From: Desulfobotulus alkaliphilus
GTDB taxonomy: Bacteria > Desulfobacterota > Desulfobacteria > Desulfobacterales > ASO4-4
DNA length: 64,000 nt
Direction of reading: 5' to 3'
Assembly (NCBI RefSeq): GCF_007830435.1
Contig: NZ_VLLC01000001.1
Location: 82,007 to 146,006, forward strand
Shown here in pieces: positions 1 to 64,000 of this stretch (position 1 is the first letter of the stretch; each line of letters begins with the position of its first letter). The translations under genes were made by a program, and so were the position numbers. The notes beneath the pieces were generated by a model. That model saw only the letters and a list, made by a program, of their open reading frames with translations. It did not search any database and was not told the origin of the DNA.

Positions 1-124
1 CTGCAAAGCTCTGATCCGAAACGATTGCAATGTCACTTTCAAATAGCCTCGGAGCCTTGCAACAGTACGAAGCTGCTGCAATGACTGCATTGGTAGTTCG
101 ACATAAATTGTGCTGAATAATTAC
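1..124 (+). mobile_element. Palindromic MITE-like element, copy 1 (cut by window edge)
   Basis: This is the right-hand part of the dispersed palindromic element seen in full at 27166-27516. It enters the window in the right arm of the central hairpin, at the stretch reading CTGATCCGAAACGATTGCAA, and ends with the right terminal inverted repeat TGTGCTGAATAATTAC at 109-124. The left arm and any left target duplication lie outside the window. It encodes no protein. It lies upstream of the SIS-domain gene in the same strand sense. Confidence 0.85.
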
Positions 125-261
125 GGGGCTTTTTGACATCTGTGCTGTTTCTGTGTAATTTTTATTATTTTGTATAACTGACATAATGTTTTCTGATTAC
201 CACTGTCTTTCAGCCATATAAGCCTTAGTCATGGAAATTATATGACCATATTTTACGCATG

Positions 262-345
262 TTAGCGGGCACCCGTAAAGGGTGCCCCTACACAAAACAG
301 GGCCGTAAAAACCATTCGTAGGGGCAGGCCTTGCGCCTGCCCGTA
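262..345. repeat. Pair of inverted REP/BIME-like hairpins
   Basis: Two short perfect hairpins face each other. GGGCACCC at 267-274 pairs with GGGTGCCC at 280-287, and GGGCAGGC at 322-329 pairs with GCCTGCCC at 335-342. The flanking words GCCCCTAC and GTAGGGGC are inverted relative to each other, as in a paired REP unit. Such GTAGGGGC-type palindromes are common intergenic repeats in many bacterial genomes. The rest of 125-497 shows no gene; TATAAT at 490-495 lies directly before the next start codon. Confidence 0.6.
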
Positions 346-497
346 TTAAAGCTCGCACCATGGGCCTGACAACAACCGGACCAGCAAGCTGTGGCTGAGT
401 CAGGGTAGTAATCAGATAATGTTTTTACTGCCATTTTCTCATGCTAACAAAAAAACAAATCCCTTACATCTATCACCCTTTCATTAAGGTATAATAT

Positions 498-3400
498 ATG
501 CTTCTTTCCAGTTTTTTTTCCGGACAGAATCCAGAAAACCGCCCCATCCCACCTTTAAAAAAAATATTCTTCGGACGCAGCCTTTCTTCGGTACCGCAAG
601 GTTCCCTGATATTTTTTCCCTTATCCTCAAACACCCTTGCCTGTGGCCTTGCCGGACTGATGGCCTACAAAAAAAAGGATACGGACCGGTCCTTTAAAAA
701 TATCGCATCGGAAATAAACGATACGCTCAAAGAAGTCATCCAGAGCGACATTCGCAGCCTGAAGGCTGAAAACATGGATGCCTCCTTTCTCGGCGGAAAA
801 AAAAATATGGAAAGACTTGCCTCAAAGATCGAAGATCTTCGAAGTGAAGCTGCCATGACCGCCCTTTTTAATGAACATGACATCCTGAAAAACCTATCCG
901 ATCTGGCAGATAAGATAGCAGAGCGGATCAGGGATCAGAAAGCCGCCCTTATGGAAAAACAGGCCGTGCTTTCAAGGGAAATGCTGGCGGAACTCACGGA
1001 TCGCCTCGAAAAAATACAGGATATTCACTGGCATCTTTCCAGGGATTTTCTTAACAACATGGATAAAATCAGACTGCTTGTGGGCAGATACTCCCTGCAG
1101 CCATCGGCATCTGCCATTTCCGTTTTTCACAGAACCAATACAATTTTAAACAGCATTGAAATCCTTGAGGTCCGGGGCAGGGATTCTGCCGGGATTTCCA
1201 TCTTCTTTACCCTGTCCCCCAGCAAGTATAAAACATACCAGAAACTGGTGGAAGAAGAAGGCCTCGCTGATCAGCTTTCAGAACGCAGCAATCCCAGGGT
1301 GCTTGTCAACCAGTCCATTGCCGTACAGCATCAGATCCTGAAAAAACAGCACAGCGTCACCCTTGCTTTCACCTATAAAACCGCTGCTGAAATCGGATCT
1401 CTGGGAGATAACGGAAATTTTTTGCGGAGCCAGATTAAAAACGATCCCCTCATCCACCTCATCGGCAGTCTTTCCCATCTTCACTTTTCCGTGGCTGCCC
1501 ATACCCGCTGGGCTTCGGTAGGAGAAATCTCTGTCCCCAACTGTCACCCGGTGGATAACCAGACAGGAGATCCCGGAAGTATTCGCACCGGCATCATACA
1601 AGTGGCCCTGAACGGTGACATCGACAATTATCTTGAACTCAAAAAACACTATGAAAACCGCTGGGACTTTATTCCAGATGAAATATCCACGGATACAAAA
1701 ATCATTCCCCTGCAGACAGAACATTATCTGCGGGAAGGCAACACCATTGAAGAGGCCTTTCGCCTTGCGGTTTCGGACTTTGAGGGTTCCCATGCCATCT
1801 GGATGCAGACGGATCTGGCTCCTGGCAAGCTCTTTCTCGCCCAGAAAGGCTCCGGTCAGGCCATCTTTGTGGGAATAGGAAAGGATGGTTACATTGCCGC
1901 CTCGGAGGTTTACGGTTTTGTGGAAAGCACTCCCCGGTATATAAAAATTGAAGGGGAAAAAATCGCAGAAGGCATAAACGGCCCTGTTCAGGGGCAGGTT
2001 TTTATTCTTGATGAAAACCCGCAGGATCCTGTTCAGGATATTCATGCCTTTTATTACGATGGAACACCCGTAAAAATCAGTGAAGAAGAAATCAGGGAAA
2101 CGGCCATTACATCAAGGGATATCGACCGCCAGCATTTCCCCCATTACTTCATCAAGGAAATCAGTGAATCCCCCAGATCCGTTGCAAGAACCCTGCAGGG
2201 ACGCTTTCATCTGGAAGATGCAGAAACCGGGGGCTATACGGTAAGCCTTGAAGAAAACGCCATCCCTCTGCCCCTGCAGAAAGCACTTCAGGAAGGACAG
2301 ATCCGGAGGATCTTCTTTATCGGACAGGGCACGGCATCCATTGCAGCCCAGACTTCGGCGGACCTGCTGCGCCATTATCTCAATGACCCTGCCATACAGG
2401 TTCAGGCCCTCAAGGCCTCGGAACTCAGCGGCTTTTTTCTGGAAGATTCGGACGGGCCGGAAACCATGGCAGATGCCCTTGTGGTGGCCATCAGTCAGTC
2501 GGGAACCACCACGGATACCAACCGCAGCGTGGACATGGTCCGCAGCCGTGGTGCCAGAACCATCGGTATCGTCAACCGCAGGGATTCAGATCTCACCTTC
2601 AAGGTTGAAGGGGTGCTTTACACAAGCTCCGGCCGGGATATTGAAATGTCCGTGGCTTCCACAAAGGCCTTTTATTCTCAAGTTGTGGCAGGGGCACTGC
2701 TGGGCCTCCAGATCGCTCAGATTACGGAAAAAAGACGCCCGGATTTCATCAGCACAGAAATCAGAGAACTCCTTGCTGTACCTGAAAAAATGGAAAAGGT
2801 TCTCTCCATCAGGGACAGTATAGGAAAGGGTGCAAAAAAACTCGCCGTTACAAGATCTTACTGGGCAACGGTAGGATCCGGACCCAACAAAAATGCGGCG
2901 GATGAAATCCGTATCAAACTCAGTGAACTTTGTTACCGCACCATTTCATCGGACTATGTGGAAGACAAAAAACACATTGATCTTTCCGCAGAACCCCTGA
3001 TTTTTGTCTGCGCCGCAGGAACAAGGCCTTCGGTCATCGGAGACATCATCAAGGATACGGCCATTTTTCATGCCCACAAGGCCCTGCCCGTTGTGGTGGT
3101 ATCCGAAGGGGATCACCGTTTTGATCCCTATGCCTCCCAGATCATTGCCGTACCGGATCTGCCCGAACATCTGGCTCCCCTGCTCACCACCCTTGCCGGT
3201 CATATATGGGGTTACCATGCAGCCCTTGCCATCCATGAAGGCTCCCGTTTCTTCTATGAAGAGCGTCGTAGCATTCTGGAAACCGTTCAGGGCTATTCCA
3301 GGAAGGGTATGGACATCCATGAAATTGTTCTGGAAAAACGCTTTCGTGAAGAAATGGCCCTTTTCGGAGCCCTTTTCAGAAAGAGCCTTTCCGAAGGCCC

Positions 3401-4238
3401 CCTGCACTCCCTGATGGATGCAAGGGATGCCACGGATCTGCTGCTGCTGACCAAGTACCTCTCAGGCCGTCTTCCTCTCAGCGATATTGAAATGGACTTC
3501 GGCCAGGGAGAAAGCATACAGGGCGTTTTAAACCGTTTTTTTGAAAAAATGGGAAAAGCCATCAATCTGCTGGCCCGGCCTGTGGATGCCATTAAGCATC
3601 AGGCAAAAACCGTAACCGTAGGCACCAGCCGCATTACGGAAAAGGCAGAAGGTCTGCTCTTTGACGCCCTTGAAAAACATGGTATCCGCATATCCCAGCT
3701 CAGCAGCCGTAACATTCTTGTTCTGCGGAATCTTCAGGGAGTGATTTCTGCGGTCAATGGTGCTTTTCTGTACAGGGTGCAGGGCCTGAATCTGCTGGGA
3801 GACGTCAACAGCCACACCAGCATCTCCCTGATTCAGAAAACAGGCTCCCTTGCTGAAATGTCATCAAGGACAGAAAAGGATCCCGTTCTGCGGGGCAGCA
3901 AGCGTATCATCGTGCAGGAGGGCAATGTTTTTATTGGTCAGGGGAAAAAGGACGGGCGCAGAATTCTGATCATACCGGCTTTTTCAGAAAAGACCCAGGG
4001 CCCGAAGCTCCTTGAATACCTTTTATCCTTAGATGTGGATTTCCATGAAAAGGTTCCCCTCTTTGCCCGGATGAAAGCCCTGGGAGGCAAGCTGGACCGC
4101 ATCAGAAACAATGTCAACGAATACTCCGTACCATGGAAGGATGAATATCTGGATCTCTTTGCAACGGAAGAACTTTTCGGATTCACCGCAGACAGGATAG
4201 TGGAAGAGATACTGAAACGACGGGAATTAAAGGGTTAA
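498..4238 (+). CDS. Giant GlmS-like class II amidotransferase / tandem SIS-domain protein
   Basis: This 1246-residue protein has the layout of glucosamine-fructose-6-phosphate aminotransferase but is twice its usual length of about 610. A CGLAG motif at Cys49 matches the N-terminal nucleophile of class II glutamine amidotransferases, here after a 48-residue leader that would need removal. A helical insert of about 170 residues follows, then the glutaminase motifs RGRDSAG (near 222) and HTRWASVGE (near 334). Two SIS domains follow (GQGTASIAA near 608, SQSGTTTD near 665; VGSGPNKNAADE near 791). A GlmS-like tail (AKTVTVG) lies near 1034, then about 200 extra residues. Sugar isomerase or aminotransferase activity is likely, but the substrate is unknown. 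The start is uncertain: AAGG precedes ATG 498, and the next Met lies after Cys49. Confidence 0.8.
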   Translation: MLLSSFFSGQNPENRPIPPLKKIFFGRSLSSVPQGSLIFFPLSSNTLACGLAGLMAYKKKDTDRSFKNIASEINDTLKEVIQSDIRSLKAENMDASFLGGKKNMERLASKIEDLRSEAAMTALFNEHDILKNLSDLADKIAERIRDQKAALMEKQAVLSREMLAELTDRLEKIQDIHWHLSRDFLNNMDKIRLLVGRYSLQPSASAISVFHRTNTILNSIEILEVRGRDSAGISIFFTLSPSKYKTYQKLVEEEGLADQLSERSNPRVLVNQSIAVQHQILKKQHSVTLAFTYKTAAEIGSLGDNGNFLRSQIKNDPLIHLIGSLSHLHFSVAAHTRWASVGEISVPNCHPVDNQTGDPGSIRTGIIQVALNGDIDNYLELKKHYENRWDFIPDEISTDTKIIPLQTEHYLREGNTIEEAFRLAVSDFEGSHAIWMQTDLAPGKLFLAQKGSGQAIFVGIGKDGYIAASEVYGFVESTPRYIKIEGEKIAEGINGPVQGQVFILDENPQDPVQDIHAFYYDGTPVKISEEEIRETAITSRDIDRQHFPHYFIKEISESPRSVARTLQGRFHLEDAETGGYTVSLEENAIPLPLQKALQEGQIRRIFFIGQGTASIAAQTSADLLRHYLNDPAIQVQALKASELSGFFLEDSDGPETMADALVVAISQSGTTTDTNRSVDMVRSRGARTIGIVNRRDSDLTFKVEGVLYTSSGRDIEMSVASTKAFYSQVVAGALLGLQIAQITEKRRPDFISTEIRELLAVPEKMEKVLSIRDSIGKGAKKLAVTRSYWATVGSGPNKNAADEIRIKLSELCYRTISSDYVEDKKHIDLSAEPLIFVCAAGTRPSVIGDIIKDTAIFHAHKALPVVVVSEGDHRFDPYASQIIAVPDLPEHLAPLLTTLAGHIWGYHAALAIHEGSRFFYEERRSILETVQGYSRKGMDIHEIVLEKRFREEMALFGALFRKSLSEGPLHSLMDARDATDLLLLTKYLSGRLPLSDIEMDFGQGESIQGVLNRFFEKMGKAINLLARPVDAIKHQAKTVTVGTSRITEKAEGLLFDALEKHGIRISQLSSRNILVLRNLQGVISAVNGAFLYRVQGLNLLGDVNSHTSISLIQKTGSLAEMSSRTEKDPVLRGSKRIIVQEGNVFIGQGKKDGRRILIIPAFSEKTQGPKLLEYLLSLDVDFHEKVPLFARMKALGGKLDRIRNNVNEYSVPWKDEYLDLFATEELFGFTADRIVEEILKRRELKG

Positions 4239-4326
4239 CCATAAAAGAATGGATTTCCAAAGAGGTTTCTGTTAATTTCTTATCAAGCTTTTCCAACCAT
4301 TTTTTTTAATTGAAAGGATATACCCC

Positions 4327-5157
4327 ATGAAAACTATCTGCCGGAAATTTTTCCTTCCTGCCATGGTGCTTTTTTTTGCCGCACTTCCCCTTGCATGTAC
4401 GGAAAAAGCCCAGACAACACATGAGTCCGCCATTGACCGTATCGTATCAAACGGTGTCCTCCGTATAGGTATGGATCCCGGTTACATGCCCTTTGAAATG
4501 AAGGACAGGCAGGGAGATCTCATCGGTTTTGACGTGGATCTTGCCTATCTGCTGGGAGATGCCATGGGTGTGCGCATTGAGTTTGTTCCTCCTTCAGGTA
4601 GCTTTGCCAGTCTGATGGACGACCTTTATGCCAACCGCTTTGACATGATACTCAGTGGCATGACCATCACACCGGAACGCAACCTCAGGGTCATGTTTTC
4701 TGATCCCTACATCACCGTTGGTCAGGCTGTCCTTGCCAACATCAAGCACAAGGGAACGGTGCGCCATGCAGAAAACCTGAACAGCACCACCTACCTGATC
4801 ACCTACCTCGAAGGTACAACGGGGGCTGCCACCGTAAACAATCTCCTGCCACGGGCCAGAAGGGTATCCGTTGCCAGTCAGGAAGAGGGCATTGCCATGG
4901 TCCGTGACGGCAGAGCCGATGCCTTTGTCTATGATCTTCCCGCCTTTGCAACGTTGATGGCCAAGGAAGGTAAAGAATCTTTCCTTTTCCTTGATCAGCC
5001 CCTGAGCTTTGAACCCCTTGGCATAGGTGTACGTTTTACGGACTTTCAGCTCCACAATCTGCTGAACAACTTTATCCGCCAGATTCAGGCCGATGGCACC
5101 TACGATACCCTCTATGACCGCTGGTTCCTGCAGACCGGCTGGTTCCAGAGGCTGTAA
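4327..5157 (+). CDS. Amino-acid-type ABC transporter substrate-binding lipoprotein
   Basis: This is a periplasmic solute-binding protein of family 3 (GlnH/FliY type), 276 residues. Residues 1-24 form a lipoprotein signal peptide with lipobox LPLAC (Cys24), so it should be anchored to a membrane facing the periplasm. The mature part starts with the family pattern NGVLRIGMDPGYMPFEM and keeps GFDVDLAYLLGDAMG and the second-lobe region AIAMVRDGRADAFVYD. A GAAAGGA ribosome site precedes ATG 4327. No permease or ATPase gene is adjacent, so it is an orphan receptor that may serve a transporter elsewhere or act in sensing. Polar amino acids are the usual ligands of the family; the ligand here is unknown. 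Confidence 0.88.
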   Translation: MKTICRKFFLPAMVLFFAALPLACTEKAQTTHESAIDRIVSNGVLRIGMDPGYMPFEMKDRQGDLIGFDVDLAYLLGDAMGVRIEFVPPSGSFASLMDDLYANRFDMILSGMTITPERNLRVMFSDPYITVGQAVLANIKHKGTVRHAENLNSTTYLITYLEGTTGAATVNNLLPRARRVSVASQEEGIAMVRDGRADAFVYDLPAFATLMAKEGKESFLFLDQPLSFEPLGIGVRFTDFQLHNLLNNFIRQIQADGTYDTLYDRWFLQTGWFQRL

Positions 5158-5177
5158 GCAAGCGAAGACCTTCACAG

Positions 5178-5208
5178 CCTGCCGGAATCCGCCCCGGATT
5201 CTGGCAGG
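5178..5208 (+). other. Intergenic stem-loop between binding protein and BamE-like gene
   Basis: CCTGCCGGAATCC at 5178-5190 and GGATTCTGGCAGG at 5196-5208 form a 13-bp stem with one G-T pair and a five-base loop. No T-run follows, so it is not a classical terminator. It could limit read-through or stabilise the 3' end of the binding-protein transcript. Confidence 0.5.
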
Positions 5209-5231
5209 TTGCAGGCCAGAAAGGTACTGCC

Positions 5232-5555
5232 ATGATCTCTCTTGATTTAAGAAAAAAAACATTTCTTTTCTTATTCTTCCTTATACCCGTACTTTCATTA
5301 TCTGCCCTTTCCATGGAGCACCAGAATTCAGACCTACCCAAAAAACCTGAAGTCAGGGAAGGTATGTCCCTTGACGAAGTCAGAAACATCATGGGAATGC
5401 CACGAAATATCACCCGAACGGAATGGCGTTATCCTGAGATTATTATTCTCATTGAAAACCAGCAGGTTGCCTGCATTATTAAACCATCCTGTTTTGGCCG
5501 GTGGACCAATTGTCAGGCATACCGGACCCGGTCGCCGGAATGCCTGATTGAATAA
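5232..5555 (+). CDS. Small exported protein with BamE/SmpA-like fold
   Basis: This 107-residue protein begins with a basic then hydrophobic signal segment (residues 6-26), so it is probably exported or anchored in the membrane. The middle carries REGMSLDEVRNIMGMP followed by a WRYPE block, the layout of BamE/SmpA/OmlA domains (a 'GMS..EV...MG.P' helix then a tryptophan-containing strand). No cysteine lipobox is evident in the signal region. Cys residues in the C-terminal part (IKPSCFGRW, NCQAY, PECL) may form disulfides. BamE itself belongs to the outer-membrane assembly complex, but this gene is not next to bam genes. Its function is unknown beyond the fold. Confidence 0.6.
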   Translation: MISLDLRKKTFLFLFFLIPVLSLSALSMEHQNSDLPKKPEVREGMSLDEVRNIMGMPRNITRTEWRYPEIIILIENQQVACIIKPSCFGRWTNCQAYRTRSPECLIE

Positions 5556-5578
5556 TCCTCAAATATGAAAGTTTTTCC

Positions 5579-6439
5579 ATGGATCCTGATCTTCTTGCCT
5601 ACTTCCATGATATGATCCCCCTTGAAATGTGCATTCTTGATTCAGGGCTCAACCTGATTTACGCCAATGAAGCACTGACAAAAAGCACAGGCATCCATGA
5701 TTTTTCCGGAAGAAACATGAAAAGTCTGATTCCCGAGACCCGTCTGGGAACCCTTCAGGTTCTTCTGGAAAAATCCAGAAGGGAAAACAGAGAAATCCGT
5801 TACAGAGCCGAAGGCCTGATCGGGGGCGAAGACAGGGAGGTAATTATAAAGTATCACCACGAGACCGGGACATTTTACGCCGTCCTTGTCAGAGATTCCT
5901 GTCAGCCCATAAAAGAAAACAAGGATGCCCTGACCGGTCTTGCCACAAGGGAAATATTCATGGAAAGGGGTGTACAGCTCATTCACCATGCAAAACGGCA
6001 GAAGACATGCGTTGCTCTTGTTTTCATGGATCTCAACGGCTTTAAGCCTGTAAATGATACCTATGGGCACAAGGCCGGAGACATCGTTCTTAAGGTTATC
6101 TCCGAACGCCTGCAGTCCACTATCCGCAAAACCGACACCCTGGCACGTTTCGGCGGGGATGAGTTTATCCTTGGGCTGTCGGATCTCAAGGCGGGCATCC
6201 ATGCCTCCCTTGGCGTAAGAAGACTGATGAAGGCCGTTGCTGAACCCATTGATATCGGGGGGCAGCTGGTTTCTGTTTCCGGAAGCTTTGGCATTTCCGT
6301 ATATCCCGATGACAACAGTGATCTCAAAACTCTGGTACGATATGCGGATGAAGCCATGTATCAGGCCAAAACCAGAGGACTGGGCTATGCCTTCTTTTCC
6401 ACCCCGCATAAAACCTCCAGCGGGAAAGAATCCGTTTAG
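5579..6439 (+). CDS. PAS-GGDEF diguanylate cyclase
   Basis: This 286-residue protein has an N-terminal PAS-like sensor region (about 1-115, starting DMIPLEMCILDSGLNLIYANEA) and a C-terminal GGDEF domain. The active-site loop FGGDEF is intact near residue 191, and the product-inhibition I-site RKTD sits exactly five residues before it, so c-di-GMP synthesis with feedback inhibition is expected. There is no membrane segment, so it should be cytosolic. It starts shortly after the BamE-like gene and is followed at once by a CheZ-like gene, which suggests a link to motility or chemotaxis signalling. The input signal is unknown. Confidence 0.92.
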   Translation: MDPDLLAYFHDMIPLEMCILDSGLNLIYANEALTKSTGIHDFSGRNMKSLIPETRLGTLQVLLEKSRRENREIRYRAEGLIGGEDREVIIKYHHETGTFYAVLVRDSCQPIKENKDALTGLATREIFMERGVQLIHHAKRQKTCVALVFMDLNGFKPVNDTYGHKAGDIVLKVISERLQSTIRKTDTLARFGGDEFILGLSDLKAGIHASLGVRRLMKAVAEPIDIGGQLVSVSGSFGISVYPDDNSDLKTLVRYADEAMYQAKTRGLGYAFFSTPHKTSSGKESV

Positions 6440-6544
6440 ACCAGGTGATTGTTCTTCAGGGAAGACAGCCGGAGTGAAGACCAAAACATACACCCATCCC
6501 AAGACTATAGCCAACTGAAAACCCCTTACCCGGAACAGGCAGGT

Positions 6545-7219
6545 ATGGAAGAAGAAATTCTATCGAGACTGGCGGAACGACTCAACATGGATGTTTCCAG
6601 AACCATTAAGGAAACACTGGAAAAATCCGTTGCCATTGAAGTTCAAAAAGCCCTTTCCCAAGCCATAAACGATGGTGAATTCTATCAGGGTATTTCTTCG
6701 GATATCAAAGAAGGCCTTGAGGATCTGGTAAGGGAAATGCGCAAGTTACGCAGGGAAACGGGAGAAATCTCGGATGAAGAGGCTCCAGGTGAAGCCTTCA
6801 ACCAGACGGCCATGCAGTTGGAAGACATCCATTCCCGTACAGAGAATGCCACATTCTCCATCATGGATATCGTGGAAAAACAGATGGAAACCCTTGAAAA
6901 ACAACGGAGCATATGCAAAGAGGGCAAAATATCAGGGGAAGATCTGTCCTGCTTTATGGATGAACTCCAGGACAATTTTTTTGAAATTCTCACTGCTTTA
7001 AGTTTTCAGGATCTCATCGGCCAGAAAATGAACAAGGTGATTGTCTTTATCAGAAAAGTGGAAGAAATCATCAATCATCTCTACCTTTCCCACAATCTGA
7101 TGCTTCAAAACAAAGAAGCCAATCCGGACAAAAATACAAAGGATATCCGTGAAGAGGTCCTGAACAAAATTTCCCAGGAAAACATCGACGCCCTCCTCTC
7201 CGAGTACGGGATAGACTGA
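6545..7219 (+). CDS. CheZ-like protein phosphatase
   Basis: The 224-residue product carries the CheZ signature FQDLIGQKMNKVI near residue 154. Its D..GQ residues correspond to the Asp and Gln that dephosphorylate CheY-P in CheZ. The rest is helical and charged, as expected for a long four-helix-bundle dimer. The C-terminal tail ends ENIDALLSEYGID, comparable in position to the CheY-binding tail of CheZ. I chose ATG 6545, preceded by AGG; a TTG at 6449 would add 32 poorly structured residues. No CheY or CheA gene is in the window. It sits right after a diguanylate cyclase gene. The left end of a palindromic element follows 14 bases after the stop codon. Confidence 0.75.
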   Translation: MEEEILSRLAERLNMDVSRTIKETLEKSVAIEVQKALSQAINDGEFYQGISSDIKEGLEDLVREMRKLRRETGEISDEEAPGEAFNQTAMQLEDIHSRTENATFSIMDIVEKQMETLEKQRSICKEGKISGEDLSCFMDELQDNFFEILTALSFQDLIGQKMNKVIVFIRKVEEIINHLYLSHNLMLQNKEANPDKNTKDIREEVLNKISQENIDALLSEYGID

Positions 7220-7233
7220 GAACTGGCCGGAAC

Positions 7234-7424
7234 GTAACTGTTCAGCACAGTTTTCCAGGCACCATAGCTGCAAGACAGATGCACAGGCCCCAGGCTGTTT
7301 CCCCGTGACGCAATCCGGAACGATTGCAATGTCACTTGCAAATAGCCACGGAGCCTTACTAAGAGTACGAAGCTGCTGCAACTACAGCATTGGCAGTTCA
7401 GAATAAACTGTGCTGAATAATTAG
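7234..7424 (+). mobile_element. Palindromic MITE-like element, copy 2 (short form)
   Basis: The left end GTAACTGTTCAGCACA and right end TGTGCTGAATAATTA are the family's terminal inverted repeats. The outer arms match the 345-351-bp copies closely, but the central hairpin is gone: GTGACGCAATC is joined through CCGGAA to the right arm ACGATTGCAATGTCAC, leaving 191 bp. No 8-bp target duplication is visible. It lies between convergent genes, and its right end supplies the TAA stop codon of the ETF alpha gene at 7421-7423 on the minus strand. Confidence 0.85.
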
Positions 7425-8386
7425 GCTTTTTCTTTATCCATGATTTTGAACAGCACCCCAAGAAAAAGCTCCAGATCCTCCACAATCCCAAGATCCGCAT
7501 GCTGAAAAAAAGGGGCGGTCTTTTCTCTGTTCACAGCAACAACAAAACCGGACCTGCCCATACCCGCAAGGTGCTGGGAAGCACCGGAAATCCCAAAGGC
7601 CACATAAAGATCAGGGGCCACGTCGGCACCGGTTTCACCAATCTGCCGGTCATAGGGCAGCATTCCCCCGTCACAGACAGGACGGCTTCCCGCAAGGATG
7701 CTTCCAGGAAGATGTTCACCAAGTCGGCGTATAAGATCCAGCTGCACGGGGCCCTCAACACCTCGGCCGGCCGCCAGCACAATACGGGCTTCCCGCAGCC
7801 CTGCAGCAACAGCACCGGGCTCCTCGCCCATAAAAGATATGGATGCGCCCACCTGCGGTGTTTGGAAAACTTCTGTTTTGCCGGGAATATCTTTTTTTTC
7901 TGCGGGAGTGAACACACCGGGACTGACGGTGAAAATGGCACTCTTTTTATGGAGCCGTATCCATAGCATCCGTCTGCCGTTCCATACCTGACGCCCCAGA
8001 AGTACGCCCTCAGCATCCTTTTCAAGGGCCCGTATGGCCGGAATATAGGCCGCATCCCTCTGAAATGCCAAAGCAGGTGCCACACTGCGCCAGACACCTG
8101 CATCGGGCATCAGGATAAAATCAGGCCGCTCTGATCCCCAGAAAGCATGCAGCACCCTTTGCCCATAATCTGCTGAAACATGTTTTTCCTCTGGAAACTG
8201 AAAAACCTGCACCCCGACACCAAGGAGGGCAAGCTCCCTGATATGCCGGTCTTCTCCACCAAAGGGCAGGAGAAAACGAATCCTCCTGTCTTCATTCTCT
8301 CCGGCAAGGAGCCCTGCCAGACCCAGAAGCTCTGCCCCTTGAGAAAAAAAATCACCCCTTCCCAGAACAATATCAAGCCGCATCAT
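7421..8386 (-). CDS. etfA: Electron transfer flavoprotein alpha subunit
   Basis: EtfA holds the FAD of the alpha/beta heterodimer that takes electrons from acyl-CoA dehydrogenases. The 321-residue protein has the variable N-terminal domain and the conserved FAD domain (about 195-315), with GRGVEGP, the SRPVCDGGM-type segment and the hallmark GISGASQHLAGM. The C terminus is slightly shortened and ends DKEKA, with its stop codon inside the adjoining palindromic element, which suggests the insertion reset the 3' end. The start overlaps the etfB stop by four bases (ATGA). Electrons probably come from dehydrogenases such as the one encoded at 10551. Confidence 0.93.
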   Translation of the reverse strand: MMRLDIVLGRGDFFSQGAELLGLAGLLAGENEDRRIRFLLPFGGEDRHIRELALLGVGVQVFQFPEEKHVSADYGQRVLHAFWGSERPDFILMPDAGVWRSVAPALAFQRDAAYIPAIRALEKDAEGVLLGRQVWNGRRMLWIRLHKKSAIFTVSPGVFTPAEKKDIPGKTEVFQTPQVGASISFMGEEPGAVAAGLREARIVLAAGRGVEGPVQLDLIRRLGEHLPGSILAGSRPVCDGGMLPYDRQIGETGADVAPDLYVAFGISGASQHLAGMGRSGFVVAVNREKTAPFFQHADLGIVEDLELFLGVLFKIMDKEKA

Positions 8387-9159
8387 GCGCCCTCCTTTAC
8401 CGCAAAAGGCTGAAGCCAGCCCCGCTGACGCAGTACATGCACAAAAACCCCTGCCTTTTCTTCGGTATTTCCCTCAAGAAAACATACTTTTCTGCTTGGG
8501 GGCGGCACAGTGAGTTTTTCTGCGGAAACCGGGAATGCCAGATCTTTTTCTTCAAAATCCAGAAAGGCAATCTCTGCCTTATCCGCCTTCAACATCAAAG
8601 AGAGTTTCGGATAGCGGGGACTGTAAATTCCTGTCTGAACAGTGATCAGAGACCCGGAAGGCAGGACATACCGCAGGCGTTTTCCCCCCTCCCCCTCACA
8701 AACAACCAAAAAGCCCTCCCCATGCAGCTCAATGCCCATGGCCATGGTGAGAAAAGGAATATTTGCAGCCGTTGCCAGCATGGGACCCATGGCAGCCTGC
8801 ATGCCATCTTCTCCCATGGCTCCGCAAAGGACCAGGTCCGGCTTCAGTGCAAGCAACGCCGCATGCAGTGCCCTGGCAGTTTGCTGAAGATAAACCGGGT
8901 CCGGTTTGTGTTCCACACGAAAAGCAGCATCTGCTCCCATGCCAAGGGCCCGTCTCAGTACAGGTTCCCAGGAAACCGGACCCGCCGTCAAAACCGTCAC
9001 CCTCCCCCCGGCGGAATGCTCCCGGAGCTTAAGGGCCGTCTCCACAGCGACACTGTCCCAGTCCCCCATGTGCACGGATTCACTGGCATCGTTTTTTTGA
9101 AACGGTCCCAGATCCGGCAGATGATCAGAAATTGCCTTTACACATACAACGATATGCAT
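8383..9159 (-). CDS. etfB: Electron transfer flavoprotein beta subunit
   Basis: EtfB is the AMP-binding partner of EtfA. This 258-residue protein starts MHIVVCVKAISD, the typical ETF beta beginning. It keeps the D.VAVE.AL.L pattern near residue 35, the TAGP segment and the region LVLCGAMGEDGMQAAMGPMLA that shapes the nucleotide site. Bifurcating ETFs carry a second FAD in this subunit; the sequence alone does not decide which type this is, although both genes together without a dehydrogenase partner suggest a general-purpose ETF. It is transcribed just upstream of, and overlapping, etfA. Confidence 0.92.
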   Translation of the reverse strand: MHIVVCVKAISDHLPDLGPFQKNDASESVHMGDWDSVAVETALKLREHSAGGRVTVLTAGPVSWEPVLRRALGMGADAAFRVEHKPDPVYLQQTARALHAALLALKPDLVLCGAMGEDGMQAAMGPMLATAANIPFLTMAMGIELHGEGFLVVCEGEGGKRLRYVLPSGSLITVQTGIYSPRYPKLSLMLKADKAEIAFLDFEEKDLAFPVSAEKLTVPPPSRKVCFLEGNTEEKAGVFVHVLRQRGWLQPFAVKEGA

Positions 9160-9225
9160 TTTCTCACTCCCCCGGATTTTTTAAAGGCGTACATAGATCG
9201 ACCCATGGAAAACCGGAGAACAGAT

Positions 9226-9576
9226 TCAGCTCTCCGACCGTATTTTCCGTCGTATGATTTTATCCGGATATTCAAGGACGACAACACGGATGGGTTTCAT
9301 GATGGCATCTATGATTTTCACACCGAAAACACAGATATCACTGCCATCCTGGTACTGGGCGATGATACCGTTACCTGCATACAGCTTGGGTTTGGTCGTT
9401 GCAAGGGGGGTCGGATGGGTAATGAGAATATACTCATTCTTAACCATGCCCACCAGGCTCGCCTGAATTTTAATTGGAATATCAATACCCTCAATCTTCA
9501 TCTTAAGCAGGGTACCCGGTGGAATGTTTAATCCCGTTTTTTCCGTACTAAGGGCCTTGTAGGCTGTCATCATCAT
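9226..9576 (-). CDS. Stand-alone YcgR N-terminal (flagellar brake) domain protein
   Basis: The 116 residues match the YcgR N-domain that normally precedes PilZ: GTLLKMKIEG at the start, the ASLVGMVKNEYILITHP strand and the closing VVLEYPDKIIRRK. The chain stops eight residues after YPDKII, just after an RRKIR that resembles the RxxxR motif opening a PilZ c-di-GMP site. The PilZ barrel itself is absent, and no frame downstream restores it before etfB begins. It may be a truncated gene or a naturally short partner protein. A role at the flagellar motor is inference from the family. It lies 66 bases upstream of etfB in the same direction. Confidence 0.65.
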   Translation of the reverse strand: MMMTAYKALSTEKTGLNIPPGTLLKMKIEGIDIPIKIQASLVGMVKNEYILITHPTPLATTKPKLYAGNGIIAQYQDGSDICVFGVKIIDAIMKPIRVVVLEYPDKIIRRKIRSES

Positions 9577-9721
9577 ATCCCTGTCAAAAATTTCATTTCA
9601 GAATATATCCGAAGACCTATTTACCCTTACACACCCTCCAAGACAATACCCAAATGACAAAAGAAAAGGATATATCTTTGTGCATAGAATACCAGAAAAG
9701 CATCCCTGTCAAATAAAAAAA

Positions 9722-9736
9722 TCGAACGTTCGTTCT
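9722..9736. promoter_or_regulatory. Candidate TetR-type operator
   Basis: The stretch GAACGTTCGTTC at 9724-9735 contains the perfect palindrome GAACGTTC with an overlapping inverted AACGAACGTT arrangement, typical in size and composition of TetR-family operators. It lies just upstream of a promoter-like pair at 9744-9772. The third gene downstream (11744) encodes a TetR regulator, so self-regulation is possible. Binding is inference. Confidence 0.4.
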
Positions 9737-9743
9737 TTTTTTC

Positions 9744-9772
9744 TTGACCACTGCAATCCCAGGGGGTACCAT
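9744..9772 (+). promoter_or_regulatory. Sigma-70-like promoter for phosphatase/acyl-CoA dehydrogenase operon
   Basis: TTGACC at 9744-9749 and TACCAT at 9767-9772 are separated by exactly 17 bases. Transcription would begin near 9780, about 45 bases before the phosphatase start codon at 9824. The -35 lies next to the palindrome at 9724-9735. Confidence 0.5.
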
Positions 9773-9823
9773 CCTGTTCAACAAGTATTTAACAACTGCC
9801 ACATCAGGCTCGAAGGAAAAAAA

Positions 9824-10525
9824 ATGGGCATGCTCTATCTTATCCGCCACGGACAGGCCTCCTTTGGAGAAGCATCCTACGACAAACTGTCTCCCACAGG
9901 AGCAATACAGGCAGCCCTGCTGGCAGACTACCTCAAAAAGACAGGTTCTGTTTTTGATGAAATCATATCCGGAAATCTCTCCCGCCAGAAAAAAACAGCG
10001 CAGATACTCATGCAGGAGATGCCGGACAAGATCCGTACAAGACGGCTCATACAAACACCCGCATTTGATGAATACGATTCCGAAGGCGTTTTCCGGGAAA
10101 TTCTTCCGGTAATGCTATCGGAAAATGAAGAAGCCACCTCGGATTTTCAAAATATGATTCAGGATAAACGGGCATTTCAGAGGATTTTAAGGGGATTGCT
10201 GGACAGGTGGATGAACATGGAAGAGGGCCAGTATCCACTGGAAAGCTGGCACGATTTCAGGGAAAGAGTCCGAAGGGGGATTCTGGATCTGGATCTTCAG
10301 GGAAAAAAGAAAATTCTTGTTGTCACATCCGGCGGCGTCATTGCCACCTGTATGCATCTTTTTCTAAAAGTGCCTCCCAAAAAAGCCATGGATCTTTCCT
10401 GGCAGTGCATGAACGCCTCCATATCCATATGGATTTCAGGAGAAAAAGATTTCCGTCTCCACGCCTGGAACCATGCTCCCCATCTTGAAATATGCGGCAG
10501 GCCTGAGTGGATCACCTACCGTTAA
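9824..10525 (+). CDS. Histidine phosphatase family protein (phosphoglycerate mutase-like)
   Basis: This 233-residue protein starts MGMLYLIRHGQ, so the phosphohistidine motif RHG is at residues 8-10. A second histidine-acid-phosphatase arginine region and the late TSGGVIA segment, where the second catalytic His is usually found, are present; the exact second His is not obvious. AAGGA lies 8-9 bases before ATG 9824. It is the first gene of a run leading into the acyl-CoA dehydrogenase, 25 bases apart. Members of this family act on many phosphoesters, so the substrate is not known; a role on phosphorylated acyl intermediates or CoA-related metabolites would be speculation. Confidence 0.82.
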   Translation: MGMLYLIRHGQASFGEASYDKLSPTGAIQAALLADYLKKTGSVFDEIISGNLSRQKKTAQILMQEMPDKIRTRRLIQTPAFDEYDSEGVFREILPVMLSENEEATSDFQNMIQDKRAFQRILRGLLDRWMNMEEGQYPLESWHDFRERVRRGILDLDLQGKKKILVVTSGGVIATCMHLFLKVPPKKAMDLSWQCMNASISIWISGEKDFRLHAWNHAPHLEICGRPEWITYR

Positions 10526-10550
10526 TATAAACAACAGCAAAGGAGAAAAC

Positions 10551-11744
10551 ATGGATTTTACCGTTTCAGACAAAATGCAGACCATTTTAAAAATGATCAA
10601 TGAATTTGTGGAAAAGGAGCTTTTCCCTCTGGAAAAGGAATTTGTTAAAAAAGATTTCCATGAGCTGCTGCCCCTTATCCGTGAAAAGCAGAAAATGGTC
10701 AGGGAAATGGAACTCTGGGCTCCCATTTATCCACCGGAACTGGGGGGCATGGGATTGTCCATGGTGGACCATGCCATGGTTTCCGAAGCCCTTGGCCGCT
10801 CCCCCCTCGGTCACTTTGTTTTCTGGTGTCAGGCACCGGATGCGGGCAATGCGGAAATCCTTCACATGTACGGGACCAAAGAGCAGAAAGAAAGGTGGCT
10901 GGCACCTCTGGTAAAGGGAGACATCCGAAGCTGCTTTGGTATGACCGAACCGGATATGCCCGGCTCCAACCCCGTCATGCTGGGTACAAGGGCTGTCAGG
11001 GATGGCAGTGATTACATTATCAACGGCCACAAGTGGTACACAACGGCCGCAGACGGTTCCCAGTTCTGCATCGTCATGGCCGTCACCAACCCCGAAGCCC
11101 CCACCTATGCCCAGGCCAGTATGATTATCGTTCCCACGGATACCCCCGGCTTCAATCTGGTGCGCAACATTCCCGTCATGGGCCATGAGGGAACGGACTA
11201 TGCCAGCCACGGAGAAATCCTGCTTCAGAACTGCCGGGTTCCCGCAGAAAACCTTCTCGGGCAGGAAGGACATGGTTTTATCATGGCCCAGGACAGACTG
11301 GGACCGGGCCGTATCCACCATTGCATGCGCTGGCTGGGCATCTGCCACAGATCCTTTGATCTCATGTGTCAGAGGGCAAACTTCAGAAAAATTACCAGAG
11401 ACGACCAGACCCTTGCCTCCCGTCATATTGTGCAGCAGTGGGTGGCAGAATCCGCAGCGGAAATTCAGTCTGCCCGCCTCATGACCCTCCATGCGGCATG
11501 GTGCATTGATCAGGTGGGAGCAGCCAAAGCACGGGATGAAATCTCCGCCATCAAATTTTATGTCGCCGGCATCATGCAGAAGGTCATTGACCGTGCCCTG
11601 CAGGTTCATGGGGGGCTGGGCATGACCGATGATACCATCCTTGCCTACTTCTTCCGCCATGAACGGGCGGCCCGCATTTATGATGGTGCGGATGAGGTTC
11701 ATAAAACAGCCATGGCCAGAAGAATTTTAAAACGGTACGCATAA
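10551..11744 (+). CDS. Acyl-CoA dehydrogenase of the ACAD10/ACAD11 (LvaC-like) type
   Basis: The 397-residue flavoprotein has a normal acyl-CoA dehydrogenase plan: helical N-domain, the middle FAD/substrate region with FGMTEPDMPGSNP near residue 130, and the C-terminal bundle with QVHGGLGMTDD. The block GPGRIHHCMR near residue 250 is the pattern I recall from ACAD10/ACAD11. The end reads YDGADEVH where ordinary enzymes have YEGT, as in that subgroup. ACAD10/11 and bacterial LvaC process 4-phosphorylated acyl-CoAs made by an APH-type kinase, and such a kinase is encoded at 12843. AAAGGAGA precedes ATG 10551. The stop overlaps the next start (TAATG). Confidence 0.88.
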   Translation: MDFTVSDKMQTILKMINEFVEKELFPLEKEFVKKDFHELLPLIREKQKMVREMELWAPIYPPELGGMGLSMVDHAMVSEALGRSPLGHFVFWCQAPDAGNAEILHMYGTKEQKERWLAPLVKGDIRSCFGMTEPDMPGSNPVMLGTRAVRDGSDYIINGHKWYTTAADGSQFCIVMAVTNPEAPTYAQASMIIVPTDTPGFNLVRNIPVMGHEGTDYASHGEILLQNCRVPAENLLGQEGHGFIMAQDRLGPGRIHHCMRWLGICHRSFDLMCQRANFRKITRDDQTLASRHIVQQWVAESAAEIQSARLMTLHAAWCIDQVGAAKARDEISAIKFYVAGIMQKVIDRALQVHGGLGMTDDTILAYFFRHERAARIYDGADEVHKTAMARRILKRYA

Positions 11745-12427
11745 TGAACTTTGAAACCTTTAAAAAAAAATATGACACATCCATGGAAAGGATGTGCCGG
11801 GAAATTTTCCACAGCAGAAACGATACCATACGGATCAAAAAGGAAGAAACCGCCGTTAAAAATCTCATGGCCATTATGGATGCCGCATTGAATCTTTCCG
11901 TAAAAAAAGGCTTTGATGCCATGAGCCTGCGGGATCTTCAGGCGGAATCCGGCCTGAGCATGGGCTGCCTTTACTCCTGTTTTTCAGGCAAGGAGGCTCT
12001 GCTCCACATCATGCAGGAGCAGGGACGGAATTTTGTCATGGGGATCATGGCCGAAGCACTCAAAGAGCCTGCCCCTCCTGAAAAAAAACTGGAAATGGCC
12101 ATTCGCACCCACATTTACCTGAGCGAAACCATGCAGAAATGGTTCTATTTTTCATATATGGAAACCAAAAATATGGGGCGGGACGAAGCAAAAAAAGCCA
12201 TTGAGAGTGAACTTCTTACGGAATCCGTTTTTACTGAAATTCTGAAAGAAGGAGAAAAGACAGGCATCTTTTCCTTTGAGGATGCCAGCCTGACCGCTGC
12301 CATGGTCAAGGCCATGCTCCAGGACTGGTACCTGAAACGCTGGAAATATAAAAAAAGACAGATCCATGTGGATGATTATGCGGACTTTCTCATCCGTTTT
12401 ATCAGAAAAGCTCTGGTGCAGCCCTGA
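11744..12427 (+). CDS. TetR family transcriptional regulator
   Basis: This 227-residue protein has a TetR DNA-binding region at about residues 45-95: AALNLSVKKGFDAMSLRDLQ, then SGLSMGCLYSCFSGKEALL, the usual helix-turn-helix with the F..K..L ending. About 40 residues precede it, longer than usual. The C-terminal ligand domain is helical and typical in length. The start codon overlaps the acyl-CoA dehydrogenase stop, so the two are translated together. It most likely controls this acyl-CoA operon in response to an acyl-CoA or acid. The palindrome at 9724 is a possible binding site. A mobile element follows 41 bases after the stop. Confidence 0.88.
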   Translation: MNFETFKKKYDTSMERMCREIFHSRNDTIRIKKEETAVKNLMAIMDAALNLSVKKGFDAMSLRDLQAESGLSMGCLYSCFSGKEALLHIMQEQGRNFVMGIMAEALKEPAPPEKKLEMAIRTHIYLSETMQKWFYFSYMETKNMGRDEAKKAIESELLTESVFTEILKEGEKTGIFSFEDASLTAAMVKAMLQDWYLKRWKYKKRQIHVDDYADFLIRFIRKALVQP

Positions 12428-12468
12428 TCAGGTGATCATCTCTTGTCATATAACACAAAGAAAACAAT

Positions 12469-12815
12469 GAACATGTTCAGCACAATTTCTAATTTCCATA
12501 TCTGTCAGGCAGATGCACAGCCCCCCAAACTATTTGACCGTGACGCAATCTTATTCGGGAGCTTCTTGCCCTGTGCGGAAGCGGCAAAAACTCCCCGCCA
12601 CAGGCAGGATAAGCTTTTTGGTTACCATAGCAAACTCAAGTACGCTGCCTTTGTGGCGGCTCAGACAGTTTGCCGCTTCTTTCGCACAGGCCTTCAAAGC
12701 TCTGATCCGAAACGATTGCAACGTCACTGGCAAATAGTCAGGGGGCCTTGCAACGGTACGAAACTGCTGCAATTACAGCATTGGAGTTTCAAAATAAATT
12801 GTGCTGAACTATGAC
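12469..12815 (+). mobile_element. Palindromic MITE-like element, copy 3
   Basis: This full-length 347-bp copy has diverged ends (GAACATGTTCAGCACA on the left, TGTGCTGAACTATGAC on the right) and the complete central hairpin. Flanks AAAACAAT at 12461-12468 and AAAACATC at 12816-12823 agree at six of eight positions and look like a decayed 8-bp target duplication. It separates the TetR gene from the kinase gene, whose start codon is at 12843. Short open frames across it are not genes: they follow the repeat in other copies on both strands. Confidence 0.88.
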
Positions 12816-12842
12816 AAAACATCCATTACAGGGAGAATGAAT

Positions 12843-13907
12843 ATGTCCATTCAGGATGAAGCCACGCAGGTGCGTTCCGGCGAGGAGCTTGATCTGAAAA
12901 AACTTTCCGCTTACCTGAAAGATCAGATTCCCCACCTTTCAGAAAATATGGAAATTCAGCAGTTCCCCAGCGGATTTTCCAACCTGACCTACCTTCTCCG
13001 TTCCGGAGACAGGGAAATGGTCCTGCGCCGTCCTCCCTTTGGTAAGAAGGCGAAAACAGCCCATGATATGGGCAGGGAATACAGAATCTTAAAATCCCTG
13101 CGACCCGTTTTTCCCTATTGCCCGGAACCCCTTTGTTTTTGTGAGGATCCGGACATTATGGGCTGTGACTTTTATGTGATGCAAAGAATTCCCGGCATCA
13201 TTTTACGAAAAAAACTTCCCGAAGGTTTCAGCCTCTCGCCATCCCAGGCCTCAAAGCTTTGTGAAAATCTCGTATCCGTGCATGCCAACCTCCATAAGCT
13301 TGACATCCGGGATGCAGGGCTTGAAAATTTCGGAAAACCTGAGGGCTATGTAAAAAGACAGGTGGAAGGATGGTCCCGCAGATTCCGTGACGCCCGTACT
13401 CCAGACGTACCTGCCTTTGAAGAGATCATGGCATGGCTGAATGAAAAGCAGCCCGGCGATACGGACAGACCCTCCATCATCCATAATGACTTCAAATTTG
13501 ACAATGTTGTTCTGAATCCCAATGATCCCACGGAGATCATCGGCATTTTGGATTGGGAAATGGCCACACTGGGCGATCCCCTCATGGATCTTGGCGCATC
13601 CATGGCCTACTGGATCAACAAAACAGACCCGGACTACCTGCAGCACACCCGGCTGATGCCCACCACCCTTGAGGGCATGATGACACGGGAGGAGGTGGTG
13701 GCCGCCTATGCAAAAAAAACTGGCAGAAACATCCAGGATTTTGATTTTTATTATATATTCGGACTTTTCCGTCTGGCTGTGATTGCCCAGCAGATTTACT
13801 ACCGTTTTTACCATGGCCAGACGAAAGATCAGCGTTTTGCCTTTCTTGTTCATGCCGTTGGTTTTTTTGAAAAAGCATGCAAGGATGTGATGGATAAGAA
13901 ACACTGA
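12843..13907 (+). CDS. APH-type phosphotransferase (ACAD10/11 kinase domain, LvaA-like)
   Basis: The 354-residue protein belongs to the aminoglycoside-phosphotransferase/choline-kinase fold. The N-lobe has FPSGFSNLTYLL and LRRPPFGKK (ATP-binding Lys). The catalytic loop is IIHNDFKFDN near residue 216, and the metal-binding segment is ILDWEMATLGDPLMDLG near 237. These blocks resemble the kinase domain fused to ACAD10/ACAD11 and the stand-alone LvaA, which phosphorylates the 4-hydroxyl of 4-hydroxyacyl-CoA. GGGAG lies about seven bases before ATG 12843. The gene sits between an ACAD11-like dehydrogenase and an SDR, which supports that role over drug resistance. Substrate chain length is unknown. 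Confidence 0.87.
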   Translation: MSIQDEATQVRSGEELDLKKLSAYLKDQIPHLSENMEIQQFPSGFSNLTYLLRSGDREMVLRRPPFGKKAKTAHDMGREYRILKSLRPVFPYCPEPLCFCEDPDIMGCDFYVMQRIPGIILRKKLPEGFSLSPSQASKLCENLVSVHANLHKLDIRDAGLENFGKPEGYVKRQVEGWSRRFRDARTPDVPAFEEIMAWLNEKQPGDTDRPSIIHNDFKFDNVVLNPNDPTEIIGILDWEMATLGDPLMDLGASMAYWINKTDPDYLQHTRLMPTTLEGMMTREEVVAAYAKKTGRNIQDFDFYYIFGLFRLAVIAQQIYYRFYHGQTKDQRFAFLVHAVGFFEKACKDVMDKKH

Positions 13908-13948
13908 GCCACCCATTTTCTATCACCAATTCCATGGAAGGAGTTTAC

Positions 13949-14710
13949 ATGCAGAATCTTTTCTCCCTTGAAAACAAAGTTGCCCTGATTACAGGTGCCA
14001 GCCGTGGCATTGGCGCTGCCATTGCCAGTACCCTCGCAGCCCAGGGCGCCCATGTCGTTCTGTCCAGCAGGAAAGCCGAAGCTCTGGAAGAAGTTGCCTT
14101 GGAAATAAGGAAAAATGGTGGCAAGGCAACGGTTATGGCCTGCCATATGGGGCAGATTCCGGCTGTGCGGGAACTTGTGGAAAAAATTGACCGGGAGCTG
14201 GGACGCCTTGACATTCTTGTGGCCAATGCGGCCACCAATCCTTACTTCGGTGATCTTTTCGGAGTGGATGAAGGGGCCTGGGACAAAATCATGGATGTGA
14301 ATGTAAAGGGGCCCTTTTTTCTCATTCAGGCTGCGGCAAAAGTCATGGATAAAAACGGAGGCGGTGCCGTTGTGACGGTGGCTTCCGTGAATGGTGTCAG
14401 TCCAGCCCTCTTCCAGGGCGCCTACTCCATATCCAAAGCCGCTGTCATTTCCATGACCAAGGCCTTTGCCAAGGAGCTGGCACCCCGGAATATCCGGGTG
14501 AACTCCCTGCTCCCCGGACTCACGGACACCAAATTTGCCGGGGCCCTCATCCAAAATGATGATATCAGGGAATACGCCGTCAAACAGATTCCCATGGGCC
14601 GCTATGCCCAGCCGGGGGAGATGGCCGGGGCTGTTCTGTATCTGGTCAGTGATGCCTCAAGCTTCACCACGGGCACCACCCTTGTCTGCGATGGCGGTCA
14701 GCTGGCCTGA
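13949..14710 (+). CDS. Short-chain dehydrogenase/reductase (LvaD-like candidate)
   Basis: This 253-residue classical SDR has the nucleotide motif TGASRGIG near residue 15, the NAAT-type segment (VANAATNP near 90), catalytic Ser in VASVNGV, and the YSISK Tyr/Lys pair near 158. The C terminus TTLVCDGGQLA is typical. GGAAGGAG lies before ATG 13949; an upstream ATG at 13934 is inside the ribosome site. It would interconvert a hydroxyl and a keto group, NAD(P)-linked. In the lva route an SDR reduces levulinyl-CoA to 4-hydroxyvaleryl-CoA, and the kinase gene 41 bases upstream fits that pairing. Fatty-acid 3-hydroxyacyl oxidation is the alternative. Confidence 0.88.
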   Translation: MQNLFSLENKVALITGASRGIGAAIASTLAAQGAHVVLSSRKAEALEEVALEIRKNGGKATVMACHMGQIPAVRELVEKIDRELGRLDILVANAATNPYFGDLFGVDEGAWDKIMDVNVKGPFFLIQAAAKVMDKNGGGAVVTVASVNGVSPALFQGAYSISKAAVISMTKAFAKELAPRNIRVNSLLPGLTDTKFAGALIQNDDIREYAVKQIPMGRYAQPGEMAGAVLYLVSDASSFTTGTTLVCDGGQLA

Positions 14711-14722
14711 AAAACCGATTTC

Positions 14723-14766
14723 TTTTCACCTTATCTTCCTTACGGGGATAAGGTGAAAAAAAAAAA
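14723..14766. terminator. Bidirectional intrinsic terminator between SDR and response regulator
   Basis: TTTTCACCTTATC at 14723-14735 pairs with GATAAGGTGAAAA at 14747-14759 around an 11-base loop, followed by a run of A at 14755-14767 and preceded by T-rich sequence. The hairpin sits between convergent genes and can serve both. Confidence 0.8.
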
Positions 14767-14773
14767 ATCCTCA

Positions 14774-16183
14774 TCACTCGATATTGTATTTACTTAGGCG
14801 GTAGCGGATGGACCGGAAGGTAATTCCCAGAAGATCCGCCGACTTCTGCTTGTTTCCTCTGGTAAGATCCAGAGCTTTTTCCAGATACCTTCTTTCAATG
14901 CGCTCAAGGATATCATCCAGCTGAACGCCTGAAGCCACATCCTCCATGGCCTCCGTATCCACAGCAGCGCCATCTTCCCTATGAATTTTACGCCTTTTGT
15001 GGAAGGAAAGGGAAAGACTTTCGGGAAGAATAATATTGGTGGATGAAAGGGCCACGGAACGCTCAATGAGATTTTCAAGCTCCCGGACATTCCCCGGAAA
15101 ATCATAGCGTTGGAGAAGGTCAATGGCGTAGGAGGAAAGTTTGGTAACATCCTTTCCCATCTCCTTTGCATATTTATCAAGAAAGTGCTGGGCCAGCATG
15201 CGCAGATCTTCCCTGCGCTCCCGCAAGGGCGGCAAACGGATTTCAATGACGTTCAGGCGGTAGAACAGATCCTCCCGGAATTTACCTACAATCACGGCCT
15301 CTTCAAGGCTGCGGTTGGTTGCGGAGATAATTCTGAAATCAACGGGAACTTCCTGGGTGCCACCCACGGGAAGAATTTTACGTTCCTGAAGTGCCCGTAA
15401 AAGCTTGACCTGCAGGGCCAGAGGCAGCTCAGAAATCTCATCCAGAAAGACGGTACCACCGTCGGCGGCTTCAAAAAAACCCTTCTGATCTGTGCTGGCA
15501 CCGGTAAAAGACCCGCGTTTATGGCCAAAAAAAGCACTTTCCATGAGATTTTCCGGTATACTCCCGCAATTGACCACCACAAAGGCCTTGGAAGCCCTTG
15601 GCGATGCATCATGGATGGCCCTGGCGATCAGCTCTTTACCCGTGCCCGACTCTCCTGAAATCAATACACTGGTCCGGGTGGCGGCCACCTGGGTGATGCG
15701 CTCAAAAATACGCTGCATTTCCGGACTTTCTCCAATAATCCGGCCAAAACGCAGCTTCTTTTCCATGGTATGGGCCATGGCCCTGCGTTCTTCCTCAAGG
15801 GTACGCATGGTTAAGGCATTGCGGATGGTGAGAAGCAGTTCCTTGTTGGCAAAGGGCTTGGGCAGGTAATCATAGGCACCGGCATTCATGGCCTGCACGG
15901 CCGTTTCCGTGGTGGCATAGGCAGATATAAGAATCACTGGGGCATCGGACTTTTTCGCCTTGGCCGCCCGCAGCACATCCAGCCCCGTCATATCCCCAAG
16001 GCGGATATCACTCAAAAGAAGGTCGTATGGGGTTGTATCCAGACATTTCAGGGCAGCCGCACCATTTTCCGCTACGGTGACGTCATAGCCTTCCCTTGTC
16101 AGCATCACCTCAAGGAATTCCCGCATGCTGAGTTCATCATCCACCACCAGAATATGTTTGTGCCCATGCTTTTCTTCACCCAT
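14774..16183 (-). CDS. Sigma-54-dependent response regulator (NtrC/PilR type)
   Basis: This protein of about 469 residues has a receiver domain (ILVVDDE, phosphoacceptor Asp in LLLSDIRLGD), an AAA+ sigma-54 activator domain (Walker A GESGTGKE, sigma-54 contact loop GSFTGA in place of the common GAFTGA, Walker B GGTVFLDEI) and a Fis-like DNA-binding tail ending FRSIRYRLSKYNIE, which is very PilR-like. GGGAG precedes ATG 16183; an ATG at 16198 is the alternative. No histidine kinase gene is adjacent, so it is an orphan here. RpoN is encoded in the same window at 25700. Target genes cannot be read from the sequence. Confidence 0.92.
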   Translation of the reverse strand: MGEEKHGHKHILVVDDELSMREFLEVMLTREGYDVTVAENGAAALKCLDTTPYDLLLSDIRLGDMTGLDVLRAAKAKKSDAPVILISAYATTETAVQAMNAGAYDYLPKPFANKELLLTIRNALTMRTLEEERRAMAHTMEKKLRFGRIIGESPEMQRIFERITQVAATRTSVLISGESGTGKELIARAIHDASPRASKAFVVVNCGSIPENLMESAFFGHKRGSFTGASTDQKGFFEAADGGTVFLDEISELPLALQVKLLRALQERKILPVGGTQEVPVDFRIISATNRSLEEAVIVGKFREDLFYRLNVIEIRLPPLRERREDLRMLAQHFLDKYAKEMGKDVTKLSSYAIDLLQRYDFPGNVRELENLIERSVALSSTNIILPESLSLSFHKRRKIHREDGAAVDTEAMEDVASGVQLDDILERIERRYLEKALDLTRGNKQKSADLLGITFRSIRYRLSKYNIE

Positions 16184-16219
16184 AAAAAGATCTCCCATAC
16201 CGCTTCATTACTTTACCCA

Positions 16220-17491
16220 TCATATTTTATATACCAGCCTTCCGCCCACAATGGTTCCCACGGCCTGTCCCCTAAGCTGCCATCCCCCAAAGGGTGTATT
16301 TCTGCTTAAAGAGGCAAAGGATGCAGGGACCACTGTCCAGGAAGCCCTGATGTCCATCAGGGTCAGATCCGCAGGGGCTCCGGGAACCAGATCATTGCCC
16401 ATGCCAAGGATGCGGGCCGGATTTTTACTCATCAGACGGACAAGATCCCCAAGGGATATCGAACCATCATGCACCAGCTTAAGGGATAATCCAAGGGAAG
16501 TTTCAAGGCCTATAATACCATTGGGGGCCTCATCAAAGGGAACTTCCTTTTCCATGGGTGCATGGGGTGCATGATCCGTGGCAATGCAGTCCAGGGTGCC
16601 ATCCTGCAGACCTTCGATGATGGCTTTCCGGTCCGCTTCACTGCGCAGGGGCGGGTTCATTTTGGCAAGGGTATCATATTCGCCCACAGCCTCTTCCGTA
16701 AGGCAGAAGTAATGGGGGGCCGTTTCTGCCGTCACCTGCACGCCCCTTGCCTTGGCCTGCCGGATGGCCCGTACCGATTCCCGGGTGCTGACATGGGCAA
16801 TGTGGACCCGGCTTCCCGTCAGTTCAGCCAGACCGATCTCCCTTTCCACCATGAGGGATTCGGAAAGATTGGGAATCCCCCCAAGGCCCAGCCGTGTGGC
16901 CACAGCGCCCTCATTCATCACACCGCCAGCCACAAGACTCAGATCCTCACAATGGGAGATGATGAAAAGATCAAAGGCCTGCGCATATTCCATGGCCCTG
17001 CGCATGGTCTGCCCGTCCACCACGGGCATCCCGTCGTCACTCAGGGCAATGGCACCGGCAGCTTTAAGATCGGCATATTCGTTCAGCTGCTGCCCTCCAA
17101 GCCCTCCGGTAATGGCAGCCACGGGGTAGACCCTCGCAAGACCGGCTTTCTCTGCCTGCTGCACAATCCAGGATGTGATTCCTGCATGATCATTCACAGG
17201 CCGGGTATTGGGCATGCAGCATACGGCCGTAAATCCGCCCTTCACGGCAGCGCGGCAACCGCTTTCTATGGTTTCCTTGTATTCCTGCCCCGGCTCCCTG
17301 AGGTGGACATGCATATCAATCAAACCCGGCGTCACAAAAAGCCCCGCAGCATCCAGCACCTCGTCCGCCTTTTCCATGCATGTACCGGGTTCCGTGACAG
17401 CCTCAATCCGGCCATCAAGAATCCAGATATCCCGTAGCCCGTCAATGTGACCCGGATCCAGAACATGGCCGTTTTCAATCTTCATCCGCAT
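16220..17491 (-). CDS. pyrC: Dihydroorotase (class I)
   Basis: The enzyme closes carbamoyl-aspartate to dihydroorotate in pyrimidine synthesis. The 423-residue protein has the zinc-binding DMHVHLREPG near residue 58, a KGGFTAVCCMPNT block, HCED, IAHVSTRES and the catalytic CIATDHAPH near 305, all as in class I (PyrC/allantoinase-like) amidohydrolases. AGGAGG lies eight bases before ATG 17491. The start overlaps the end of pyrB by 17 bases, so the two are co-translated, as is common in bacteria where both proteins assemble into one complex. All metal-binding motifs look intact, so it is probably active rather than the pseudo-dihydroorotase that accompanies some PyrB enzymes. Confidence 0.95.
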   Translation of the reverse strand: MRMKIENGHVLDPGHIDGLRDIWILDGRIEAVTEPGTCMEKADEVLDAAGLFVTPGLIDMHVHLREPGQEYKETIESGCRAAVKGGFTAVCCMPNTRPVNDHAGITSWIVQQAEKAGLARVYPVAAITGGLGGQQLNEYADLKAAGAIALSDDGMPVVDGQTMRRAMEYAQAFDLFIISHCEDLSLVAGGVMNEGAVATRLGLGGIPNLSESLMVEREIGLAELTGSRVHIAHVSTRESVRAIRQAKARGVQVTAETAPHYFCLTEEAVGEYDTLAKMNPPLRSEADRKAIIEGLQDGTLDCIATDHAPHAPMEKEVPFDEAPNGIIGLETSLGLSLKLVHDGSISLGDLVRLMSKNPARILGMGNDLVPGAPADLTLMDIRASWTVVPASFASLSRNTPFGGWQLRGQAVGTIVGGRLVYKI

Positions 17492-18413
17492 TGCGTACAC
17501 CTCCTGACAAGAGATAAAAAAGGGCCATTCTCAGGGCCACGCCGTTTTCAACCTGATCCAGAATGGCTGAACGGGAGCCGTCTGCCACGGTATCAGAAAT
17601 TTCCACTCCCCGGTTCATGGGGCCGGGATGGAGCACCACGGCATCGGGATGGGCCATGGATACTCTTTTTTCACTGAGTCCGAATTCTCTGGCATACTCC
17701 CTTTCCGTGGAAAAGAGAACGTTATTCATGCGTTCCTTCTGCATACGGAGCATAATGATGACATCGGCTCCCTCCAGCGCCTTGTCCACGGAAAAAAAAG
17801 CCTTTACCCCATAACTTTCAATGCCCTTGGGTATCATGGTCGGTGGTCCTGCCACCCGCACCTCGGCCCCCATCTTCACAAGACCTTCCATATTGGAGCG
17901 TGCCACGCGGCTGTGGGCAATATCTCCGATAATGGCTACCTTGAGTCCGGCAATCCGGCCTTTTTTTTCACGGATGGTCATCATGTCCAGCAGGGCCTGG
18001 GTCGGGTGGGCATGCCTGCCGTCACCGGCATTGATCACCCCGCATTTCAGGTGGCCTGCAATAAAACGGGCCGCCCCGGAAGTGCCATGGCGCATGACCA
18101 CCACATCGGGCTGCATGGCCTCAAGGGTTTTTACCGTATCCAGAAGACTTTCACCCTTGGCCATGCTGGAACCGCTTTTGGCAAGGGCAATGACATCGGC
18201 ACTTAAGCGTTTGCCTGCAATATCAAAGGAAGTCTTTGTCCTTGTGCTGGCTTCATGGAAAAAAAGAATCAGGGTTTTGCCCCGCAAGGTCGGAACCTTT
18301 TTCACAGGTCTTAAGGAAATCTCCTTCATGCCCTGAGCCGTATCCAGAATATGGGTCATTTCCTCCACAGAAAGGGAGGCAATATCCAGAATGTCTTTTC
18401 TGCTGAAATACAT
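17475..18413 (-). CDS. pyrB: Aspartate carbamoyltransferase catalytic subunit
   Basis: PyrB joins carbamoyl phosphate and aspartate, the first committed step of pyrimidine synthesis. The 312-residue protein carries the carbamoyl-phosphate motif STRTKTSF near residue 55, GDGRHAHPTQALLD near 130 and the aspartate-loop HPGPMNRG near 262. GGAGGGGT precedes ATG 18413. No pyrI regulatory subunit gene is adjacent. It is followed by overlapping pyrC, the common non-enteric arrangement. No PyrR-binding attenuator or other leader is evident in the 34 bases between it and lepB. Confidence 0.96.
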   Translation of the reverse strand: MYFSRKDILDIASLSVEEMTHILDTAQGMKEISLRPVKKVPTLRGKTLILFFHEASTRTKTSFDIAGKRLSADVIALAKSGSSMAKGESLLDTVKTLEAMQPDVVVMRHGTSGAARFIAGHLKCGVINAGDGRHAHPTQALLDMMTIREKKGRIAGLKVAIIGDIAHSRVARSNMEGLVKMGAEVRVAGPPTMIPKGIESYGVKAFFSVDKALEGADVIIMLRMQKERMNNVLFSTEREYAREFGLSEKRVSMAHPDAVVLHPGPMNRGVEISDTVADGSRSAILDQVENGVALRMALFYLLSGGVRNADED

Positions 18414-18447
18414 ACCCCTCCAATGCCCCTGAAAACAGGGACTTATT

Positions 18448-19113
18448 TCAGGAAATAAAATTCCCCAAGCGATCCCAGCGGGGCCGCATACGCTCTCCAT
18501 CCCAGGACCAGTAGATCATAAAGGCCCGTCCCTTCAGCTCCCGGATATCCACATAGCCCCAGAATCGGCTGTCGCTGCTGCTGTCCCTGTTGTCCCCCAT
18601 GGTAAACAGCTTGCCTTCGGGAACCCGCACAGGTCCCATATTATCCCTTGGGCTGAGTTCCCTGCGGTAAATATTTGGATCAATATATCCTGCATAGGAT
18701 TCATCCCGCACCGCTTCGCCATTTCGGTAAAGCTGTTTGTCCCGTATTTCAATGACATCACCTTCAACGCCCACAACCCGCTTGATAAAATCCTTGCTGC
18801 TGTCTTCGGGATAGGCAAAAACAATGACATCGCCATGGCCTGGCATTTTCCCCCCAAGAACGGCCTCGCCGAAAAAAGGAACATTCAGGCCATAGGCCAG
18901 CTTGTTGACAAGAATATGATCCCCGATCTGAAGGGTCTCCAGCATGGAGCCCGAAGGGATTTTAAAGGCCTGAACCGCAAAAGTCCGGATCATCAGGGCC
19001 AGAACCACGGCAATGACAATGGCTTCCACATTCTCACGCCAGGCAGAAGCCTTTGGTGGCTTCATCTGCATATTTTCTGCGCTTGTCTGAGTTTTCACAC
19101 AAAGTACCTTCAT
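18448..19113 (-). CDS. lepB: Signal peptidase I
   Basis: This 221-residue inner-membrane protease removes signal peptides from exported proteins. One N-terminal membrane segment (about 27-48) is followed by the box with catalytic Ser, IPSGSMLETLQIGD, and the catalytic Lys region DFIKRVVGVEGD. The late GDNRDSSSDSRFWG motif completes the family signature. It is shorter than E. coli LepB (324) and has one visible membrane segment, as in many deltaproteobacterial enzymes. It reads in the same direction as pyrB-pyrC, 34 bases upstream, and may share their transcript. Confidence 0.95.
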   Translation of the reverse strand: MKVLCVKTQTSAENMQMKPPKASAWRENVEAIVIAVVLALMIRTFAVQAFKIPSGSMLETLQIGDHILVNKLAYGLNVPFFGEAVLGGKMPGHGDVIVFAYPEDSSKDFIKRVVGVEGDVIEIRDKQLYRNGEAVRDESYAGYIDPNIYRRELSPRDNMGPVRVPEGKLFTMGDNRDSSSDSRFWGYVDIRELKGRAFMIYWSWDGERMRPRWDRLGNFIS

Positions 19114-19174
19114 CAGGGGTCAATAAAAAAAATGGCAGAATTTCAGGGTTCTCTGCGTTTTCCTGCATAAAAAA

Positions 19175-19206
19175 CCCTCTTTATATTACGATAAAGAGGG
19201 TAAAAA
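19175..19206 (-). terminator. Intrinsic terminator after the DUF39 gene
   Basis: CCCTCTTTAT at 19175-19184 pairs perfectly with ATAAAGAGGG at 19191-19200 around a six-base loop. A-rich sequence at 19168-19174 gives a T-run on the minus strand, so it ends transcription from the DUF39 gene before lepB. The plus-strand side also has a short A-run. Confidence 0.8.
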
Positions 19207-19209
19207 ACG

Positions 19210-20382
19210 CTAAGAAGGTCCGGGAAGAAGGAACTGGGGCTCTCCCAGAAAAAACTTACCCCTTTCTATCCATTCTTTTAAAATGAAAGCCACCTCTCTG
19301 GCCCTGACCATGCTGGAAAGGGGGACGGTGGGAATCACCTTGCCTTCCACCGTAATGCTGCCGCTTTTCAGTTCTTCATAGCTCACCTGTCCATAGCTGC
19401 GGGAAACCCCATTGGGATAATCCATGGCATAATCCACCACCTGGGTAAAGATATCCGAATCCTTCACTCCCGTAAACCGGGCCATTTCCTCATTGAGAAT
19501 GGGAATGGGAATCCCCAGACCTAAAGAAAGGGTACAGCCATACCCCCGCATACTGGCTCCCCGCAGCCATTCGGGCTTCATCTGCTTCATATCTCCCATG
19601 ACAAAGAGGGTACCCGCAGGCGTTGTGGGAACCCCCTGTTCCGTTCGGGGAGCCTGGGGCTTGTGCTGGGTTCCCCACCAGGTGACATAGCCCACACCGC
19701 CACCAAGAAAAATCCGGGTTCCAAGACCGATGGTCCGGTAGCAGGGATCGTTCATCAGGGGGCTTAGGGCACCGGCACTGCAGTAGTTGGCATTTCCCAT
19801 CCGGGGTTTCAGGGTGCCCATATAGGTATAAATGGTTTTTTTGGTGGTGTTGATGGCGCAGTTATAATTCTGATACCCGTTTCTCGGATTACAGAGAAGG
19901 GCCTGGGGCAGATCCGCAAGGGTCAGATCCTTTTCAAAGAAACGGTTGGGATAGCAGGTGGTTCCATATCCTTCGGAGCGCATGTGTACGGTTTTTCCTG
20001 CAACAAGATCCTCAATCACATGGCCGCCGCCATAATTGAAATTACCGGGATAAACCTTGTTAAGGGGGTCTTCCTCTGTGGGTTCCGTAGCACCGATGTA
20101 ACAGTCCACAGCGGCCAGCCCCCCATAGGCGGGCACACCATTAAACCAGGTTTTAGATGCCTTGATGGTGGGCTGGGCATGGCCGAAATTGATAAAAGCA
20201 CCGGACGAACACATGGGCGCAAAGGTTCCGGTGGTAACCACGTCCACCCTCTGGGCGGCCTTGACAGGCCCGTCATTTTCTACAATATCAATCATTTCCT
20301 CTGCGGTGACAACTACGGCCCTGCCTGAGGCAATCCTGTCATTGATCTCGCGGTATGTCTTATTCACCTCAAAAGTTCCCAT
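19210..20382 (-). CDS. DUF39 protein, putative aspartate-semialdehyde sulfurtransferase (homocysteine synthesis)
   Basis: The 390-residue protein belongs to the 'homocysteine biosynthesis' family (DUF39; MA1821 of Methanosarcina), which makes homocysteine from aspartate semialdehyde and sulfide in anaerobes, including sulfate reducers. Recognisable blocks are KTYREINDRIASG at the start, GTFAPMCSSGAF (conserved Cys near residue 57), AAVDCYIGATE, and NYGGGHVIEDLVAGK. The MA1821-type enzyme normally works with a NIL/ferredoxin protein (MA1822); none is encoded next to this gene. It ends in a strong terminator. The function is taken from the family. Confidence 0.85.
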   Translation of the reverse strand: MGTFEVNKTYREINDRIASGRAVVVTAEEMIDIVENDGPVKAAQRVDVVTTGTFAPMCSSGAFINFGHAQPTIKASKTWFNGVPAYGGLAAVDCYIGATEPTEEDPLNKVYPGNFNYGGGHVIEDLVAGKTVHMRSEGYGTTCYPNRFFEKDLTLADLPQALLCNPRNGYQNYNCAINTTKKTIYTYMGTLKPRMGNANYCSAGALSPLMNDPCYRTIGLGTRIFLGGGVGYVTWWGTQHKPQAPRTEQGVPTTPAGTLFVMGDMKQMKPEWLRGASMRGYGCTLSLGLGIPIPILNEEMARFTGVKDSDIFTQVVDYAMDYPNGVSRSYGQVSYEELKSGSITVEGKVIPTVPLSSMVRAREVAFILKEWIERGKFFLGEPQFLLPGPS

Positions 20383-20438
20383 GTTGATCCTTTCATCATC
20401 AGGCTGTTCGCCATCAGACCAAAATTGTATACGGAGCC

Positions 20439-21809
20439 CTAAATACCGGCCTCAATATCACGAAGTTTTGATAATATATTGTTTTCAACCCAGTTGGCAT
20501 CCAGCCACTCAATGGGGTTCACAAAGGTATTATGGATGATGACACCAAAATGCAGATGATCTCCACCTGCCATACCCGTAACACCCGTCAGGCCCAGTGT
20601 ATCTCCGCGTTTCACCCGATCACCCACGGCAACGTCAATCTGGCTCATATGGGCATAGTGGGTAAAAAGACCGCATCCATGGTCCAGAATAACATTTCTG
20701 CCGTAAATGCCAACGGTTTCGGTCATCACCACCTTGCCTGAAGCCGCTGCAGGAACGGGTGACTGGGCAATGGAGGCGAGATCAATCCCCATATGAAACT
20801 GCCTGTCAATTTCCCTGCCATTATAAAAATAGATTCTTCTGTCTGCAAAGCCCCCCCTGTTGGCAGCCGCAGGCAGGGGAAGAAAATGTCTGTCCCAGAG
20901 AATGGCAGATTCTGATTTTTCAGTAGCAGCAAAAATAACCTTCTCATTTTTATCCCTCAAAAGGTTATTCACCTTAAGGAATTTTTCCAGCGGAGAGTCC
21001 GGATCTCCTCCCGGAATCTGAAACTCCGGCATTTTCCAGTTGAGAAAACGATCACTGATATTGATTTTATCTTCGGGGAAACGCCTTGCATTTACATGGT
21101 GGGGAAAACCGGCCCTTCCTTTGTTACCGGCAAAATCTTCGGCAATAATAAAAATCTCCGAGCCGGAACCAGGCTCATGGTGCAGTCCGAAAAAGGCCAG
21201 ATAAACATCCTTCTCCGGACCAAAGCCGCCATGGCCGGGAAAAAATTTGCCATCCACCTTGACACCGCTGCGCACCACAGGCTCGGAAAGACGGTAGCCC
21301 ACAAGCCCGGACCCGCCATGGGCAAGGTAATGACGCCTTGTCACCACACGGATCTCCGGAGGCCTTGTATCCACCCGAACCTCCCTTTCCAGATAAGCCA
21401 CATTTCCTTTGAAGCCCCCCCTGAGGGAAGCATCCCGCACACGGATTCTTAAGGTTCCCACACCATCGGAGATACCCAGCGCAGAGGGCTTGAAGGGAAG
21501 GTCCACACGGACATGGTCCACACCCGTGGCCCCCAGAAGGGAAGTGGCAGGAAAGATTTTCTGTTCCAGCACATGATTTTTGCCATCTTTAAAAAAAGAA
21601 ACCTGAACTTCCTTAACCCCCCTGCCTTCATCCCTGAAGTCAATTGAAATAACGGCATCTTCCCCAAGACTGTCCGAGGCCAGTCTCAAATCAAGCTCAG
21701 GGGAGCGACCTTCAAAACAGGTAATAATCAGCCAGCCTATACCGGCTATAAAAAAAAACAGAAGGGGCAAAACCAGCCAGCCCCTGTTTTTTTTTTCATT
21801 TTTTTTCAT
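20439..21809 (-). CDS. Membrane-anchored M23 family metallopeptidase (LytM/NlpD-like)
   Basis: The 456-residue protein starts with a basic stretch and one membrane segment (about 8-28), so the bulk lies in the periplasm. The C-terminal M23 domain has the zinc motifs HMGIDLAS (first His/Asp), then LTGVTGMAGGDHLHFGV with the H.H pair, and VILDHGCGLFTHYAHM between. Active-site residues appear intact, so it could cleave peptidoglycan cross-links. The middle region (about 40-290) is beta-rich with no recognised domain. GGAAGGGAAG lies before ATG 21809; an upstream ATG at 21842 would overlap that ribosome site. It diverges from kdsA. Confidence 0.88.
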   Translation of the reverse strand: MKKNEKKNRGWLVLPLLFFFIAGIGWLIITCFEGRSPELDLRLASDSLGEDAVISIDFRDEGRGVKEVQVSFFKDGKNHVLEQKIFPATSLLGATGVDHVRVDLPFKPSALGISDGVGTLRIRVRDASLRGGFKGNVAYLEREVRVDTRPPEIRVVTRRHYLAHGGSGLVGYRLSEPVVRSGVKVDGKFFPGHGGFGPEKDVYLAFFGLHHEPGSGSEIFIIAEDFAGNKGRAGFPHHVNARRFPEDKINISDRFLNWKMPEFQIPGGDPDSPLEKFLKVNNLLRDKNEKVIFAATEKSESAILWDRHFLPLPAAANRGGFADRRIYFYNGREIDRQFHMGIDLASIAQSPVPAAASGKVVMTETVGIYGRNVILDHGCGLFTHYAHMSQIDVAVGDRVKRGDTLGLTGVTGMAGGDHLHFGVIIHNTFVNPIEWLDANWVENNILSKLRDIEAGI

Positions 21810-21941
21810 CTTCCCTTCCCCTTCCTGAAATGAATTTATCAAGCATTATGCCGCTGGCATTCATACCAGCTCACCAATGGGGAATCAAGGGTATTAAGAA
21901 GGAAAAACAAAGATGCGCCGGGGATGGGAGAAGGCATCGGC

Positions 21942-21970
21942 TTGACTTTTGCATATGGGGGCGTTAGGAA
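21942..21970 (+). promoter_or_regulatory. Candidate promoter for the kdsA-lpt gene run
   Basis: TTGACT at 21942-21947 and TAGGAA at 21965-21970 are separated by 17 bases, a sigma-70-like layout. Transcription would begin near 21977, about 50 bases before the kdsA start at 22027. It lies in the divergent gap with the M23 peptidase gene. Confidence 0.45.
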
Positions 21971-22026
21971 TACCTTCAAGAAAAAAACAATCTCTGCTGC
22001 AGTCAGAAAAAAGAGAAAGAGACCCT

Positions 22027-22854
22027 ATGGCAAACCAATTACCAGAAGCAATATTTCCTTCTTCAAATAATTCCATGCTGCTCATTGCAGGCCCCTGCGC
22101 CATTGAGGGCCTGGACCTCTGTCTTCAGATTGCCGAATTCCTGAAAAAAGAGACAGAAAAAAGACAGATCCCCTTGGTCTTCAAGGCTTCCTTTGACAAG
22201 GCCAACCGCAGCAGCATCACCTCTTTCCGCGGGCCGGGTATGGATGAAGGACTGCGCATACTGGAAACCGTAGGCAAAGCGTTCGAAGTTCCCGTCATTT
22301 CAGATATCCATCTTCCGGAACAGGCGGATGCAGCCGCAGAAGTTCTTGACATCATACAGATCCCCGCCTTTCTCTGCCGCCAGACAGACCTTCTTGCCGC
22401 AGCCGCCCGCACGGGAAAACCCGTCAACGTAAAAAAAGGCCAGTTCCTCGCCCCCTGGGACATGAAAAATGTGGTCACCAAGCTAAAGGAATCCGGTGCC
22501 AGTCAAATCATGCTTACGGAACGGGGAGCAAGCTTTGGTTACAACAATCTTGTGGTGGATTTCCGCAGCATCCCCATCCTGAAAAACTTTGGCTATCCGG
22601 TAATTTTCGATGCCACCCACAGCGTGCAGCTTCCCGGAGGTGCAGGCACCCATTCCTCCGGCCAGAGGGAATTTGCTCCGGTACTGGCCCGCAGTGCCAT
22701 GGCAGCAGGGGCGGACGGCCTTTTCATCGAAGTACATCCTGAACCGGAAAAAGCCCTCTGCGATGGGGCCAATTCCCTGCACCTTTCCTCGCTGCCCGGA
22801 CTTCTGGATCAGCTTTGTGCCATTAAAGCCATCCTTGGAGAATCCAGCCCATGA
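22027..22854 (+). CDS. kdsA: 3-deoxy-8-phosphooctulonate synthase
   Basis: KdsA condenses phosphoenolpyruvate with arabinose 5-phosphate to KDO 8-phosphate, needed for lipopolysaccharide core. The 275-residue protein has IAGPCAIEG near the start, FKASFDKANRSS, RGPGMDEGL, TERGASFGYNNLVVD and FDATHSVQLPGG, all family hallmarks. The TERG-to-GYNN segment contains no metal-site Cys at the expected early position; I see Cys in AGPCAIE, so a metal-dependent form is possible. Start ATG 22027 has only a weak AAGAGA site. The stop overlaps the kdsC start (ATGA). Confidence 0.95.
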   Translation: MANQLPEAIFPSSNNSMLLIAGPCAIEGLDLCLQIAEFLKKETEKRQIPLVFKASFDKANRSSITSFRGPGMDEGLRILETVGKAFEVPVISDIHLPEQADAAAEVLDIIQIPAFLCRQTDLLAAAARTGKPVNVKKGQFLAPWDMKNVVTKLKESGASQIMLTERGASFGYNNLVVDFRSIPILKNFGYPVIFDATHSVQLPGGAGTHSSGQREFAPVLARSAMAAGADGLFIEVHPEPEKALCDGANSLHLSSLPGLLDQLCAIKAILGESSP

Positions 22855-23366
22855 AATCTTCCTTTACCGCCATCTCCCTGCTGCTCCTCGATGTGGATGG
22901 TATCCTCACCACAGGTTCCGTCATCTACAGCGACAGCGGTGAAGAAATAAAGGTATTTAACGTCAGAGACGGTCTGGGGCTCCGCATGCTCATGGATGCG
23001 GGAATCCGGGTGGGGATTGTTACGGGCAGGGCAGCGCCTGCCCTGCGGCACAGGCTTAAAAACTTAAACATTGAACTCATATGGGACGGCGTAAGGGACA
23101 AGGCAGCCCTTCTTCCTGAAATAAAAGAAAAAACAGGCATCCTGCCGAAAGCCATGGCCTTCATGGGAGATGACCTTCCGGACATGGGGCTGATGAGGCG
23201 GGTCGGTGTTTCCATCACCGTATGCGATGCAGTTTCAGAAGTAAGGGAGATGGCAGACTTCACCACAAAAGCCTGCGGAGGCAGGGGGGCCGTAAGGGAG
23301 GTCTGTGAGGCCATCCTCAAGGAAAAAGACCTCTGGCCCACCATCGTGGAACGCTTTCAGGAATGA
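22851..23366 (+). CDS. kdsC: 3-deoxy-D-manno-octulosonate 8-phosphate phosphatase
   Basis: KdsC removes phosphate from KDO 8-phosphate, the step after KdsA. The 171-residue HAD (C0) enzyme has motif I LLLLDVDGILTTG near residue 8, VRDGLGLRMLMDAG, motif II VTGRAAPALRHR and motif IV MGDDLPDMGLM near 104. The usual tail ACGGRGAVREVCEAIL is present. It overlaps both neighbours by four bases, so kdsA-kdsC-lptC is tightly coupled. Confidence 0.95.
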   Translation: MKSSFTAISLLLLDVDGILTTGSVIYSDSGEEIKVFNVRDGLGLRMLMDAGIRVGIVTGRAAPALRHRLKNLNIELIWDGVRDKAALLPEIKEKTGILPKAMAFMGDDLPDMGLMRRVGVSITVCDAVSEVREMADFTTKACGGRGAVREVCEAILKEKDLWPTIVERFQE

Positions 23367-23926
23367 AGCCCGGCTATCGGAAAAGACGTTTTCTGCTTTT
23401 TTTTGTAAGCGGCCTGCTCCTCACCACGGCAGTACTTTTTCTTATGGAACGGTTCCGTGCGCCACTGCCACCGGAGGCCCTGCTGCAGCGTTCTGATATT
23501 ACCCTGACCCGTTTCCGGCATACGGCAACGGAAGAAGACAGAGTGATCTGGACCCTCAGCGCAGAAAGGGCAGACTATGACCGGAAAGCAGATGCTGCAT
23601 CTCTGGAAGATGTGAAAGCCAGCTATATGACAAAAGACCGGACTCCCATCCGGGCCTCTGCCCTTTCAGGTTTTGTAAATATCCATACACGGGATATGCT
23701 GCTTGAAGGCGAAGTAAGGATAGAACATCCAGAATATATTGTTAAAAGTGAAAAAATGGAATACAGGGCCAAAGAAAACCTCATCCTGTCACCGGTACCG
23801 GTAACGGTGGAAAGCGAGGGCCTCCGCATCCTGTCGGACACCCTCTCCTATGATATGTCAGACGGCTTGATCCGCTTTAAAGGCAATGTGAAAGGAAAGC
23901 TCCATGGCGCCATGCCATCTCCATAA
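23363..23926 (+). CDS. lptC: LPS export ABC transporter periplasmic protein LptC
   Basis: LptC passes lipopolysaccharide from the inner-membrane LptBFG complex to LptA. The 187-residue protein has one N-terminal membrane segment (about 8-25) and a periplasmic OstA-like beta-jellyroll with the alternating pattern WTLSAERADYDRKADAASLE, then VRIEHPEYIVKSEKMEYRAKEN. Length and fold match LptC. Its start overlaps kdsC (ATGA), and the next gene begins 23 bases before its stop. Confidence 0.88.
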   Translation: MKPGYRKRRFLLFFVSGLLLTTAVLFLMERFRAPLPPEALLQRSDITLTRFRHTATEEDRVIWTLSAERADYDRKADAASLEDVKASYMTKDRTPIRASALSGFVNIHTRDMLLEGEVRIEHPEYIVKSEKMEYRAKENLILSPVPVTVESEGLRILSDTLSYDMSDGLIRFKGNVKGKLHGAMPSP

Positions 23927-24959
23927 GCCAGCCCCTGCGCTCTGGGTCCGGTCGATGAAAATACCGGGCTCTCCCTGCACACAAAAGACAGATTTCGCCG
24001 TGAAATATGCCTCCCATACACCTGGGTACAAGCCGTCTCTTTTTCCAGGAATCCTCTTTGCTGTCTTCTTTTTTTTAATTATTTTCAATGTATCAGCAGA
24101 TTCCCCTCCCCTCATCCGTTTTGAAAGCATGCAGCAGATGTGGGATACGGAGTCCAGAAAAATTTTCATGGAGGGAGAAGCCAGAATTTCGGGGGAGCAG
24201 GGAAGTCTGGAGGCAGAAAACATAAGCATCTTTTTTTACCCCATGGAGACCAAAAAGCCCCTGTCCGCAGAAAGCCTGAAAAGCCTACGGGCCGAAGGCA
24301 GGGTCCGTCTGCTCAGCGAAGAGATCCGGGCCAGCGCAGACACGGCCATGTATGAAAGCCAGACCCAAAAACTTCTGCTTGAAGGCAGACCTGCAGAACT
24401 CCTGCACCCGGCCCTGCATATCCGTGGCAGCGTCATCCGTTTTGACCGCATTCAAAACCAGATGGAGGTGGAAGGCAGCAGCGAAGCCCCGACCACCCTC
24501 AGGGAAACAGCCCCGGAGAACAGGGAATCCCCCCCCATGACGGCAAAGGCCCTCAGGCAGCACTGGGATCTGAATAAAAACACCCTTGTTCTGTCTGGCA
24601 ATGTCCATGTGACCCAGTCTGAAACGGAAATCATGGCTGATACCATGACCCTTTACTACAGGGCGGAAGAAAAAAAAGAAGATGAAACAGGTCATGGCTC
24701 CGAGCCCGGAATTGACAAGGCCATTGCCGAAGGTCATGTAAGGCTTGTTCAGGCGGATGGCAGTGCCCATGGAGACAAGGCTCTGTACACAAGCACAGAT
24801 GAGCTGATCATACTCACGGGAAACCCGGCACGCATGGAACGCAACGGGAATATGCTGCAGGGGCCGGAAATCCGTTTTAACCGCAGAACCGGTGAGATCG
24901 AAATTTCAGGCGGGGCTTCAGGTTCCCTGCTTCCCGGATCCGGAGCCATGCCTTTCTGA
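23904..24959 (+). CDS. lptA: LptA/OstA-like LPS transport protein (double-length)
   Basis: LptA forms the periplasmic bridge for lipopolysaccharide. This protein has 351 residues against about 185 in E. coli and shows two OstA-like blocks: GEARISGEQGSLEAENISIFF near residue 92 and LSGNVHVTQSETEIMADTMTLYY near 230, with a third GHVRLVQADGSAHGDKALYT repeat. A hydrophobic export segment is at about 47-64, after an unusually long polar N-terminal tail. AAAGGAA sits seven bases before ATG 23904; ATG 23955 is an alternative that would shorten the tail. It is followed by lptB. Confidence 0.82.
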   Translation: MAPCHLHKPAPALWVRSMKIPGSPCTQKTDFAVKYASHTPGYKPSLFPGILFAVFFFLIIFNVSADSPPLIRFESMQQMWDTESRKIFMEGEARISGEQGSLEAENISIFFYPMETKKPLSAESLKSLRAEGRVRLLSEEIRASADTAMYESQTQKLLLEGRPAELLHPALHIRGSVIRFDRIQNQMEVEGSSEAPTTLRETAPENRESPPMTAKALRQHWDLNKNTLVLSGNVHVTQSETEIMADTMTLYYRAEEKKEDETGHGSEPGIDKAIAEGHVRLVQADGSAHGDKALYTSTDELIILTGNPARMERNGNMLQGPEIRFNRRTGEIEISGGASGSLLPGSGAMPF

Positions 24960-24975
24960 CATCAGGAGATCTTCC

Positions 24976-25698
24976 ATGCCCATATTGCAACTCCATCAGC
25001 TTGAAAAAAAATACGGCGACCGGAAAGTGGTGGACGGGGTCTCCCTTCATGTGGAAAGCAGGCAGGTCATCGGTCTTCTCGGCCCCAACGGAGCCGGAAA
25101 AACAACCACATTTTATATGGCCGTTGGCCTGATCCGGCCCGACGGAGGCAGGGTTTTCCTTGACGATAAAAACCTGACGGATTATCCCATGTACATGCGG
25201 GCACGCCATGGCATCGGTTATCTGCCCCAGGAGGCTTCCATCTTCAGAAAACTGTCCGTTCTGGATAACATTCTCATTATCCTTGAGAATCTGGATATGG
25301 GCCGATGGGAACGCAGGCAGAAGGCAGAATCCCTTCTGGATGAGCTGGGCATACGCCATCTGGCCCCCCAGATGGCCACGGTTCTCTCCGGGGGAGAAAG
25401 AAGACGGCTTGAAATTGCAAGGGTTCTGTGTACGGACCCCTCCTTTGTTCTTCTGGATGAACCCTTTGCAGGGGTTGATCCCATGGCCGTCAGTGATATA
25501 CAGAATATTATTACCTATCTGAGCAACCGGGGTATCGGTGTTCTGATTTCTGACCATAACGTACGGGAAACCCTTGGTGTCTGCGATCATGCCTACATCC
25601 TGCACTCAGGCAAGGTGGTGGAGTCAGGATCGCCTGCCGCCATCGCCGCAAGTCCCGTAGCCCGAAAAACCTACTTAGGAGACGGATTCCGGTTATAA
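24976..25698 (+). CDS. lptB: LPS export ABC transporter ATP-binding protein LptB
   Basis: LptB is the ATPase that drives lipopolysaccharide extraction from the inner membrane. The 240-residue protein has Walker A GPNGAGKTTT near residue 38, Q-loop LPQEASIFRKLSV, signature LSGGERRRLEIARVL near 138, Walker B FVLLDEPFAGVDP and the H-loop SDHNVRETL. These are the LptB-specific variants. CAGGAGAT precedes ATG 24976. LptF and LptG are not in the window. Confidence 0.96.
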   Translation: MPILQLHQLEKKYGDRKVVDGVSLHVESRQVIGLLGPNGAGKTTTFYMAVGLIRPDGGRVFLDDKNLTDYPMYMRARHGIGYLPQEASIFRKLSVLDNILIILENLDMGRWERRQKAESLLDELGIRHLAPQMATVLSGGERRRLEIARVLCTDPSFVLLDEPFAGVDPMAVSDIQNIITYLSNRGIGVLISDHNVRETLGVCDHAYILHSGKVVESGSPAAIAASPVARKTYLGDGFRL

Positions 25699-25699
25699 A

Positions 25700-27130
25700 A
25701 TGGCCATAGAACTCCGACAACAACTGAAACTGACCCAGCAGCTTGTCATGACGCCCCAGCTCCAGCAGGCCATCAAGCTGCTTCAGCTTTCCCGCCTTGA
25801 GCTGGTGGACGCCATTCAGCAGGAACTGGAACAGAACCCCGCCCTGGAAGAACGCATGGAGGCTCCGGATGCAGAGACACCGGAAGTCAGTGAAACACCT
25901 GCTTCGGAAGACTCCCTTCAGGAAATTGAAATCAGCGAAAAGGTAAGTGCGGAAACAGACTGGGACAGCTATCTGGATGAATACAGCAGTACGGGCCGGG
26001 TGCATTTTGAATCCGAGGAAAGGGAAGCCCCCCGCTATGAAAACTTCATATCGGGAAAAGAAACCCTGCACGAGCATCTCCTCTGGCAGCTTTCCATGAC
26101 AGGAGCAGACATCCGGACCCAGCAGCTTGCAGGCCTTATCATCGGCAACATCAATACGGATGGCTACCTTGACACCGGTGTTGAGGATATCGTGGGGGTC
26201 AGTGACTGCCCGGAACGCCAGGTGCTGGAAGCCCTGAGGCTGGTCCAGTCCTTTGACCCTCCGGGTGTTGCTGCGAGAAACCTCCAGGAATGCCTGCTGC
26301 TGCAGATCAAACGCCTTGGCATTGCATCGGATGTGGTGGAAAAAATCATATCCCAACATTTAAAGCACCTTGAAAATAAAAACTTCAAGGCCATCGCCAA
26401 AAGCCTGAAACTGTCCATTGAAACCGTTATTGCTGCCGTTTCCCTTATCCGGTCCTTAGAACCCAAACCCGGCAGGGAATACCACCATGAAGCCCCCGTT
26501 TATATCACCCCGGATATTTATGTCTACAAACATGGCAACGACTTTCTCATCAGCCTGAATGATGATGGCTTGCCAAGGCTGCACATTAACCCCTATTATA
26601 AAAAAGCCATGAGAACAGGGGAAAAGGTTTCAGGAGAAACCAAAGAATATCTTCAGGAAAAAATGCGTTCCGCCTCCTGGCTGATCAAAAGCATACAGCA
26701 GCGGCAAAAAACCATTTACAATGTGATGGAAAGCATTGTCCGTTTCCAGAGGGATTTTTTTGAAAAGGGCATTGCCCACCTCAAACCCATGGTTCTCAGG
26801 GATGTGGCCCAGGACATACAGATGCACGAATCCACCATCAGCCGGGTCACGACCAATAAATATGCCTATACGCCCCAGGGTCTTTTTGAACTCAAATATT
26901 TTTTCAACAGCTCCATCAGCCGGGTGGAAGGCGAGGCCATGGCATCGGCCAGTGTCCTTGATAAAATCAAACAGCTTGTGGAAAGCGAAGACCCGCAAAA
27001 ACCTTACAGTGACCTTAAGCTTGCCGAAATCCTTGAAAAGGAACACAATATAAACATCGCCAGAAGAACCATTGCCAAATACAGGGAAATACTAAAGATT
27101 CTTCCGTCAAGCAAACGCAGGCAGTATTGA
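25700..27130 (+). CDS. rpoN: RNA polymerase sigma-54 factor
   Basis: The 476-residue sigma-54 has the glutamine-rich activator-interaction region I (QQLKLTQQLVMTPQLQQAI), an acidic linker, the core-binding region (SFDPPGVAARNLQECLLLQI), the HTH region (VAQDIQMHESTISRVTTNKY) and the RpoN box ARRTIAKYRE near residue 455. The start lies one base after the lptB stop codon, so expression is coupled. It serves activators such as the response regulator at 14774. The conserved rpoN-hpf neighbourhood is interrupted here by a palindromic mobile element right after the stop. Confidence 0.97.
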   Translation: MAIELRQQLKLTQQLVMTPQLQQAIKLLQLSRLELVDAIQQELEQNPALEERMEAPDAETPEVSETPASEDSLQEIEISEKVSAETDWDSYLDEYSSTGRVHFESEEREAPRYENFISGKETLHEHLLWQLSMTGADIRTQQLAGLIIGNINTDGYLDTGVEDIVGVSDCPERQVLEALRLVQSFDPPGVAARNLQECLLLQIKRLGIASDVVEKIISQHLKHLENKNFKAIAKSLKLSIETVIAAVSLIRSLEPKPGREYHHEAPVYITPDIYVYKHGNDFLISLNDDGLPRLHINPYYKKAMRTGEKVSGETKEYLQEKMRSASWLIKSIQQRQKTIYNVMESIVRFQRDFFEKGIAHLKPMVLRDVAQDIQMHESTISRVTTNKYAYTPQGLFELKYFFNSSISRVEGEAMASASVLDKIKQLVESEDPQKPYSDLKLAEILEKEHNINIARRTIAKYREILKILPSSKRRQY

Positions 27131-27157
27131 CGGCATAAGAGACCGCAGACTTTTACT

Positions 27158-27524
27158 TTCAGTCCGTAACTATTTAGCATCGTTTTCCAAGTACCATACC
27201 TGCAAGACAGATGCACAGGCCCCAGGCAGGCTATTTGCCCGTGACGCAATCTTATTCGGGAGCTTCTTGTCCTGTGCGGAAGCGGCAAAAACTCACCGCC
27301 ACAGGCAGGATGCGCTTTTTTATTACCATAGCAAGCCTTGGTACGCTGCCTTTGTGGCGGCTCAGACAGTTTGCCGCTTCTTTCGCACAGGCCTGCGAAG
27401 CTCTGATCCGAAACGATTGCAATGTCACTTGCAAATAGCCACGGAGCCTTGCAACAGTACGAAGCTGCTGCAATTACAGCATTGGCAGTTCAGAATAAAC
27501 TGTGCTGAATAATTACTTCAGTCC
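27158..27524 (+). mobile_element. Palindromic MITE-like element, copy 4, with 8-bp target duplications
   Basis: The element spans 27166-27516 (351 bp). Ends are GTAACTATTTAGCATC and TGTGCTGAATAATTAC. Perfect 8-bp direct repeats TTCAGTCC at 27158-27165 and 27517-27524 flank it, showing insertion by transposition. The interior folds on itself: GGCTATTTGC...GTGAC occurs in both arms in opposite sense, and the central part (GTGACGCAATC to GATTGCAATGTCAC) is a further long hairpin. It sits between rpoN and hpf, whose close linkage is conserved in many genomes. It has no coding capacity. Confidence 0.92.
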
Positions 27525-27577
27525 TTATTATGAAAGCCCATCTGCTTTCACCAACATCCCATGCAGGAGGAACACCC

Positions 27578-28147
27578 ATGAAGACATCCGTAACCTTCAA
27601 GAACATCGAACCCTCCGAAGCACTGAAAGATTACGCCACCAGCAAGCTCTCCAGACTGGACAAGCATTTTGACGGTCCCGCCGAAGCCCAGGTGGTTCTG
27701 TCTGTGGAAAAAATACGCCACATTGTGGATGTGCGCATTACCTGTGACCGTCTGAATCTTCAGGCCACGGAAGAAACGGAAAACATGTATGCAGCCCTGG
27801 ATCTGGTGGTGGACAAACTGAAAAACCAGATCCGCAGAACCAAAGAAAAAACCCGTGAAAAACGTCCCGTTTCCAAGGGCGGCATCAAAGGTGCTGAAGC
27901 AGCCATGGCTGTTGCAGAAAGCATCCGGGAGGCGGATGAGGATGCTTTACATCCGGAAACAGCCAAAGATACCGGTTTTGTCATTGAATCCATGCCCTTC
28001 AAACCCATGGATGCCGAAGAGGCCGCCATGCAGCTTAAGATATCCGACAGGGATTTTATCGTTTACACCGATGCGCGCACAGAGCAGGTCAATGTTGTTT
28101 ACAGAAGAAAAGACGGAGATCTGGGACTGATTCAGCCCATGGCCTGA
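27578..28147 (+). CDS. hpf: Ribosome hibernation-promoting factor, long form
   Basis: Long HPF dimerises 70S ribosomes during starvation. The 189-residue protein has the S30AE domain (residues 1-105, TFKNIEPSEALKDYATSKLSRLDKHF) and the C-terminal dimerisation domain (about 130-185, FKPMDAEEAAMQLKISDRDF then VVYRRKDGDLGLIQP). CAGGAGG lies seven to eight bases before ATG 27578. It normally follows rpoN directly; here a 351-bp insertion lies between, so its expression may depend on read-through or on sequences in the element. Confidence 0.95.
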   Translation: MKTSVTFKNIEPSEALKDYATSKLSRLDKHFDGPAEAQVVLSVEKIRHIVDVRITCDRLNLQATEETENMYAALDLVVDKLKNQIRRTKEKTREKRPVSKGGIKGAEAAMAVAESIREADEDALHPETAKDTGFVIESMPFKPMDAEEAAMQLKISDRDFIVYTDARTEQVNVVYRRKDGDLGLIQPMA

Positions 28148-28155
28148 TGAAGACC

Positions 28156-28196
28156 AAAAGGCCTGCCCTAAGCGACAAAAGGACAGGCCTTTTGCC
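28156..28196 (+). terminator. Intrinsic terminator after hpf
   Basis: AAAAGGCCTGCCC at 28156-28168 pairs with GGACAGGCCTTTT at 28181-28193 with one mismatch and a 12-base loop, ending in TTTT. It separates hpf from ptsN, so the two may have different transcript levels. Confidence 0.75.
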
Positions 28197-28237
28197 CGTA
28201 TCTACTCAGGTCTGCCGTATGATCAAAAGGTAAAACA

Positions 28238-28696
28238 ATGAAACTTCTGGATATTCTGACAAGAGACACCATCCTCACCGACCTGCAGGCCAAAGACAAG
28301 CCTGCTGTTTTAGAGGAGCTGCTTGCCCCCCTCAGCCAGACTTCCGCACCGTCAAAGGAAGCGCTTATGCAGGTACTGATGGAAAGGGAAAGGCTTGGAA
28401 GTACGGGCATTGGCGATGGCATTGCCATTCCCCACGGCAAGCTGGACAATCTTGAAGATATCTTTCTGATCTTTGGGAAAAGCCGCAGGGGCGTTTCCTT
28501 TGACGCCATGGACAACCGGCCGGTCCACCTTTTTTTTGTCATTCTGACACCGGCTGCCGAAACGGGCCTTCATCTGAAAATTCTGGCAAGAATATCCAGA
28601 CTCCTGCGGGAACCCTCCGTAAAAAACAGACTCCGTCAGGCTTCAAGTCCAGAAATGGTTTTAGAAGCCATTGCCCCCATGGACGAAGATTTTTAA
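28238..28696 (+). CDS. ptsN: PTS nitrogen-type IIA protein
   Basis: EIIA-Ntr is a phosphocarrier that regulates nitrogen, potassium and envelope functions rather than sugar uptake. The 152-residue protein has the phosphohistidine motif GIAIPHGKL near residue 66 within the GSTGIGDGIAIPHGKL context, and the closing LARISRLLREPSVKNRLRQA. Length and motif match PtsN. It follows rpoN-hpf and precedes rapZ, the standard deltaproteobacterial and gammaproteobacterial order. The EI and HPr proteins that would phosphorylate it are not in the window. Confidence 0.94.
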   Translation: MKLLDILTRDTILTDLQAKDKPAVLEELLAPLSQTSAPSKEALMQVLMERERLGSTGIGDGIAIPHGKLDNLEDIFLIFGKSRRGVSFDAMDNRPVHLFFVILTPAAETGLHLKILARISRLLREPSVKNRLRQASSPEMVLEAIAPMDEDF

Positions 28697-28770
28697 TTTT
28701 TTTTAACGGTGAGGCAGGATACAGCCATATCATCTGCCCCATCATAACCTGACATATAAAGTGGATCTCC

Positions 28771-29655
28771 ATGGACGCCAACGGAAAAATCATTGTTGTA
28801 ACGGGGCTTTCCGGCTCCGGAAAAAGCACGGCTGCCGCAGCCCTGGAAGATGCGGGTTTTTACTGTGTGGACAATCTTCCCGTAGCCCTTCTTCCCAAAT
28901 TCCTGGAGCTCCGCATCCACAGTGACACGGCAGATTTCAACGGCCTTGCCTTTATCATGGATATCCGGGAAAAGGGCTTTATTGAAAATCACGCAAGGAT
29001 TTTTGAAGAGGTGCGGCAACTGGGCTGGAGTTTTCAGTTGATTTTTCTGGATGCGAGGGAAGATGTACTGCTCGACCGTTTCAGCCAGACCCGCCGTCAG
29101 CATCCTTTGTCCCAGACCACCTCCCTTATGGACAGTATACGGGAAGAAATCAGGCGCATGGGCCCCCTGAAGGAAAGTGCCGACCAGGTCATCGATACAT
29201 CGGAAACCACGGTCCACGCCCTCAAAGCCCTTATCATGGGCATTGCCCAGCACTGTATTTCCACGGACACACTCCGGGTGGATCTTTTAAGTTTCGGTTT
29301 CAAATATGGTTTGCCCCGGAATATGGATCTTCTCATGGATGTCCGTTTTCTGGCAAATCCCTATTTCAATCCGGATTTACGGGATCTTACGGGAGAAGAT
29401 CCTGCCATTCAGCACTTCATCCTCTCCCAGGAAGAAACCCGGATCTTTTTACAAAAGTACCTCGACCTCCTTGACTATTTGATCCCATTGTATAAAAGAG
29501 AGGGCAAAGCCTACCTCACCCTGGGGATTGGCTGCACCGGCGGCCGCCACAGATCCGTGGCCATTGCCCGCCGTATCTTTGAGTACCTGCAGGGACGGGT
29601 CGGCCAGATTGGCATCAGCCACAGAGACATCCTCCGCCAATCCGCCTCCACCTGA
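28771..29655 (+). CDS. rapZ: RNase adapter protein RapZ
   Basis: RapZ is a P-loop protein that in enterics guides RNase E to the glmZ small RNA, controlling GlmS; outside enterics its target is less clear. The 294-residue protein has Walker A TGLSGSGKS near residue 9, YCVDNLPVALLP, the Walker B region LIFLDAREDVLLDRF, and the C-terminal domain with SFGFKYGLPRNMDLLMDVRFL and GCTGGRHRSVAIA. The window also holds a GlmS-like gene at 498, but no link is shown. It lies in the ptsN operon. Confidence 0.96.
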   Translation: MDANGKIIVVTGLSGSGKSTAAAALEDAGFYCVDNLPVALLPKFLELRIHSDTADFNGLAFIMDIREKGFIENHARIFEEVRQLGWSFQLIFLDAREDVLLDRFSQTRRQHPLSQTTSLMDSIREEIRRMGPLKESADQVIDTSETTVHALKALIMGIAQHCISTDTLRVDLLSFGFKYGLPRNMDLLMDVRFLANPYFNPDLRDLTGEDPAIQHFILSQEETRIFLQKYLDLLDYLIPLYKREGKAYLTLGIGCTGGRHRSVAIARRIFEYLQGRVGQIGISHRDILRQSAST

Positions 29656-29686
29656 TAGAAACCCTTAACCGGGGAAATAAATATCC

Positions 29687-30112
29687 ATGATAGGAATTAC
29701 CGTAGTCACCCACTGCCAGCTCGGTCAGGCCCTGATTGAAGCTGCCGAATTCATTCTGGGAGAAAAGTCCCAGAATGTTGCCGCCGTATCTGTCAACATT
29801 AAAGAAAATGCCGATACAATACGAAAAACCATCGCTGAAACCTTAAAAAAAATGGATCAGGGAGAAGGGCTTCTCATTCTCACGGACATGTTCGGCGGCA
29901 GCCCTTCCAACCTCAGCTATTCCTTTCTGGAAGAAGGCAGAATAGAGGTCATCAGCGGTGTCAACCTCCCCCTTCTGATCCGTGCCATCAGCTTAAGAAA
30001 ACGCGTACCCATCCATGAAATCGGCACCCAGCTGGAAGCCCACGGAAAACGCAGCATCACCCTGGCCAGCGGTGTACTTAAAGGAATGCCCCGCAGTGCA
30101 CAGAAGGGATAG
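29687..30112 (+). CDS. PTS mannose-family IIA component
   Basis: The 141-residue protein has the IIA-Man fold signature: VVTHCQLGQALIEAA with the phosphohistidine at residue 9, LTDMFGGSPSNLS near 67 and ISGVNLPLLIRA near 88. IIB, IIC and IID subunits are not in the window, so it is an orphan regulator, as is usual next to rapZ in Desulfobacterota. It probably receives phosphate from the nitrogen-type PTS. The next gene starts 17 bases before its stop. Confidence 0.9.
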   Translation: MIGITVVTHCQLGQALIEAAEFILGEKSQNVAAVSVNIKENADTIRKTIAETLKKMDQGEGLLILTDMFGGSPSNLSYSFLEEGRIEVISGVNLPLLIRAISLRKRVPIHEIGTQLEAHGKRSITLASGVLKGMPRSAQKG

Positions 30113-30545
30113 GATTCATATCCGCTCCATGGGCGACAGCGACCTTCTCTCCGTCGCAGATCTTGAAAAAGATATTTTTCCGCATCCATGGAAAAATCAG
30201 GATTTCATGTCGGAAATCCGCATTCCCAACGGGTTTTCATGTATTGCCGAAAACAACAGCAAACTGATGGGTTATCTCTGCGCCAGACAGATGGCTGACG
30301 GTATGGAAATACTTAAAATCGCAAGCCATCCCAAATACAGAAAGCAGGGAGTGGCCACCCTTCTCATGGAAGAAGCATCCAGAAAGGCTGCAGCCTCCCC
30401 GTGGCCTGTACTTTTTCTTGAAGTTGCCTGCAACAATACAGAAGCCCTGAACTTCTACCGGAGTCAGGGTTTTATTCCCAACGGCATCCGCAAGGGATAT
30501 TACCCCGATGGTACGGATGCCATGAATATGATGAAACATCTTTAA
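30096..30545 (+). CDS. rimI: Ribosomal-protein S18-alanine N-acetyltransferase-like GNAT
   Basis: The GNAT enzyme of about 149 residues has the RimI layout: IHIRSMGDSDLLSVADLEKD at the start, FPHPW, the acetyl-CoA motif A ASHPKYRKQGVATLLMEE near residue 75 and the late FYRSQGFIPNGIRKGYY motif. RimI acetylates the N terminus of ribosomal protein S18. I chose GTG 30096, with AAAGGAA nine bases upstream, because it keeps the first beta strand; ATG 30129 is the alternative. It overlaps the IIA-Man gene. RimI and other protein acetyltransferases are hard to separate by sequence alone. Confidence 0.82.
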   Translation: MHRRDRIHIRSMGDSDLLSVADLEKDIFPHPWKNQDFMSEIRIPNGFSCIAENNSKLMGYLCARQMADGMEILKIASHPKYRKQGVATLLMEEASRKAAASPWPVLFLEVACNNTEALNFYRSQGFIPNGIRKGYYPDGTDAMNMMKHL

Positions 30546-30568
30546 ATACTACCATTCAAGGAGCAATC

Positions 30569-31576
30569 ATGCCTGTAAAAGTCGCCATTAATGGCCTGGG
30601 CCGTATCGGCCGCGTGGTCTTCCGCTGTGCCATGCAGCACCCGGATGTGGAAATCGTTGCCATCAATGACCTCACCACACCGGAAACCATGGCCCACCTT
30701 CTGAGCTATGATTCTGTCCATGGCAGACTTGACGCCCATATTGAGGCAAGGGAAGATGCCATTATTGTCAATGGCCGCAGCATTCCCTTTTTTGCTGCAA
30801 AGGATCCTGCGGAGCTGCCCTGGAAAGATCTTAAAATAGACATTATTGCTGAATGCACGGGCGTTTTCCGGGACAGGGAAAAGGCCGCAGCCCACCTCAG
30901 GGCCGGTGCCAGCCGTGTCATCATTTCTGCACCGGGACAAAACCCCGATGCCACCTTTGTCATGGGCGTCAATGAAAGCACCTTTGATCCCGAAAAGCAC
31001 TTCATCGTTTCCAATGCCTCCTGCACCACCAACTGCCTTGCTCCCGTTGCCAAGGTACTCATGGACAGTTTCGGCATCCGTCAGGGCCTTATGACCACCA
31101 TTCACTCCTACACCGGTGATCAGCGCATACTGGATTTCCCCCACAAGGATCTTCGGAGGGCAAGGGCGGCAGGACTCTCCATGGTTCCCACCACCACGGG
31201 TGCTGCCAAGGCGGTGGGACTGGTCCTTCCCCAGCTGCAGGGCAGGCTCAACGGCCTCTCCATCCGTGTGCCGACCCCCAATGTTTCCATGATTGATCTG
31301 GTGGTGAATACGGAGCGCAGGGGGCTTCGTAAGGAAGATGTAAATGCCGCCCTGAAAGCAGCCAGTGAAGGCCCCTTAAAAGGCATCCTCGGCTTTGAAG
31401 AAAAGCCTCTGGTTTCCATGGACTTCAATGGCTGCCCCCTGTCTTCCGTAGTGGATGCCCCCACCACGGAAACCATGGGAGAAGACATGGTGAAGGTTCT
31501 GGCCTGGTATGACAATGAAACAGGTTATTCCCAGCGCATGGTGGATCTGGCGGCTTTCATGGGAAAAAATTCATAA
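30569..31576 (+). CDS. gap: Glyceraldehyde-3-phosphate dehydrogenase, type I
   Basis: The glycolytic/gluconeogenic enzyme oxidises glyceraldehyde 3-phosphate with phosphate and NAD. The 335-residue protein has the Rossmann start VAINGLGRIGRVVFR, the catalytic SNASCTTNCLAP near residue 149 and the C-terminal WYDNETGYSQRMVDL. CAAGGAGCA precedes ATG 30569. It is followed by tpiA, giving a triose-phosphate pair. Nothing in the sequence deviates from the family. Confidence 0.97.
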   Translation: MPVKVAINGLGRIGRVVFRCAMQHPDVEIVAINDLTTPETMAHLLSYDSVHGRLDAHIEAREDAIIVNGRSIPFFAAKDPAELPWKDLKIDIIAECTGVFRDREKAAAHLRAGASRVIISAPGQNPDATFVMGVNESTFDPEKHFIVSNASCTTNCLAPVAKVLMDSFGIRQGLMTTIHSYTGDQRILDFPHKDLRRARAAGLSMVPTTTGAAKAVGLVLPQLQGRLNGLSIRVPTPNVSMIDLVVNTERRGLRKEDVNAALKAASEGPLKGILGFEEKPLVSMDFNGCPLSSVVDAPTTETMGEDMVKVLAWYDNETGYSQRMVDLAAFMGKNS

Positions 31577-31601
31577 ATCTGCTTTTAGGAAAGGCAAGGC
31601 A

Positions 31602-32381
31602 ATGGACCGGAAACAACTCATTGTGGCCAACTGGAAAATGCACAAAACACCGGCAGAAGCTGCTGAAGATGCGGCAGCCATCGCCACGGCACTGGGCAGA
31701 CTCCCGGATCATTCCAGTGTGGCGCTGGCACCACCCTTTCCTGCCCTTGTTCCCGTAAGGGAAAGACTGGCCCAGACCCAACTGCTTCTGGCTGCACAGA
31801 ACGTTCACAGCGAAGCCCAGGGAGCCTTTACGGGCGAAGTCTCAGCCCCCATGCTTAAGGCCTGTGGCTGCGACCTTATCATCGTTGGCCATTCCGAAAG
31901 AAGGGCCATGGCAAATGAAAGCGATGCCATGGTACAGGCTAAAATGAAGGCTGCATTCCAGCATGAAATGGGGGTCATTCTCTGCATAGGAGAAAGTGAC
32001 TCCCAGAGAAATGAGGGGCAGACATTCAAAGTGCTTGACAAACAGGTACGGGAAGCGGTAAAAGGCCTCTCCGTAACGGGCGTTAATTCTCTGGTCCTTG
32101 CCTATGAGCCCATATGGGCCATCGGAACCGGAAAAACGGCCAGTGTGGATCAGGTTCAGGAGGTCCATGCTTTTTTACGGGAAACTTTGGCAGACTGTTT
32201 TCAAACAGGCCTTGAAAAAGACCTTGCCAAGCAGACGGAGATTCTGTATGGTGGCAGCGTTAAACCATCCAATATCAAGGACTTAATGTCCATGAAAGAC
32301 GTAGATGGTGCCCTTGTGGGCGGCGCGAGCCTGAATCCTGAAACCTTCGTATCCCTGATCAGAAACGGATTTGATTTATGA
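31602..32381 (+). CDS. tpiA: Triose-phosphate isomerase
   Basis: TpiA interconverts dihydroxyacetone phosphate and glyceraldehyde 3-phosphate. The 259-residue protein has the N-terminal VANWKMHKT with catalytic Lys, GHSERRAM with catalytic His, AYEPIWAIGTGKTAS with catalytic Glu and flexible loop, and LYGGSVKPSN. ATG 31602 follows AAGGCAAGG. Its stop overlaps the secG start (ATGA), an order (gap-tpiA-secG) common in bacteria. Confidence 0.97.
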   Translation: MDRKQLIVANWKMHKTPAEAAEDAAAIATALGRLPDHSSVALAPPFPALVPVRERLAQTQLLLAAQNVHSEAQGAFTGEVSAPMLKACGCDLIIVGHSERRAMANESDAMVQAKMKAAFQHEMGVILCIGESDSQRNEGQTFKVLDKQVREAVKGLSVTGVNSLVLAYEPIWAIGTGKTASVDQVQEVHAFLRETLADCFQTGLEKDLAKQTEILYGGSVKPSNIKDLMSMKDVDGALVGGASLNPETFVSLIRNGFDL

Positions 32382-32677
32382 CCACACTGCTTGTTACGCT
32401 TCATATTATTATATGCCTCAGCCTGATAGTTGTTGTCCTGTTACAAGCCGGTAAGGGTGCAGAAATGGGCGCAGCTTTTGGAAGCGGATCCAGCCAGGCA
32501 CTTTTAGGGCCTTCCGGCGGTCAGAGCATGATGGGAAAAGTCACAACGGGTATAGCAATCATGTTCATGCTGACCTCCTTGAGTCTGGCTTATATGTCCG
32601 GCAACAAACAGGAAAGTTCGGTAATGCCGGCTACGACAGTAAGCCAGCCTGCAGCACAGGAAACTCCTGCAGAATAA
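32378..32677 (+). CDS. secG: Preprotein translocase subunit SecG
   Basis: SecG is the small non-essential part of the SecYEG channel. The 99-residue protein has two membrane segments (about 3-22 and 51-70) around the signature LLQAGKGAEMGAAFGSGSSQALLGPSG. The C-terminal tail is short and rich in Ala, Pro and Gln. Its start overlaps the tpiA stop. The tRNA cluster begins 13 bases downstream with no clear terminator, so the tRNAs may be read from the same transcript. Confidence 0.93.
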   Translation: MTTLLVTLHIIICLSLIVVVLLQAGKGAEMGAAFGSGSSQALLGPSGGQSMMGKVTTGIAIMFMLTSLSLAYMSGNKQESSVMPATTVSQPAAQETPAE

Positions 32678-32690
32678 AGCTTAAAAATAT

Positions 32691-32775
32691 GCCGAAGTGG
32701 TGGAATAGGTAGACACGCTGTGTTGAGGGCGCAGTGGGGAGACCCGTGCCGGTTCAAGTCCGGCCTTCGGTACCA
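32691..32775 (+). tRNA. tRNA-Leu (GAG)
   Basis: The 85-base class II tRNA has acceptor GCCGAAG pairing with CTTCGGT (one G-U), anticodon stem CTGTG/CGCAG with loop TTGAGGG (anticodon GAG), a long variable arm and TTCAAGT T-loop. The CCA end is encoded. It is the intact member of a near-identical pair; the other lies at 33024. Confidence 0.95.
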
Positions 32776-32843
32776 TTTTTTTACCTTGCCATACCAGCAA
32801 CCCATGGAACAGCCGGGTTATAAAGCGTAATAATCATGAATCC

Positions 32844-32928
32844 GGTGGGGTTCCCGAGTGGTCAAAGGGAACAGACTGTAAATCTGTCGGCCAAGCCTTC
32901 GGAGGTTCAAATCCTCCCCCCACCACCA
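32844..32928 (+). tRNA. tRNA-Tyr (GTA)
   Basis: This class II tRNA has acceptor GGTGGGG pairing with CCCCACC, anticodon GTA in the loop CTGTAAA, a variable arm and GTTCAAATC in the T-arm. CCA is encoded. The position in the Leu-Tyr-Glu cluster supports the call. Confidence 0.95.
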
Positions 32929-32933
32929 CATGC

Positions 32934-33011
32934 GTCCCCATCGTCTAGCCCGGTCCAGGACACCGGCCTTTCACGCCGGCGACAGGGGTTCGAATCCCCT
33001 TGGGGACGCCA
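32934..33011 (+). tRNA. tRNA-Glu (TTC)
   Basis: The 78-base tRNA starts GTCCCCATCGTCTAG and ends GGGGACGCCA, nearly the same as E. coli tRNA-Glu. The anticodon TTC sits in the loop CTTTCAC between stems CCGGC and GCCGG. CCA is encoded. It begins only five bases after tRNA-Tyr. Confidence 0.95.
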
Positions 33012-33023
33012 TTAAAAATTTAA

Positions 33024-33108
33024 GCCGAAGTGGTGGAATAGGTAGACACGCTGTGTTGAGGGCGCAGTGGGGAGACCCGTGCCGGTTCAAGTCCGGCATT
33101 CCGCAACA
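33024..33108 (+). tRNA. Second tRNA-Leu (GAG) copy with damaged acceptor end (probable pseudo-tRNA)
   Basis: The first 74 bases are identical to the tRNA at 32691. The last 11 differ at four positions (ATTCCGCAACA against CTTCGGTACCA). The 5' GCCGAAG then mispairs at acceptor positions 3 and 7, and the encoded end is ACA rather than CCA. The 3' end resembles a GCGGAAG/CTTCCGC-type leucine tRNA, so it looks like a hybrid, perhaps by gene conversion. It is probably poorly functional or inactive. Confidence 0.75.
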
Positions 33109-33116
33109 TTTTTTTC

Positions 33117-33761
33117 CTACGCAATTCCACTTTCCTGCCTGCTTTCAGCAAATGCCTTCAGATAATCCATCAGCTCCATGGAAGCCTGGACAGCCCTGTC
33201 GGAATCTCCACAGGATACCCCATCAAGAATTTTTCTGTACAGACCTGCACCCCTGTGTGAGTCCGAAGTCCCTTTGTTCATAAACCAGAACCGTCGGGAC
33301 CGGCTGAGGAGCGGACTCATGGCCTGGGCAAAAAAAAGATTCTGCGTTGCCTCCACAAGTACATCATGTATTTCCCGCAGACAGACAAGCACCTCTGCAT
33401 CGTCATCTTCCATGGCAGCTTCCATGATGGCATTTGCCAGCATCCGCATTCTTATTTTTTGTTCCTCAGTCGCCCGCATGGCTGCATGATGCACACAGGC
33501 CCCTTCTATGGCCCTTCTCACTTCCAGAAGCCGAAGCTGTTCATCCACACTTAACTTGACTATCTGGATACCCCGGCGGGGATGGATCATTACCATGCGG
33601 TCATGGGAAAGGCGCTGCAAGGCTTCCCGCACTGGCGTCCGCCCAAGGCCGAGACGCATGGCCAGTTGCTTTTCAGAATACATCTTTCTTGTTTCAAGGA
33701 TATTAAAAACGATCAGTTTTTCAAGGCCTGCCCGGGCCTGTTCCGCAAGGGTTTTATGCAT
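33117..33761 (-). CDS. GntR family regulator with FCD domain
   Basis: The 214-residue protein has a winged helix at about residues 8-75 (QLAMRLGLGRTPVREALQRLSHDRMV then a HPRRGIQIV wing), typical of GntR, followed by an all-helical FCD ligand domain with the EVRRAIEGACVHHAA and LREIHDVLVEATQN segments. FCD regulators usually sense organic acids or sugar acids. It lies alone next to the adenylate cyclase gene, 28 bases downstream of it in the same direction, and could be co-transcribed. The effector and targets are unknown. Confidence 0.9.
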   Translation of the reverse strand: MHKTLAEQARAGLEKLIVFNILETRKMYSEKQLAMRLGLGRTPVREALQRLSHDRMVMIHPRRGIQIVKLSVDEQLRLLEVRRAIEGACVHHAAMRATEEQKIRMRMLANAIMEAAMEDDDAEVLVCLREIHDVLVEATQNLFFAQAMSPLLSRSRRFWFMNKGTSDSHRGAGLYRKILDGVSCGDSDRAVQASMELMDYLKAFAESRQESGIA

Positions 33762-33789
33762 AGAATTCTTCTCCGGAAAAACAACCAGA

Positions 33790-35670
33790 TCATAAAGGAC
33801 CGGAGCTCAGGGAAAGTGCCGTGAGCCGCTTGGTTCTTTCAATAATCTTTTCATAGTATGAGGCATTGCGCTGCAGATAATAGTAGACTTCAAGTCCGGG
33901 ATTGCCTTTTCTGTACTGACGCATAAACGATGTTAGGGCAAAGGGAGACTGAAAACGACGCACATATATTTCACCCCATGCATTGGAAAAAATAACCCCA
34001 AGATCATTAATATCCTTTGAATAGGGACTTTTTTCAAAACTGATAACCACCAGCACCTTGGTAAATCGTTCCGCCCTTAAAAAAACATCCGCATCCCTTT
34101 CTGCCACATCGCACACCCCAAAAATATCTTTTATTTTTTCAGAAAGATTGATGATCTCCTGAAGGCTTACGCTGGAAGGATTGGGCTCCATGCGCATGCG
34201 TGTCCGGTTGTAAAGACCATTCCAGACCGCAAAGGTAACGGCTTCTAGGATATCTGCACCCGCAAGAAAGGGAAGCTTACGGTCCGATCCGGGATACAGA
34301 TTCCAGTGATCCTCCATCCAGACAAATTCAAGGGACTTGAGGTTAAAGGCATACCCCGGCCTTGGAAGGTGGACCACCTTATCTTCTTTTTTCTGATAAA
34401 TGGCCGTTATTCTCCGCCCCAGTACCGTAAGATCCCGGGTGTCCATCATACTGGCAACACCCTTTGCCCGGCGGACAATATCCTCATAAAAACGAAAGAG
34501 CCGCAGCAGCATTTCTTTGCCAAACCGCATCTGACGGGCTGCATCCCATTCTTCAAAGGTATCCAGTTCAAAGCAGGCTTCCCTTGAAAGCCCTGCAATA
34601 CTCACAAAGCGGCGGGTCTGCTCTTTCCGTATGGGCTTTTTCTGCTCAAAGGCCGTCAGGCCACAGCGGAGATAAAAGCATCGCACCATCAACTGATGTT
34701 CTGCAGGAGGAAGATCCCTGCCGTACTCCTCAAGGATGAGTTCCATGGAAAAGCCCATGGGATCCTGGAAATCCCTTTCCCCCCGCAAAACCTGATCCCG
34801 GAAACGCTGGCAGGGCAGGGCCTCGTCAGGACGATCCAGATACATGCGCAGAAGCGTCATCTTGATGACGGATTTCAGTGGGCTGGTAAGGGATTTATGC
34901 AACTGCCAGAGTGCCGCACCAAGAAATTCACGGGAAGAAACTTTTTCAATATCTCCCAGATTGACCAGTTCATCACTGATTCGTCTGTTCTCTTCCAGCT
35001 GCTTCCAGGTACTCCCATAGGGCATATCTCCGTCCCTGTCCCAGCAGACCCACCAGAAAGGGACCTTGCCCATAATTACAATGAAAGTACGGTAAAATTC
35101 TTCCTTTAAAACATTTTTCTGGGCAGAGCCGGAGCTTTCATCCAAAGCCTGACCAAAATCCCCCCGCCGTATGGCTTCAAGATCCGAAAGAAAAAAATAA
35201 ACCGGCATCCGGCAGTTCGTATCCAGCCAGTCTTTAATGATATTGATTTTCTTCTGAAGGGCTTTCCATCCTTCTTTGCCAATCATCCGGCTGTCACAGC
35301 AGATCCATATATCGCAGTCCGAGTCTGCCGTCTGGGCCAGAGTACCTGCGCTCCCGATGGAATAGAGGCCTTCAATCAGCAAGCTTTCCTGTTTCTGAAA
35401 CAGCAGGTCAGTACCCACACCAAACATACGGCAGAAAAAAGCGTCTTTTTTCCGGATATTCATGCAGCGGTCAATGCCGTAAACCCTGAAAGTCTTTTCT
35501 GCATTTTTCATATATCCCGGAACCTTCGGATGATTGACGCTGAGCATCCAGGGAAGCAGATAAAGAATCTGATTGGCCTCCCTCGGGCTTGCCTCGGCAA
35601 ACATCCGCTGCCGCTCATGGTTATATGTCTGAAATTTTTTTAAATTCCAGAGAATCTTTTTTTCAATCAT
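33790..35670 (-). CDS. Class I adenylate cyclase (CyaA-like)
   Basis: This 626-residue protein belongs to the class I adenylate cyclase family, which makes cAMP. The N-terminal part has NHPKVPGYM-like and LYSIGSAGTLAQTADSDCDIW segments; the GSxGTxxQ...SDxDxW block (near residue 120) is the nucleotidyltransferase active site with its two Asp residues. The rest contains FFLSDLEAIRRGDFG and a long region comparable to the E. coli enzyme. It is shorter than E. coli CyaA (848), missing roughly the C-terminal regulatory part. No Crp-like protein is encoded in the window, so the cAMP receptor is unknown. Confidence 0.85.
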   Translation of the reverse strand: MIEKKILWNLKKFQTYNHERQRMFAEASPREANQILYLLPWMLSVNHPKVPGYMKNAEKTFRVYGIDRCMNIRKKDAFFCRMFGVGTDLLFQKQESLLIEGLYSIGSAGTLAQTADSDCDIWICCDSRMIGKEGWKALQKKINIIKDWLDTNCRMPVYFFLSDLEAIRRGDFGQALDESSGSAQKNVLKEEFYRTFIVIMGKVPFWWVCWDRDGDMPYGSTWKQLEENRRISDELVNLGDIEKVSSREFLGAALWQLHKSLTSPLKSVIKMTLLRMYLDRPDEALPCQRFRDQVLRGERDFQDPMGFSMELILEEYGRDLPPAEHQLMVRCFYLRCGLTAFEQKKPIRKEQTRRFVSIAGLSREACFELDTFEEWDAARQMRFGKEMLLRLFRFYEDIVRRAKGVASMMDTRDLTVLGRRITAIYQKKEDKVVHLPRPGYAFNLKSLEFVWMEDHWNLYPGSDRKLPFLAGADILEAVTFAVWNGLYNRTRMRMEPNPSSVSLQEIINLSEKIKDIFGVCDVAERDADVFLRAERFTKVLVVISFEKSPYSKDINDLGVIFSNAWGEIYVRRFQSPFALTSFMRQYRKGNPGLEVYYYLQRNASYYEKIIERTKRLTALSLSSGPL

Positions 35671-35719
35671 GAAAAAAACCCCGGCAATCTTGCCATATCA
35701 AAAACAAAGAAATAAGGTA

Positions 35720-35748
35720 CAATTGAAAAGTGTGCTGCAATCTGTCAA
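35720..35748 (-). promoter_or_regulatory. Weak promoter candidate upstream of the adenylate cyclase gene
   Basis: On the minus strand TTGACA (35743-35748) is a perfect -35, with CAATTG at 35720-35725 after 17 bases, a poor -10. Only the -35 is convincing. Transcription would run into the start codon at 35670. Confidence 0.3.
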
Positions 35749-35852
35749 ACTGAATCCTTACAGGCAAAAAAAGACGGGGTTTTTCCTTACCCGTCCCCAT
35801 TCAAGCAGCATGATCAGAGTATATTTATCACATTTATCCAATTGTAAAAACA

Positions 35853-36071
35853 ATGAAAAACAAGCCCAGACGCATCAACTGCCACCGCTGCCGCCACTAC
35901 TACGTCACCTGGGAGCCCCGTTTTCCCCATGGCTGCAGGGGCTTAAATTTTAAAAGCCGGGAAATTCCCTCCCTTGTGGTCTTCAGAAGTTCCGGCCAGC
36001 CCTGTCATTTTTACGCGCCCAAAAAAATGAATACGGAAAAACAATCAAAACCCGGAGACATCATTATCTGA
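35853..36071 (+). CDS. Small cysteine-rich protein (CxxC, putative metal binding)
   Basis: The 72-residue protein starts MKNKPRRINCHRCRHYYVTWEPRFPHGC and carries CHRC plus two more Cys (HGC, PCHF), enough to bind zinc or iron. The sequence resembles a small family seen in Desulfobacterota and often mislabelled as uracil-DNA glycosylase; I see no glycosylase motif. It lacks a clear ribosome site. It lies alone between the divergent adenylate cyclase and a mobile element, which starts three bases after its stop codon. Function unknown. Confidence 0.65.
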   Translation: MKNKPRRINCHRCRHYYVTWEPRFPHGCRGLNFKSREIPSLVVFRSSGQPCHFYAPKKMNTEKQSKPGDIII

Positions 36072-36426
36072 GTGTAATTATTCAGCACAATTTATTTCGA
36101 ACTGCCAATGCTGTCATTGCAGCAACTTCGTACTGTTGCAAGGCTCCGAGGCTATTTGAAAGTGACATTGCAATCGTTTCGGATCAGAGCTTTGCAGGCC
36201 TGTGCGAAAGAAGCGGCAAACTGTCTGAGCCGCCACAGAGGCAGCGTGCTTAAGCCTGCTATGGTAAGCAAAAAGCTTATCCTGCCTGTGGCGGGGAGTT
36301 TTTGCCGCTTCCGCACAGGGCAAGAAGCTCCCGAATAAGATTGCGTCACGGGCAAATAGCCTGGAGCCTGTGCATCTGTCTTGCAGGTATGATATGAAAA
36401 ACTATGCTGAATAATTACATCTGAGT
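36066..36426 (-). mobile_element. Palindromic MITE-like element, copy 5 (inverted), with 8-bp target duplications
   Basis: The element spans 36074-36418 (345 bp) and is the only copy in reverse orientation. Its plus-strand ends read GTAATTATTCAGCACA and ATGCTGAATAATTAC. Perfect 8-bp direct repeats ATCTGAGT at 36066-36073 and 36419-36426 flank it. It is intergenic between convergent genes; the right target duplication ends at the last base of the thyX stop codon. The ends and the central hairpin are the family standard. Confidence 0.92.
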
Positions 36427-37820
36427 TATTGAAGGGCAATCCGGGCCTTCACTTCGGCCATGCGTCCGCAGGACATCCGCCCCTCAGGACATTTTCCATC
36501 CCTCATACACCCCGGCCCGGAAGCCATGAACAGACCCGGTGTCCTTTTCACCAGAAGATCCCGCATCTTCCATGCAATCTCCCTTATTTCCCACTGGGCA
36601 CGGAAACAGGTGCGAAGGCGCAGAAAATGATAGAGCTGCCTTGCATTCATGGTGGAAAAAATATCTATGGTATTTCCCGCCAGCAAAAGATACACCCTGT
36701 CTTCGGGCACAAGGCCCCCTTCAAGGGCCATATGCCAGAGGGCATCACTTCCGGCTACAGCATCCCTGTAAACAGCCAGTGCTTCAGGATGTGAAGAAAC
36801 CGATCCGGGCAAAACCATGCCCTGCCTCCCGAAATGGGAAAAATCCGGTACCACAAGTCCCTGAATACGGTGGCGGGTGATATGGGTCAGACCGGCAAGG
36901 CTGATTCCCGGAATATGGAAGGTATAGTTCACCTGTTCCAGCTCACGGGGTCTGGAATCGGACAATACAGACGCAATGAGCCTTTTTTTCAAGCGAGGAT
37001 CCTGCCCAAGCATGGCAGAAGCGGCATCGGGTCCCCAGCCGACCGACATCAGGGCTGCAAGGGCCACCCTTTCTTCACCATCTTCAGGGCCCCACATCAG
37101 CCTGACTTCCGGCAGTGCATCCTTTACAGCCCTGCTGTATTCTGTCATCACAGCAGCTTTTTCCTGATTTTGCGCCCCAAAGCCTTCCTTCTCCAGCCCC
37201 TGAAAAACATCCGGCAATATTTCTTCTGCCTGAGACAGAATTTTTTTTCCAAGGCTCAGAATCTCAGGATACATTTTCCCCCGGCCATGGATGCTTGTCC
37301 GGAGAAAATGCAAAAGCTCCCTTGCATTCATGGTGCAGTAAATATGACTGCGGAAACTGCAGGGAAGAAGAAAACGGGCATCTTCCTTGGGAATACCCAG
37401 AGAAGTCAGACGGGCATAGGCATCAAAGAGAGTTTTCATCTGGCTTTCATAGGCAGCAATGAAGGCCCCTTTATCAAACCCTGCCCTTTCAAACCGGAAA
37501 TCCGGACGCATCCAGCCCATTGAAGCATAATCCACATAACGCCTTGACTTTACGGTGTAGGCCGCCAGACGAAACTCAATGAGATACTGCTCAAAAAAAA
37601 CGGAAACATCCTCAAAGGCAAGGGTAAACACGGCATGTTCGGCAATGGACCGGTGACCAAGCCCCATGACATTGCGGATCAGCCCACCGATATTTTCCCG
37701 ACGGGTTTCTTCATAGATGGTGGTTGCAGATCCCTCTTTGGTGGATATCCGGGCCGAAGCCGCACATATGCGTTCCGGCTCAGGCGTATGGGTAAGAATC
37801 AGGGCCTTTGCCTTTTCCAA
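36426..37820 (-). CDS. thyX: Tandem ThyX (FAD-dependent thymidylate synthase) protein
   Basis: The 464-residue protein is two ThyX domains in one chain; ordinary ThyX has about 220-250. The N-half keeps IEFRLAAYTVKSRRYVDY, the C-terminal part of the ThyX motif RHR..S....S.RY but with FR in place of the first RHR. The C-half keeps ITRHRIQGL and loses the Ser/Arg end. Both halves carry a CTMNARELLHFL or STMNARQLYHFL block. Together they may form one composite site. ThyX makes dTMP from dUMP, with reducing power from flavin. The stop codon abuts a mobile element. No thyA is visible in the window. Confidence 0.85.
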   Translation of the reverse strand: MEKAKALILTHTPEPERICAASARISTKEGSATTIYEETRRENIGGLIRNVMGLGHRSIAEHAVFTLAFEDVSVFFEQYLIEFRLAAYTVKSRRYVDYASMGWMRPDFRFERAGFDKGAFIAAYESQMKTLFDAYARLTSLGIPKEDARFLLPCSFRSHIYCTMNARELLHFLRTSIHGRGKMYPEILSLGKKILSQAEEILPDVFQGLEKEGFGAQNQEKAAVMTEYSRAVKDALPEVRLMWGPEDGEERVALAALMSVGWGPDAASAMLGQDPRLKKRLIASVLSDSRPRELEQVNYTFHIPGISLAGLTHITRHRIQGLVVPDFSHFGRQGMVLPGSVSSHPEALAVYRDAVAGSDALWHMALEGGLVPEDRVYLLLAGNTIDIFSTMNARQLYHFLRLRTCFRAQWEIREIAWKMRDLLVKRTPGLFMASGPGCMRDGKCPEGRMSCGRMAEVKARIALQ

Positions 37821-37832
37821 AATATCTCTCCT

Positions 37833-38681
37833 TTAAATCCTGCAGGTACGGATATCCAGAACCATGATACCTCTGGCACCCAGCTCCGTCAGTGCATCCA
37901 TGATTCCATTGACTTCTTTCTTCTTTGCCATGGCCTTGACCGCCATCCAGCCCTTTTTGCTCAAGGGAGAAACCGTAGGGGATTCTATACCCGGTGTGAT
38001 GCGGCAGGCCTGATCCAGAAGATTTTCTGGCACGTCATATTCCACAATGACATAATCCCTGGCCACGACAATGCCCTGCAGCCGGTCCACAAAGGTTTTC
38101 ACCAGAGGATTTTCCAGCACGGCTTCATCCTGTCCCACCAGCACAGCCTCACTGTTTAAAATCACATCCCCCACCACCTTAAGACCGGCATCCTTTAAGG
38201 TTTTTCCCGTCTGCACCACATCGGCAATGAGATCTGCAACACCCAGGCGGATGGAAATTTCCACAGCACCATCCAGAGGCACAATCTCAGCCTTGACCCC
38301 CCTTTTTTCAAGATCCTTTGACACCAGAGCCGCATAACTTGTGGCAATACGTTTCCCTTCCAGGGTTTCCGGTGTAATGGGGCTGTCTTCGGGAACCGCA
38401 TAACAGAATTTTGATTTTCCAAAATGAAGGGGCAGTATCTCCACAACATCTGCCCCGGAATCCAGAGCAAGATCCCTGCCGGTAATGCCCAGTGCAAGAA
38501 TGCCTTTACGGACATAAACGGCAATATCCTTAGGTCTCAAAAAGAAGAAATCAATCCCGTTCTCCACATCGGAAATGATCAGCTCCTTGCCCAGACGACG
38601 GCAGTTATATCCCGCCTCCCGGACAAGGCGCACACTGTCTTCGGAAAGGCTTCCCTTATTGGGTAAAGCAATCTGTAGCAT
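37833..38681 (-). CDS. hisG: ATP phosphoribosyltransferase, long form
   Basis: HisG starts histidine synthesis by joining ATP and PRPP. The 282-residue protein has the periplasmic-binding-like catalytic domain (LQIALPNKGSLSEDSV, ALGITGRDLALDSG, DLIADVVQTGKTL near residue 175) and the C-terminal regulatory ACT-like domain (about 205-282, GIMDALTELGARGIMVLDI), so it is the long, self-regulated form without HisZ. The hisE gene follows upstream in the same direction, 11 bases away. No other his genes are in the window. Confidence 0.95.
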   Translation of the reverse strand: MLQIALPNKGSLSEDSVRLVREAGYNCRRLGKELIISDVENGIDFFFLRPKDIAVYVRKGILALGITGRDLALDSGADVVEILPLHFGKSKFCYAVPEDSPITPETLEGKRIATSYAALVSKDLEKRGVKAEIVPLDGAVEISIRLGVADLIADVVQTGKTLKDAGLKVVGDVILNSEAVLVGQDEAVLENPLVKTFVDRLQGIVVARDYVIVEYDVPENLLDQACRITPGIESPTVSPLSKKGWMAVKAMAKKKEVNGIMDALTELGARGIMVLDIRTCRI

Positions 38682-38692
38682 GGTTTTTCCTT

Positions 38693-38956
38693 TTATAAAT
38701 ATTTATAAACATCCTCAAGGCTTAAGTCACAGGCCAGCATCATGACCTGAATATGGTAAAGGAGCTGGGAAATTTCCTCAGCGGTTTTTTCCCGGCCTTC
38801 GTATTCGGAAGCCATCCAGACCTCTCCGGCCTCTTCAAGAATTTTTTTTCCGATAAAATGTTTACCATACCCCAAGGCCCTTACGGTTCCGGAATCCGGA
38901 TTCCCGGTTCTGGCCTTTTCCTGCAATTCGGCAAAAAGCTCTTCAAAACGTTTCAT
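38693..38956 (-). CDS. hisE: Phosphoribosyl-ATP pyrophosphatase
   Basis: HisE hydrolyses phosphoribosyl-ATP, the second histidine step. The 87-residue all-helical protein has the MazG-like metal motif [18 protein letters not shown] near residue 33 and [15 protein letters not shown] near 59. It starts [16 protein letters not shown] single-domain HisE separate from HisI is normal in this lineage. It is transcribed upstream of hisG. Confidence 0.94.
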
Positions 38957-38965
38957 AAAAATCCT

Positions 38966-39790
38966 TTATCCGGATGCTCCGCAAAGGGCAAAGGCCTCTC
39001 CAAGGCGTACCATATGGGCTTTTTCTGCCTGTGCCAGCGTCATAAAGGCATCCCTTTCCTCTCCTTGTGCGGTTTCTCCTAAGTTTCTGTACAGATCATA
39101 GGCCATCAGCTCCACACCCATGGCCGTTTCAAGCACCTTGATACAGTCTCCTTCGCTAAGGCCGAGGATGCCTGCCCGAAGGCTTTCCAAAGATTCCCCG
39201 CCCTCGGTAAATTCCGTGCTGAGCGCCCCATAGACGGTTTCAAAGGAACCTTCTTTTTTCATAAAACGCCAGAGAATTTTTGCATGGGCCACCTCTTCGG
39301 CTCCCATTCCGGCCAGAAAGGTACCCAAGGGGCCTTTTTCCCAGCGGCTAGCCAGAAAACCATAAAAAAGCTCGGCCCCCTTTTCCAGAGCCATGGCCCG
39401 TTCCAGTGGCGTTCCCTGCATTTTTGACCCGAAAAAGAGCGAAAGGTCCGGGGGATGATCAAGAATCTGCCCTTCCCACGCTGCAATACCCCCTGTCATA
39501 CTGAAAAGACGGATACTTTCCCCAAGGGCATCCCTTCCCATAAAGGCAGCGGCTTCCGACCGCACCCCACGGGCACAGTAGAAAATCACCTCACGGGCCC
39601 TGTCCTTCACCAGTGTTCCGATCCTTGATGTCACATCCTTCAGGGGCAGATGCAGGGCACCGGGAATATGCTCTTTTTCATATTCATGGTCCTCCCGCAC
39701 ATCCACAAGGAGATAATTTTTTTCCCTGTGGCTCCGGATATAGGATGCAACCTCCTCCGGCCACAATCTTTCAAAGGGCTTTTCTCCCAT
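38966..39790 (-). CDS. Rhodanese-ferritin-like fusion protein
   Basis: The 274-residue protein joins an N-terminal rhodanese domain (about 1-110, active-site loop YCARGVRS with Cys near residue 71, preceded by DVREDHEYEKEHIPGALHL) to a C-terminal ferritin-like four-helix domain (about 130-270). The second domain has the paired metal motifs EEVAHAKILW and AEKAHMVRLGEAF, as in rubrerythrin-like proteins. This fusion suggests sulfur transfer or persulfide handling together with peroxide or iron chemistry, fitting an anaerobe. The exact reaction is unknown. It precedes hisE by nine bases and follows a HAD gene. Confidence 0.85.
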   Translation of the reverse strand: MGEKPFERLWPEEVASYIRSHREKNYLLVDVREDHEYEKEHIPGALHLPLKDVTSRIGTLVKDRAREVIFYCARGVRSEAAAFMGRDALGESIRLFSMTGGIAAWEGQILDHPPDLSLFFGSKMQGTPLERAMALEKGAELFYGFLASRWEKGPLGTFLAGMGAEEVAHAKILWRFMKKEGSFETVYGALSTEFTEGGESLESLRAGILGLSEGDCIKVLETAMGVELMAYDLYRNLGETAQGEERDAFMTLAQAEKAHMVRLGEAFALCGASG

Positions 39791-39814
39791 CTTGCCGTCT
39801 CCTTTTATGGCGAA

Positions 39815-40438
39815 TCAAAAAAGAACGAAGGGAAAGCGTTTTTGCACTTCTTCCCTGAAAGCTTCCTCCTCCTGATACCAGATGGCATCCATGCCAAGGC
39901 TTAAAGCCCTCTCCACGTGGGGCCTGTGATCATCGACAAAAAGCGTCTTTTCCGGCGTCGTGTCCATGGCATCAAGAACCTGAAGAAAAAAATCCGTATC
40001 TTTTTTGGTGATACCCGCATAATAAGAATTAAAAACCCTGTCAAAACAAGGGAAAAAACCATCCCGTGCATCCAGCTCTTCCAGCCAGTGGGTCTGGTCA
40101 CTGAGAATGGCTGTGCGGATACCCTTCAAGCGAAGGCGGGCGGAAAGATAGAGCATGGATGGACGCACAACAAAACGGGCATGCACAAAGGCTGTCAGGG
40201 CTTCATCACTGCCAACAATACCGGATTGTTCCCTCAAGGCCTGCCAGAAATCCTTATCCCGGATTTTCCCAGTGGTAAAACCCGTGGCATAAACCAGATC
40301 AAAGGCCATACGTTTCAGGGATTCGGGATCTTTATCCTGTTCAAGGGCAAGGTCCACCATGGCCGCCTTGAAACCCTCCTCTGCAATAACACCACCAAAA
40401 TCCAGAAGTACCAGTTCCGGCATCCGGACAGTATTCAT
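39815..40438 (-). CDS. HAD family hydrolase (YihX-like, HAD-IA)
   Basis: The 207-residue protein has HAD motif I LVLLDFGGVIAEEG near residue 9 (nucleophile Asp; the usual second Asp is replaced by Gly, common in this branch), motif II AILSDQTHW near 97, motif III Lys region and motif IV LFVDDHRPHVERA near 162. These indicate a sugar-phosphate-type phosphatase. AAGGGAGATC precedes ATG 40438; an upstream ATG at 40471 is less likely. It lies just upstream of the rhodanese-ferritin gene. Substrate unknown. Confidence 0.88.
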   Translation of the reverse strand: MNTVRMPELVLLDFGGVIAEEGFKAAMVDLALEQDKDPESLKRMAFDLVYATGFTTGKIRDKDFWQALREQSGIVGSDEALTAFVHARFVVRPSMLYLSARLRLKGIRTAILSDQTHWLEELDARDGFFPCFDRVFNSYYAGITKKDTDFFLQVLDAMDTTPEKTLFVDDHRPHVERALSLGMDAIWYQEEEAFREEVQKRFPFVLF

Positions 40439-40487
40439 ATTGATCTCCCTTTGCATGACGATACAGCCCATGCCCCCTTTTCAATGG

Positions 40488-40889
40488 CTACCAGTGCATC
40501 CACAGGTCCAGAAGGATGGCAAGGCATGAAAGGCCGAAGATAAAAAGATAATTGATGTTTTCACGGGATTTGCGGATGGAATCTACGATGTACAAAAGGG
40601 CATCCCTGTCTTCCCTGCTTAAGGCGGTCTCGTCTTTTAGTTTTTCCGCCAGCCTGTAATCTGCAATGACTTTTCGTCTTTTGCGGGAAATGTAGTAGCG
40701 GAAGGCAAAGAAAAAAACATAGCCCACCACCCCGGCATACCAGACTGGCCGGAACCAGTGGACCTGCCACTGGGTAAATAAGATCAGGATGCGGAACATC
40801 AGGGCGGAAAAAAGACCTAAGACAAAAAATGAATCAATGACAAGGGATGGGAATGTATGTGGAACCTTAAGTCTGCCTGCCTCTTCCAT
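40488..40889 (-). CDS. Three-span membrane protein of unknown function
   Basis: The 133-residue protein has three hydrophobic segments (about 17-39, 47-65 and 110-131) and a charged, Lys/Arg/Asp-rich middle (about 68-105) likely on the cytoplasmic side. No recognised motif is visible. It ends in WMHW. It lies between the HAD phosphatase and leuD genes, all minus strand. Function not recognised. Confidence 0.7.
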   Translation of the reverse strand: MEEAGRLKVPHTFPSLVIDSFFVLGLFSALMFRILILFTQWQVHWFRPVWYAGVVGYVFFFAFRYYISRKRRKVIADYRLAEKLKDETALSREDRDALLYIVDSIRKSRENINYLFIFGLSCLAILLDLWMHW

Positions 40890-41058
40890 TCATTCTGTCT
40901 CCGGTAATCGGCTGCCACCGCTGCTGCGCTCCACCATGGAGCAAATGCAATCTTCTCCATGTACCAGAAAGCAGGAAACGGCGCAATGCCGCTCCCTGCT
41001 TCAAGGGAATTTTCGACCAATTTTTATGCCGGTCTGTAATCAGACGGACGGAGAAACA

Positions 41059-41583
41059 TCAGTAGTTTTTATCCGCAAAATCCACCCAGCCTCCGGCCTT
41101 GACCAGACTTTTATCAAATTCCGAAACACTGAAACCAATTTCAAGGGTATCCTCACCCGCCTTAAAAACAAAAAGCCCCTTTTCCAGATCCACGGAAACA
41201 AAGGTTTCCTTTCCAGAAAAACGGGAAAAAAGCACATCAATGTCTTCCTTTGGCAGCTCCACAGCCATCATGCCGCAGTTAAACATGTTCTGCCGGAAAA
41301 TCCTTGCAAAACTTTCGGCGATCACAAGATAAATACCGTTTACCTCAAAGGCCCATGGCGCATGTTCCCGGGAAGATCCGCACCCGAAATTGGCCCGGCT
41401 CACAACAACGGAAGCCCCGGCAAAACTTGAAGCCGGATGAAAGCCTTCCATATTCAGGTCTTCCATAAGAAAGGGTTTCAGGGCCTCTTTGGTAATTTCC
41501 GTAAGATAACGGGCAGGAATAATTTCATCGGTATTGATATCCGAGCGGTCCAGAAAGGCCACCTTACCGTCAAAGGATTTCAT
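41059..41583 (-). CDS. leuD: 3-isopropylmalate dehydratase small subunit
   Basis: LeuD pairs with LeuC to isomerise 2-isopropylmalate to 3-isopropylmalate (leucine synthesis). The 174-residue protein has DINTDEIIPARYL near residue 16, NFGCGSSREHAPWA near 66 and the swivelling-domain ending, as in the aconitase small-subunit family. It overlaps the leuC stop by four bases. Homoaconitase- or methylmalate-type specificity cannot be ruled out from sequence. No leuA or leuB is in the window. Confidence 0.88.
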   Translation of the reverse strand: MKSFDGKVAFLDRSDINTDEIIPARYLTEITKEALKPFLMEDLNMEGFHPASSFAGASVVVSRANFGCGSSREHAPWAFEVNGIYLVIAESFARIFRQNMFNCGMMAVELPKEDIDVLFSRFSGKETFVSVDLEKGLFVFKAGEDTLEIGFSVSEFDKSLVKAGGWVDFADKNY

Positions 41584-42881
41584 GCGCTGGCCTCCTTTCC
41601 CGTATACAGTAGGGAGTTAGAGATTTTTCCTGTCAGGGCCGTGGCTGCTGCCGTAGCCGGACTCATGAGATGCACCATACCGCCTTTGCCCATACGGCCA
41701 TTGAAATTCCGGTTTGTGGTGGCGGCACAGACCTCCCCTTCGGCCAAAACCCCGTTGCTCATTCCAAGGCAGGCTCCGCAGGTGGGGTTGGTAACACAGA
41801 AACCCGCATCCATGAAAATCTGAATAATCCCTTCGGCCAGTGCCATACGGTAAACTTCCGGCGTAGCAGGAGAAACAACTCCTCTCACCGTATCCGCAAT
41901 GCGCCCCCCCTTCAGTACAGCGGCAGCCACCCGGAGATCTTCAATGCGTCCGTTGGTGCAGGAGCCGATATAGACCTGATCCACAGGGGTACCCTCCATT
42001 TCGGAAACGGGCTTCACCTGATCCGGCTTATACCCGAAGGTCATCATGGGAGAAAGACCTGAGACGTCAAGGGTCATGGTTCCGTCATACTCCGCATCCG
42101 CATCGGAAATCCACTGAGAATAATCCGCAAGGGCCGCTTCCTTTGAAGGATAATCCTTTTCAATGAAAGGCCAGAGATAGTCCACGGTCACGGCATCGGG
42201 ATAACAGACACCGCAGGTCCCCCCCGCTTCAATGGCCATGTTGCAGAGGGTCATGCGGGATTCCATGCTCATGGACTCGATCACAGGGCCTGTGAATTCA
42301 ATCACCTTATTGGTGGCACCGTTCACACCCAGCTCTCCGATGAGGGCAAGGATCACATCCTTGGCGTACACACCGGCAGGCAGGCTGCCCGTAACCTCCA
42401 CCTTAAGGGTCCGGGGAGCCTTGAAGGCACAGACGCCCTTTAAGATTCCCACCTCAAGGTCTGTGGTGCCCACGCCTGCGGCAAAGGCACCAAAGGCACC
42501 GTGGGTACAGGTATGGGAATCACCCATGATCACCGTATATCCCGGCCGGACAAAACCCTTTTCCGGGAACAGGGCATGGCAGACACCGTTGCGGCCAATA
42601 TCAAAAAAATCCTTTATGCCGTGGCGTCTGGCCCAGTCCCGGATAATTTTTCCCTGCTCTGCGGTTTTGGAATCCTTGGCCGGTGTCACATGATCAATCA
42701 CAGCCTTTATTTTAGAAGGATCAAACACCCGATCCTTGCCCCGGGCCACGAGATCATTGATGGCCACAGGGGTTGTAATCTCATGGCAGAAAACCGCATC
42801 CAGGCGGATCACCTGAATGTCTCCTGCCGGATTATCCACCCGGTGAGCATCAAATATCTTTTCTGTAATGGTCTTGCCCAT
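41580..42881 (-). CDS. leuC: 3-isopropylmalate dehydratase large subunit
   Basis: LeuC holds the 4Fe-4S cluster of isopropylmalate isomerase. The 433-residue protein is the short prokaryotic type: GDSHTCTHGAFGAFAAGVG near residue 119, YIGSCTNGRIEDL near 297 and NPTCGACLGMSNGVL near 362, the three cluster-binding Cys contexts. It starts MGKTITEKIFDAHR. leuD follows with a four-base overlap. It diverges from pyrD; the 160-base gap probably holds both promoters, but no clear boxes are seen. Confidence 0.9.
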   Translation of the reverse strand: MGKTITEKIFDAHRVDNPAGDIQVIRLDAVFCHEITTPVAINDLVARGKDRVFDPSKIKAVIDHVTPAKDSKTAEQGKIIRDWARRHGIKDFFDIGRNGVCHALFPEKGFVRPGYTVIMGDSHTCTHGAFGAFAAGVGTTDLEVGILKGVCAFKAPRTLKVEVTGSLPAGVYAKDVILALIGELGVNGATNKVIEFTGPVIESMSMESRMTLCNMAIEAGGTCGVCYPDAVTVDYLWPFIEKDYPSKEAALADYSQWISDADAEYDGTMTLDVSGLSPMMTFGYKPDQVKPVSEMEGTPVDQVYIGSCTNGRIEDLRVAAAVLKGGRIADTVRGVVSPATPEVYRMALAEGIIQIFMDAGFCVTNPTCGACLGMSNGVLAEGEVCAATTNRNFNGRMGKGGMVHLMSPATAAATALTGKISNSLLYTGKEASA

Positions 42882-43043
42882 GTCCTCTCCCTGATAATAA
42901 ATAAGGATTGATTTTTAAAAAAAGCATCTTCTCTTGCCACAAAGATGCCCTTCCGTCTATAAACGAGGCGCTGGCCTATGGCAAGGCCCTATCCCCCCAA
43001 AGGCCCTATTCTTCAAAGACATTTCAAAAAACAAGGAATAAAG

Positions 43044-43961
43044 ATGCTGCCGGATCTTTGTGTGAACATCGCAGGACTCAGACTGAAAAACCCCGTACTC
43101 ACCGCTTCAGGAACCTTTGGTTACGGCCTTGAATACGCAGAAGCGGCAGACCTTTCCCGCATCGGTGCCATTGTTGTCAAAGGCCTCTCCCTGGAACCTT
43201 CGGCAGGAAATCCGGAACCGAGGGTGGTGGAAACGGCATCCGGCCTCCTCAATGCCGTAGGCCTTGAAAACATCGGTGTGGAAGCCTTTCTGAAGGACAA
43301 GCTGCCCCTTCTTAAAAGCCATGGAACGCCCGTCATTGCCAACCTGTACGGAAAAAGTGAAGAGGATTACAAAAATCTTGCCCTGCGCCTTGAAAGGGAG
43401 CCGGACATCGCAGCACTGGAGCTGAACATCTCCTGCCCCAACGTCAAAGCCGGAGGCATGGCCTTTGGCACAGACCCTGATGCTGCAGCCCGCCTGACGG
43501 AAAACGTGCGCCAAGTCAGCAGCAAACCCCTCATCGTCAAGCTTTCCCCCAATGTAACGGATATAAAAGTCATTGCCCGAAGTGTTGAAGGTGCAGGTGC
43601 CGATGCCTTAAGCCTCATCAATACCCTCACGGGTATGGCCATCGACATAAAAACAAGAAAACCAAGGCTTGCCAATGTCACAGGCGGACTTTCGGGACCT
43701 GCCATCAAACCCGTGGCCCTGCGTATGGTATGGGAGACCAGCGCCTGTGTGAAAATCCCTGTGATCGGTCTGGGGGGAATCATGAATGCCAATGATGCCA
43801 TTGAATTTTTTCTGGCCGGTGCCAGTGCCGTGGCCGTGGGAACAGCCAACTTCATCAATCCGAAGGTCACCTCAGAGATTGTTGGGGGCCTTAAGGATTA
43901 TATGAAAAAAAATAATTTCAGCTCCATTGCAGATCTGAAAAAAGGGCTGGTTCTTCCATGA
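43044..43961 (+). CDS. pyrD: Dihydroorotate dehydrogenase, class 1B type
   Basis: PyrD oxidises dihydroorotate to orotate. The 305-residue protein has [13 protein letters not shown] near residue 18, the catalytic-Cys segment [12 protein letters not shown] near 128 (Cys, as in class 1B), VKLSPNVTD and [14 protein letters not shown] near 250. Class 1B enzymes need the FAD/2Fe-2S subunit PyrK, which is not in the window. CAAGGAATAAAG precedes ATG 43044. A palindromic mobile element begins 28 bases after the stop. Confidence 0.93.
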
Positions 43962-43989
43962 ATTCATTTTCTCCTTACATAAAAAACGT

Positions 43990-44336
43990 GTAATTGTTCA
44001 GAACAATTTTCCAAGTATCATACCTGCCAGACGAATGCACAGGCACCCAGACTATTTGCCTGTGACGCAATCTTATTCGGGAGCTTCTTGCCCTGTGCGG
44101 AAGCGGCAAAAACTCCCCGCCACAGGCAGGATAAGCTTTTTGATTACCATGGCAGGCTTCATCACGCTGCCTTTGTGGCGGGTCAGACAGTTTGCCGCTT
44201 CTTTCGCACAGGCCTTCGAATCTCTGATCCGAAACGATTGCAATGTCACTTGCAAATAGCCAGGGTGCCTTGCTGCAGTACGAAGCTCCTGCAGTTGCAG
44301 TATTGGAATTTCAGAATCAACTGTGCTGACAGTTAC
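43990..44336 (+). mobile_element. Palindromic MITE-like element, copy 6
   Basis: This 347-bp full-length copy has ends GTAATTGTTCAGAACA and TGTGCTGACAGTTAC and the complete central hairpin. The flanks are A-rich on both sides (AAAAAACG at 43981-43988 and AAAAAAAC at 44337-44344), so a target duplication is plausible but not exact. It lies between pyrD and the DUF2147 gene. The rest of the gap (44337-44494) shows no gene. Confidence 0.88.
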
Positions 44337-44494
44337 AAAAAAACTTTTCATACATAAAAGCAGGCGGTCATTTTCTGGCGTTTCATGCAAAATACCTTCT
44401 TGCCATTTGGTCATTCCTGTTGTAAACAATGTTTCTCAATCAGATCCTGCAGATACGGATTCACCGTCCAACCAAAAGGATAAGGAGGCCTTTC

Positions 44495-44959
44495 ATGTAC
44501 AAAAGAAGTATCCCCCTGCTCTTGTTTTTCATTGTCCTGTTATCCATCCCCGCATTTTCCCAGACCCTTGAACCTCCCACGGGCCTCTGGAAGACCGAAG
44601 GGGGAAAATCCATTGTAGAAATCATCCCCCTTCCCGAAAATAAAAGCTGGGCTGCACAGATTGTATGGCTCAAAGAGCCCATGGATGATGAGGGTGAAGA
44701 GCTGCTGGATGCCCTGAATCCGAATCCTAAAAAAAGAAACAATCCCATTCTGGGGCTAACCATTGCCTGGGGTTTCAGAACCGCTGAAAAGGGCGGCTGG
44801 AAAGACGGTCAGGTCTATGATCCTGAAAACGGTAAAATATATAAGGGGCAGGCCAGGATGAAGGGAGACCAGCTGGAACTGCGGGGATACATCGGCATCC
44901 CCGCCTTTGGCAGGAGCACCCACTGGAAACGGATCAGCCATTTACCGGAAGCCTCTTAA
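44495..44959 (+). CDS. Secreted DUF2147 family protein
   Basis: The 154-residue protein has a signal peptide (about 1-24, ending IPAFSQ). The body matches DUF2147: PPTGLWKTEGGKSIVEI near residue 29, then ILGLTIAWGFR and GQVYDPENGKIYKGQ, a lipocalin-like beta barrel family of unknown function. AAGGAGG lies nine bases before ATG 44495. It should be periplasmic. It stands alone between a mobile element and a second secreted protein. Confidence 0.82.
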   Translation: MYKRSIPLLLFFIVLLSIPAFSQTLEPPTGLWKTEGGKSIVEIIPLPENKSWAAQIVWLKEPMDDEGEELLDALNPNPKKRNNPILGLTIAWGFRTAEKGGWKDGQVYDPENGKIYKGQARMKGDQLELRGYIGIPAFGRSTHWKRISHLPEAS

Positions 44960-45199
44960 TTCAAACAGCAGGCAGCCTATGGGAAGCCCTCCAGGCCACT
45001 ACGCTGCGTGGACAGCCGTCACAGGCAATCACGGACAGATTCGGGGATTTTACCAATAATTTTAATCATTTTAAGGTTCCTGCAGCGAAAAGTTTCTGCC
45101 AGCCAGAATATATTCTATGCTATGAGTCTGTATATGTGGCATTCATACACTAAAAAAACTTTAAAACCCATAAAACCTGTCAAACCAAAGGAGTTTTCC

Positions 45200-45757
45200 A
45201 TGAAAAAAATTCTCGTATTCCTAACCGTCTGCCTGATGGCCATGCCCGCCATGGCTACCCTGAATGTAAGAGGTGTGGATCTTCCCACCTCCATCACCCT
45301 TGAGGAAGACACCCTCGTTCTGAATGGTGCGGGTACCCGCAGAAGGGCCATGATGAACCTCTATGTTGGCGCTCTGTATCTTCAGGAAAAAAACAGTAAT
45401 GCAACCGCCATCATCAATGCGGATGCTTCCATGTCCATCCGCCTTCACATCACATCGGGCATGATTACCAGAGAAAGAATGCTGGATGCCATCAATGAAG
45501 GCTTTGAAGCTGCCACAGGCGGCAACACCGCCCCGATACAGACTCAGATAGATATACTCAACGGGTTTTTCAGCGATGAAATTAAGGAGGGTGATCTCAT
45601 TGAGCTGGCCTACACGCCGACCCGAGGAGTCATCATGAGTAAAAACGGAGCAACCAGAGGCAGCATCGAAGGCCTTGATTTCAAAAAAGCACTCTTTGCC
45701 ATCTGGCTGGGGGATAAACCCGCAGATAATCGCCTGAAACGGGATATGCTGAATTAA
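45200..45757 (+). CDS. Periplasmic chalcone-isomerase-like protein
   Basis: The 185-residue protein has a signal peptide (MKKILVFLTVCLMAMPAMA, residues 1-19) and a chalcone-isomerase-like domain (PF16036 type): VRGVDLPTSITLEEDTLVLNG, MNLYVGALYLQEK and FLKKALFAIWLGDKPAD-like ending. Bacterial members bind small acids and are not chalcone isomerases. AAAGGAG precedes ATG 45200 by about eight bases. A strong terminator follows. The 240 bases before it hold nothing recognised. Ligand unknown. Confidence 0.82.
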   Translation: MKKILVFLTVCLMAMPAMATLNVRGVDLPTSITLEEDTLVLNGAGTRRRAMMNLYVGALYLQEKNSNATAIINADASMSIRLHITSGMITRERMLDAINEGFEAATGGNTAPIQTQIDILNGFFSDEIKEGDLIELAYTPTRGVIMSKNGATRGSIEGLDFKKALFAIWLGDKPADNRLKRDMLN

Positions 45758-45779
45758 TCTCCGGGCAATGCGCCATGAA

Positions 45780-45816
45780 AGGTCTGCAGATCCGATTTTC
45801 TGCAGACCTTTTTTTA
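45780..45816 (+). terminator. Intrinsic terminator after the chalcone-isomerase-like gene
   Basis: GGTCTGCAGA at 45781-45790 pairs perfectly with TCTGCAGACC at 45799-45808, with an eight-base loop and a following T-run (45809-45815). It ends transcription before the minus-strand gene at 45814. Confidence 0.88.
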
Positions 45817-46086
45817 TATTTTTTTAAAAGTCCTCCGCCTTTCCAGGGCAGAACGGGCCACAAGGGCCATTTCAACGGCCTCCCGCCATTCTCCGGCCCC
45901 CAGCCCAAAACGTACGCAGAGCTCCTGATCCGGGTCCGAATTAAAAACGGAGCGCAGCTCCCGCAAAGAAAAACCATCATAATAATACGCCGCCAGCCCA
46001 TCATCCCGCAAAAAAACAGAGGGCATGAGTTCCGGATGGCGGCGGATCAGTACCTGCAGCTCTGCCGCAGAATCCGCATACCTCAT
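45814..46086 (-). CDS. Small conserved-looking protein, function unknown
   Basis: The 90-residue protein starts MRYADSAAELQVLIRRHPELMPSV and reads as a soluble alpha/beta chain with many Arg and Glu, including FSLRELRSVFNSDPDQ. I recognise no domain. It lies 13 bases downstream of trmO in the same direction, so it may be co-transcribed. The open frame on the opposite strand is less plausible in composition. Low confidence in function, moderate in being a gene. Confidence 0.55.
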   Translation of the reverse strand: MRYADSAAELQVLIRRHPELMPSVFLRDDGLAAYYYDGFSLRELRSVFNSDPDQELCVRFGLGAGEWREAVEMALVARSALERRRTFKKI

Positions 46087-46099
46087 TTTTCACATACTT

Positions 46100-46582
46100 T
46101 CATATAAAGCGCTCATCGGATCGCATGGCAAGCACCGCTTCCCTGCCATGCTGCATCCAGCCGGACCGGACATTGTCCCTGTGATCAAAGGCAGGAATAT
46201 AGGGCTTAATATCCAAAAGGGGTGTGCCATCCAGCATGTCCACACCTGAAATTTCAAGCCTGCCCCCGTCCACGGAAAGAAGTTCCACGACAGAAAGCCC
46301 AAGATGAGAAGGCCTTAAGGGCGATCTTGTGGCAAAAACCCCCCTTTCCTCCGTATCCATAAAAGGGATGACCCGCATCTGCTCACGTTTCGCCCCGTGG
46401 AAAACATACAGAAGATAAATATGGCTGAACCCTTCAAGATCTTTCAAACCTTCATGGAAATCAGGCTTCACCGTCACATATCCTCTCACATCTCCAGCAC
46501 CCACGGGCTGAATGGGCATATCTTCAAGGCTGTGAAACGGAGAACGGATGACACCCATCACAGGCAGACAATAACTTTCCAT
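46100..46582 (-). CDS. trmO: tRNA (N6-threonylcarbamoyladenosine37-N6)-methyltransferase TrmO
   Basis: The 160-residue protein matches the TsaA/YaeB family, which methylates t6A37 in tRNA-Thr. Features: VMGVIRSPFHS near residue 8, LKDLEGFSHIYLLYVFH near 46, GVFATRSPLRPSHLGLSVVEL near 82 and GTPLLDIKPYIPAFD near 119, covering the small beta-barrel with its SAM site. In E. coli TrmO is 235 residues; short forms lacking the C-terminal domain are common. It follows an acyl-CoA synthetase gene. Confidence 0.88.
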   Translation of the reverse strand: MESYCLPVMGVIRSPFHSLEDMPIQPVGAGDVRGYVTVKPDFHEGLKDLEGFSHIYLLYVFHGAKREQMRVIPFMDTEERGVFATRSPLRPSHLGLSVVELLSVDGGRLEISGVDMLDGTPLLDIKPYIPAFDHRDNVRSGWMQHGREAVLAMRSDERFI

Positions 46583-46591
46583 GCAAACTCC

Positions 46592-48526
46592 TCAGCCAAG
46601 AACAGGGCCTTTTTTATAGAGTTTTTCAACTTCATCACCATAGCGGGCCATCACCACATCCCTGCGCACCTTCAGGGTCGGCGTCAGCTCCCCAGACTCC
46701 ATCGTAAAATTTTCATGGAGGATCATATAATTTCTTATTTTTTCAAATCCCTGCAGTTTTTCATTGACAAGGGCAATTTCAATTTCAATCATGGCGACAA
46801 CTTCAGGCATCCGTACAAACTCCGGAGACACCTCATAGCCTTCACCGGCTTGTCTTACAAGTCCTTCATCAATAAAAAGACCCGATGCCCGAAACATGCG
46901 GATGAAAGCACCGAAATCCGGGACGATCAGGGCCACGGGAAAGGGCCTGTCATCCCCTATGGTTACTGTTTTTTCAATATAGCTGCTCAGGGAAAAAAGG
47001 GTTTCAATTTTGGCAGAGGCAACCCTGTGGCCCGTTGCCAGCATCAGCATCCCCTTTTTTCTGTCGATTACCCGGAGATAGCCATCCTCCTGCACCTCCA
47101 CCACGTCCCCCGTACGGTAAAAACCATCCGAAGTAAAAGCCGCCTCTGTGGCCATGGGATTGTTCCAGTACTCTTTAAACAGGCTTTTCCCCTTCACAAG
47201 AAGCTCCCCGTCTTCGGCAAGGCGGTACTCAACTCCCTTACAGAACCTTCCTGCGGAGCCGGGTTTTACGGCTTCTATGGGATTCAGGGTCACGGAATTG
47301 CAGGTTTCCGTAGCTCCGTAGCCTTCCAGTATCGTAATACCCAGAGCCATATAAAGGCGACAGATTCTTTCCGGAAGGGCACCTGCAGCAGAAAAAACAA
47401 AACGAAGCCGCCCGCCAAGGCGCTTTCTCAGTTTCCGGCAAACCAGAAAATCCATGATCCTGTAATTCAGGGAAACAAGCACGCCCCCTGACCGGGATTT
47501 CCCTTCCCCCATATCCACACAGCCCTTTGCATCCATGATACGGCTGACCCAAGACAAGCCTGCGGCTTTGGCTTTCCGGAAAAGAAAACGCTGAAAAGCC
47601 CCTTTCAGGGTTTCTTCAACACGGGCATAAATCTTTGCGTAAGTATGGGGAACTCCCATCATGTAAGTGGGCTTAAAAAGCCTGATGTCATCCCCAAGGG
47701 AGGCTATCTGACCATAGGCAATGGGTACGGCGGCAAACATGGCCGTTCCATGGCCACACTGACGCTCATAGCTGTGGGATAAAGGAAGAAAGGATAAAAG
47801 ACAGTCATTTTCCGTAAGAAGGGGAACGGCGCAGAGATCCCGGATACAGGCGCAGGTCATGGATTCATGGGTATGGAGAACGCCCTTGGCCTGTCCCGTG
47901 GTGCCTGAGGTATAGATCAGGGTCATGGGATCATCGGGCTGCACACTGCGCCAGCGCTGACCATAGGCAAGGGGGTGCTTCTGAAAAAAATCCCGGCCCT
48001 TTTCACGGAATGCCTTAAGACTGACAAGGTTCAGGGAATGAGCGGCATGGGATGAAATCTCGGGAGAGTTTTCACCGGGCCCCATCCATACGATGGATTT
48101 TAAAGATTTCGTCCCGGAAACCAGCAGGCGTTCCAGTACGGTTTTTCCATAGACAAAGACCAGACGCGCCCCTGAATCTCTGATCTGCTCTGTCATTTCA
48201 TAATCGGAAAGAGCCGGATGAATGGCAACGGTAATGGCACCTGTCGATAAAACAGCATAATCCGCCCACATCCACTGGGGAACAGTCGGTGCCACAATGG
48301 CAACCCTGTCCCCTTTTTGAATACCTTCTGCAAGCAGTCCTGTACCAATTTCCTGAACGATCTCTCCAAGTTCGCGATAGGGAAGACGGACCACATCATC
48401 CCTGCCGTTTTCCCTTCTCCACATCTGGGCCGTGCGTTCCGGAAAACGCAGAACATTTCTCTGAAAGAGCTCAGGAAATGTCTGTCGGGTAAGATACCAT
48501 TTCTGTGCCTGCTGATGCATACGCAA
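46592..48526 (-). CDS. Long-chain acyl-CoA synthetase (AMP-binding)
   Basis: The 644-residue adenylate-forming enzyme activates fatty acids with ATP and CoA. It has the P-loop YTSGTTGQAKGVLHTH near residue 210, the AMP motif LEGYGATETCNSVTLNP near 420, YRTGDVVEVQEDG near 480 and the C-terminal lysine region near 600. The A-domain with VPQWMWADYAVLSTGA is of FadD15/long-chain type. It could feed acyl-CoA to the dehydrogenase/ETF genes earlier in the window. Substrate chain length is not determined. Confidence 0.92.
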   Translation of the reverse strand: MRMHQQAQKWYLTRQTFPELFQRNVLRFPERTAQMWRRENGRDDVVRLPYRELGEIVQEIGTGLLAEGIQKGDRVAIVAPTVPQWMWADYAVLSTGAITVAIHPALSDYEMTEQIRDSGARLVFVYGKTVLERLLVSGTKSLKSIVWMGPGENSPEISSHAAHSLNLVSLKAFREKGRDFFQKHPLAYGQRWRSVQPDDPMTLIYTSGTTGQAKGVLHTHESMTCACIRDLCAVPLLTENDCLLSFLPLSHSYERQCGHGTAMFAAVPIAYGQIASLGDDIRLFKPTYMMGVPHTYAKIYARVEETLKGAFQRFLFRKAKAAGLSWVSRIMDAKGCVDMGEGKSRSGGVLVSLNYRIMDFLVCRKLRKRLGGRLRFVFSAAGALPERICRLYMALGITILEGYGATETCNSVTLNPIEAVKPGSAGRFCKGVEYRLAEDGELLVKGKSLFKEYWNNPMATEAAFTSDGFYRTGDVVEVQEDGYLRVIDRKKGMLMLATGHRVASAKIETLFSLSSYIEKTVTIGDDRPFPVALIVPDFGAFIRMFRASGLFIDEGLVRQAGEGYEVSPEFVRMPEVVAMIEIEIALVNEKLQGFEKIRNYMILHENFTMESGELTPTLKVRRDVVMARYGDEVEKLYKKGPVLG

Positions 48527-48610
48527 CCTTCTCCATACCCGCCTGCAACTGGTTTGGCTTTCCTTTGACTTGCGGCCGCTGTCCTGCCCACCTGCAGTTA
48601 ACGGATTTCA

Positions 48611-48656
48611 TAAAAAAAATCCATCACCACAAAAAACCTTTCGTGATGATGGACCC
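48611..48656 (-). terminator. Terminator after the nitroreductase gene
   Basis: On the minus strand GTCCATCATCAC and GTGGTGATGGA (48620-48630 with 48643-48653 on plus) form a stem with one G-T pair, followed by a T-run (48612-48619 on plus is AAAAAAAA). It ends the transcript running from 49210 to 48662. Confidence 0.75.
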
Positions 48657-48661
48657 TTTAT

Positions 48662-49210
48662 CTAACCGCCATATCGCTCATTATGGGAAAAATCAGATAG
48701 GGCTTTTCGTTCCGGTGCTTTCGGGGTTTTATCCGGATACCCCAGAGGAATCATGCTCACCACCTGAACAGAGTCCGGCACACCAAGAATATCTGCCGCT
48801 TTCCCGTGGTCAAAAAGACCGACCACCACCGTACCGAGGCCCATGTCATGGGCCGTCAGGCACAGACTCTGGGTGGCAATACCCAGATCATAAAGCATCC
48901 AGTCTCCGAAAACCGTGGAAGCCCTGCCATCATAATATCCGCTGGCAGCCTTCTTTCCACAAAGAACCAGAAGAACGGGTGCTGCCACCAGAGCCTTTGT
49001 TGCAGGATTTTTCGGTGCGAGGGTCTCCTGAAGGCGCAACTTTGTATCTGCATCCTTTACAACAATCACCTCCCAGCACTGGGTGTTGGCCCATGACTGG
49101 GACCATTGCACGGATTCAAGAATTTTTTCCAGCTCCGCATCGGAAACCATGCGATCCTGATACTTACGGACACTGCGACGGTTTTTTAAAAGATCCAGAA
49201 ATTCAGCCAT
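48662..49210 (-). CDS. Nitroreductase family protein
   Basis: The 182-residue FMN enzyme has the nitroreductase start MAEFLDLLKNRRSVRKYQDR with FMN-binding RRSVRKY, WSQSWANTQCWE near residue 53, LCLTAHDMGLGTVVVGLFDHG near 115 and VSMIPLGYPDKTPKAPERK near 152. Dimeric NAD(P)H-dependent reduction is expected. The natural substrate is unknown. It lies between the acyl-CoA synthetase and a GGDEF gene, all minus strand. Confidence 0.92.
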   Translation of the reverse strand: MAEFLDLLKNRRSVRKYQDRMVSDAELEKILESVQWSQSWANTQCWEVIVVKDADTKLRLQETLAPKNPATKALVAAPVLLVLCGKKAASGYYDGRASTVFGDWMLYDLGIATQSLCLTAHDMGLGTVVVGLFDHGKAADILGVPDSVQVVSMIPLGYPDKTPKAPERKALSDFSHNERYGG

Positions 49211-49304
49211 GCTCTTCCTCCTTTATCTGTTGAGGTACGGATACTCCCCTCTAAAGCTCTCCCCCGAGAAACCAGGTTCATGAGGCCATACCTTTAAATC
49301 TTTG

Positions 49305-50969
49305 TCAAACACCAGCTCCCGAATCCCCGGAAGTGGCACGGCAAACCCTGTTTCTACCGGCCTGCTTGGCCATATACATGGCCTTATCCGCTGCGGTGAT
49401 AAGCTCATGGGGTGAGGGAGCATCCTCCGGCCAGCAGGCAATTCCAAGGGAAATAGTTATACCAAGCTTTTGATTTTCTGCGATAATCAATGGAGAAGAT
49501 GCCACCCTTTTCCGGAGTGCTTCCGCCCTTGTCAGCCCGTCTTCTGCCGAAAGACCCGGGAGTAACAGCAAGAATTCCTCCCCTCCGTAACGGCAGGCAA
49601 CATCTTCGGTGCGAACATCTTTTTTCAAAACACCTGCAAGGTTCTGCAAAACAAGATCTCCGACATCATGGCCATGGGTGTCATTAAAAAGTTTAAAATC
49701 ATCCACATCCATGAGGATGACGGAAAGGGGGAGGTTTTCCCTTTTCATCCGGGAAAGTTCCCGTACAAAGGTCTCTTCCATGTATCTTCTGTTATAAAGC
49801 CCCGTAAGGGGGTCGGTCACGGCTTCCCTGCGGAGCCTGTCCACCAGATGCAAAGACGTCAGGCAGGCCGTCAGATGACCCGCCACACTCCCGGCCAAAG
49901 CCCTGCGCGCAGCCTGTTTTCTGCCATAAAGATCTGCCATCTGACGCAGCCGGATGCGCATCATGGCCCCTTTTCCTTCCCTGGGGATCACGGGAATACA
50001 CAGCTCTTCGCAGCCATCCACACCCGCACCGCAAACGGATACCCGGTCAGCGGCGGATTTTTTACAGGGGCAGGCCTCCCCCATACAATGGTCTATATCC
50101 GGCCGGTCCCGCCCCCAGCCTGCAATAATCTCCATGCGGCCCTGAGTACCAGGCAGAGCAAGAATCCCCGCATCGGAAGGAAAAATCTGCTGGCAGGTCC
50201 GGACCACAAGGGAAGCGGCATCGCTGGTATCCTTTGCATTCTGAAGGGCTTCTGCCAGCCGGTTCAGCTGTGTAATCTCAAGGGTTCGCCTTTCCAGGGA
50301 ACGGACACTGCTGCGAAGGGCCGTATTAATAGTCTCCAGCACATGGGTCCGTGCCGCAACCTTTTCCTCCAGTCGTTGCTTATGAAGCGCAAGGGATTTC
50401 TGCCGGCGCCGCACCTCACGAATCCATTGGGTATTATGCCTGATCTGTATTTCCAAAAGGGTTTTGCGTGCCTTATCCGAACGTTCCAGCGTTGCGGCCA
50501 TCTCATCAAATGCCCTGAGCAGTTCTTCTGCTCCATCCATGCCTGCACCATGGATTCTGCATGAAAAGTCCCCCTGCTGTATGGCCTGCATTCCCCTGCT
50601 CACCTCCACGAGGGACATGCGCAATCTGTATCTTTCCCAAAAAAAGGCCGCAACAGCAAAAAAAACCGATACGATTGCACAGATGAACCCGGAAAGTATC
50701 CAGAATACTGCCAGATGCATGTCATTTATGATATCAGAACCATGAGCTTTTTCGTCCGCTTCTTTGTTAGAAGCAGTCCCCTGATTTTCATGGACAGGGA
50801 AAAACGAAGAAATCCCCTGACCGAAAAAGCCCCTTTCTTTTCCTTCAAGGATGGCTCCATGGAGCTGATATATCCCTAAGCCGGAAAAAATAAAAAAAAG
50901 AATGAGAAAAACAAGGGCTGCGGCCACAGAAATGCGAAAAGAAAAGCGGTTTGGAGGTTGATCTTTCAT
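49305..50969 (-). CDS. Membrane-bound HAMP-GGDEF diguanylate cyclase
   Basis: The 554-residue protein has two membrane segments (about 12-34 and 87-109) enclosing a short periplasmic region, a HAMP domain (about 110-165), a coiled coil and a GAF-like region (about 235-370) with a cysteine cluster (EACPCKKS, SVCGAGVDGCEELC). The GGDEF domain follows, with active loop GGEEF and I-site RTED five residues before it, both intact. C-di-GMP synthesis with feedback control is expected. The Cys cluster could bind a metal or sense redox state. The signal is unknown. Confidence 0.92.
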   Translation of the reverse strand: MKDQPPNRFSFRISVAAALVFLILFFIFSGLGIYQLHGAILEGKERGFFGQGISSFFPVHENQGTASNKEADEKAHGSDIINDMHLAVFWILSGFICAIVSVFFAVAAFFWERYRLRMSLVEVSRGMQAIQQGDFSCRIHGAGMDGAEELLRAFDEMAATLERSDKARKTLLEIQIRHNTQWIREVRRRQKSLALHKQRLEEKVAARTHVLETINTALRSSVRSLERRTLEITQLNRLAEALQNAKDTSDAASLVVRTCQQIFPSDAGILALPGTQGRMEIIAGWGRDRPDIDHCMGEACPCKKSAADRVSVCGAGVDGCEELCIPVIPREGKGAMMRIRLRQMADLYGRKQAARRALAGSVAGHLTACLTSLHLVDRLRREAVTDPLTGLYNRRYMEETFVRELSRMKRENLPLSVILMDVDDFKLFNDTHGHDVGDLVLQNLAGVLKKDVRTEDVACRYGGEEFLLLLPGLSAEDGLTRAEALRKRVASSPLIIAENQKLGITISLGIACWPEDAPSPHELITAADKAMYMAKQAGRNRVCRATSGDSGAGV

Positions 50970-51279
50970 CGCTTCTTTCCAGAGAAATGTTCAGAGCTGA
51001 TTTTTTGCCTCTGTCATCAAAACAACCTTATTTAAGAAACAAAGGCATTTTGTCACTATAGAAAAGGATTATGCTGAAGGACATAACATGCTTTCATAAA
51101 AACGCCTGTCTTCTTATCACCCTTTTTCCCTGAAATCAAAATACATCCCTTTGAATTGGAAAAAATAAAAAAACAGTCCCCGATATTTTCCTTATCCCCG
51201 CCCGATGTGTTATGGTGAAATAAATGGTCAGAGCTGCCATATAAAAAAGCTTTCTTTCTCCCCTCTGCAAGGAAAAAAC
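50970..51279. other. Intergenic region without recognised gene
   Basis: These 310 bases between divergent genes are A/T-rich and contain no open frame that looks coding. No convincing sigma-70 pair or hairpin was found. It should hold the promoters of the GGDEF gene at 50969 and the secreted protein at 51280. Confidence 0.4.
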
Positions 51280-51843
51280 ATGCGATACCTTATATTTGTA
51301 TTTATTTTTTTTCTGGGAACCCCCATTTACAGCCATGGAAATGATCTCTTTACAACACCCTTCCATGGTCTCAGCGGCGGTACAGCCGATACCCGCATCC
51401 TCATCAAGGATGCCCCCAATGATCTGGAAAATTTTTCCTTTGTACTCTCCTATGATCCTTATATCCTTTCCTATGACAGGTTCATTGAGTCACCGGGACC
51501 GGGGTGGGAAATCACAACGGAAAAACTGACGGACAGCGGCCTCAATCACCGTATCCGTGTTACATTCAAGACAGGCAACAGGGAGCGTATACTGGAAAAG
51601 GATCAGGATTACCTGCTTGCCATGCTTCGTTTTTCCGTAAAAAAAAATCAGAGCAGCACCATACAGATCAGTGAACCCGAAGGGGATATCAGGAACTGGC
51701 GCACGGCGGGTTCCCGTTTTTTCCATACCAGCCAACATTCATCTGATGAAGACCCTGACACAACCGCACACATAACTTGTTTTATTAACGTTCTGTCCAG
51801 CCCCCTCAACAGATCCAGTCAGACACCTTTTTTTGGGCTTTGA
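51280..51843 (+). CDS. Secreted protein with a cohesin-like beta-sandwich
   Basis: The 187-residue protein has a signal peptide (MRYLIFVFIFFLGTPIYSHG) and a beta-rich body with DTRILIKDAPNDLENFSFVLSYDP, LSYDRF and AMLRFSVKKNQSS, a layout like cohesin or related carbohydrate-binding beta-sandwich domains. GCAAGGAAAAAAC precedes ATG 51280. It lies just before the GGDEF-stressosome gene run and could be its first gene, although the 114-base gap allows separate transcription. The function is not recognised, and the cohesin resemblance is weak. Confidence 0.5.
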   Translation: MRYLIFVFIFFLGTPIYSHGNDLFTTPFHGLSGGTADTRILIKDAPNDLENFSFVLSYDPYILSYDRFIESPGPGWEITTEKLTDSGLNHRIRVTFKTGNRERILEKDQDYLLAMLRFSVKKNQSSTIQISEPEGDIRNWRTAGSRFFHTSQHSSDEDPDTTAHITCFINVLSSPLNRSSQTPFFGL

Positions 51844-51957
51844 CTTTCAGGCTCCGCTATCGTATGGAACATGTGTTTACAATAAAAAACATAACAGCAA
51901 GGACCCAGAGGACATGGCGTCCGCACGAATGATTTTTCCCTGATACCGGAAGTTTTC

Positions 51958-52902
51958 ATGGCCTGTCTTTTTTCCTTTCCCATACTTACGGAGCCGGATA
52001 TTCAAAGGCTTGCCGTTCTCATTTTAGAAGCCACGGACAGGCTTAAGGGACCGGTTTTTTCATCGGCCATACGGATTCCCCAATTGAATATTCAACTGAG
52101 ACAGGCTCTGGCCTCTGAACAGGCATCCCTTACGGTTTCCCTGTCCCTTGAGAGTGGCAGCCTGCAGGCCTCATGGCAGGGATATACTTTTTTGCTGCTT
52201 TCAGGTATCCGCCCCCCCGGATCAAAGGAGCTGGAAAAACTGCAGCAGGACTTCAAAGATAAAAGCCAGACCAGCAATCCGGATCTCCTGCGGATACAGA
52301 ATGAAACCATCCGCAAAAAACTGCAACTGGCCCGGGAAGAAGCCCAGAAGGAAATCCGCACCATTGAGCAGCAGCTCCTGCACAGAAAAAAGGAGCTGGA
52401 TCTTTATATCAAAAGGGCAGAAACAGACAGTCTCACCGGGCTTTTCAACCGGGGGGCCTATGATCGCCTGCTCCACGAAACCATCCGCCAGCTACAGTAT
52501 AATCCCCGGCCCTTTTCCCTCATATTTCTGGATCTGGATTACTTCAAGGAGGTCAATGATACCTTCGGCCATGCCTATGGAGATGAGGTTCTCCGTTCCA
52601 TGGCCTTTGCCATGCGTACCGCCATCCGGGAAGGACAGGATCTGGCCTGCCGCATCGGGGGAGATGAGTTTGCCATTCTTCTTTTTGCAGACACTGAACA
52701 GGCAGAACGCATCGCCCGCAGTATCCTTTCGGATATGGACAGAAAGGTCAGCATCGGTATCGCTGTTTTTGAAAAGAACGACACACCGGAAATTCTTGCC
52801 CACAAAGCAGATCAGGCCCTTTACCATGCCAAGGAAAATGGCAGGGGACGCATCTCCATGGCAGGGACATCCAGAGAACGCCAGCTGGAATATATGAACT
52901 GA
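51958..52902 (+). CDS. Diguanylate cyclase leading the stressosome gene run
   Basis: The 314-residue protein has an unrecognised N-terminal region (about 1-100), a coiled-coil linker (about 100-145, rich in Glu/Gln/Lys) and a GGDEF domain with ETDSLTGLFNRGAYD and an intact GGDEF loop near residue 238. The I-site position reads EGQD in place of RxxD, so product inhibition may be lost. It ends 12 bases before the RsbT-RsbX fusion gene, so the two are co-transcribed. In Vibrio and Moorella, stressosome operons control a diguanylate cyclase, and this arrangement suggests the same. Cytosolic. Confidence 0.88.
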   Translation: MACLFSFPILTEPDIQRLAVLILEATDRLKGPVFSSAIRIPQLNIQLRQALASEQASLTVSLSLESGSLQASWQGYTFLLLSGIRPPGSKELEKLQQDFKDKSQTSNPDLLRIQNETIRKKLQLAREEAQKEIRTIEQQLLHRKKELDLYIKRAETDSLTGLFNRGAYDRLLHETIRQLQYNPRPFSLIFLDLDYFKEVNDTFGHAYGDEVLRSMAFAMRTAIREGQDLACRIGGDEFAILLFADTEQAERIARSILSDMDRKVSIGIAVFEKNDTPEILAHKADQALYHAKENGRGRISMAGTSRERQLEYMN

Positions 52903-52914
52903 AGGCAGGGTATC

Positions 52915-53970
52915 ATGCATCTCATCGCACAGCAGCTTATAAAGGAAAAGGGAAGCGCACCCATGGTGCGCTCAAGGCTGCGTGCTGTATCCATGCGCAT
53001 GGGTTTCAATGAGGTTCAGAGGGAACGGATTCAGATTGCCGCCAGTGAAGCCATGTCCAATCAGGTCAAATTTGCCACAGGCTCCGGCATTCTTCAGATC
53101 TGGGAGCATATTCATCCCACACCGGCTCTGGATCTTTTTGCCCTGGACCATGGGCCGGGCATTGCGGACCTTAACCGGGCACTCCAGGATGGTTTCTCCA
53201 CGGCGCAGACCCTTGGAAGGGGGCTGGGGTCCATCCAAAGGGCTGCCGATATTTTTGATATCTACACCAAAAAAATTTCTCCGGGGATGCGGTCCTGGTG
53301 CGGAACAGCCCTGTGGATCCGGTTTTATCCAGCCGTTAAAATGCAGCCACCCCTGCACAGCTCTCTCCGGACGGGTACGTTTTTAAGGGCCTTCAGGGAT
53401 CATATTTTCAATGGTGACAGCTTAAGTACTGCATCGGACAAGAGGTTTTTCAACTGGATTCATCTGGACGGACTGGGCCACGGACGCAATGCCGCCGAAA
53501 CCGCCCAGGCCCTTCACAGGCTGCCTGAGCCCGGATCAGACCCCGCAGCGATTCTGACGACCCTCAATCAGAGGCTCCACGGCAGCCGGGGTGCCATGGG
53601 GCTTGCCATTCGGGTGGATACCAAAAAAAGAATCGTGGACTATGCGGGCCTTGGGGATCTGGTGCTGCGCTGCCACAGTCCTCTGGGAACCCACCAGCCC
53701 CATTTTCCCGGTGGTGTACTGGGCAGGGGCGGAGGCTCTCCGGGGACCGGCACCTTTGAGCTGCCTGAAGATGCCCTCATAACCAGCAGCTCCGATGGTA
53801 TCAACGGAAAGGATTCACTGGAAAACCTGCCCGGTATCCAGAGATGCCACCCGCAGCTTATGGCCTTTTTGCTCGGTAACATCCATGGCCGGGACCATGA
53901 CGACAAAAGTCTTTTTATCATGCATTACCGTACAGACCAGCAGACAGAAATAAACAGCGAGCCGCTGTAA
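52915..53970 (+). CDS. RsbT-RsbX fusion: switch kinase plus PP2C-type phosphatase
   Basis: The 351-residue protein fuses two stressosome enzymes. The N-half (about 1-140) is an RsbT-type GHKL kinase: IAASEAMSNQVKFAT (catalytic Asn), LFALDHGPGIADLNRALQDGFST and LGRGLGSIQRAADIF. The C-half (about 165-350) is an RsbX/SpoIIE-type phosphatase: WIHLDGLGHGRNAAETAQAL with metal Asp, and ALITSSSDGINGKD. In Bacillus these are separate genes, RsbT phosphorylating RsbS/RsbR and RsbX removing phosphate. Having both in one chain is unusual. It is followed by RsbR- and RsbS-like genes after a mobile element. Confidence 0.82.
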   Translation: MHLIAQQLIKEKGSAPMVRSRLRAVSMRMGFNEVQRERIQIAASEAMSNQVKFATGSGILQIWEHIHPTPALDLFALDHGPGIADLNRALQDGFSTAQTLGRGLGSIQRAADIFDIYTKKISPGMRSWCGTALWIRFYPAVKMQPPLHSSLRTGTFLRAFRDHIFNGDSLSTASDKRFFNWIHLDGLGHGRNAAETAQALHRLPEPGSDPAAILTTLNQRLHGSRGAMGLAIRVDTKKRIVDYAGLGDLVLRCHSPLGTHQPHFPGGVLGRGGGSPGTGTFELPEDALITSSSDGINGKDSLENLPGIQRCHPQLMAFLLGNIHGRDHDDKSLFIMHYRTDQQTEINSEPL

Positions 53971-53975
53971 ACCCA

Positions 53976-54179
53976 AAAAAGGAGTAACGATTTAGCAGAA
54001 TTTTCCTTTGGTAAATCGAATACCTTTAATCAGGTGCATAGACAACCGGACCATTTGTTCGTGACGAAACGATTGCAATGTCACTCACAAACAGCCCGAT
54101 TGTCTTTTGCCAGAACAAATGTTTTGAAATTAAAATACAATTTTTCAAGTTAAAATGTGCTGAATAATTATAAAAAGGA
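53976..54179 (+). mobile_element. Palindromic MITE-like element, copy 7 (short form), with 8-bp target duplications
   Basis: The element spans 53984-54171 (188 bp), with ends GTAACGATTTAGCAGA and ATGTGCTGAATAATTAT. Perfect 8-bp direct repeats AAAAAGGA at 53976-53983 and 54172-54179 flank it. It lacks the central hairpin: GTGAC is followed directly by GAAACGATTGCAATGTCAC. It is the most diverged copy in the arms, yet its target duplication is perfect. It splits the rsbTX-rsbR gene pair; the AAAAAGGA on the right overlaps the ribosome site of the RsbR-like gene. Confidence 0.88.
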
Positions 54180-54187
54180 AGGAACCC

Positions 54188-55048
54188 ATGGATATCAATT
54201 ACAGTACCATTGGCCCTGAAGTGCTGGACCGCATCGACATGAGCACCATCGCCGATAAAATTGCAGAATTTGCGGATCAGACACTGGCCAGCCAGCGCTA
54301 CCTCAATGAAAATGAAATCAGGGACTACACCTTTGAACTCATTGACCTTTTTTCATCTATTTTAAAAAAAGGCGAGATTTCAGGCTCCGACCCTGCCTAC
54401 CAGACTCTGGGTCGCCTCATGATGGAGGTCCATGGAAAAATACAGATGCGGGGAGGCTCTGCGGAAGCTTTTTTCCGTCTGATCCAGTTTATCCAGAACC
54501 TTTTTCTGGAATCCCTTCTCGCACAGGTGGAACCCTCCGAGGAAGTCCGTCAGATGCTCCTGTATCTCATCCGTTTCTTTAACAAGCTGGTCATGGATAC
54601 CTTCAGGCTCTATCAGCTTGAAAGGAAAATGGCCGTGGAGGCCCAGCAGAACGAACTCATGGCCGTGGCAACCCCCATCACGGAAATATGGGACGGCGTA
54701 CTTTCCCTTCCCGTAATCGGCACCCTGGACTCCAGCAGGGCCATGGATCTTATGGAAAAGCTGCTTCAGCGCATTGAGGAAGTCAGGGCCCGTGTGATCA
54801 TTCTGGACCTTACCGGTGTTTCCACCATCGATACCCAGGTCATGCATCACCTCATACAGGTCATCCGTGCTTCAGGACTGATGGGAGCCCGCGCCATTCT
54901 GACGGGTATCCGGCCCTGCATTGCAAGATCCCTTGCCAACCTGAACATCAATATGGGAGATATCCAGACAAAATCCACCCTGTCCGAAGGCCTCAAGGAA
55001 GCGTTCAGATCCTTAGGTTTTCAGGTCAGCCGGACTCAGGCGGATTAA
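54188..55048 (+). CDS. RsbR-like stressosome protein (helical N-domain plus STAS)
   Basis: The 286-residue protein has a helical N-terminal sensor domain (about 1-150) and a C-terminal STAS domain (about 165-280). The STAS part has ILDLTGVSTIDTQVMHHLIQ near residue 200, with the Thr/Ser that RsbT phosphorylates in RsbR, and GARAILTGIRPCIARSLANL near 238. These are close to the RsbR pattern. The input domain is not one I can name. AAGGAAGGAACCC precedes ATG 54188. It is transcribed with the RsbS-like gene four bases downstream. Confidence 0.85.
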   Translation: MDINYSTIGPEVLDRIDMSTIADKIAEFADQTLASQRYLNENEIRDYTFELIDLFSSILKKGEISGSDPAYQTLGRLMMEVHGKIQMRGGSAEAFFRLIQFIQNLFLESLLAQVEPSEEVRQMLLYLIRFFNKLVMDTFRLYQLERKMAVEAQQNELMAVATPITEIWDGVLSLPVIGTLDSSRAMDLMEKLLQRIEEVRARVIILDLTGVSTIDTQVMHHLIQVIRASGLMGARAILTGIRPCIARSLANLNINMGDIQTKSTLSEGLKEAFRSLGFQVSRTQAD

Positions 55049-55051
55049 ACC

Positions 55052-55399
55052 ATGGTAACGGGCATTCACATGACACCCATAGAAAAGGGCCGGTTTCTTC
55101 TGGAACCCGATACAGCCCTTGACCCTTCGGATCCGGACAGGCTGATTACGGAAATCCTTGGCGAACTCCAGAAAAAAAATACGCGGGTTATCTTCTATGA
55201 TCTCAGCCGCACGCCTGTGATCGACACTATCTATTATGAATGGCTCTGCCTGCTGGCAAAATCTTGCAGTGCAGCAGCCATCACCATGACCGTCATCCGA
55301 ATGCCACCCACGGCCGCATGCAGTCTCGCCTCCCACATGAAATCCTCGCCACCCTTTGCCTGCGCGCTGGATACCCAAAGCCCTCCGCTGAACGTATAA
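55052..55399 (+). CDS. RsbS-like single STAS protein
   Basis: The 115-residue protein is a single STAS domain: RFLLEPDTALDPSDPDRLI, VIFYDLSRTPVIDTIYYEWL (phospho-site region, with Thr where RsbS has Ser59), then LAKSCSAAAITMTVIRMPPTAA. It matches RsbS in size and position after RsbR. In the stressosome core RsbS and RsbR form a shell that holds RsbT. The C-terminal end is short and Pro-rich. The 95 bases to the next gene hold no clear terminator. Confidence 0.72.
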   Translation: MVTGIHMTPIEKGRFLLEPDTALDPSDPDRLITEILGELQKKNTRVIFYDLSRTPVIDTIYYEWLCLLAKSCSAAAITMTVIRMPPTAACSLASHMKSSPPFACALDTQSPPLNV

Positions 55400-55494
55400 A
55401 AACCTTGACAGTCAAGGGGCATGCCTTAATGTAGCTGGGGACACGGCTTTTGAAAAAAAATGCAGCCCTATGCGGTCATTCATGGAGACCCTTA

Positions 55495-56925
55495 ATGATG
55501 AACTCTGGTCAGAAGACATATGGATATAAAACAGGCCTCATGCTGACATTCCTCCTGCTGTTTTTTATCCCCACAGGGGCCAAAGCCCTTCAGTTTGAAC
55601 AGGCCTTTTCACGGATGATGGAGGAAAACCAGAGACTGGCTGCAGCCCGATCCGGCATTGAACAGAAGGAAGCCGAACAGAAGGCAGCCCGGGGCCTTTA
55701 TTATCCCCAGCTTCAGATTTCCGCATCCTGGACCCATATGAATGCCCCCCTTGAAGTGGAACTGGGGGCCCTGAACACCAGAGCAGGTCAGCTCATCCAC
55801 ACCCTGCATCCTGGACCGCATCCCCCTGATATCTCAGCCATCACGGGCAGCCTGCCCCAGCATTATGAACTGCAGGAACAAAGTTTTCTTAAAAGCGATC
55901 TCACCCTCTCATGGCCCGTCTATACGGGCGGAAAAATCACCGCAGCCAACAGGGCAGCGGATGTTCAGCTGGAGCTCGCCCGGACTTCTAAAGAGGCCCT
56001 TTCCCATCAGATGTTCAGCGAGCTTGTCCGTTTTTATTATGGTGTTCGCCTGGCAGATGCCGTGGTGCAGGTTCGCAGGGAGGTTGTGCAGGGGATGGAA
56101 AAGCATCTTCATCAGGCCATACGCCTTGAAGAAACGGGCATGATTGCCCTTGCCGAAAGGCTGCACGCCCAGGTGGCCGTAGAAGAAGCCCGCAGGGAAT
56201 ACAAAAAAGCCCTCCGGGATGCGAAGATTGCCCGCACAGCCCTGAAATCCCTCATTGCCTGCGAGGATGATGTAAAGCCCCGGTCTCCGCTTTTTTTCTA
56301 CCGGAACATCCCGGATATGGCTGTTTTTATGGAAAAAGCCCGTAAAAACAACCCCCTGCTTCTTCAGCTCCATCAACAGGAAGCCCTTGCCAGTGCGGGT
56401 ATGCAGAAGGAAAAAAGTGCCTATAAACCCGATGTTTTCCTTTTTGGCACAAGGGCCCTGATCACAGATGACCTCACGGTACTGGAGCCGGAATGGGCCG
56501 CAGGTGCAGGTATCCGCTTTACCCTCTTCGACGGCTTTTCACGGTCCGGCAGGGTAGAGGCCGCCCATTCCGTAAAAAACCAGATCAGCCAGCTTCGCAG
56601 TCAGGCCATCCGGGATATGGAAACCCTTGTGGAAAGCCGCTATCAGAGACTGATGCAGGCCATAGAACAGATTGATACCTTAGCTGTTTCCAGAACCTTT
56701 GTCCGGGAATACCTCAGGGTGAGAACCCGGGCCTTTGAAGAGGGCTTTGCCACCTCTTTGGATGTGGTGGATGCGGAGCTGGCCCTCTCCAAGGTACAGA
56801 TCACCCACCTTCAGGCCCTTTTTGACTTTGATCTGGCTCTTGCAAGACTTCTTGAGACAACGGGCAGTATTTCTGACTTTGAATACTATCGCACAAACGC
56901 AGAAAAGGAGGCGGAACTGCCATGA
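55495..56925 (+). CDS. TolC family outer-membrane efflux protein
   Basis: The 476-residue protein has a signal peptide (about 15-33, ending GAKA) and the TolC-type coiled-coil repeats: FEQAFSRMMEENQRLAAARSGI, LTLSWPVYTGGKITAANRAAD near residue 140, and the matching second half RFTLFDGFSRSGRVEAAHSV near 340. GGAG precedes ATG 55495 by seven bases. It should form the outer-membrane channel of the exporter encoded by the next three overlapping genes. Substrate unknown. Confidence 0.9.
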   Translation: MMNSGQKTYGYKTGLMLTFLLLFFIPTGAKALQFEQAFSRMMEENQRLAAARSGIEQKEAEQKAARGLYYPQLQISASWTHMNAPLEVELGALNTRAGQLIHTLHPGPHPPDISAITGSLPQHYELQEQSFLKSDLTLSWPVYTGGKITAANRAADVQLELARTSKEALSHQMFSELVRFYYGVRLADAVVQVRREVVQGMEKHLHQAIRLEETGMIALAERLHAQVAVEEARREYKKALRDAKIARTALKSLIACEDDVKPRSPLFFYRNIPDMAVFMEKARKNNPLLLQLHQQEALASAGMQKEKSAYKPDVFLFGTRALITDDLTVLEPEWAAGAGIRFTLFDGFSRSGRVEAAHSVKNQISQLRSQAIRDMETLVESRYQRLMQAIEQIDTLAVSRTFVREYLRVRTRAFEEGFATSLDVVDAELALSKVQITHLQALFDFDLALARLLETTGSISDFEYYRTNAEKEAELP

Positions 56926-57929
56926 GCATCCCCCGGCGCATTGCCACCCTGTTTACTCTGGTACTGATACTTACCGCTCTTTCCGTAACAGGATGGCGGC
57001 TGCTGACGCCCCCCCCCCTGATTCTGCAGGGAGAGGTGGAGGCCCGCGAGGTCCATGTGGCTTCCAAAATTGCCGGCCGTGTGGCCATACTTCACATTGA
57101 AGAAGGGCAGCGGGTACTGAAGGAAGAACTTCTTGTGGAGCTGGAAAGCCCTGAAATTGAAGCCAAGCTGCGTCAGGCGACGGCTGCGGAAAGGGCAGCC
57201 CTTGCCCAGCAGGAAAAAGCCCACGGCGGAGCCAGAAGTGAAGAAATCCGCTCCGCATACAATGCCTGGCAAACGGCGGAAGCCAACGCCACGTTGGCTG
57301 AAAGGACCTTTGCCCGCATTCATAAGCTCCATAGCGAAGGCGTTGTTCCTGCCCAGCAGAAAGATGAGGCCGAGGCCCGCATGACGGCAGCCAGAAGAAC
57401 GGCAGAAGCGGCCAGAGCAGGCTATGACATGGCCATTGCCGGGGCCAGACAGGAAGACAGGGCTTTGGCGGATGCCCTTCTGGCCCAGGCCGAGGGTGCC
57501 GTCTCCGAAGTGGAGGCCTATCTCAGGGAAGCAAGGCTTTCCGCCCCGCTGGCCGCAGAAGTATCCAGCATCAACGCCGAGGTGGGAGAGCTGGTAAGCC
57601 CCGGATTTCCTGTGGTATCCCTTGTGGATCTAAACGATATCTGGATCACCTTCCAGCTGAGGGAAGACCTGCTGACCCGCTTCCGCATGGGCGATGAACT
57701 TCCCACAAAATTTCCAGCGCTGGGGGAAAGGCATTTTACCCTGAAGGTCACCCATATTGCCGCCATGGCAGATTTTGCCACCTGGCGGGCCACCCGGTCC
57801 AGGGGAGATTTTGATCTCAAAACCTTTGAGGTGCGGGCCAGACCCCTTCATCCCATACCCGGCCTGCGTCCGGGCATGAGTGCCCTTGTCGTATGGGAAG
57901 ACCTGCAGCCCGAAGGAGAGCGGCCTTGA
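56922..57929 (+). CDS. HlyD family membrane-fusion protein
   Basis: The 335-residue periplasmic adaptor has one N-terminal membrane segment (about 5-25), the lipoyl half VHVASKIAGRVAILHIEEGQ near 42, a long alpha-hairpin, and LSAPLAAEVSSINAEVGELVSPGFP near 205 (second lipoyl half), then the beta-barrel region ending VRARPLHPIPGLRPGMSALV. It connects the TolC protein to the inner-membrane permeases. It resembles YbhG/YhiI adaptors of ABC-2 systems. It overlaps both neighbours by four bases. Confidence 0.92.
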   Translation: MSIPRRIATLFTLVLILTALSVTGWRLLTPPPLILQGEVEAREVHVASKIAGRVAILHIEEGQRVLKEELLVELESPEIEAKLRQATAAERAALAQQEKAHGGARSEEIRSAYNAWQTAEANATLAERTFARIHKLHSEGVVPAQQKDEAEARMTAARRTAEAARAGYDMAIAGARQEDRALADALLAQAEGAVSEVEAYLREARLSAPLAAEVSSINAEVGELVSPGFPVVSLVDLNDIWITFQLREDLLTRFRMGDELPTKFPALGERHFTLKVTHIAAMADFATWRATRSRGDFDLKTFEVRARPLHPIPGLRPGMSALVVWEDLQPEGERP

Positions 57930-59110
57930 AAGCCCTGATTCCTGAAACAGGATTCCGGGCGGTTTTCTGCAGGGAACTGGTCCGGATGGCCCGCAGCCGC
58001 CTGCTCATCCTTGTGGTATTCATACTGCCCCCCTTATCCTTTGCCTTTATCGCCTGGTTTTTCTCCCAGGGGGTTCTCCACAGCCTGCCCGTGGCGGTTC
58101 TGGATCAGGATAATACGCAGCTTTCAAGGGAAATCATCCGGCGCATGGATGCAACGCCGGGTATCCGCATCCATCTGTCTGTGAGCAACTTCACCGAAGG
58201 CAGGCAAACCATACAGAGCGGGGAAACCTACGGACTGGTTATTATCCCAAAAAACCTTGAAAAAGATGTACTCAGGGGACTGGCCCCAAACACCGTCCTT
58301 TACGTGAACAACACCTACATGATTGCAGCAAGCCTCATCATGAAGGATGCCACCATGGCCATGCAGTCCCTTTCTTCCGGGCTGGAACTGAAAAGCCATA
58401 TGGCAGAGGGCAGAACCCGGCAGGCTGCCATCGGCCATATCCAGCCCATACGGGTGGATGTACGTGTTCCCTTTAACCCTTACGCCAATTACTTCTATTT
58501 TCTTGCGGCTACTCTTCTGCCCACCATGCTCCATATGTTTGTCATTACCTCTGCCATCTATGCCTTTGGATCGGAACTGGCCAGAAGTACGGCAGCAGAG
58601 TGGCTGGAAAAGGCCGGGGGAAGTCCATGGCTTGCCGTTTTTGCAAAAATTTTCCCCTATACCCTTATTTTCTGCGCTTGGGGTCTTTTCATGAATGCCT
58701 TCCTCTTCCGCATGGGTGTCCCCATGGAAGGCAGCGGAATGCTGCTGCGCCTCGGTACCAGCAGCATGGTGCTGGCCTATCAGGCTGTGGCCCTTTTTCT
58801 CGTGGCCGTCTGTGCCAACATGCGCATGGCCTTGAGCCTTGCCTCTTTCTACGCCAGCACAGCCTTTGCCTTTGTGGGTGTCACCTTTCCCGCCATGGGC
58901 ATGCCTTCGGCCGCAAGGATATGGGGGGATCTTCTGCCCCTCACCCATTACCTGCGTCTATTTGTGGATCAGACCCTCAGGGGGGCACCTGTGCAGGCTT
59001 CCATGGATGCCTTTGGCAGCCTGTGGCTTTTTGTGATTCTGGCCGGAGGCACAGGTCTGATTCTCATGCCCGGCCGCATGAAAAATCCGGCTTACTGGGG
59101 GCGTAAATGA
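57926..59110 (+). CDS. ABC-2 type permease subunit 1
   Basis: This protein of about 394 residues has an N-terminal membrane segment (about 23-43), a large periplasmic loop (LPVAVLDQDNTQLSREIIRRM through VDVRVPFNPYANYFYF) and about five further membrane spans, the ABC-2 layout of YbhS/YhhJ proteins. I chose TTG 57926, with AAGGAG eight bases before it and a TTGA overlap with the adaptor stop; ATG 57893 is an alternative. No ATPase is encoded in the cluster, so energy supply is unknown. Confidence 0.85.
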   Translation: MKALIPETGFRAVFCRELVRMARSRLLILVVFILPPLSFAFIAWFFSQGVLHSLPVAVLDQDNTQLSREIIRRMDATPGIRIHLSVSNFTEGRQTIQSGETYGLVIIPKNLEKDVLRGLAPNTVLYVNNTYMIAASLIMKDATMAMQSLSSGLELKSHMAEGRTRQAAIGHIQPIRVDVRVPFNPYANYFYFLAATLLPTMLHMFVITSAIYAFGSELARSTAAEWLEKAGGSPWLAVFAKIFPYTLIFCAWGLFMNAFLFRMGVPMEGSGMLLRLGTSSMVLAYQAVALFLVAVCANMRMALSLASFYASTAFAFVGVTFPAMGMPSAARIWGDLLPLTHYLRLFVDQTLRGAPVQASMDAFGSLWLFVILAGGTGLILMPGRMKNPAYWGRK

Positions 59111-60273
59111 AAGGTTTTTTTGAAGAATGGCGGGCAGAAGCCCTGCGTATCCTGAAAGACCCGGGCATTCTGCTGCTTTTTTTCGGCGTGCAGCTCATCT
59201 ACCCTGCCGTATATCCCCTGCCTTACAGGGCCGAGGTGCTTCGCAATGTTCCCATTGCCATTGTGGATCAGGACAGAACACCCGTCAGCCGACAGCTCAC
59301 ACGCATGGTGGATGCCTCGGAAACCGTTCAGGTGGCAGGACATTTTCCAGATTTTGAGGCCGCAAGAAAGGCGTTTATTCAAAGGGAAGTCAGCGGTATT
59401 CTCATCATACCACCGGACTTTACACCCAATATCCGCAAAGGCAGGACAGCCACCCTCCCCCTTTACTGTGACGGAAGTTACTTTCTCGTTTACCGTCAGG
59501 TGGCCATGGGCGTCCAGCAGAGTGCAGGAACCCTTTCTGCGGGTATTGAGATTCAAAGACTTACGGCCACAGGCCTTACAAAAAAACAGGCCATGGCCGC
59601 AAGGGACCCCCTGCCCCTGATTAATGTTTTCCTGTTCAATCCCGCAGGGGGCTATGGTGCCTATATCGTCCCCGCCGTGCTTGTACTCATCCTTCACCAG
59701 ACCCTTCTCATCGGTATCGGCATGCTGGGAGGAACGCAGAGGGAATACGGGGACAAAACAGCTATTCCTGAAAACAGTTCTGCCACAGGACGCACCCTTG
59801 GCCGTATTTTTGTTTATTTCCCCCTCTACTGCCTGCACATTGTCTGGTTTTTCGGTATTCTCTTCAGAATATACCGTTACCCCCAGCGGGCGGATCTCTG
59901 GGAACTTTTTTTCTTCCTTGTACCCTTTCTTCTGGCCACCATCTGCCTTGGCCTCTGCCTGCGTCACCTGTTCAGGGAGAGGGCCTCTGCCATGATGGCC
60001 CTTCTGTTCACTTCCATCCCCATCCTTTTCCTCTCAGGCTTTTCATGGCCCGTGGAAGCCATTCCTGAACCGCTCCGCATCCTGTCCCAGTTCCTGCCAG
60101 CGACACCGGGTATCGGAGGGTTTCTCAAACTCAACCATATGGGGGCAGATTTTTACACCATAAAACCCGAGTTTATACAGCTCTGGCTGCAAGCCCTTAT
60201 ATATTTCATCCTTGCATGCATCATTTCATGGCGGGAAAATTTTCAGCAGATCAAAGACAACAGGGTACCATAA
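59107..60273 (+). CDS. ABC-2 type permease subunit 2
   Basis: The 388-residue protein matches the same ABC-2 plan: one N-terminal span (about 18-38), the periplasmic loop VPIAIVDQDRTPVSRQLTRM and PPDFTPNIRKGRTATLPLYCDGSYF, and about five C-terminal spans (including FSWPVEAIPEPL near 305). It probably forms a heterodimer with the previous permease. It overlaps it by four bases (ATGA). It ends the TolC-HlyD-ABC2-ABC2 run with no ATP-binding gene. Confidence 0.88.
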   Translation: MKGFFEEWRAEALRILKDPGILLLFFGVQLIYPAVYPLPYRAEVLRNVPIAIVDQDRTPVSRQLTRMVDASETVQVAGHFPDFEAARKAFIQREVSGILIIPPDFTPNIRKGRTATLPLYCDGSYFLVYRQVAMGVQQSAGTLSAGIEIQRLTATGLTKKQAMAARDPLPLINVFLFNPAGGYGAYIVPAVLVLILHQTLLIGIGMLGGTQREYGDKTAIPENSSATGRTLGRIFVYFPLYCLHIVWFFGILFRIYRYPQRADLWELFFFLVPFLLATICLGLCLRHLFRERASAMMALLFTSIPILFLSGFSWPVEAIPEPLRILSQFLPATPGIGGFLKLNHMGADFYTIKPEFIQLWLQALIYFILACIISWRENFQQIKDNRVP

Positions 60274-60471
60274 GCCAATGAAACGATTGTTCCCAGTTTG
60301 AAACGGGAGCAGGGGCATTCAATCTTCTTTTTTCCACCCATATCTGCACAGCCTTAGTGTAAAACATTAAAATTTAAACATTTCACAGAAGCCCTGATTT
60401 AATAAAGATGCGGTAGAAGCCTCCTTAAAAATAAAAAATTGAAAAAATCAATTTTTTGTTAAAAAAAGCAT

Positions 60472-60500
60472 TGACAGACCAGACACTTTTCTTTAGTGTT
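60472..60500 (+). promoter_or_regulatory. Promoter of the cold-shock gene
   Basis: TTGACA at 60472-60477 and TAGTGT at 60495-60500 are separated by exactly 17 bases. Transcription near 60507 would give a 5' leader of about 128 bases before the start codon, typical of cspA-type genes whose leaders respond to cold. The A/T-rich stretch at 60425-60470 may act as an upstream element. The rest of 60274-60471 shows no gene. Confidence 0.65.
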
Positions 60501-60634
60501 CAAGCCTCAATAGGTGCAACTCTATTGGCAAAAGCAAAATAGATGTGGAACCATCTTGACGATGATTATACAAATATAAATGCTGCCAATGATGAACACC
60601 ACTTCAGATACAAACAGATGTTAAGGAGAAGACA

Positions 60635-60835
60635 TTGGCAGAAGGCACTGTAAAATGGTTTAATGAGTCTAAAGGTTTTGGTTTTCTTGCAACGGATTCC
60701 GGAGAAGATGTTTTCGTACACTTTTCTGCTATTCAGAGCAGTGGTTTTAAAACGCTTCAGGAAGGTCAGCGTGTTCAGTTTGATATTGTAAACGGCCAGA
60801 AAGGCCCGGCAGCTGACAAAGTAGTACCTCTGTAA
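60635..60835 (+). CDS. Cold-shock domain protein
   Basis: The 66-residue CspA-family protein has the RNA-binding motifs KGFGFL (RNP1) near residue 13 and DVFVHFSAI (RNP2) near 25 and starts [14 protein letters not shown]. The start codon is TTG at 60635, with TAAGGAG nine bases upstream. It binds single-stranded RNA or DNA and acts as an RNA chaperone at low temperature or in growth. It has its own promoter and terminator. Confidence 0.95.
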
Positions 60836-60870
60836 TTTTCAATAATTACAGGCAAAATTGAATAAAACAT

Positions 60871-60910
60871 AACGACCGTCCTGTTTTTCACACAGGACGG
60901 TCGTTTTTTG
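60871..60910 (+). terminator. Intrinsic terminator after the cold-shock gene
   Basis: ACGACCGTCCTGT at 60872-60884 pairs perfectly with ACAGGACGGTCGT at 60892-60904 around a short loop and is followed by TTTTTT. It is a strong terminator. Confidence 0.92.
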
Positions 60911-61003
60911 TTAAAAGATCAGGATGGGGTATTCATTCCATCACCCCATGATTTCAGAAATGACTCCATATTTTTTATTCCAAAAATTAATAAGGAGGAT
61001 ATC

Positions 61004-61483
61004 ATGCCGGATTTGTACTCAGAATTCAGACCCGCCTGGCGAAGCTACTGGCAAATTACCACCCTTTCCACCGCCCTCTTTTTTCTCGCTGTTTTCATCG
61101 TTTTTACCTTTACAGGTCAGATAAAATCCATTCTTTCGGGAATCTCTTTTACCACAGGACTGCTTCTTCTGGGGCTTACGGCATTAAAAAGATTCTCATT
61201 AAAATTTACCATCGACGAAAAACGGATTTCCCGGCATAAGGGCATTATTGCCCGGAATCAGCAGAGTATCCGGATACAGGATTTAAAAAGCATCGAACTC
61301 AACCAGAGCATTCCGCAAAGACTTCTTGGCATCGGAGATATTGCCTTTTATTCTGCCGGATCCAACGATGCAGAAGTTCGTTTTCAGGGAATTCTCAATC
61401 CCTCAGCATGGCGGGACAAGGTGGATGAGGCCATAGATCTTTCCATACCAGCCAGCAGCCAGACTGCCTTGCACCGGAACTGA
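61004..61483 (+). CDS. Bacterial PH-domain membrane protein (DUF304 type)
   Basis: The 159-residue protein has two membrane spans (about 18-38 and 45-65) followed by a bacterial PH-like domain: LKFTIDEKRISRHKGIIARNQQSIRIQDLKSIELNQSIPQ split around residues 68-105, then LLGIGDIAFYSAGSNDAEVRFQGI. AAGGAGGAT lies eight bases before ATG 61004. The domain is cytosolic-facing or membrane-adjacent, role unknown. It may be transcribed from a promoter inside 60911-61003. Confidence 0.82.
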   Translation: MPDLYSEFRPAWRSYWQITTLSTALFFLAVFIVFTFTGQIKSILSGISFTTGLLLLGLTALKRFSLKFTIDEKRISRHKGIIARNQQSIRIQDLKSIELNQSIPQRLLGIGDIAFYSAGSNDAEVRFQGILNPSAWRDKVDEAIDLSIPASSQTALHRN

Positions 61484-61591
61484 ATCACTGCACTGAGATT
61501 GATGGTATTTAAAATAATAGAATGTACTGAGCACATATATTGCCATCAGATTTTATCAGAAAAATATCTGCCACCAGCAATGGAAGCCTTT

Positions 61592-62389
61592 TCAGAAAGG
61601 TCGCTGCAAGGCAAGCATCCATGCTCTGCTGTCAGACCTGTAGCTGTTTTTGTCTTTCACATCAGGCCTGACAGCTGCCACACTCCCCGTCAGTATCCAT
61701 TCCCTGCCCACAAGCAGATTGATCCAGTGGCCAATGTGATCAATGGGATCCAGTACAAAAAGCATCACGCTGCCAAGCCCCCTGGATCCCATAAAGCGGC
61801 CTTCATTATCCAGAATTTTTTTTTCCCTGCGGAAAGCCCACTCTCCGTACACCCATCCTGCAAGGGGAGTGATAATCAGATCCTGTATGGAAGGCCGCTC
61901 TGCAAAGGCTTCAAGACCATACTCCCAGAAAAAAGTTGACATCAAGGCAGAGTAAACCACGCTGTCCCTCTGGCTGTACCCGGATTTCCTTGCCACCTGA
62001 TAATATACACCACCACAATAGGGATGCCCCACATAGTTAAAAAACCAGTGATCATTATCCCAGACAGGCGGCCTTGAAACATTGTTCCACCAGTCACCGG
62101 GCCGCTGGCTCACGGGAACGGAGCGGTCCCAGCCGGTAACACTTTCCGGCATAGTATAAAGAACACCAGCTGAGACAACACCCATTCCAACAATCACACG
62201 GGTCTGGGATAACAGGCGATCCCTGTCTGCCCCTTCCGTGGTAAAAAGCCAGCCCGCCTGAGAGCCTTGCCGTTTTTTTTCCTTTGGGTCCGCGTGGGAA
62301 AGGGTACCTGTCCCCTTGAGCGCTGTTCCCATAAAAACAATTAGAACAAAAATAAAAATTCTTTCAATTTTTATTTGTTTTTCATCCAT
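61592..62389 (-). CDS. DUF3943 family outer-membrane/periplasmic protein
   Basis: The 265-residue protein has an N-terminal hydrophobic segment (about 9-27) and the DUF3943 core with DHWFFNYVGHPYCGGVYYQVARKSG near residue 110 and YGLEAFAERPSIQDLIITPLAGWVYGEWA near 155. It is thought to be an envelope protein in Gram-negatives. The function of the family is unknown. It stands alone, convergent with the PH-domain gene. Confidence 0.82.
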   Translation of the reverse strand: MDEKQIKIERIFIFVLIVFMGTALKGTGTLSHADPKEKKRQGSQAGWLFTTEGADRDRLLSQTRVIVGMGVVSAGVLYTMPESVTGWDRSVPVSQRPGDWWNNVSRPPVWDNDHWFFNYVGHPYCGGVYYQVARKSGYSQRDSVVYSALMSTFFWEYGLEAFAERPSIQDLIITPLAGWVYGEWAFRREKKILDNEGRFMGSRGLGSVMLFVLDPIDHIGHWINLLVGREWILTGSVAAVRPDVKDKNSYRSDSRAWMLALQRPF

Positions 62390-62450
62390 CCATAACTCCT
62401 TCCGATGGTCTGAAAAGTTAGGTGATCCGGCCTGTCTAAGTTTTAATTCT

Positions 62451-62684
62451 TCAACGATGCGCCTTCACCCGCAGATCCTGAATATTCCCGTAATCCACAA
62501 GATCGATGGCGCAGGGAAGGCAGAGATCATCCAGCGGCACACGGATACGGTTCAGACCCTTCAGGGTCAACCGCTGTTTTTCCAGCATGTTCAGCTGCCG
62601 GTACAGGTCGGCGGCATGGCGCAGCTCCGCAAAGACATTTCTGAAATTGGCAAAAGGCTGCTGCCAGCGGATGTCCTCGGGCAT
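62451..62684 (-). pseudogene. Remnant fusing HEPN start to MNT nucleotidyltransferase end
   Basis: The 77-residue frame starts MPEDIRWQQPFANFRNVFAEL, matching the N terminus of HEPN substrate-binding proteins of the HI0074 type. From about residue 31 it reads LEKQRLTLKGLNRIRVPLDDLC then LPCAIDLVDYGNIQD, the C-terminal part of MNT nucleotidyltransferases. The two are usually separate genes of a toxin-antitoxin pair. The frame looks like a deletion that joined the HEPN 5' end to the MNT 3' end, and the MNT end is itself cut short. AAAGGAG precedes the ATG. It lies 21 bases downstream of hsdS. Confidence 0.6.
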
Positions 62685-62705
62685 GGCTTTTCTCCTTTGC
62701 TGTTT

Positions 62706-64000
62706 TTATTCCGGTTCCAATACCCTGACGGCCTTATGACCGCATGTTTTACAGGTGCCGGTGAGGATAAACGAACGTTCTTCCATCCTCCCGTCCAGCA
62801 GCTGGAGTTCTACCAACCTGCGGCATCGTGTACACCAGACCTTTGAAAGGATATAGTTTTTTTCCTCTTCAGACATCTGGCTCCATGGGCAAGGATGGAC
62901 TTTCTTTTTTCGGGTACGGGGTTTTCTGGCGGGTTTGAGGTTTTCTTTCTGGGTCCGGATTTTTTCCAGCAGGACCTTGGCGGAATTTTCGCCGGAGATG
63001 AGTTCCGGATGCTGTTCCCGCCAGTCTGCGGTGAGTTCTCCACGGAAGGCTCTGGCAAGGACGGAAGGGGTCATGTGTTCTGCTTTGGCCCTTGCTTCTT
63101 TGACCCGGTTTTCGATCTGGTCTGCGAAGGCAAAGAGTTGTTCCACACGACTAACAATCTTAAGCTGCTCTTCATAAGGTGGTATTTTTATTTGAATCAT
63201 AGAAAATCGGCTTTTATTCAATATCGACAAGGTTGTACTTGAAGAGTTTGCTATCAGCACTTCTTGGATTTGAGGACTACGAATCAAAAAATAAACCCAA
63301 TACTTTAAGATGTTTTCACTCGGAATGATAGCATTTATCTGTTGATTACATGTGCCGTCCACTCTTAAAAAACCTGTTTTTCCTATTGTACCTATACAGG
63401 TCACAAGCGTACTACCTGCCGGGATAAAACGGCTTTGCTCCCGTCCTGATTCTGAAAGATATTCACTGCCTTTGATTACATGGTAACCGGCATCGAGATC
63501 CGATGGCTTGAACATGGGAAAATCTCCACCATAATAATGCGGACGTTTTTTCGAAGGGGTGTTACCTGTAAGTATCTTTCCAAGGTCGGCAATGGTTTCA
63601 AACCTCCAAAAGTCTTCCTGTTTCATTCCATGTTCTTCCCTCCACCCCTCCGTCAGTCTGCCACTTACGGCGGCGGCAAGGACGGACTGACGGAAGCGTT
63701 TCAGAATCTGGGGAATGGCATCCAGCCGGGTTTTCAGGCGGTCGATGCGAGTCAGGAGGTCGTCCAACCGGGAAGCGACTTCTTCTTGCTCCGCAAGAGA
63801 TGGAACAGGAATTTGAAAAGCCTTTACAATACCTGTATTAAGATTTACCTGAGTAACCCCTTGTCTGTTTGCTTGAATTACCGCTGGCCTCATCCACTCA
63901 AAAAGATAGTAAAAATATAATACTGAAAAATACTTATTAAGGTCGGGAAATGTTACGAAGCCATCATGGATACAACCTTTGTACTTCAAAATTTTAGGAA
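62706..64000 (-). CDS. hsdS: Type I restriction-modification specificity subunit (5' end outside window)
   Basis: The frame remains open to the window edge, so the N-terminal part of the first target-recognition domain is missing. Visible: the end of TRD1, the central coiled-coil SLAEQEEVASRLDDLLTRIDRLKTRL, TRD2 (ETIADLGKILTGNTPSKKRPHYYGGDFP to PPYEEQLKIVSRVEQLF) and the second helix AFRGELTADWREQHP. HsdS chooses the DNA target of the HsdMR complex. The C-terminus adds about 85 residues with a Lys/Arg-rich stretch and CTRC ... CKTC, a probable zinc ribbon not usual in HsdS. HsdM and HsdR must lie beyond the edge. Confidence 0.88.
   Translation of the reverse strand, partial: PKILKYKGCIHDGFVTFPDLNKYFSVLYFYYLFEWMRPAVIQANRQGVTQVNLNTGIVKAFQIPVPSLAEQEEVASRLDDLLTRIDRLKTRLDAIPQILKRFRQSVLAAAVSGRLTEGWREEHGMKQEDFWRFETIADLGKILTGNTPSKKRPHYYGGDFPMFKPSDLDAGYHVIKGSEYLSESGREQSRFIPAGSTLVTCIGTIGKTGFLRVDGTCNQQINAIIPSENILKYWVYFLIRSPQIQEVLIANSSSTTLSILNKSRFSMIQIKIPPYEEQLKIVSRVEQLFAFADQIENRVKEARAKAEHMTPSVLARAFRGELTADWREQHPELISGENSAKVLLEKIRTQKENLKPARKPRTRKKKVHPCPWSQMSEEEKNYILSKVWCTRCRRLVELQLLDGRMEERSFILTGTCKTCGHKAVRVLEPE

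Follow-up and report, generated by a model that had tools for sequence, protein, structure and literature searches.

Between rpoN and a hibernation-factor gene of Desulfobotulus alkaliphilus lies a non-coding palindromic element that recurs nearby and folds on itself, which raises the questions of what kind of element it is, what moves it and whether its fold is under selection. The window (the whole stretch of DNA that was analyzed, 64,000 bp) belongs to a 4.0 Mb draft genome, G000. Compared with it were G001 and G002 from the same genus, G002 being a sister species, and a distant genome of the order, G079 (the MAG Desulfobacterales DeMMO2_31, contig C453 = L275, 65% complete).

Copies in the window and across the genome

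The MITE copy at 27166–27516 (+ strand, 351 bp) is preceded by the Sigma54 gene (25700–27130) and followed by the Ribosomal_S30AE gene (27530–28147) and then by a PTS EIIA gene. The 8-bp target duplications TTCAGTCC occupy 27158–27165 and 27517–27524. The left terminal inverted repeat, GTAACTATTTAGCATC (27166–27181, + strand), is a degenerate version of GTAAYTRTTCAGCACA, and the right one is TGTGCTGAATAATTAC (27501–27516, + strand). The inner hairpin as modelled with R1, where it is the first row of alignment A2, extends over 27255–27413 (+ strand) and includes the match to a second model, R2 (27265–27397). Within it lie the two sides of a conserved internal loop, 5′ AACTC (27290–27294, + strand) and 3′ CTCAGACAG (27361–27369, + strand).

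All seven copies counted by the initial annotation were located in the window. Three further long copies have a conserved hairpin core as defined by the R2 match. These lie at 36074–36418 (− strand, 345 bp; core 36193–36325, − strand), at 12469–12815 (+ strand, 347 bp, with decayed ends; core 12564–12696, + strand) and at 43990–44336 (+ strand, 347 bp, with the imperfect flank repeat AAAAACGT / AAAAAAAC; core 44086–44218, + strand). Two short copies have no inner hairpin: 7234–7424 (+ strand), with the junction GTGAC-GCAATCCGGAA-CGATTGC, and 53984–54171 (+ strand), which belongs to a diverged subfamily. The seventh is the right part of a copy at 1–124 (+ strand), the left part of which precedes the window (contig C2 from 81883), with a 10-N assembly gap in its apex just outside the window (C2 before 82007). 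The perfect 8-bp repeats that had been noted at three copies are present, TTCAGTCC at 27158/27517, ATCTGAGT at 36066/36419 and AAAAAGGA at 53976/54172. Elsewhere in the window, a tRNA cluster (32683–33129) has two tRNA-Leu(GAG) in 114-bp repeats that are 89% alike and flank tRNA-Tyr and tRNA-Glu, and a match to the Rfam cspA thermoregulator lies at 60447–60906 (+ strand, 87.6 bits, threshold 78).

G000 contains roughly 250–380 copies. Searched genome-wide with at most 2 mismatches allowed, a 16-base arm motif gave 243 matches and the reversed control 0, which bears out the expectation of further genomic copies; a first-look screen of the genome gave 291 candidates, of which 40 were scored. Contigs C2 and C3 (628 kb of the 4.0 Mb) contain 59 places, fragments included, which extrapolates to ~380. 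The element had been described as always intergenic, and 0 of these 59 places lies within a gene as called by a simple gene finder of our own; in a separate count, open frames of at least 120 codons contain 20 of 146 cores.

As had been stated, the element has no transposase coding capacity. It folds on itself, as also noted, and is far more stable than shuffled sequences on either strand (+ strand −141.6 kcal/mol, z −7.9; − strand −164.4 kcal/mol, z −9.9; 0 of 100 shuffles equally stable in each case). The size of 345–351 bp given initially is the main form, but sizes are more varied: copies in G000 with exact duplications fall at 183–188, 309, 345–351 and 443–476 bp; over all genomes sampled, copies with exact duplications span 177–476 bp, every one being shorter than 600 bp. 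The 443–476-bp form has a palindrome TCCGGCACTCAAG...CTTGAGTGCCGGA in both arms; on C2 and C3 this palindrome of ~71 bp occurs at recurring spots in one or both arms of long forms and resembles a second nested repeat. Some copies have a left extension of ~60 bp starting GTAACTTCTGAGTAACTTC (32 genomic sites with up to 2 mismatches), which is exact at 12 of the 32 sites and resembles GTAACTTCT of the resident IS66 element. The extension is sometimes tandem (L028:1439–1500, C2:254847–254908, C3:251276–251352), and its first nine bases are those of the resident IS66.

The form of ~185 bp has no inner hairpin. A sample of 71 arm-motif sites was drawn from C2, C3 and 20 further loci. The core is kept at 55 of them, and six have no inner hairpin, with five different junctions. 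Seven sites are short with an insert (two of these are assembly gaps and five retain one CCGGC palindrome), two are long without a recognizable core and one is without a left arm. Among 24 further sites near left extensions, L124 repeats the junction GCAATCCGRAA of the 7234 copy (as in G002), and two loci, which belong to different subfamilies, have the core-less junction GAAA. The mostly private junctions suggest separate apex deletions, and given the recurring ones (L124; GAAA at two loci) some core-less forms may either have spread or have originated twice. With the L124 recurrence, and with private junctions expected from palindrome slippage anyway, the junctions say little about whether core-less copies fail to spread. 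Runs of ten N at the apex of some copies (C2 before 82007, L106, L109 and similar) are assembly gaps at the palindrome centre, so that some copy lengths in the draft are unreliable.

Recent mobility and IS66-type ends

Ends were placed by similarity to GTAAYTRTTCAGCACA alone and blind to the flanks, so that the flanks could not steer the choice of ends. Both ends lay within 4 mismatches of GTAAYTRTTCAGCACA at 56 of the 71 sites, with terminal inverted repeats starting GTAA. Exact 8-bp duplications, initially noted at three copies, were found at 26 of these 56 copies in G000 (shuffled mean 0.47), at 11 of 18 in G079 (shuffled 0.71) and at 4 of 10 in G002 (shuffled 0.4). Other repeat lengths (4–7 and 9–11) were near background, and about half of the copies with recognizable ends are without an exact duplication. 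The insertion targets in G000 are AT-rich (62–88% per position). Several G079 copies (L073, L086, L093, L098) end TTAG followed by TGCCYGAACGAMA, or start after TTTTCGTTCAGGCA, as if by one extended end or by insertion into another repeat.

The window and the orthologous region of G002 have a median identity of 89%. The copy at 36074–36418 lies opposite an empty G002 site with one ATCTGAGT. In the reverse case, a G002 copy flanked by GATTTTTA lies opposite an empty site of the window at ~28688–28695 with one GATTTTTA. Six window copies could be tested in this way: four are absent from G002 (27166, 36074, 43990, 53984) and two are common to both genomes (7234, where the G002 copy is likewise without the hairpin, and 12469). 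Around 27166 and 53984 the next ~35 bases are unaligned, so that the G002 empty sites there are not base-exact. The G002 copy at the 12469 locus is inverted and has an extra CCGGCACTCAAG module. This locus is otherwise collinear with G002, yet the element is inverted and of another size class, a difference that looks as if it arose by arm recombination or by in-place conversion. The element has been recently mobile, and its ends and duplications are of the IS66 type.

In the available text of PMC11946415, IS66 elements have 8-bp repeats and inverted repeats starting GTAAGCG. The IS66 transposase domain PF03050 is present in 157 of 389 genomes of the order. We examined the surroundings of 58 IS66 loci, some of them overlapping; 41 gave a candidate GTAA...TTAC pair, the weak ones probably by chance. 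Besides the resident type, three classes of IS66 ends stand out: GTAAGCG (~2.4 kb), GTAAATATTCGG (~2.7 kb) and GTAACTAYTCAG (1.59–1.76 kb). The GTAACTAYTCAG class consists of L184, L185, L187 and L188, from four other genomes of the order; their PF03050 transposases are ~40–70% identical and all four have perfect 8-bp duplications. The ends of these single-ORF elements are GTAACTATTCAGC(A) or nearly so. Those of L187 are GTAACTATTCAGC, those of L188 are GTAACTATTCAGCA on both sides, those of L185 are GTAACTA(C/T)TCAGCG and those of L184 are GTAACTACTCAGGC. The G079 MITE has the ends GTAACTATTCAGCA, identical to L188 at 14 of 14 positions on each side. A common left end of the G000 element, GTAACTGTTCAGCACA, has one difference from the GTAACTAYTCAG-class ends in the first 13 positions.

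The search for an IS66 transposase with matching ends was therefore successful in part: L187 and L188, and nearly L185 and L184, have such ends and lie in other genomes, but none was found in the genomes that bear the element. No PF03050 match was found in G001, G002 or G079 (all drafts), and no IS66 element with matching ends was found in the four draft genomes that have the MITE or its G079 relative. The single IS66 gene of G000 (L049, contig C66) has the ends GTAACTTCTCAATAAG / GTAACTTCTCAATAAGTGTAGG without matching flanks; this resident element was rejected as the partner as its ends diverge after GTAACT. Pairing of element-like ends that lie within 9 kb of each other, in C2, C3, C66 and 20 small loci (~17% of the genome), gave no convincing autonomous copy; one weak pair of ends in L021 was rejected, one of its ends having 5 mismatches.

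When both MITEs were compared with five IS66 elements (blastn), nothing below E 0.06 was found except for the terminal 14 bp. With only the terminal 13–14 bp in common, the MITE is by this comparison not an internal-deletion derivative of IS66. Judged from its duplications, the empty sites and the same-ended IS66 elements elsewhere in the order, the element is an IS66-type MITE, with an interior that did not come from IS66. The initial reading of an IS66-type MITE is upheld by its GTAA ends, its 8-bp duplications and those same-ended elements. The predicted type of transposase is well supported, and the actual partner element was not found in the genomes with the MITE.

A hairpin core conserved across elements with different ends

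The suggestion that the fold is an RNA or DNA structure under selection was the more important part of the initial annotation, and it agrees with covariation beyond controls in three alignments (A2, A4 and A5), in each of which the score was reached by 0 of 500 shuffles. An earlier alignment, A1, had 46 rows, four of which were spurious results of loose pattern matching (L197:12659, L194:3996, L211:4582, L066:1234). These four and four redundant G000 rows were left out of A2, which comprises 38 inner hairpins of G000, G001, G002 and G079. A2 has 96.4% paired cells and a covariation of 0.260, versus 0.153 ± 0.008 when shuffled. As much of this covariation is one change between two clades, we built the covariance model R1 and searched the order. 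Of 23 rows of R1 matches from genomes not used in training, 21 keep AACTC and CTCARACA, with stems that differ.

Model R2 was made from 35 rows with <75% arm identity, none of them from the window's genus, and finds the four long copies of the window with E values of 9.5e-6 to 1.6e-4. In A4 (36 dereplicated rows, from which L355 was left out), the covariation is 0.536 versus 0.163 ± 0.018; its core letters are constant in most rows through the way these were chosen, namely by the exact pattern. A5 has 56 rows, of which, as some loci overlap and identical rows were counted once, 46 are distinct R2 matches from 48 chosen loci, mostly found by R1 or R2 and at least one of them also an A4 locus. 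Its covariation is 0.782 versus 0.217 ± 0.017, with double changes in 15 of 15 pairs and a covariation of at most 0.19 in slid controls; as A5 was fitted to the model, these counts lean towards structure. The unpaired columns of A5 are 97–100% constant for AACTC and 95–100% constant for CTCARACAG apart from the R position, and AACTC...CTCARACA is strictly present in 39 of the 46 distinct rows. The length of the loop varies freely and the stems compensate. Elements that differ in their ends retain the internal loop of the core as well as its pairing.

In a search by DNA similarity, 4 of 96 relatives had the 351-bp element, namely those of the window's genus and G079, where the relative is 236 bp long and has the same kind of ends. 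The core reaches further. At E ≤ 1e-3, R1 matches 22 of the 389 genomes searched in the order, from 10 families; this count includes the four training genomes, and the other 18 had no part in training. R2 matches 61 of 395 genomes of the phylum, from 34 families, some of these genomes having contributed rows to it. The distribution is patchy, with no match in G015, which is placed in the genus of G079. The exact pattern GCAAAAACTCG N4-30 CTCAAACAGTTTGC occurs in at least 120 stretches of a public genome set, against ~0.01 by our own chance estimate. Among the matches listed are Desulfobacterota, Bacteroidota, Pseudomonadota and Bacillota. They include, again among the matches listed, the isolates Desulfobulbus elongatus DSM 2908 and D. 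rhabdoformis DSM 8777 (Desulfobacterota); Bacteroides, Minthousia and the isolate Taishania pollutisoli (Bacteroidota); an Oceanospirillaceae MAG (Pseudomonadota); and Agathobacter MAGs (Bacillota).

In 19 genomes chosen for having the pattern, R2 gave 1 to 70 matches each; a Bacteroides MAG has 35, the Oceanospirillaceae MAG 8 and two Agathobacter MAGs 28 and 17. Members from beyond Desulfobacterota are for the most part MAGs, and misbinning of single contigs is therefore conceivable. The exact core pattern had 0 matches in viral contigs, and one core-bearing query (L297:775–1000) had no phage match. Against plasmids, the same query matched four large records in its leader part only, and together with the absence of viral pattern matches this led us to reject a phage or plasmid origin.

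The carriers of the core are of several types. Those of the window's genus and G079 have IS66-type ends and 8-bp duplications. Others have TGATGANNTCGTAAAAAGTC ends and are mostly 188–193 bp long; these TGATGANNTCGTAAAAAG elements have exact 4-bp repeats in 11 of 23 cases and 5-bp repeats in 2 (shuffled 0.09 and 0.13). Three types were read by eye from few examples each: elements with ACTCAACTTTCGACTTTCAT ends in G012, one copy of which has CAATT on both sides; Desulfobacterota and Bacteroidota elements with the leader TACTTTTCTTTGCTTGCCCAAAGAAAAGTA; and another palindrome, from Agathobacter. At L409, L410, L411 and L412 of the Bacteroides MAG the core units are paired in inverted orientation, each pair being bounded on either outer side by short leader hairpins, and this pairing was seen in 4 of the 4 Bacteroides places examined. 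A TACTTTCTTTGCTTGCCCAAAGAAAGTA-like leader, common to core-bearing elements, also precedes sequence without an R2 match at L364, L365 and L366 (Ilyobacter, Pseudoalteromonas and Aeromonas); at the Aeromonas locus a TwoAYGGAY-like hairpin follows that leader with 41.5 bits (threshold 43).

Possible roles of the core

We assign a probability of about 0.8 to the reading that the element is an IS66-mobilized MITE with a non-IS66 interior and a conserved apical module that probably acts in cis for the element. An IS66-family transposase acting in trans would recognize the terminal repeat GTAAYTRTTCAGCACA, as the matching ends elsewhere suggest, and insertion into AT-rich intergenic DNA would yield the 8-bp duplication. 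The interior is a long imperfect hairpin with the module at its apex, variable stems around near-constant 5′-AACUC / 5′-CUCARACAG, and palindromic repeats with other ends have the same module in four phyla. The module would most likely act in cis, as a folded RNA or as a single-stranded DNA to which a widely conserved protein binds, and such binding may favor the amplification or persistence of the element. It may reach other element types through the capture of new ends or by exchange at the palindrome apex.

A cis role is proposed because, in an element that is non-coding and multi-copy, no other part is as constant across phyla as the loop, and because host selection on each copy is implausible; the proportion of sites at which the core is kept and the variety of core-less junctions are at most a weak hint in the same direction. 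A stronger form of the proposal, to which we give somewhat less than an even chance, is that the module is a portable part acquired by differently ended MITEs and palindromic repeats, where it would aid spread or persistence and be recognized by a conserved cellular protein. In the main texts of the literature searched, such an "engine part" is not described for any MITE class.

An alternative that we consider unlikely regards the core as a regulatory RNA, cis-acting or small, from which the host benefits and which MITEs spread as useful cargo. Covariation with a constant internal loop is typical of structured RNA, and UUCG-type apical loops occur among the cores. The setting on C2 and C3 is also compatible with this view, with 20 of 59 places lying between convergent genes versus 50 of 350 gaps (not weighted by length) and copies in tandem gene settings often lying close 3′ of a stop codon. 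However, the core strand has no clear bias relative to the neighbouring genes (17:15 opposite:same in one count, 35:22 same:opposite in another), and therefore a cis-regulatory RNA is not favored. In addition, the hundreds of copies lie by unrelated genes, which would make selection on each implausible, and none of the 4227 covariance models of Rfam 15 matches the element or the core.

It is similarly improbable that the core is a nested mobile unit that inserts into the apices of palindromes, for example via a hairpin-recognizing transposase. The constancy of the apex amid outer arms and ends that vary between taxa would be expected of such a unit, as would the occurrence in Aeromonas, Pseudoalteromonas and Ilyobacter of loci that have a similar leader but are not matched by R2 and the inverted, REP-doublet-like arrangement of units in four Bacteroides pairs. 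Against it, neither a sharp boundary of insertion nor a duplication was seen around the core, and complementarity continues from the core into the arms.

A further view would see an ordinary IS66-derived MITE, the interior of which is a functionless random palindrome kept complementary by arm-to-arm template switching. Its ends and duplications are plain IS66, the apex is deleted in several copies, and arm-to-arm correction in quasi-palindromes can produce compensatory changes without selection. But what is constant in the core is the unpaired loop, while the stems vary, and the same loop occurs in other phyla within palindromes that have other ends. This cross-phylum constancy leaves the view disfavored for the core, and we regard it as very unlikely. 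That the interior is a decayed short protein-coding gene has a negligible chance of being correct: by eye, an open frame can be followed along one strand of a typical copy, but single-base indels between copies (345–351 bp), free variation of loop length and compensating stems speak against it, and a protein-coding remnant was rejected as unsupported given the indels.

Compared with known systems, the element and the IS66 GTAACTAYTCAG-class insertion sequences (1.59–1.76 kb, single ORF) are alike in terminal repeat and 8-bp duplication; unlike the MITE, the latter encode a PF03050 transposase, and the two have nothing significant in common inside the terminal 13–14 bp. The element is also comparable to bacterial MITEs of the 200–500 bp class such as Chunjie of Geobacter uraniireducens (235 bp) and QMITE2 of Coxiella. 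In the available portions of their descriptions, these are short, non-coding and mostly intergenic, with inverted ends, target duplications, stable folds and size classes (PMC10969869, PMC5896051). The same portions mention no core common to MITEs with other ends across phyla.

REP, REPIN and RAYT systems resemble the element as high-copy intergenic hairpins with an imperfect stem, and the inverted pairs of Bacteroides resemble doublets. REP sequences are palindromes tagged with GTAG or CGTC, with the constant tetranucleotide at the foot of the hairpin; in REP/RAYT systems this is GTAG or GGAG and comes with a RAYT gene (Y1_Tnp). Unlike REP, the elements described here have 8- or 4-bp duplications at their ends, and their constant part is an apical internal loop.

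The motifs TwoAYGGAY (RF01731), Desulfotalea-1 and GUCCY-hairpin are, in the available text of Weinberg et al. 2010, conserved hairpins of Proteobacteria or Bacteroidetes without known function (PMC2864571). The core has no Rfam 15 match; Desulfotalea-1 and GUCCY-hairpin have no Rfam number in the table of that paper, and the core may equal one of them. The core is not described in the main texts of the literature searched; among the papers listed as containing core strings, titles and abstract openings are unrelated.

The usual view of bacterial MITEs is that of shrunken insertion sequences, selected only for their ends. In the present elements it is the ends that vary from lineage to lineage, and the middle, with its strong covariation, stays the same across phyla; thus selection seems to act on the internal structure. 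The question of how some non-autonomous elements reach hundreds of copies is thereby made testable, with natural insertions between sister species and core-less variants as test material, and a search model has been gained for a widespread, unannotated structured element. The presence of a conserved hairpin at the centre of unlike repeats in very distant bacteria suggests an unrecognized structural part that aids their spread.
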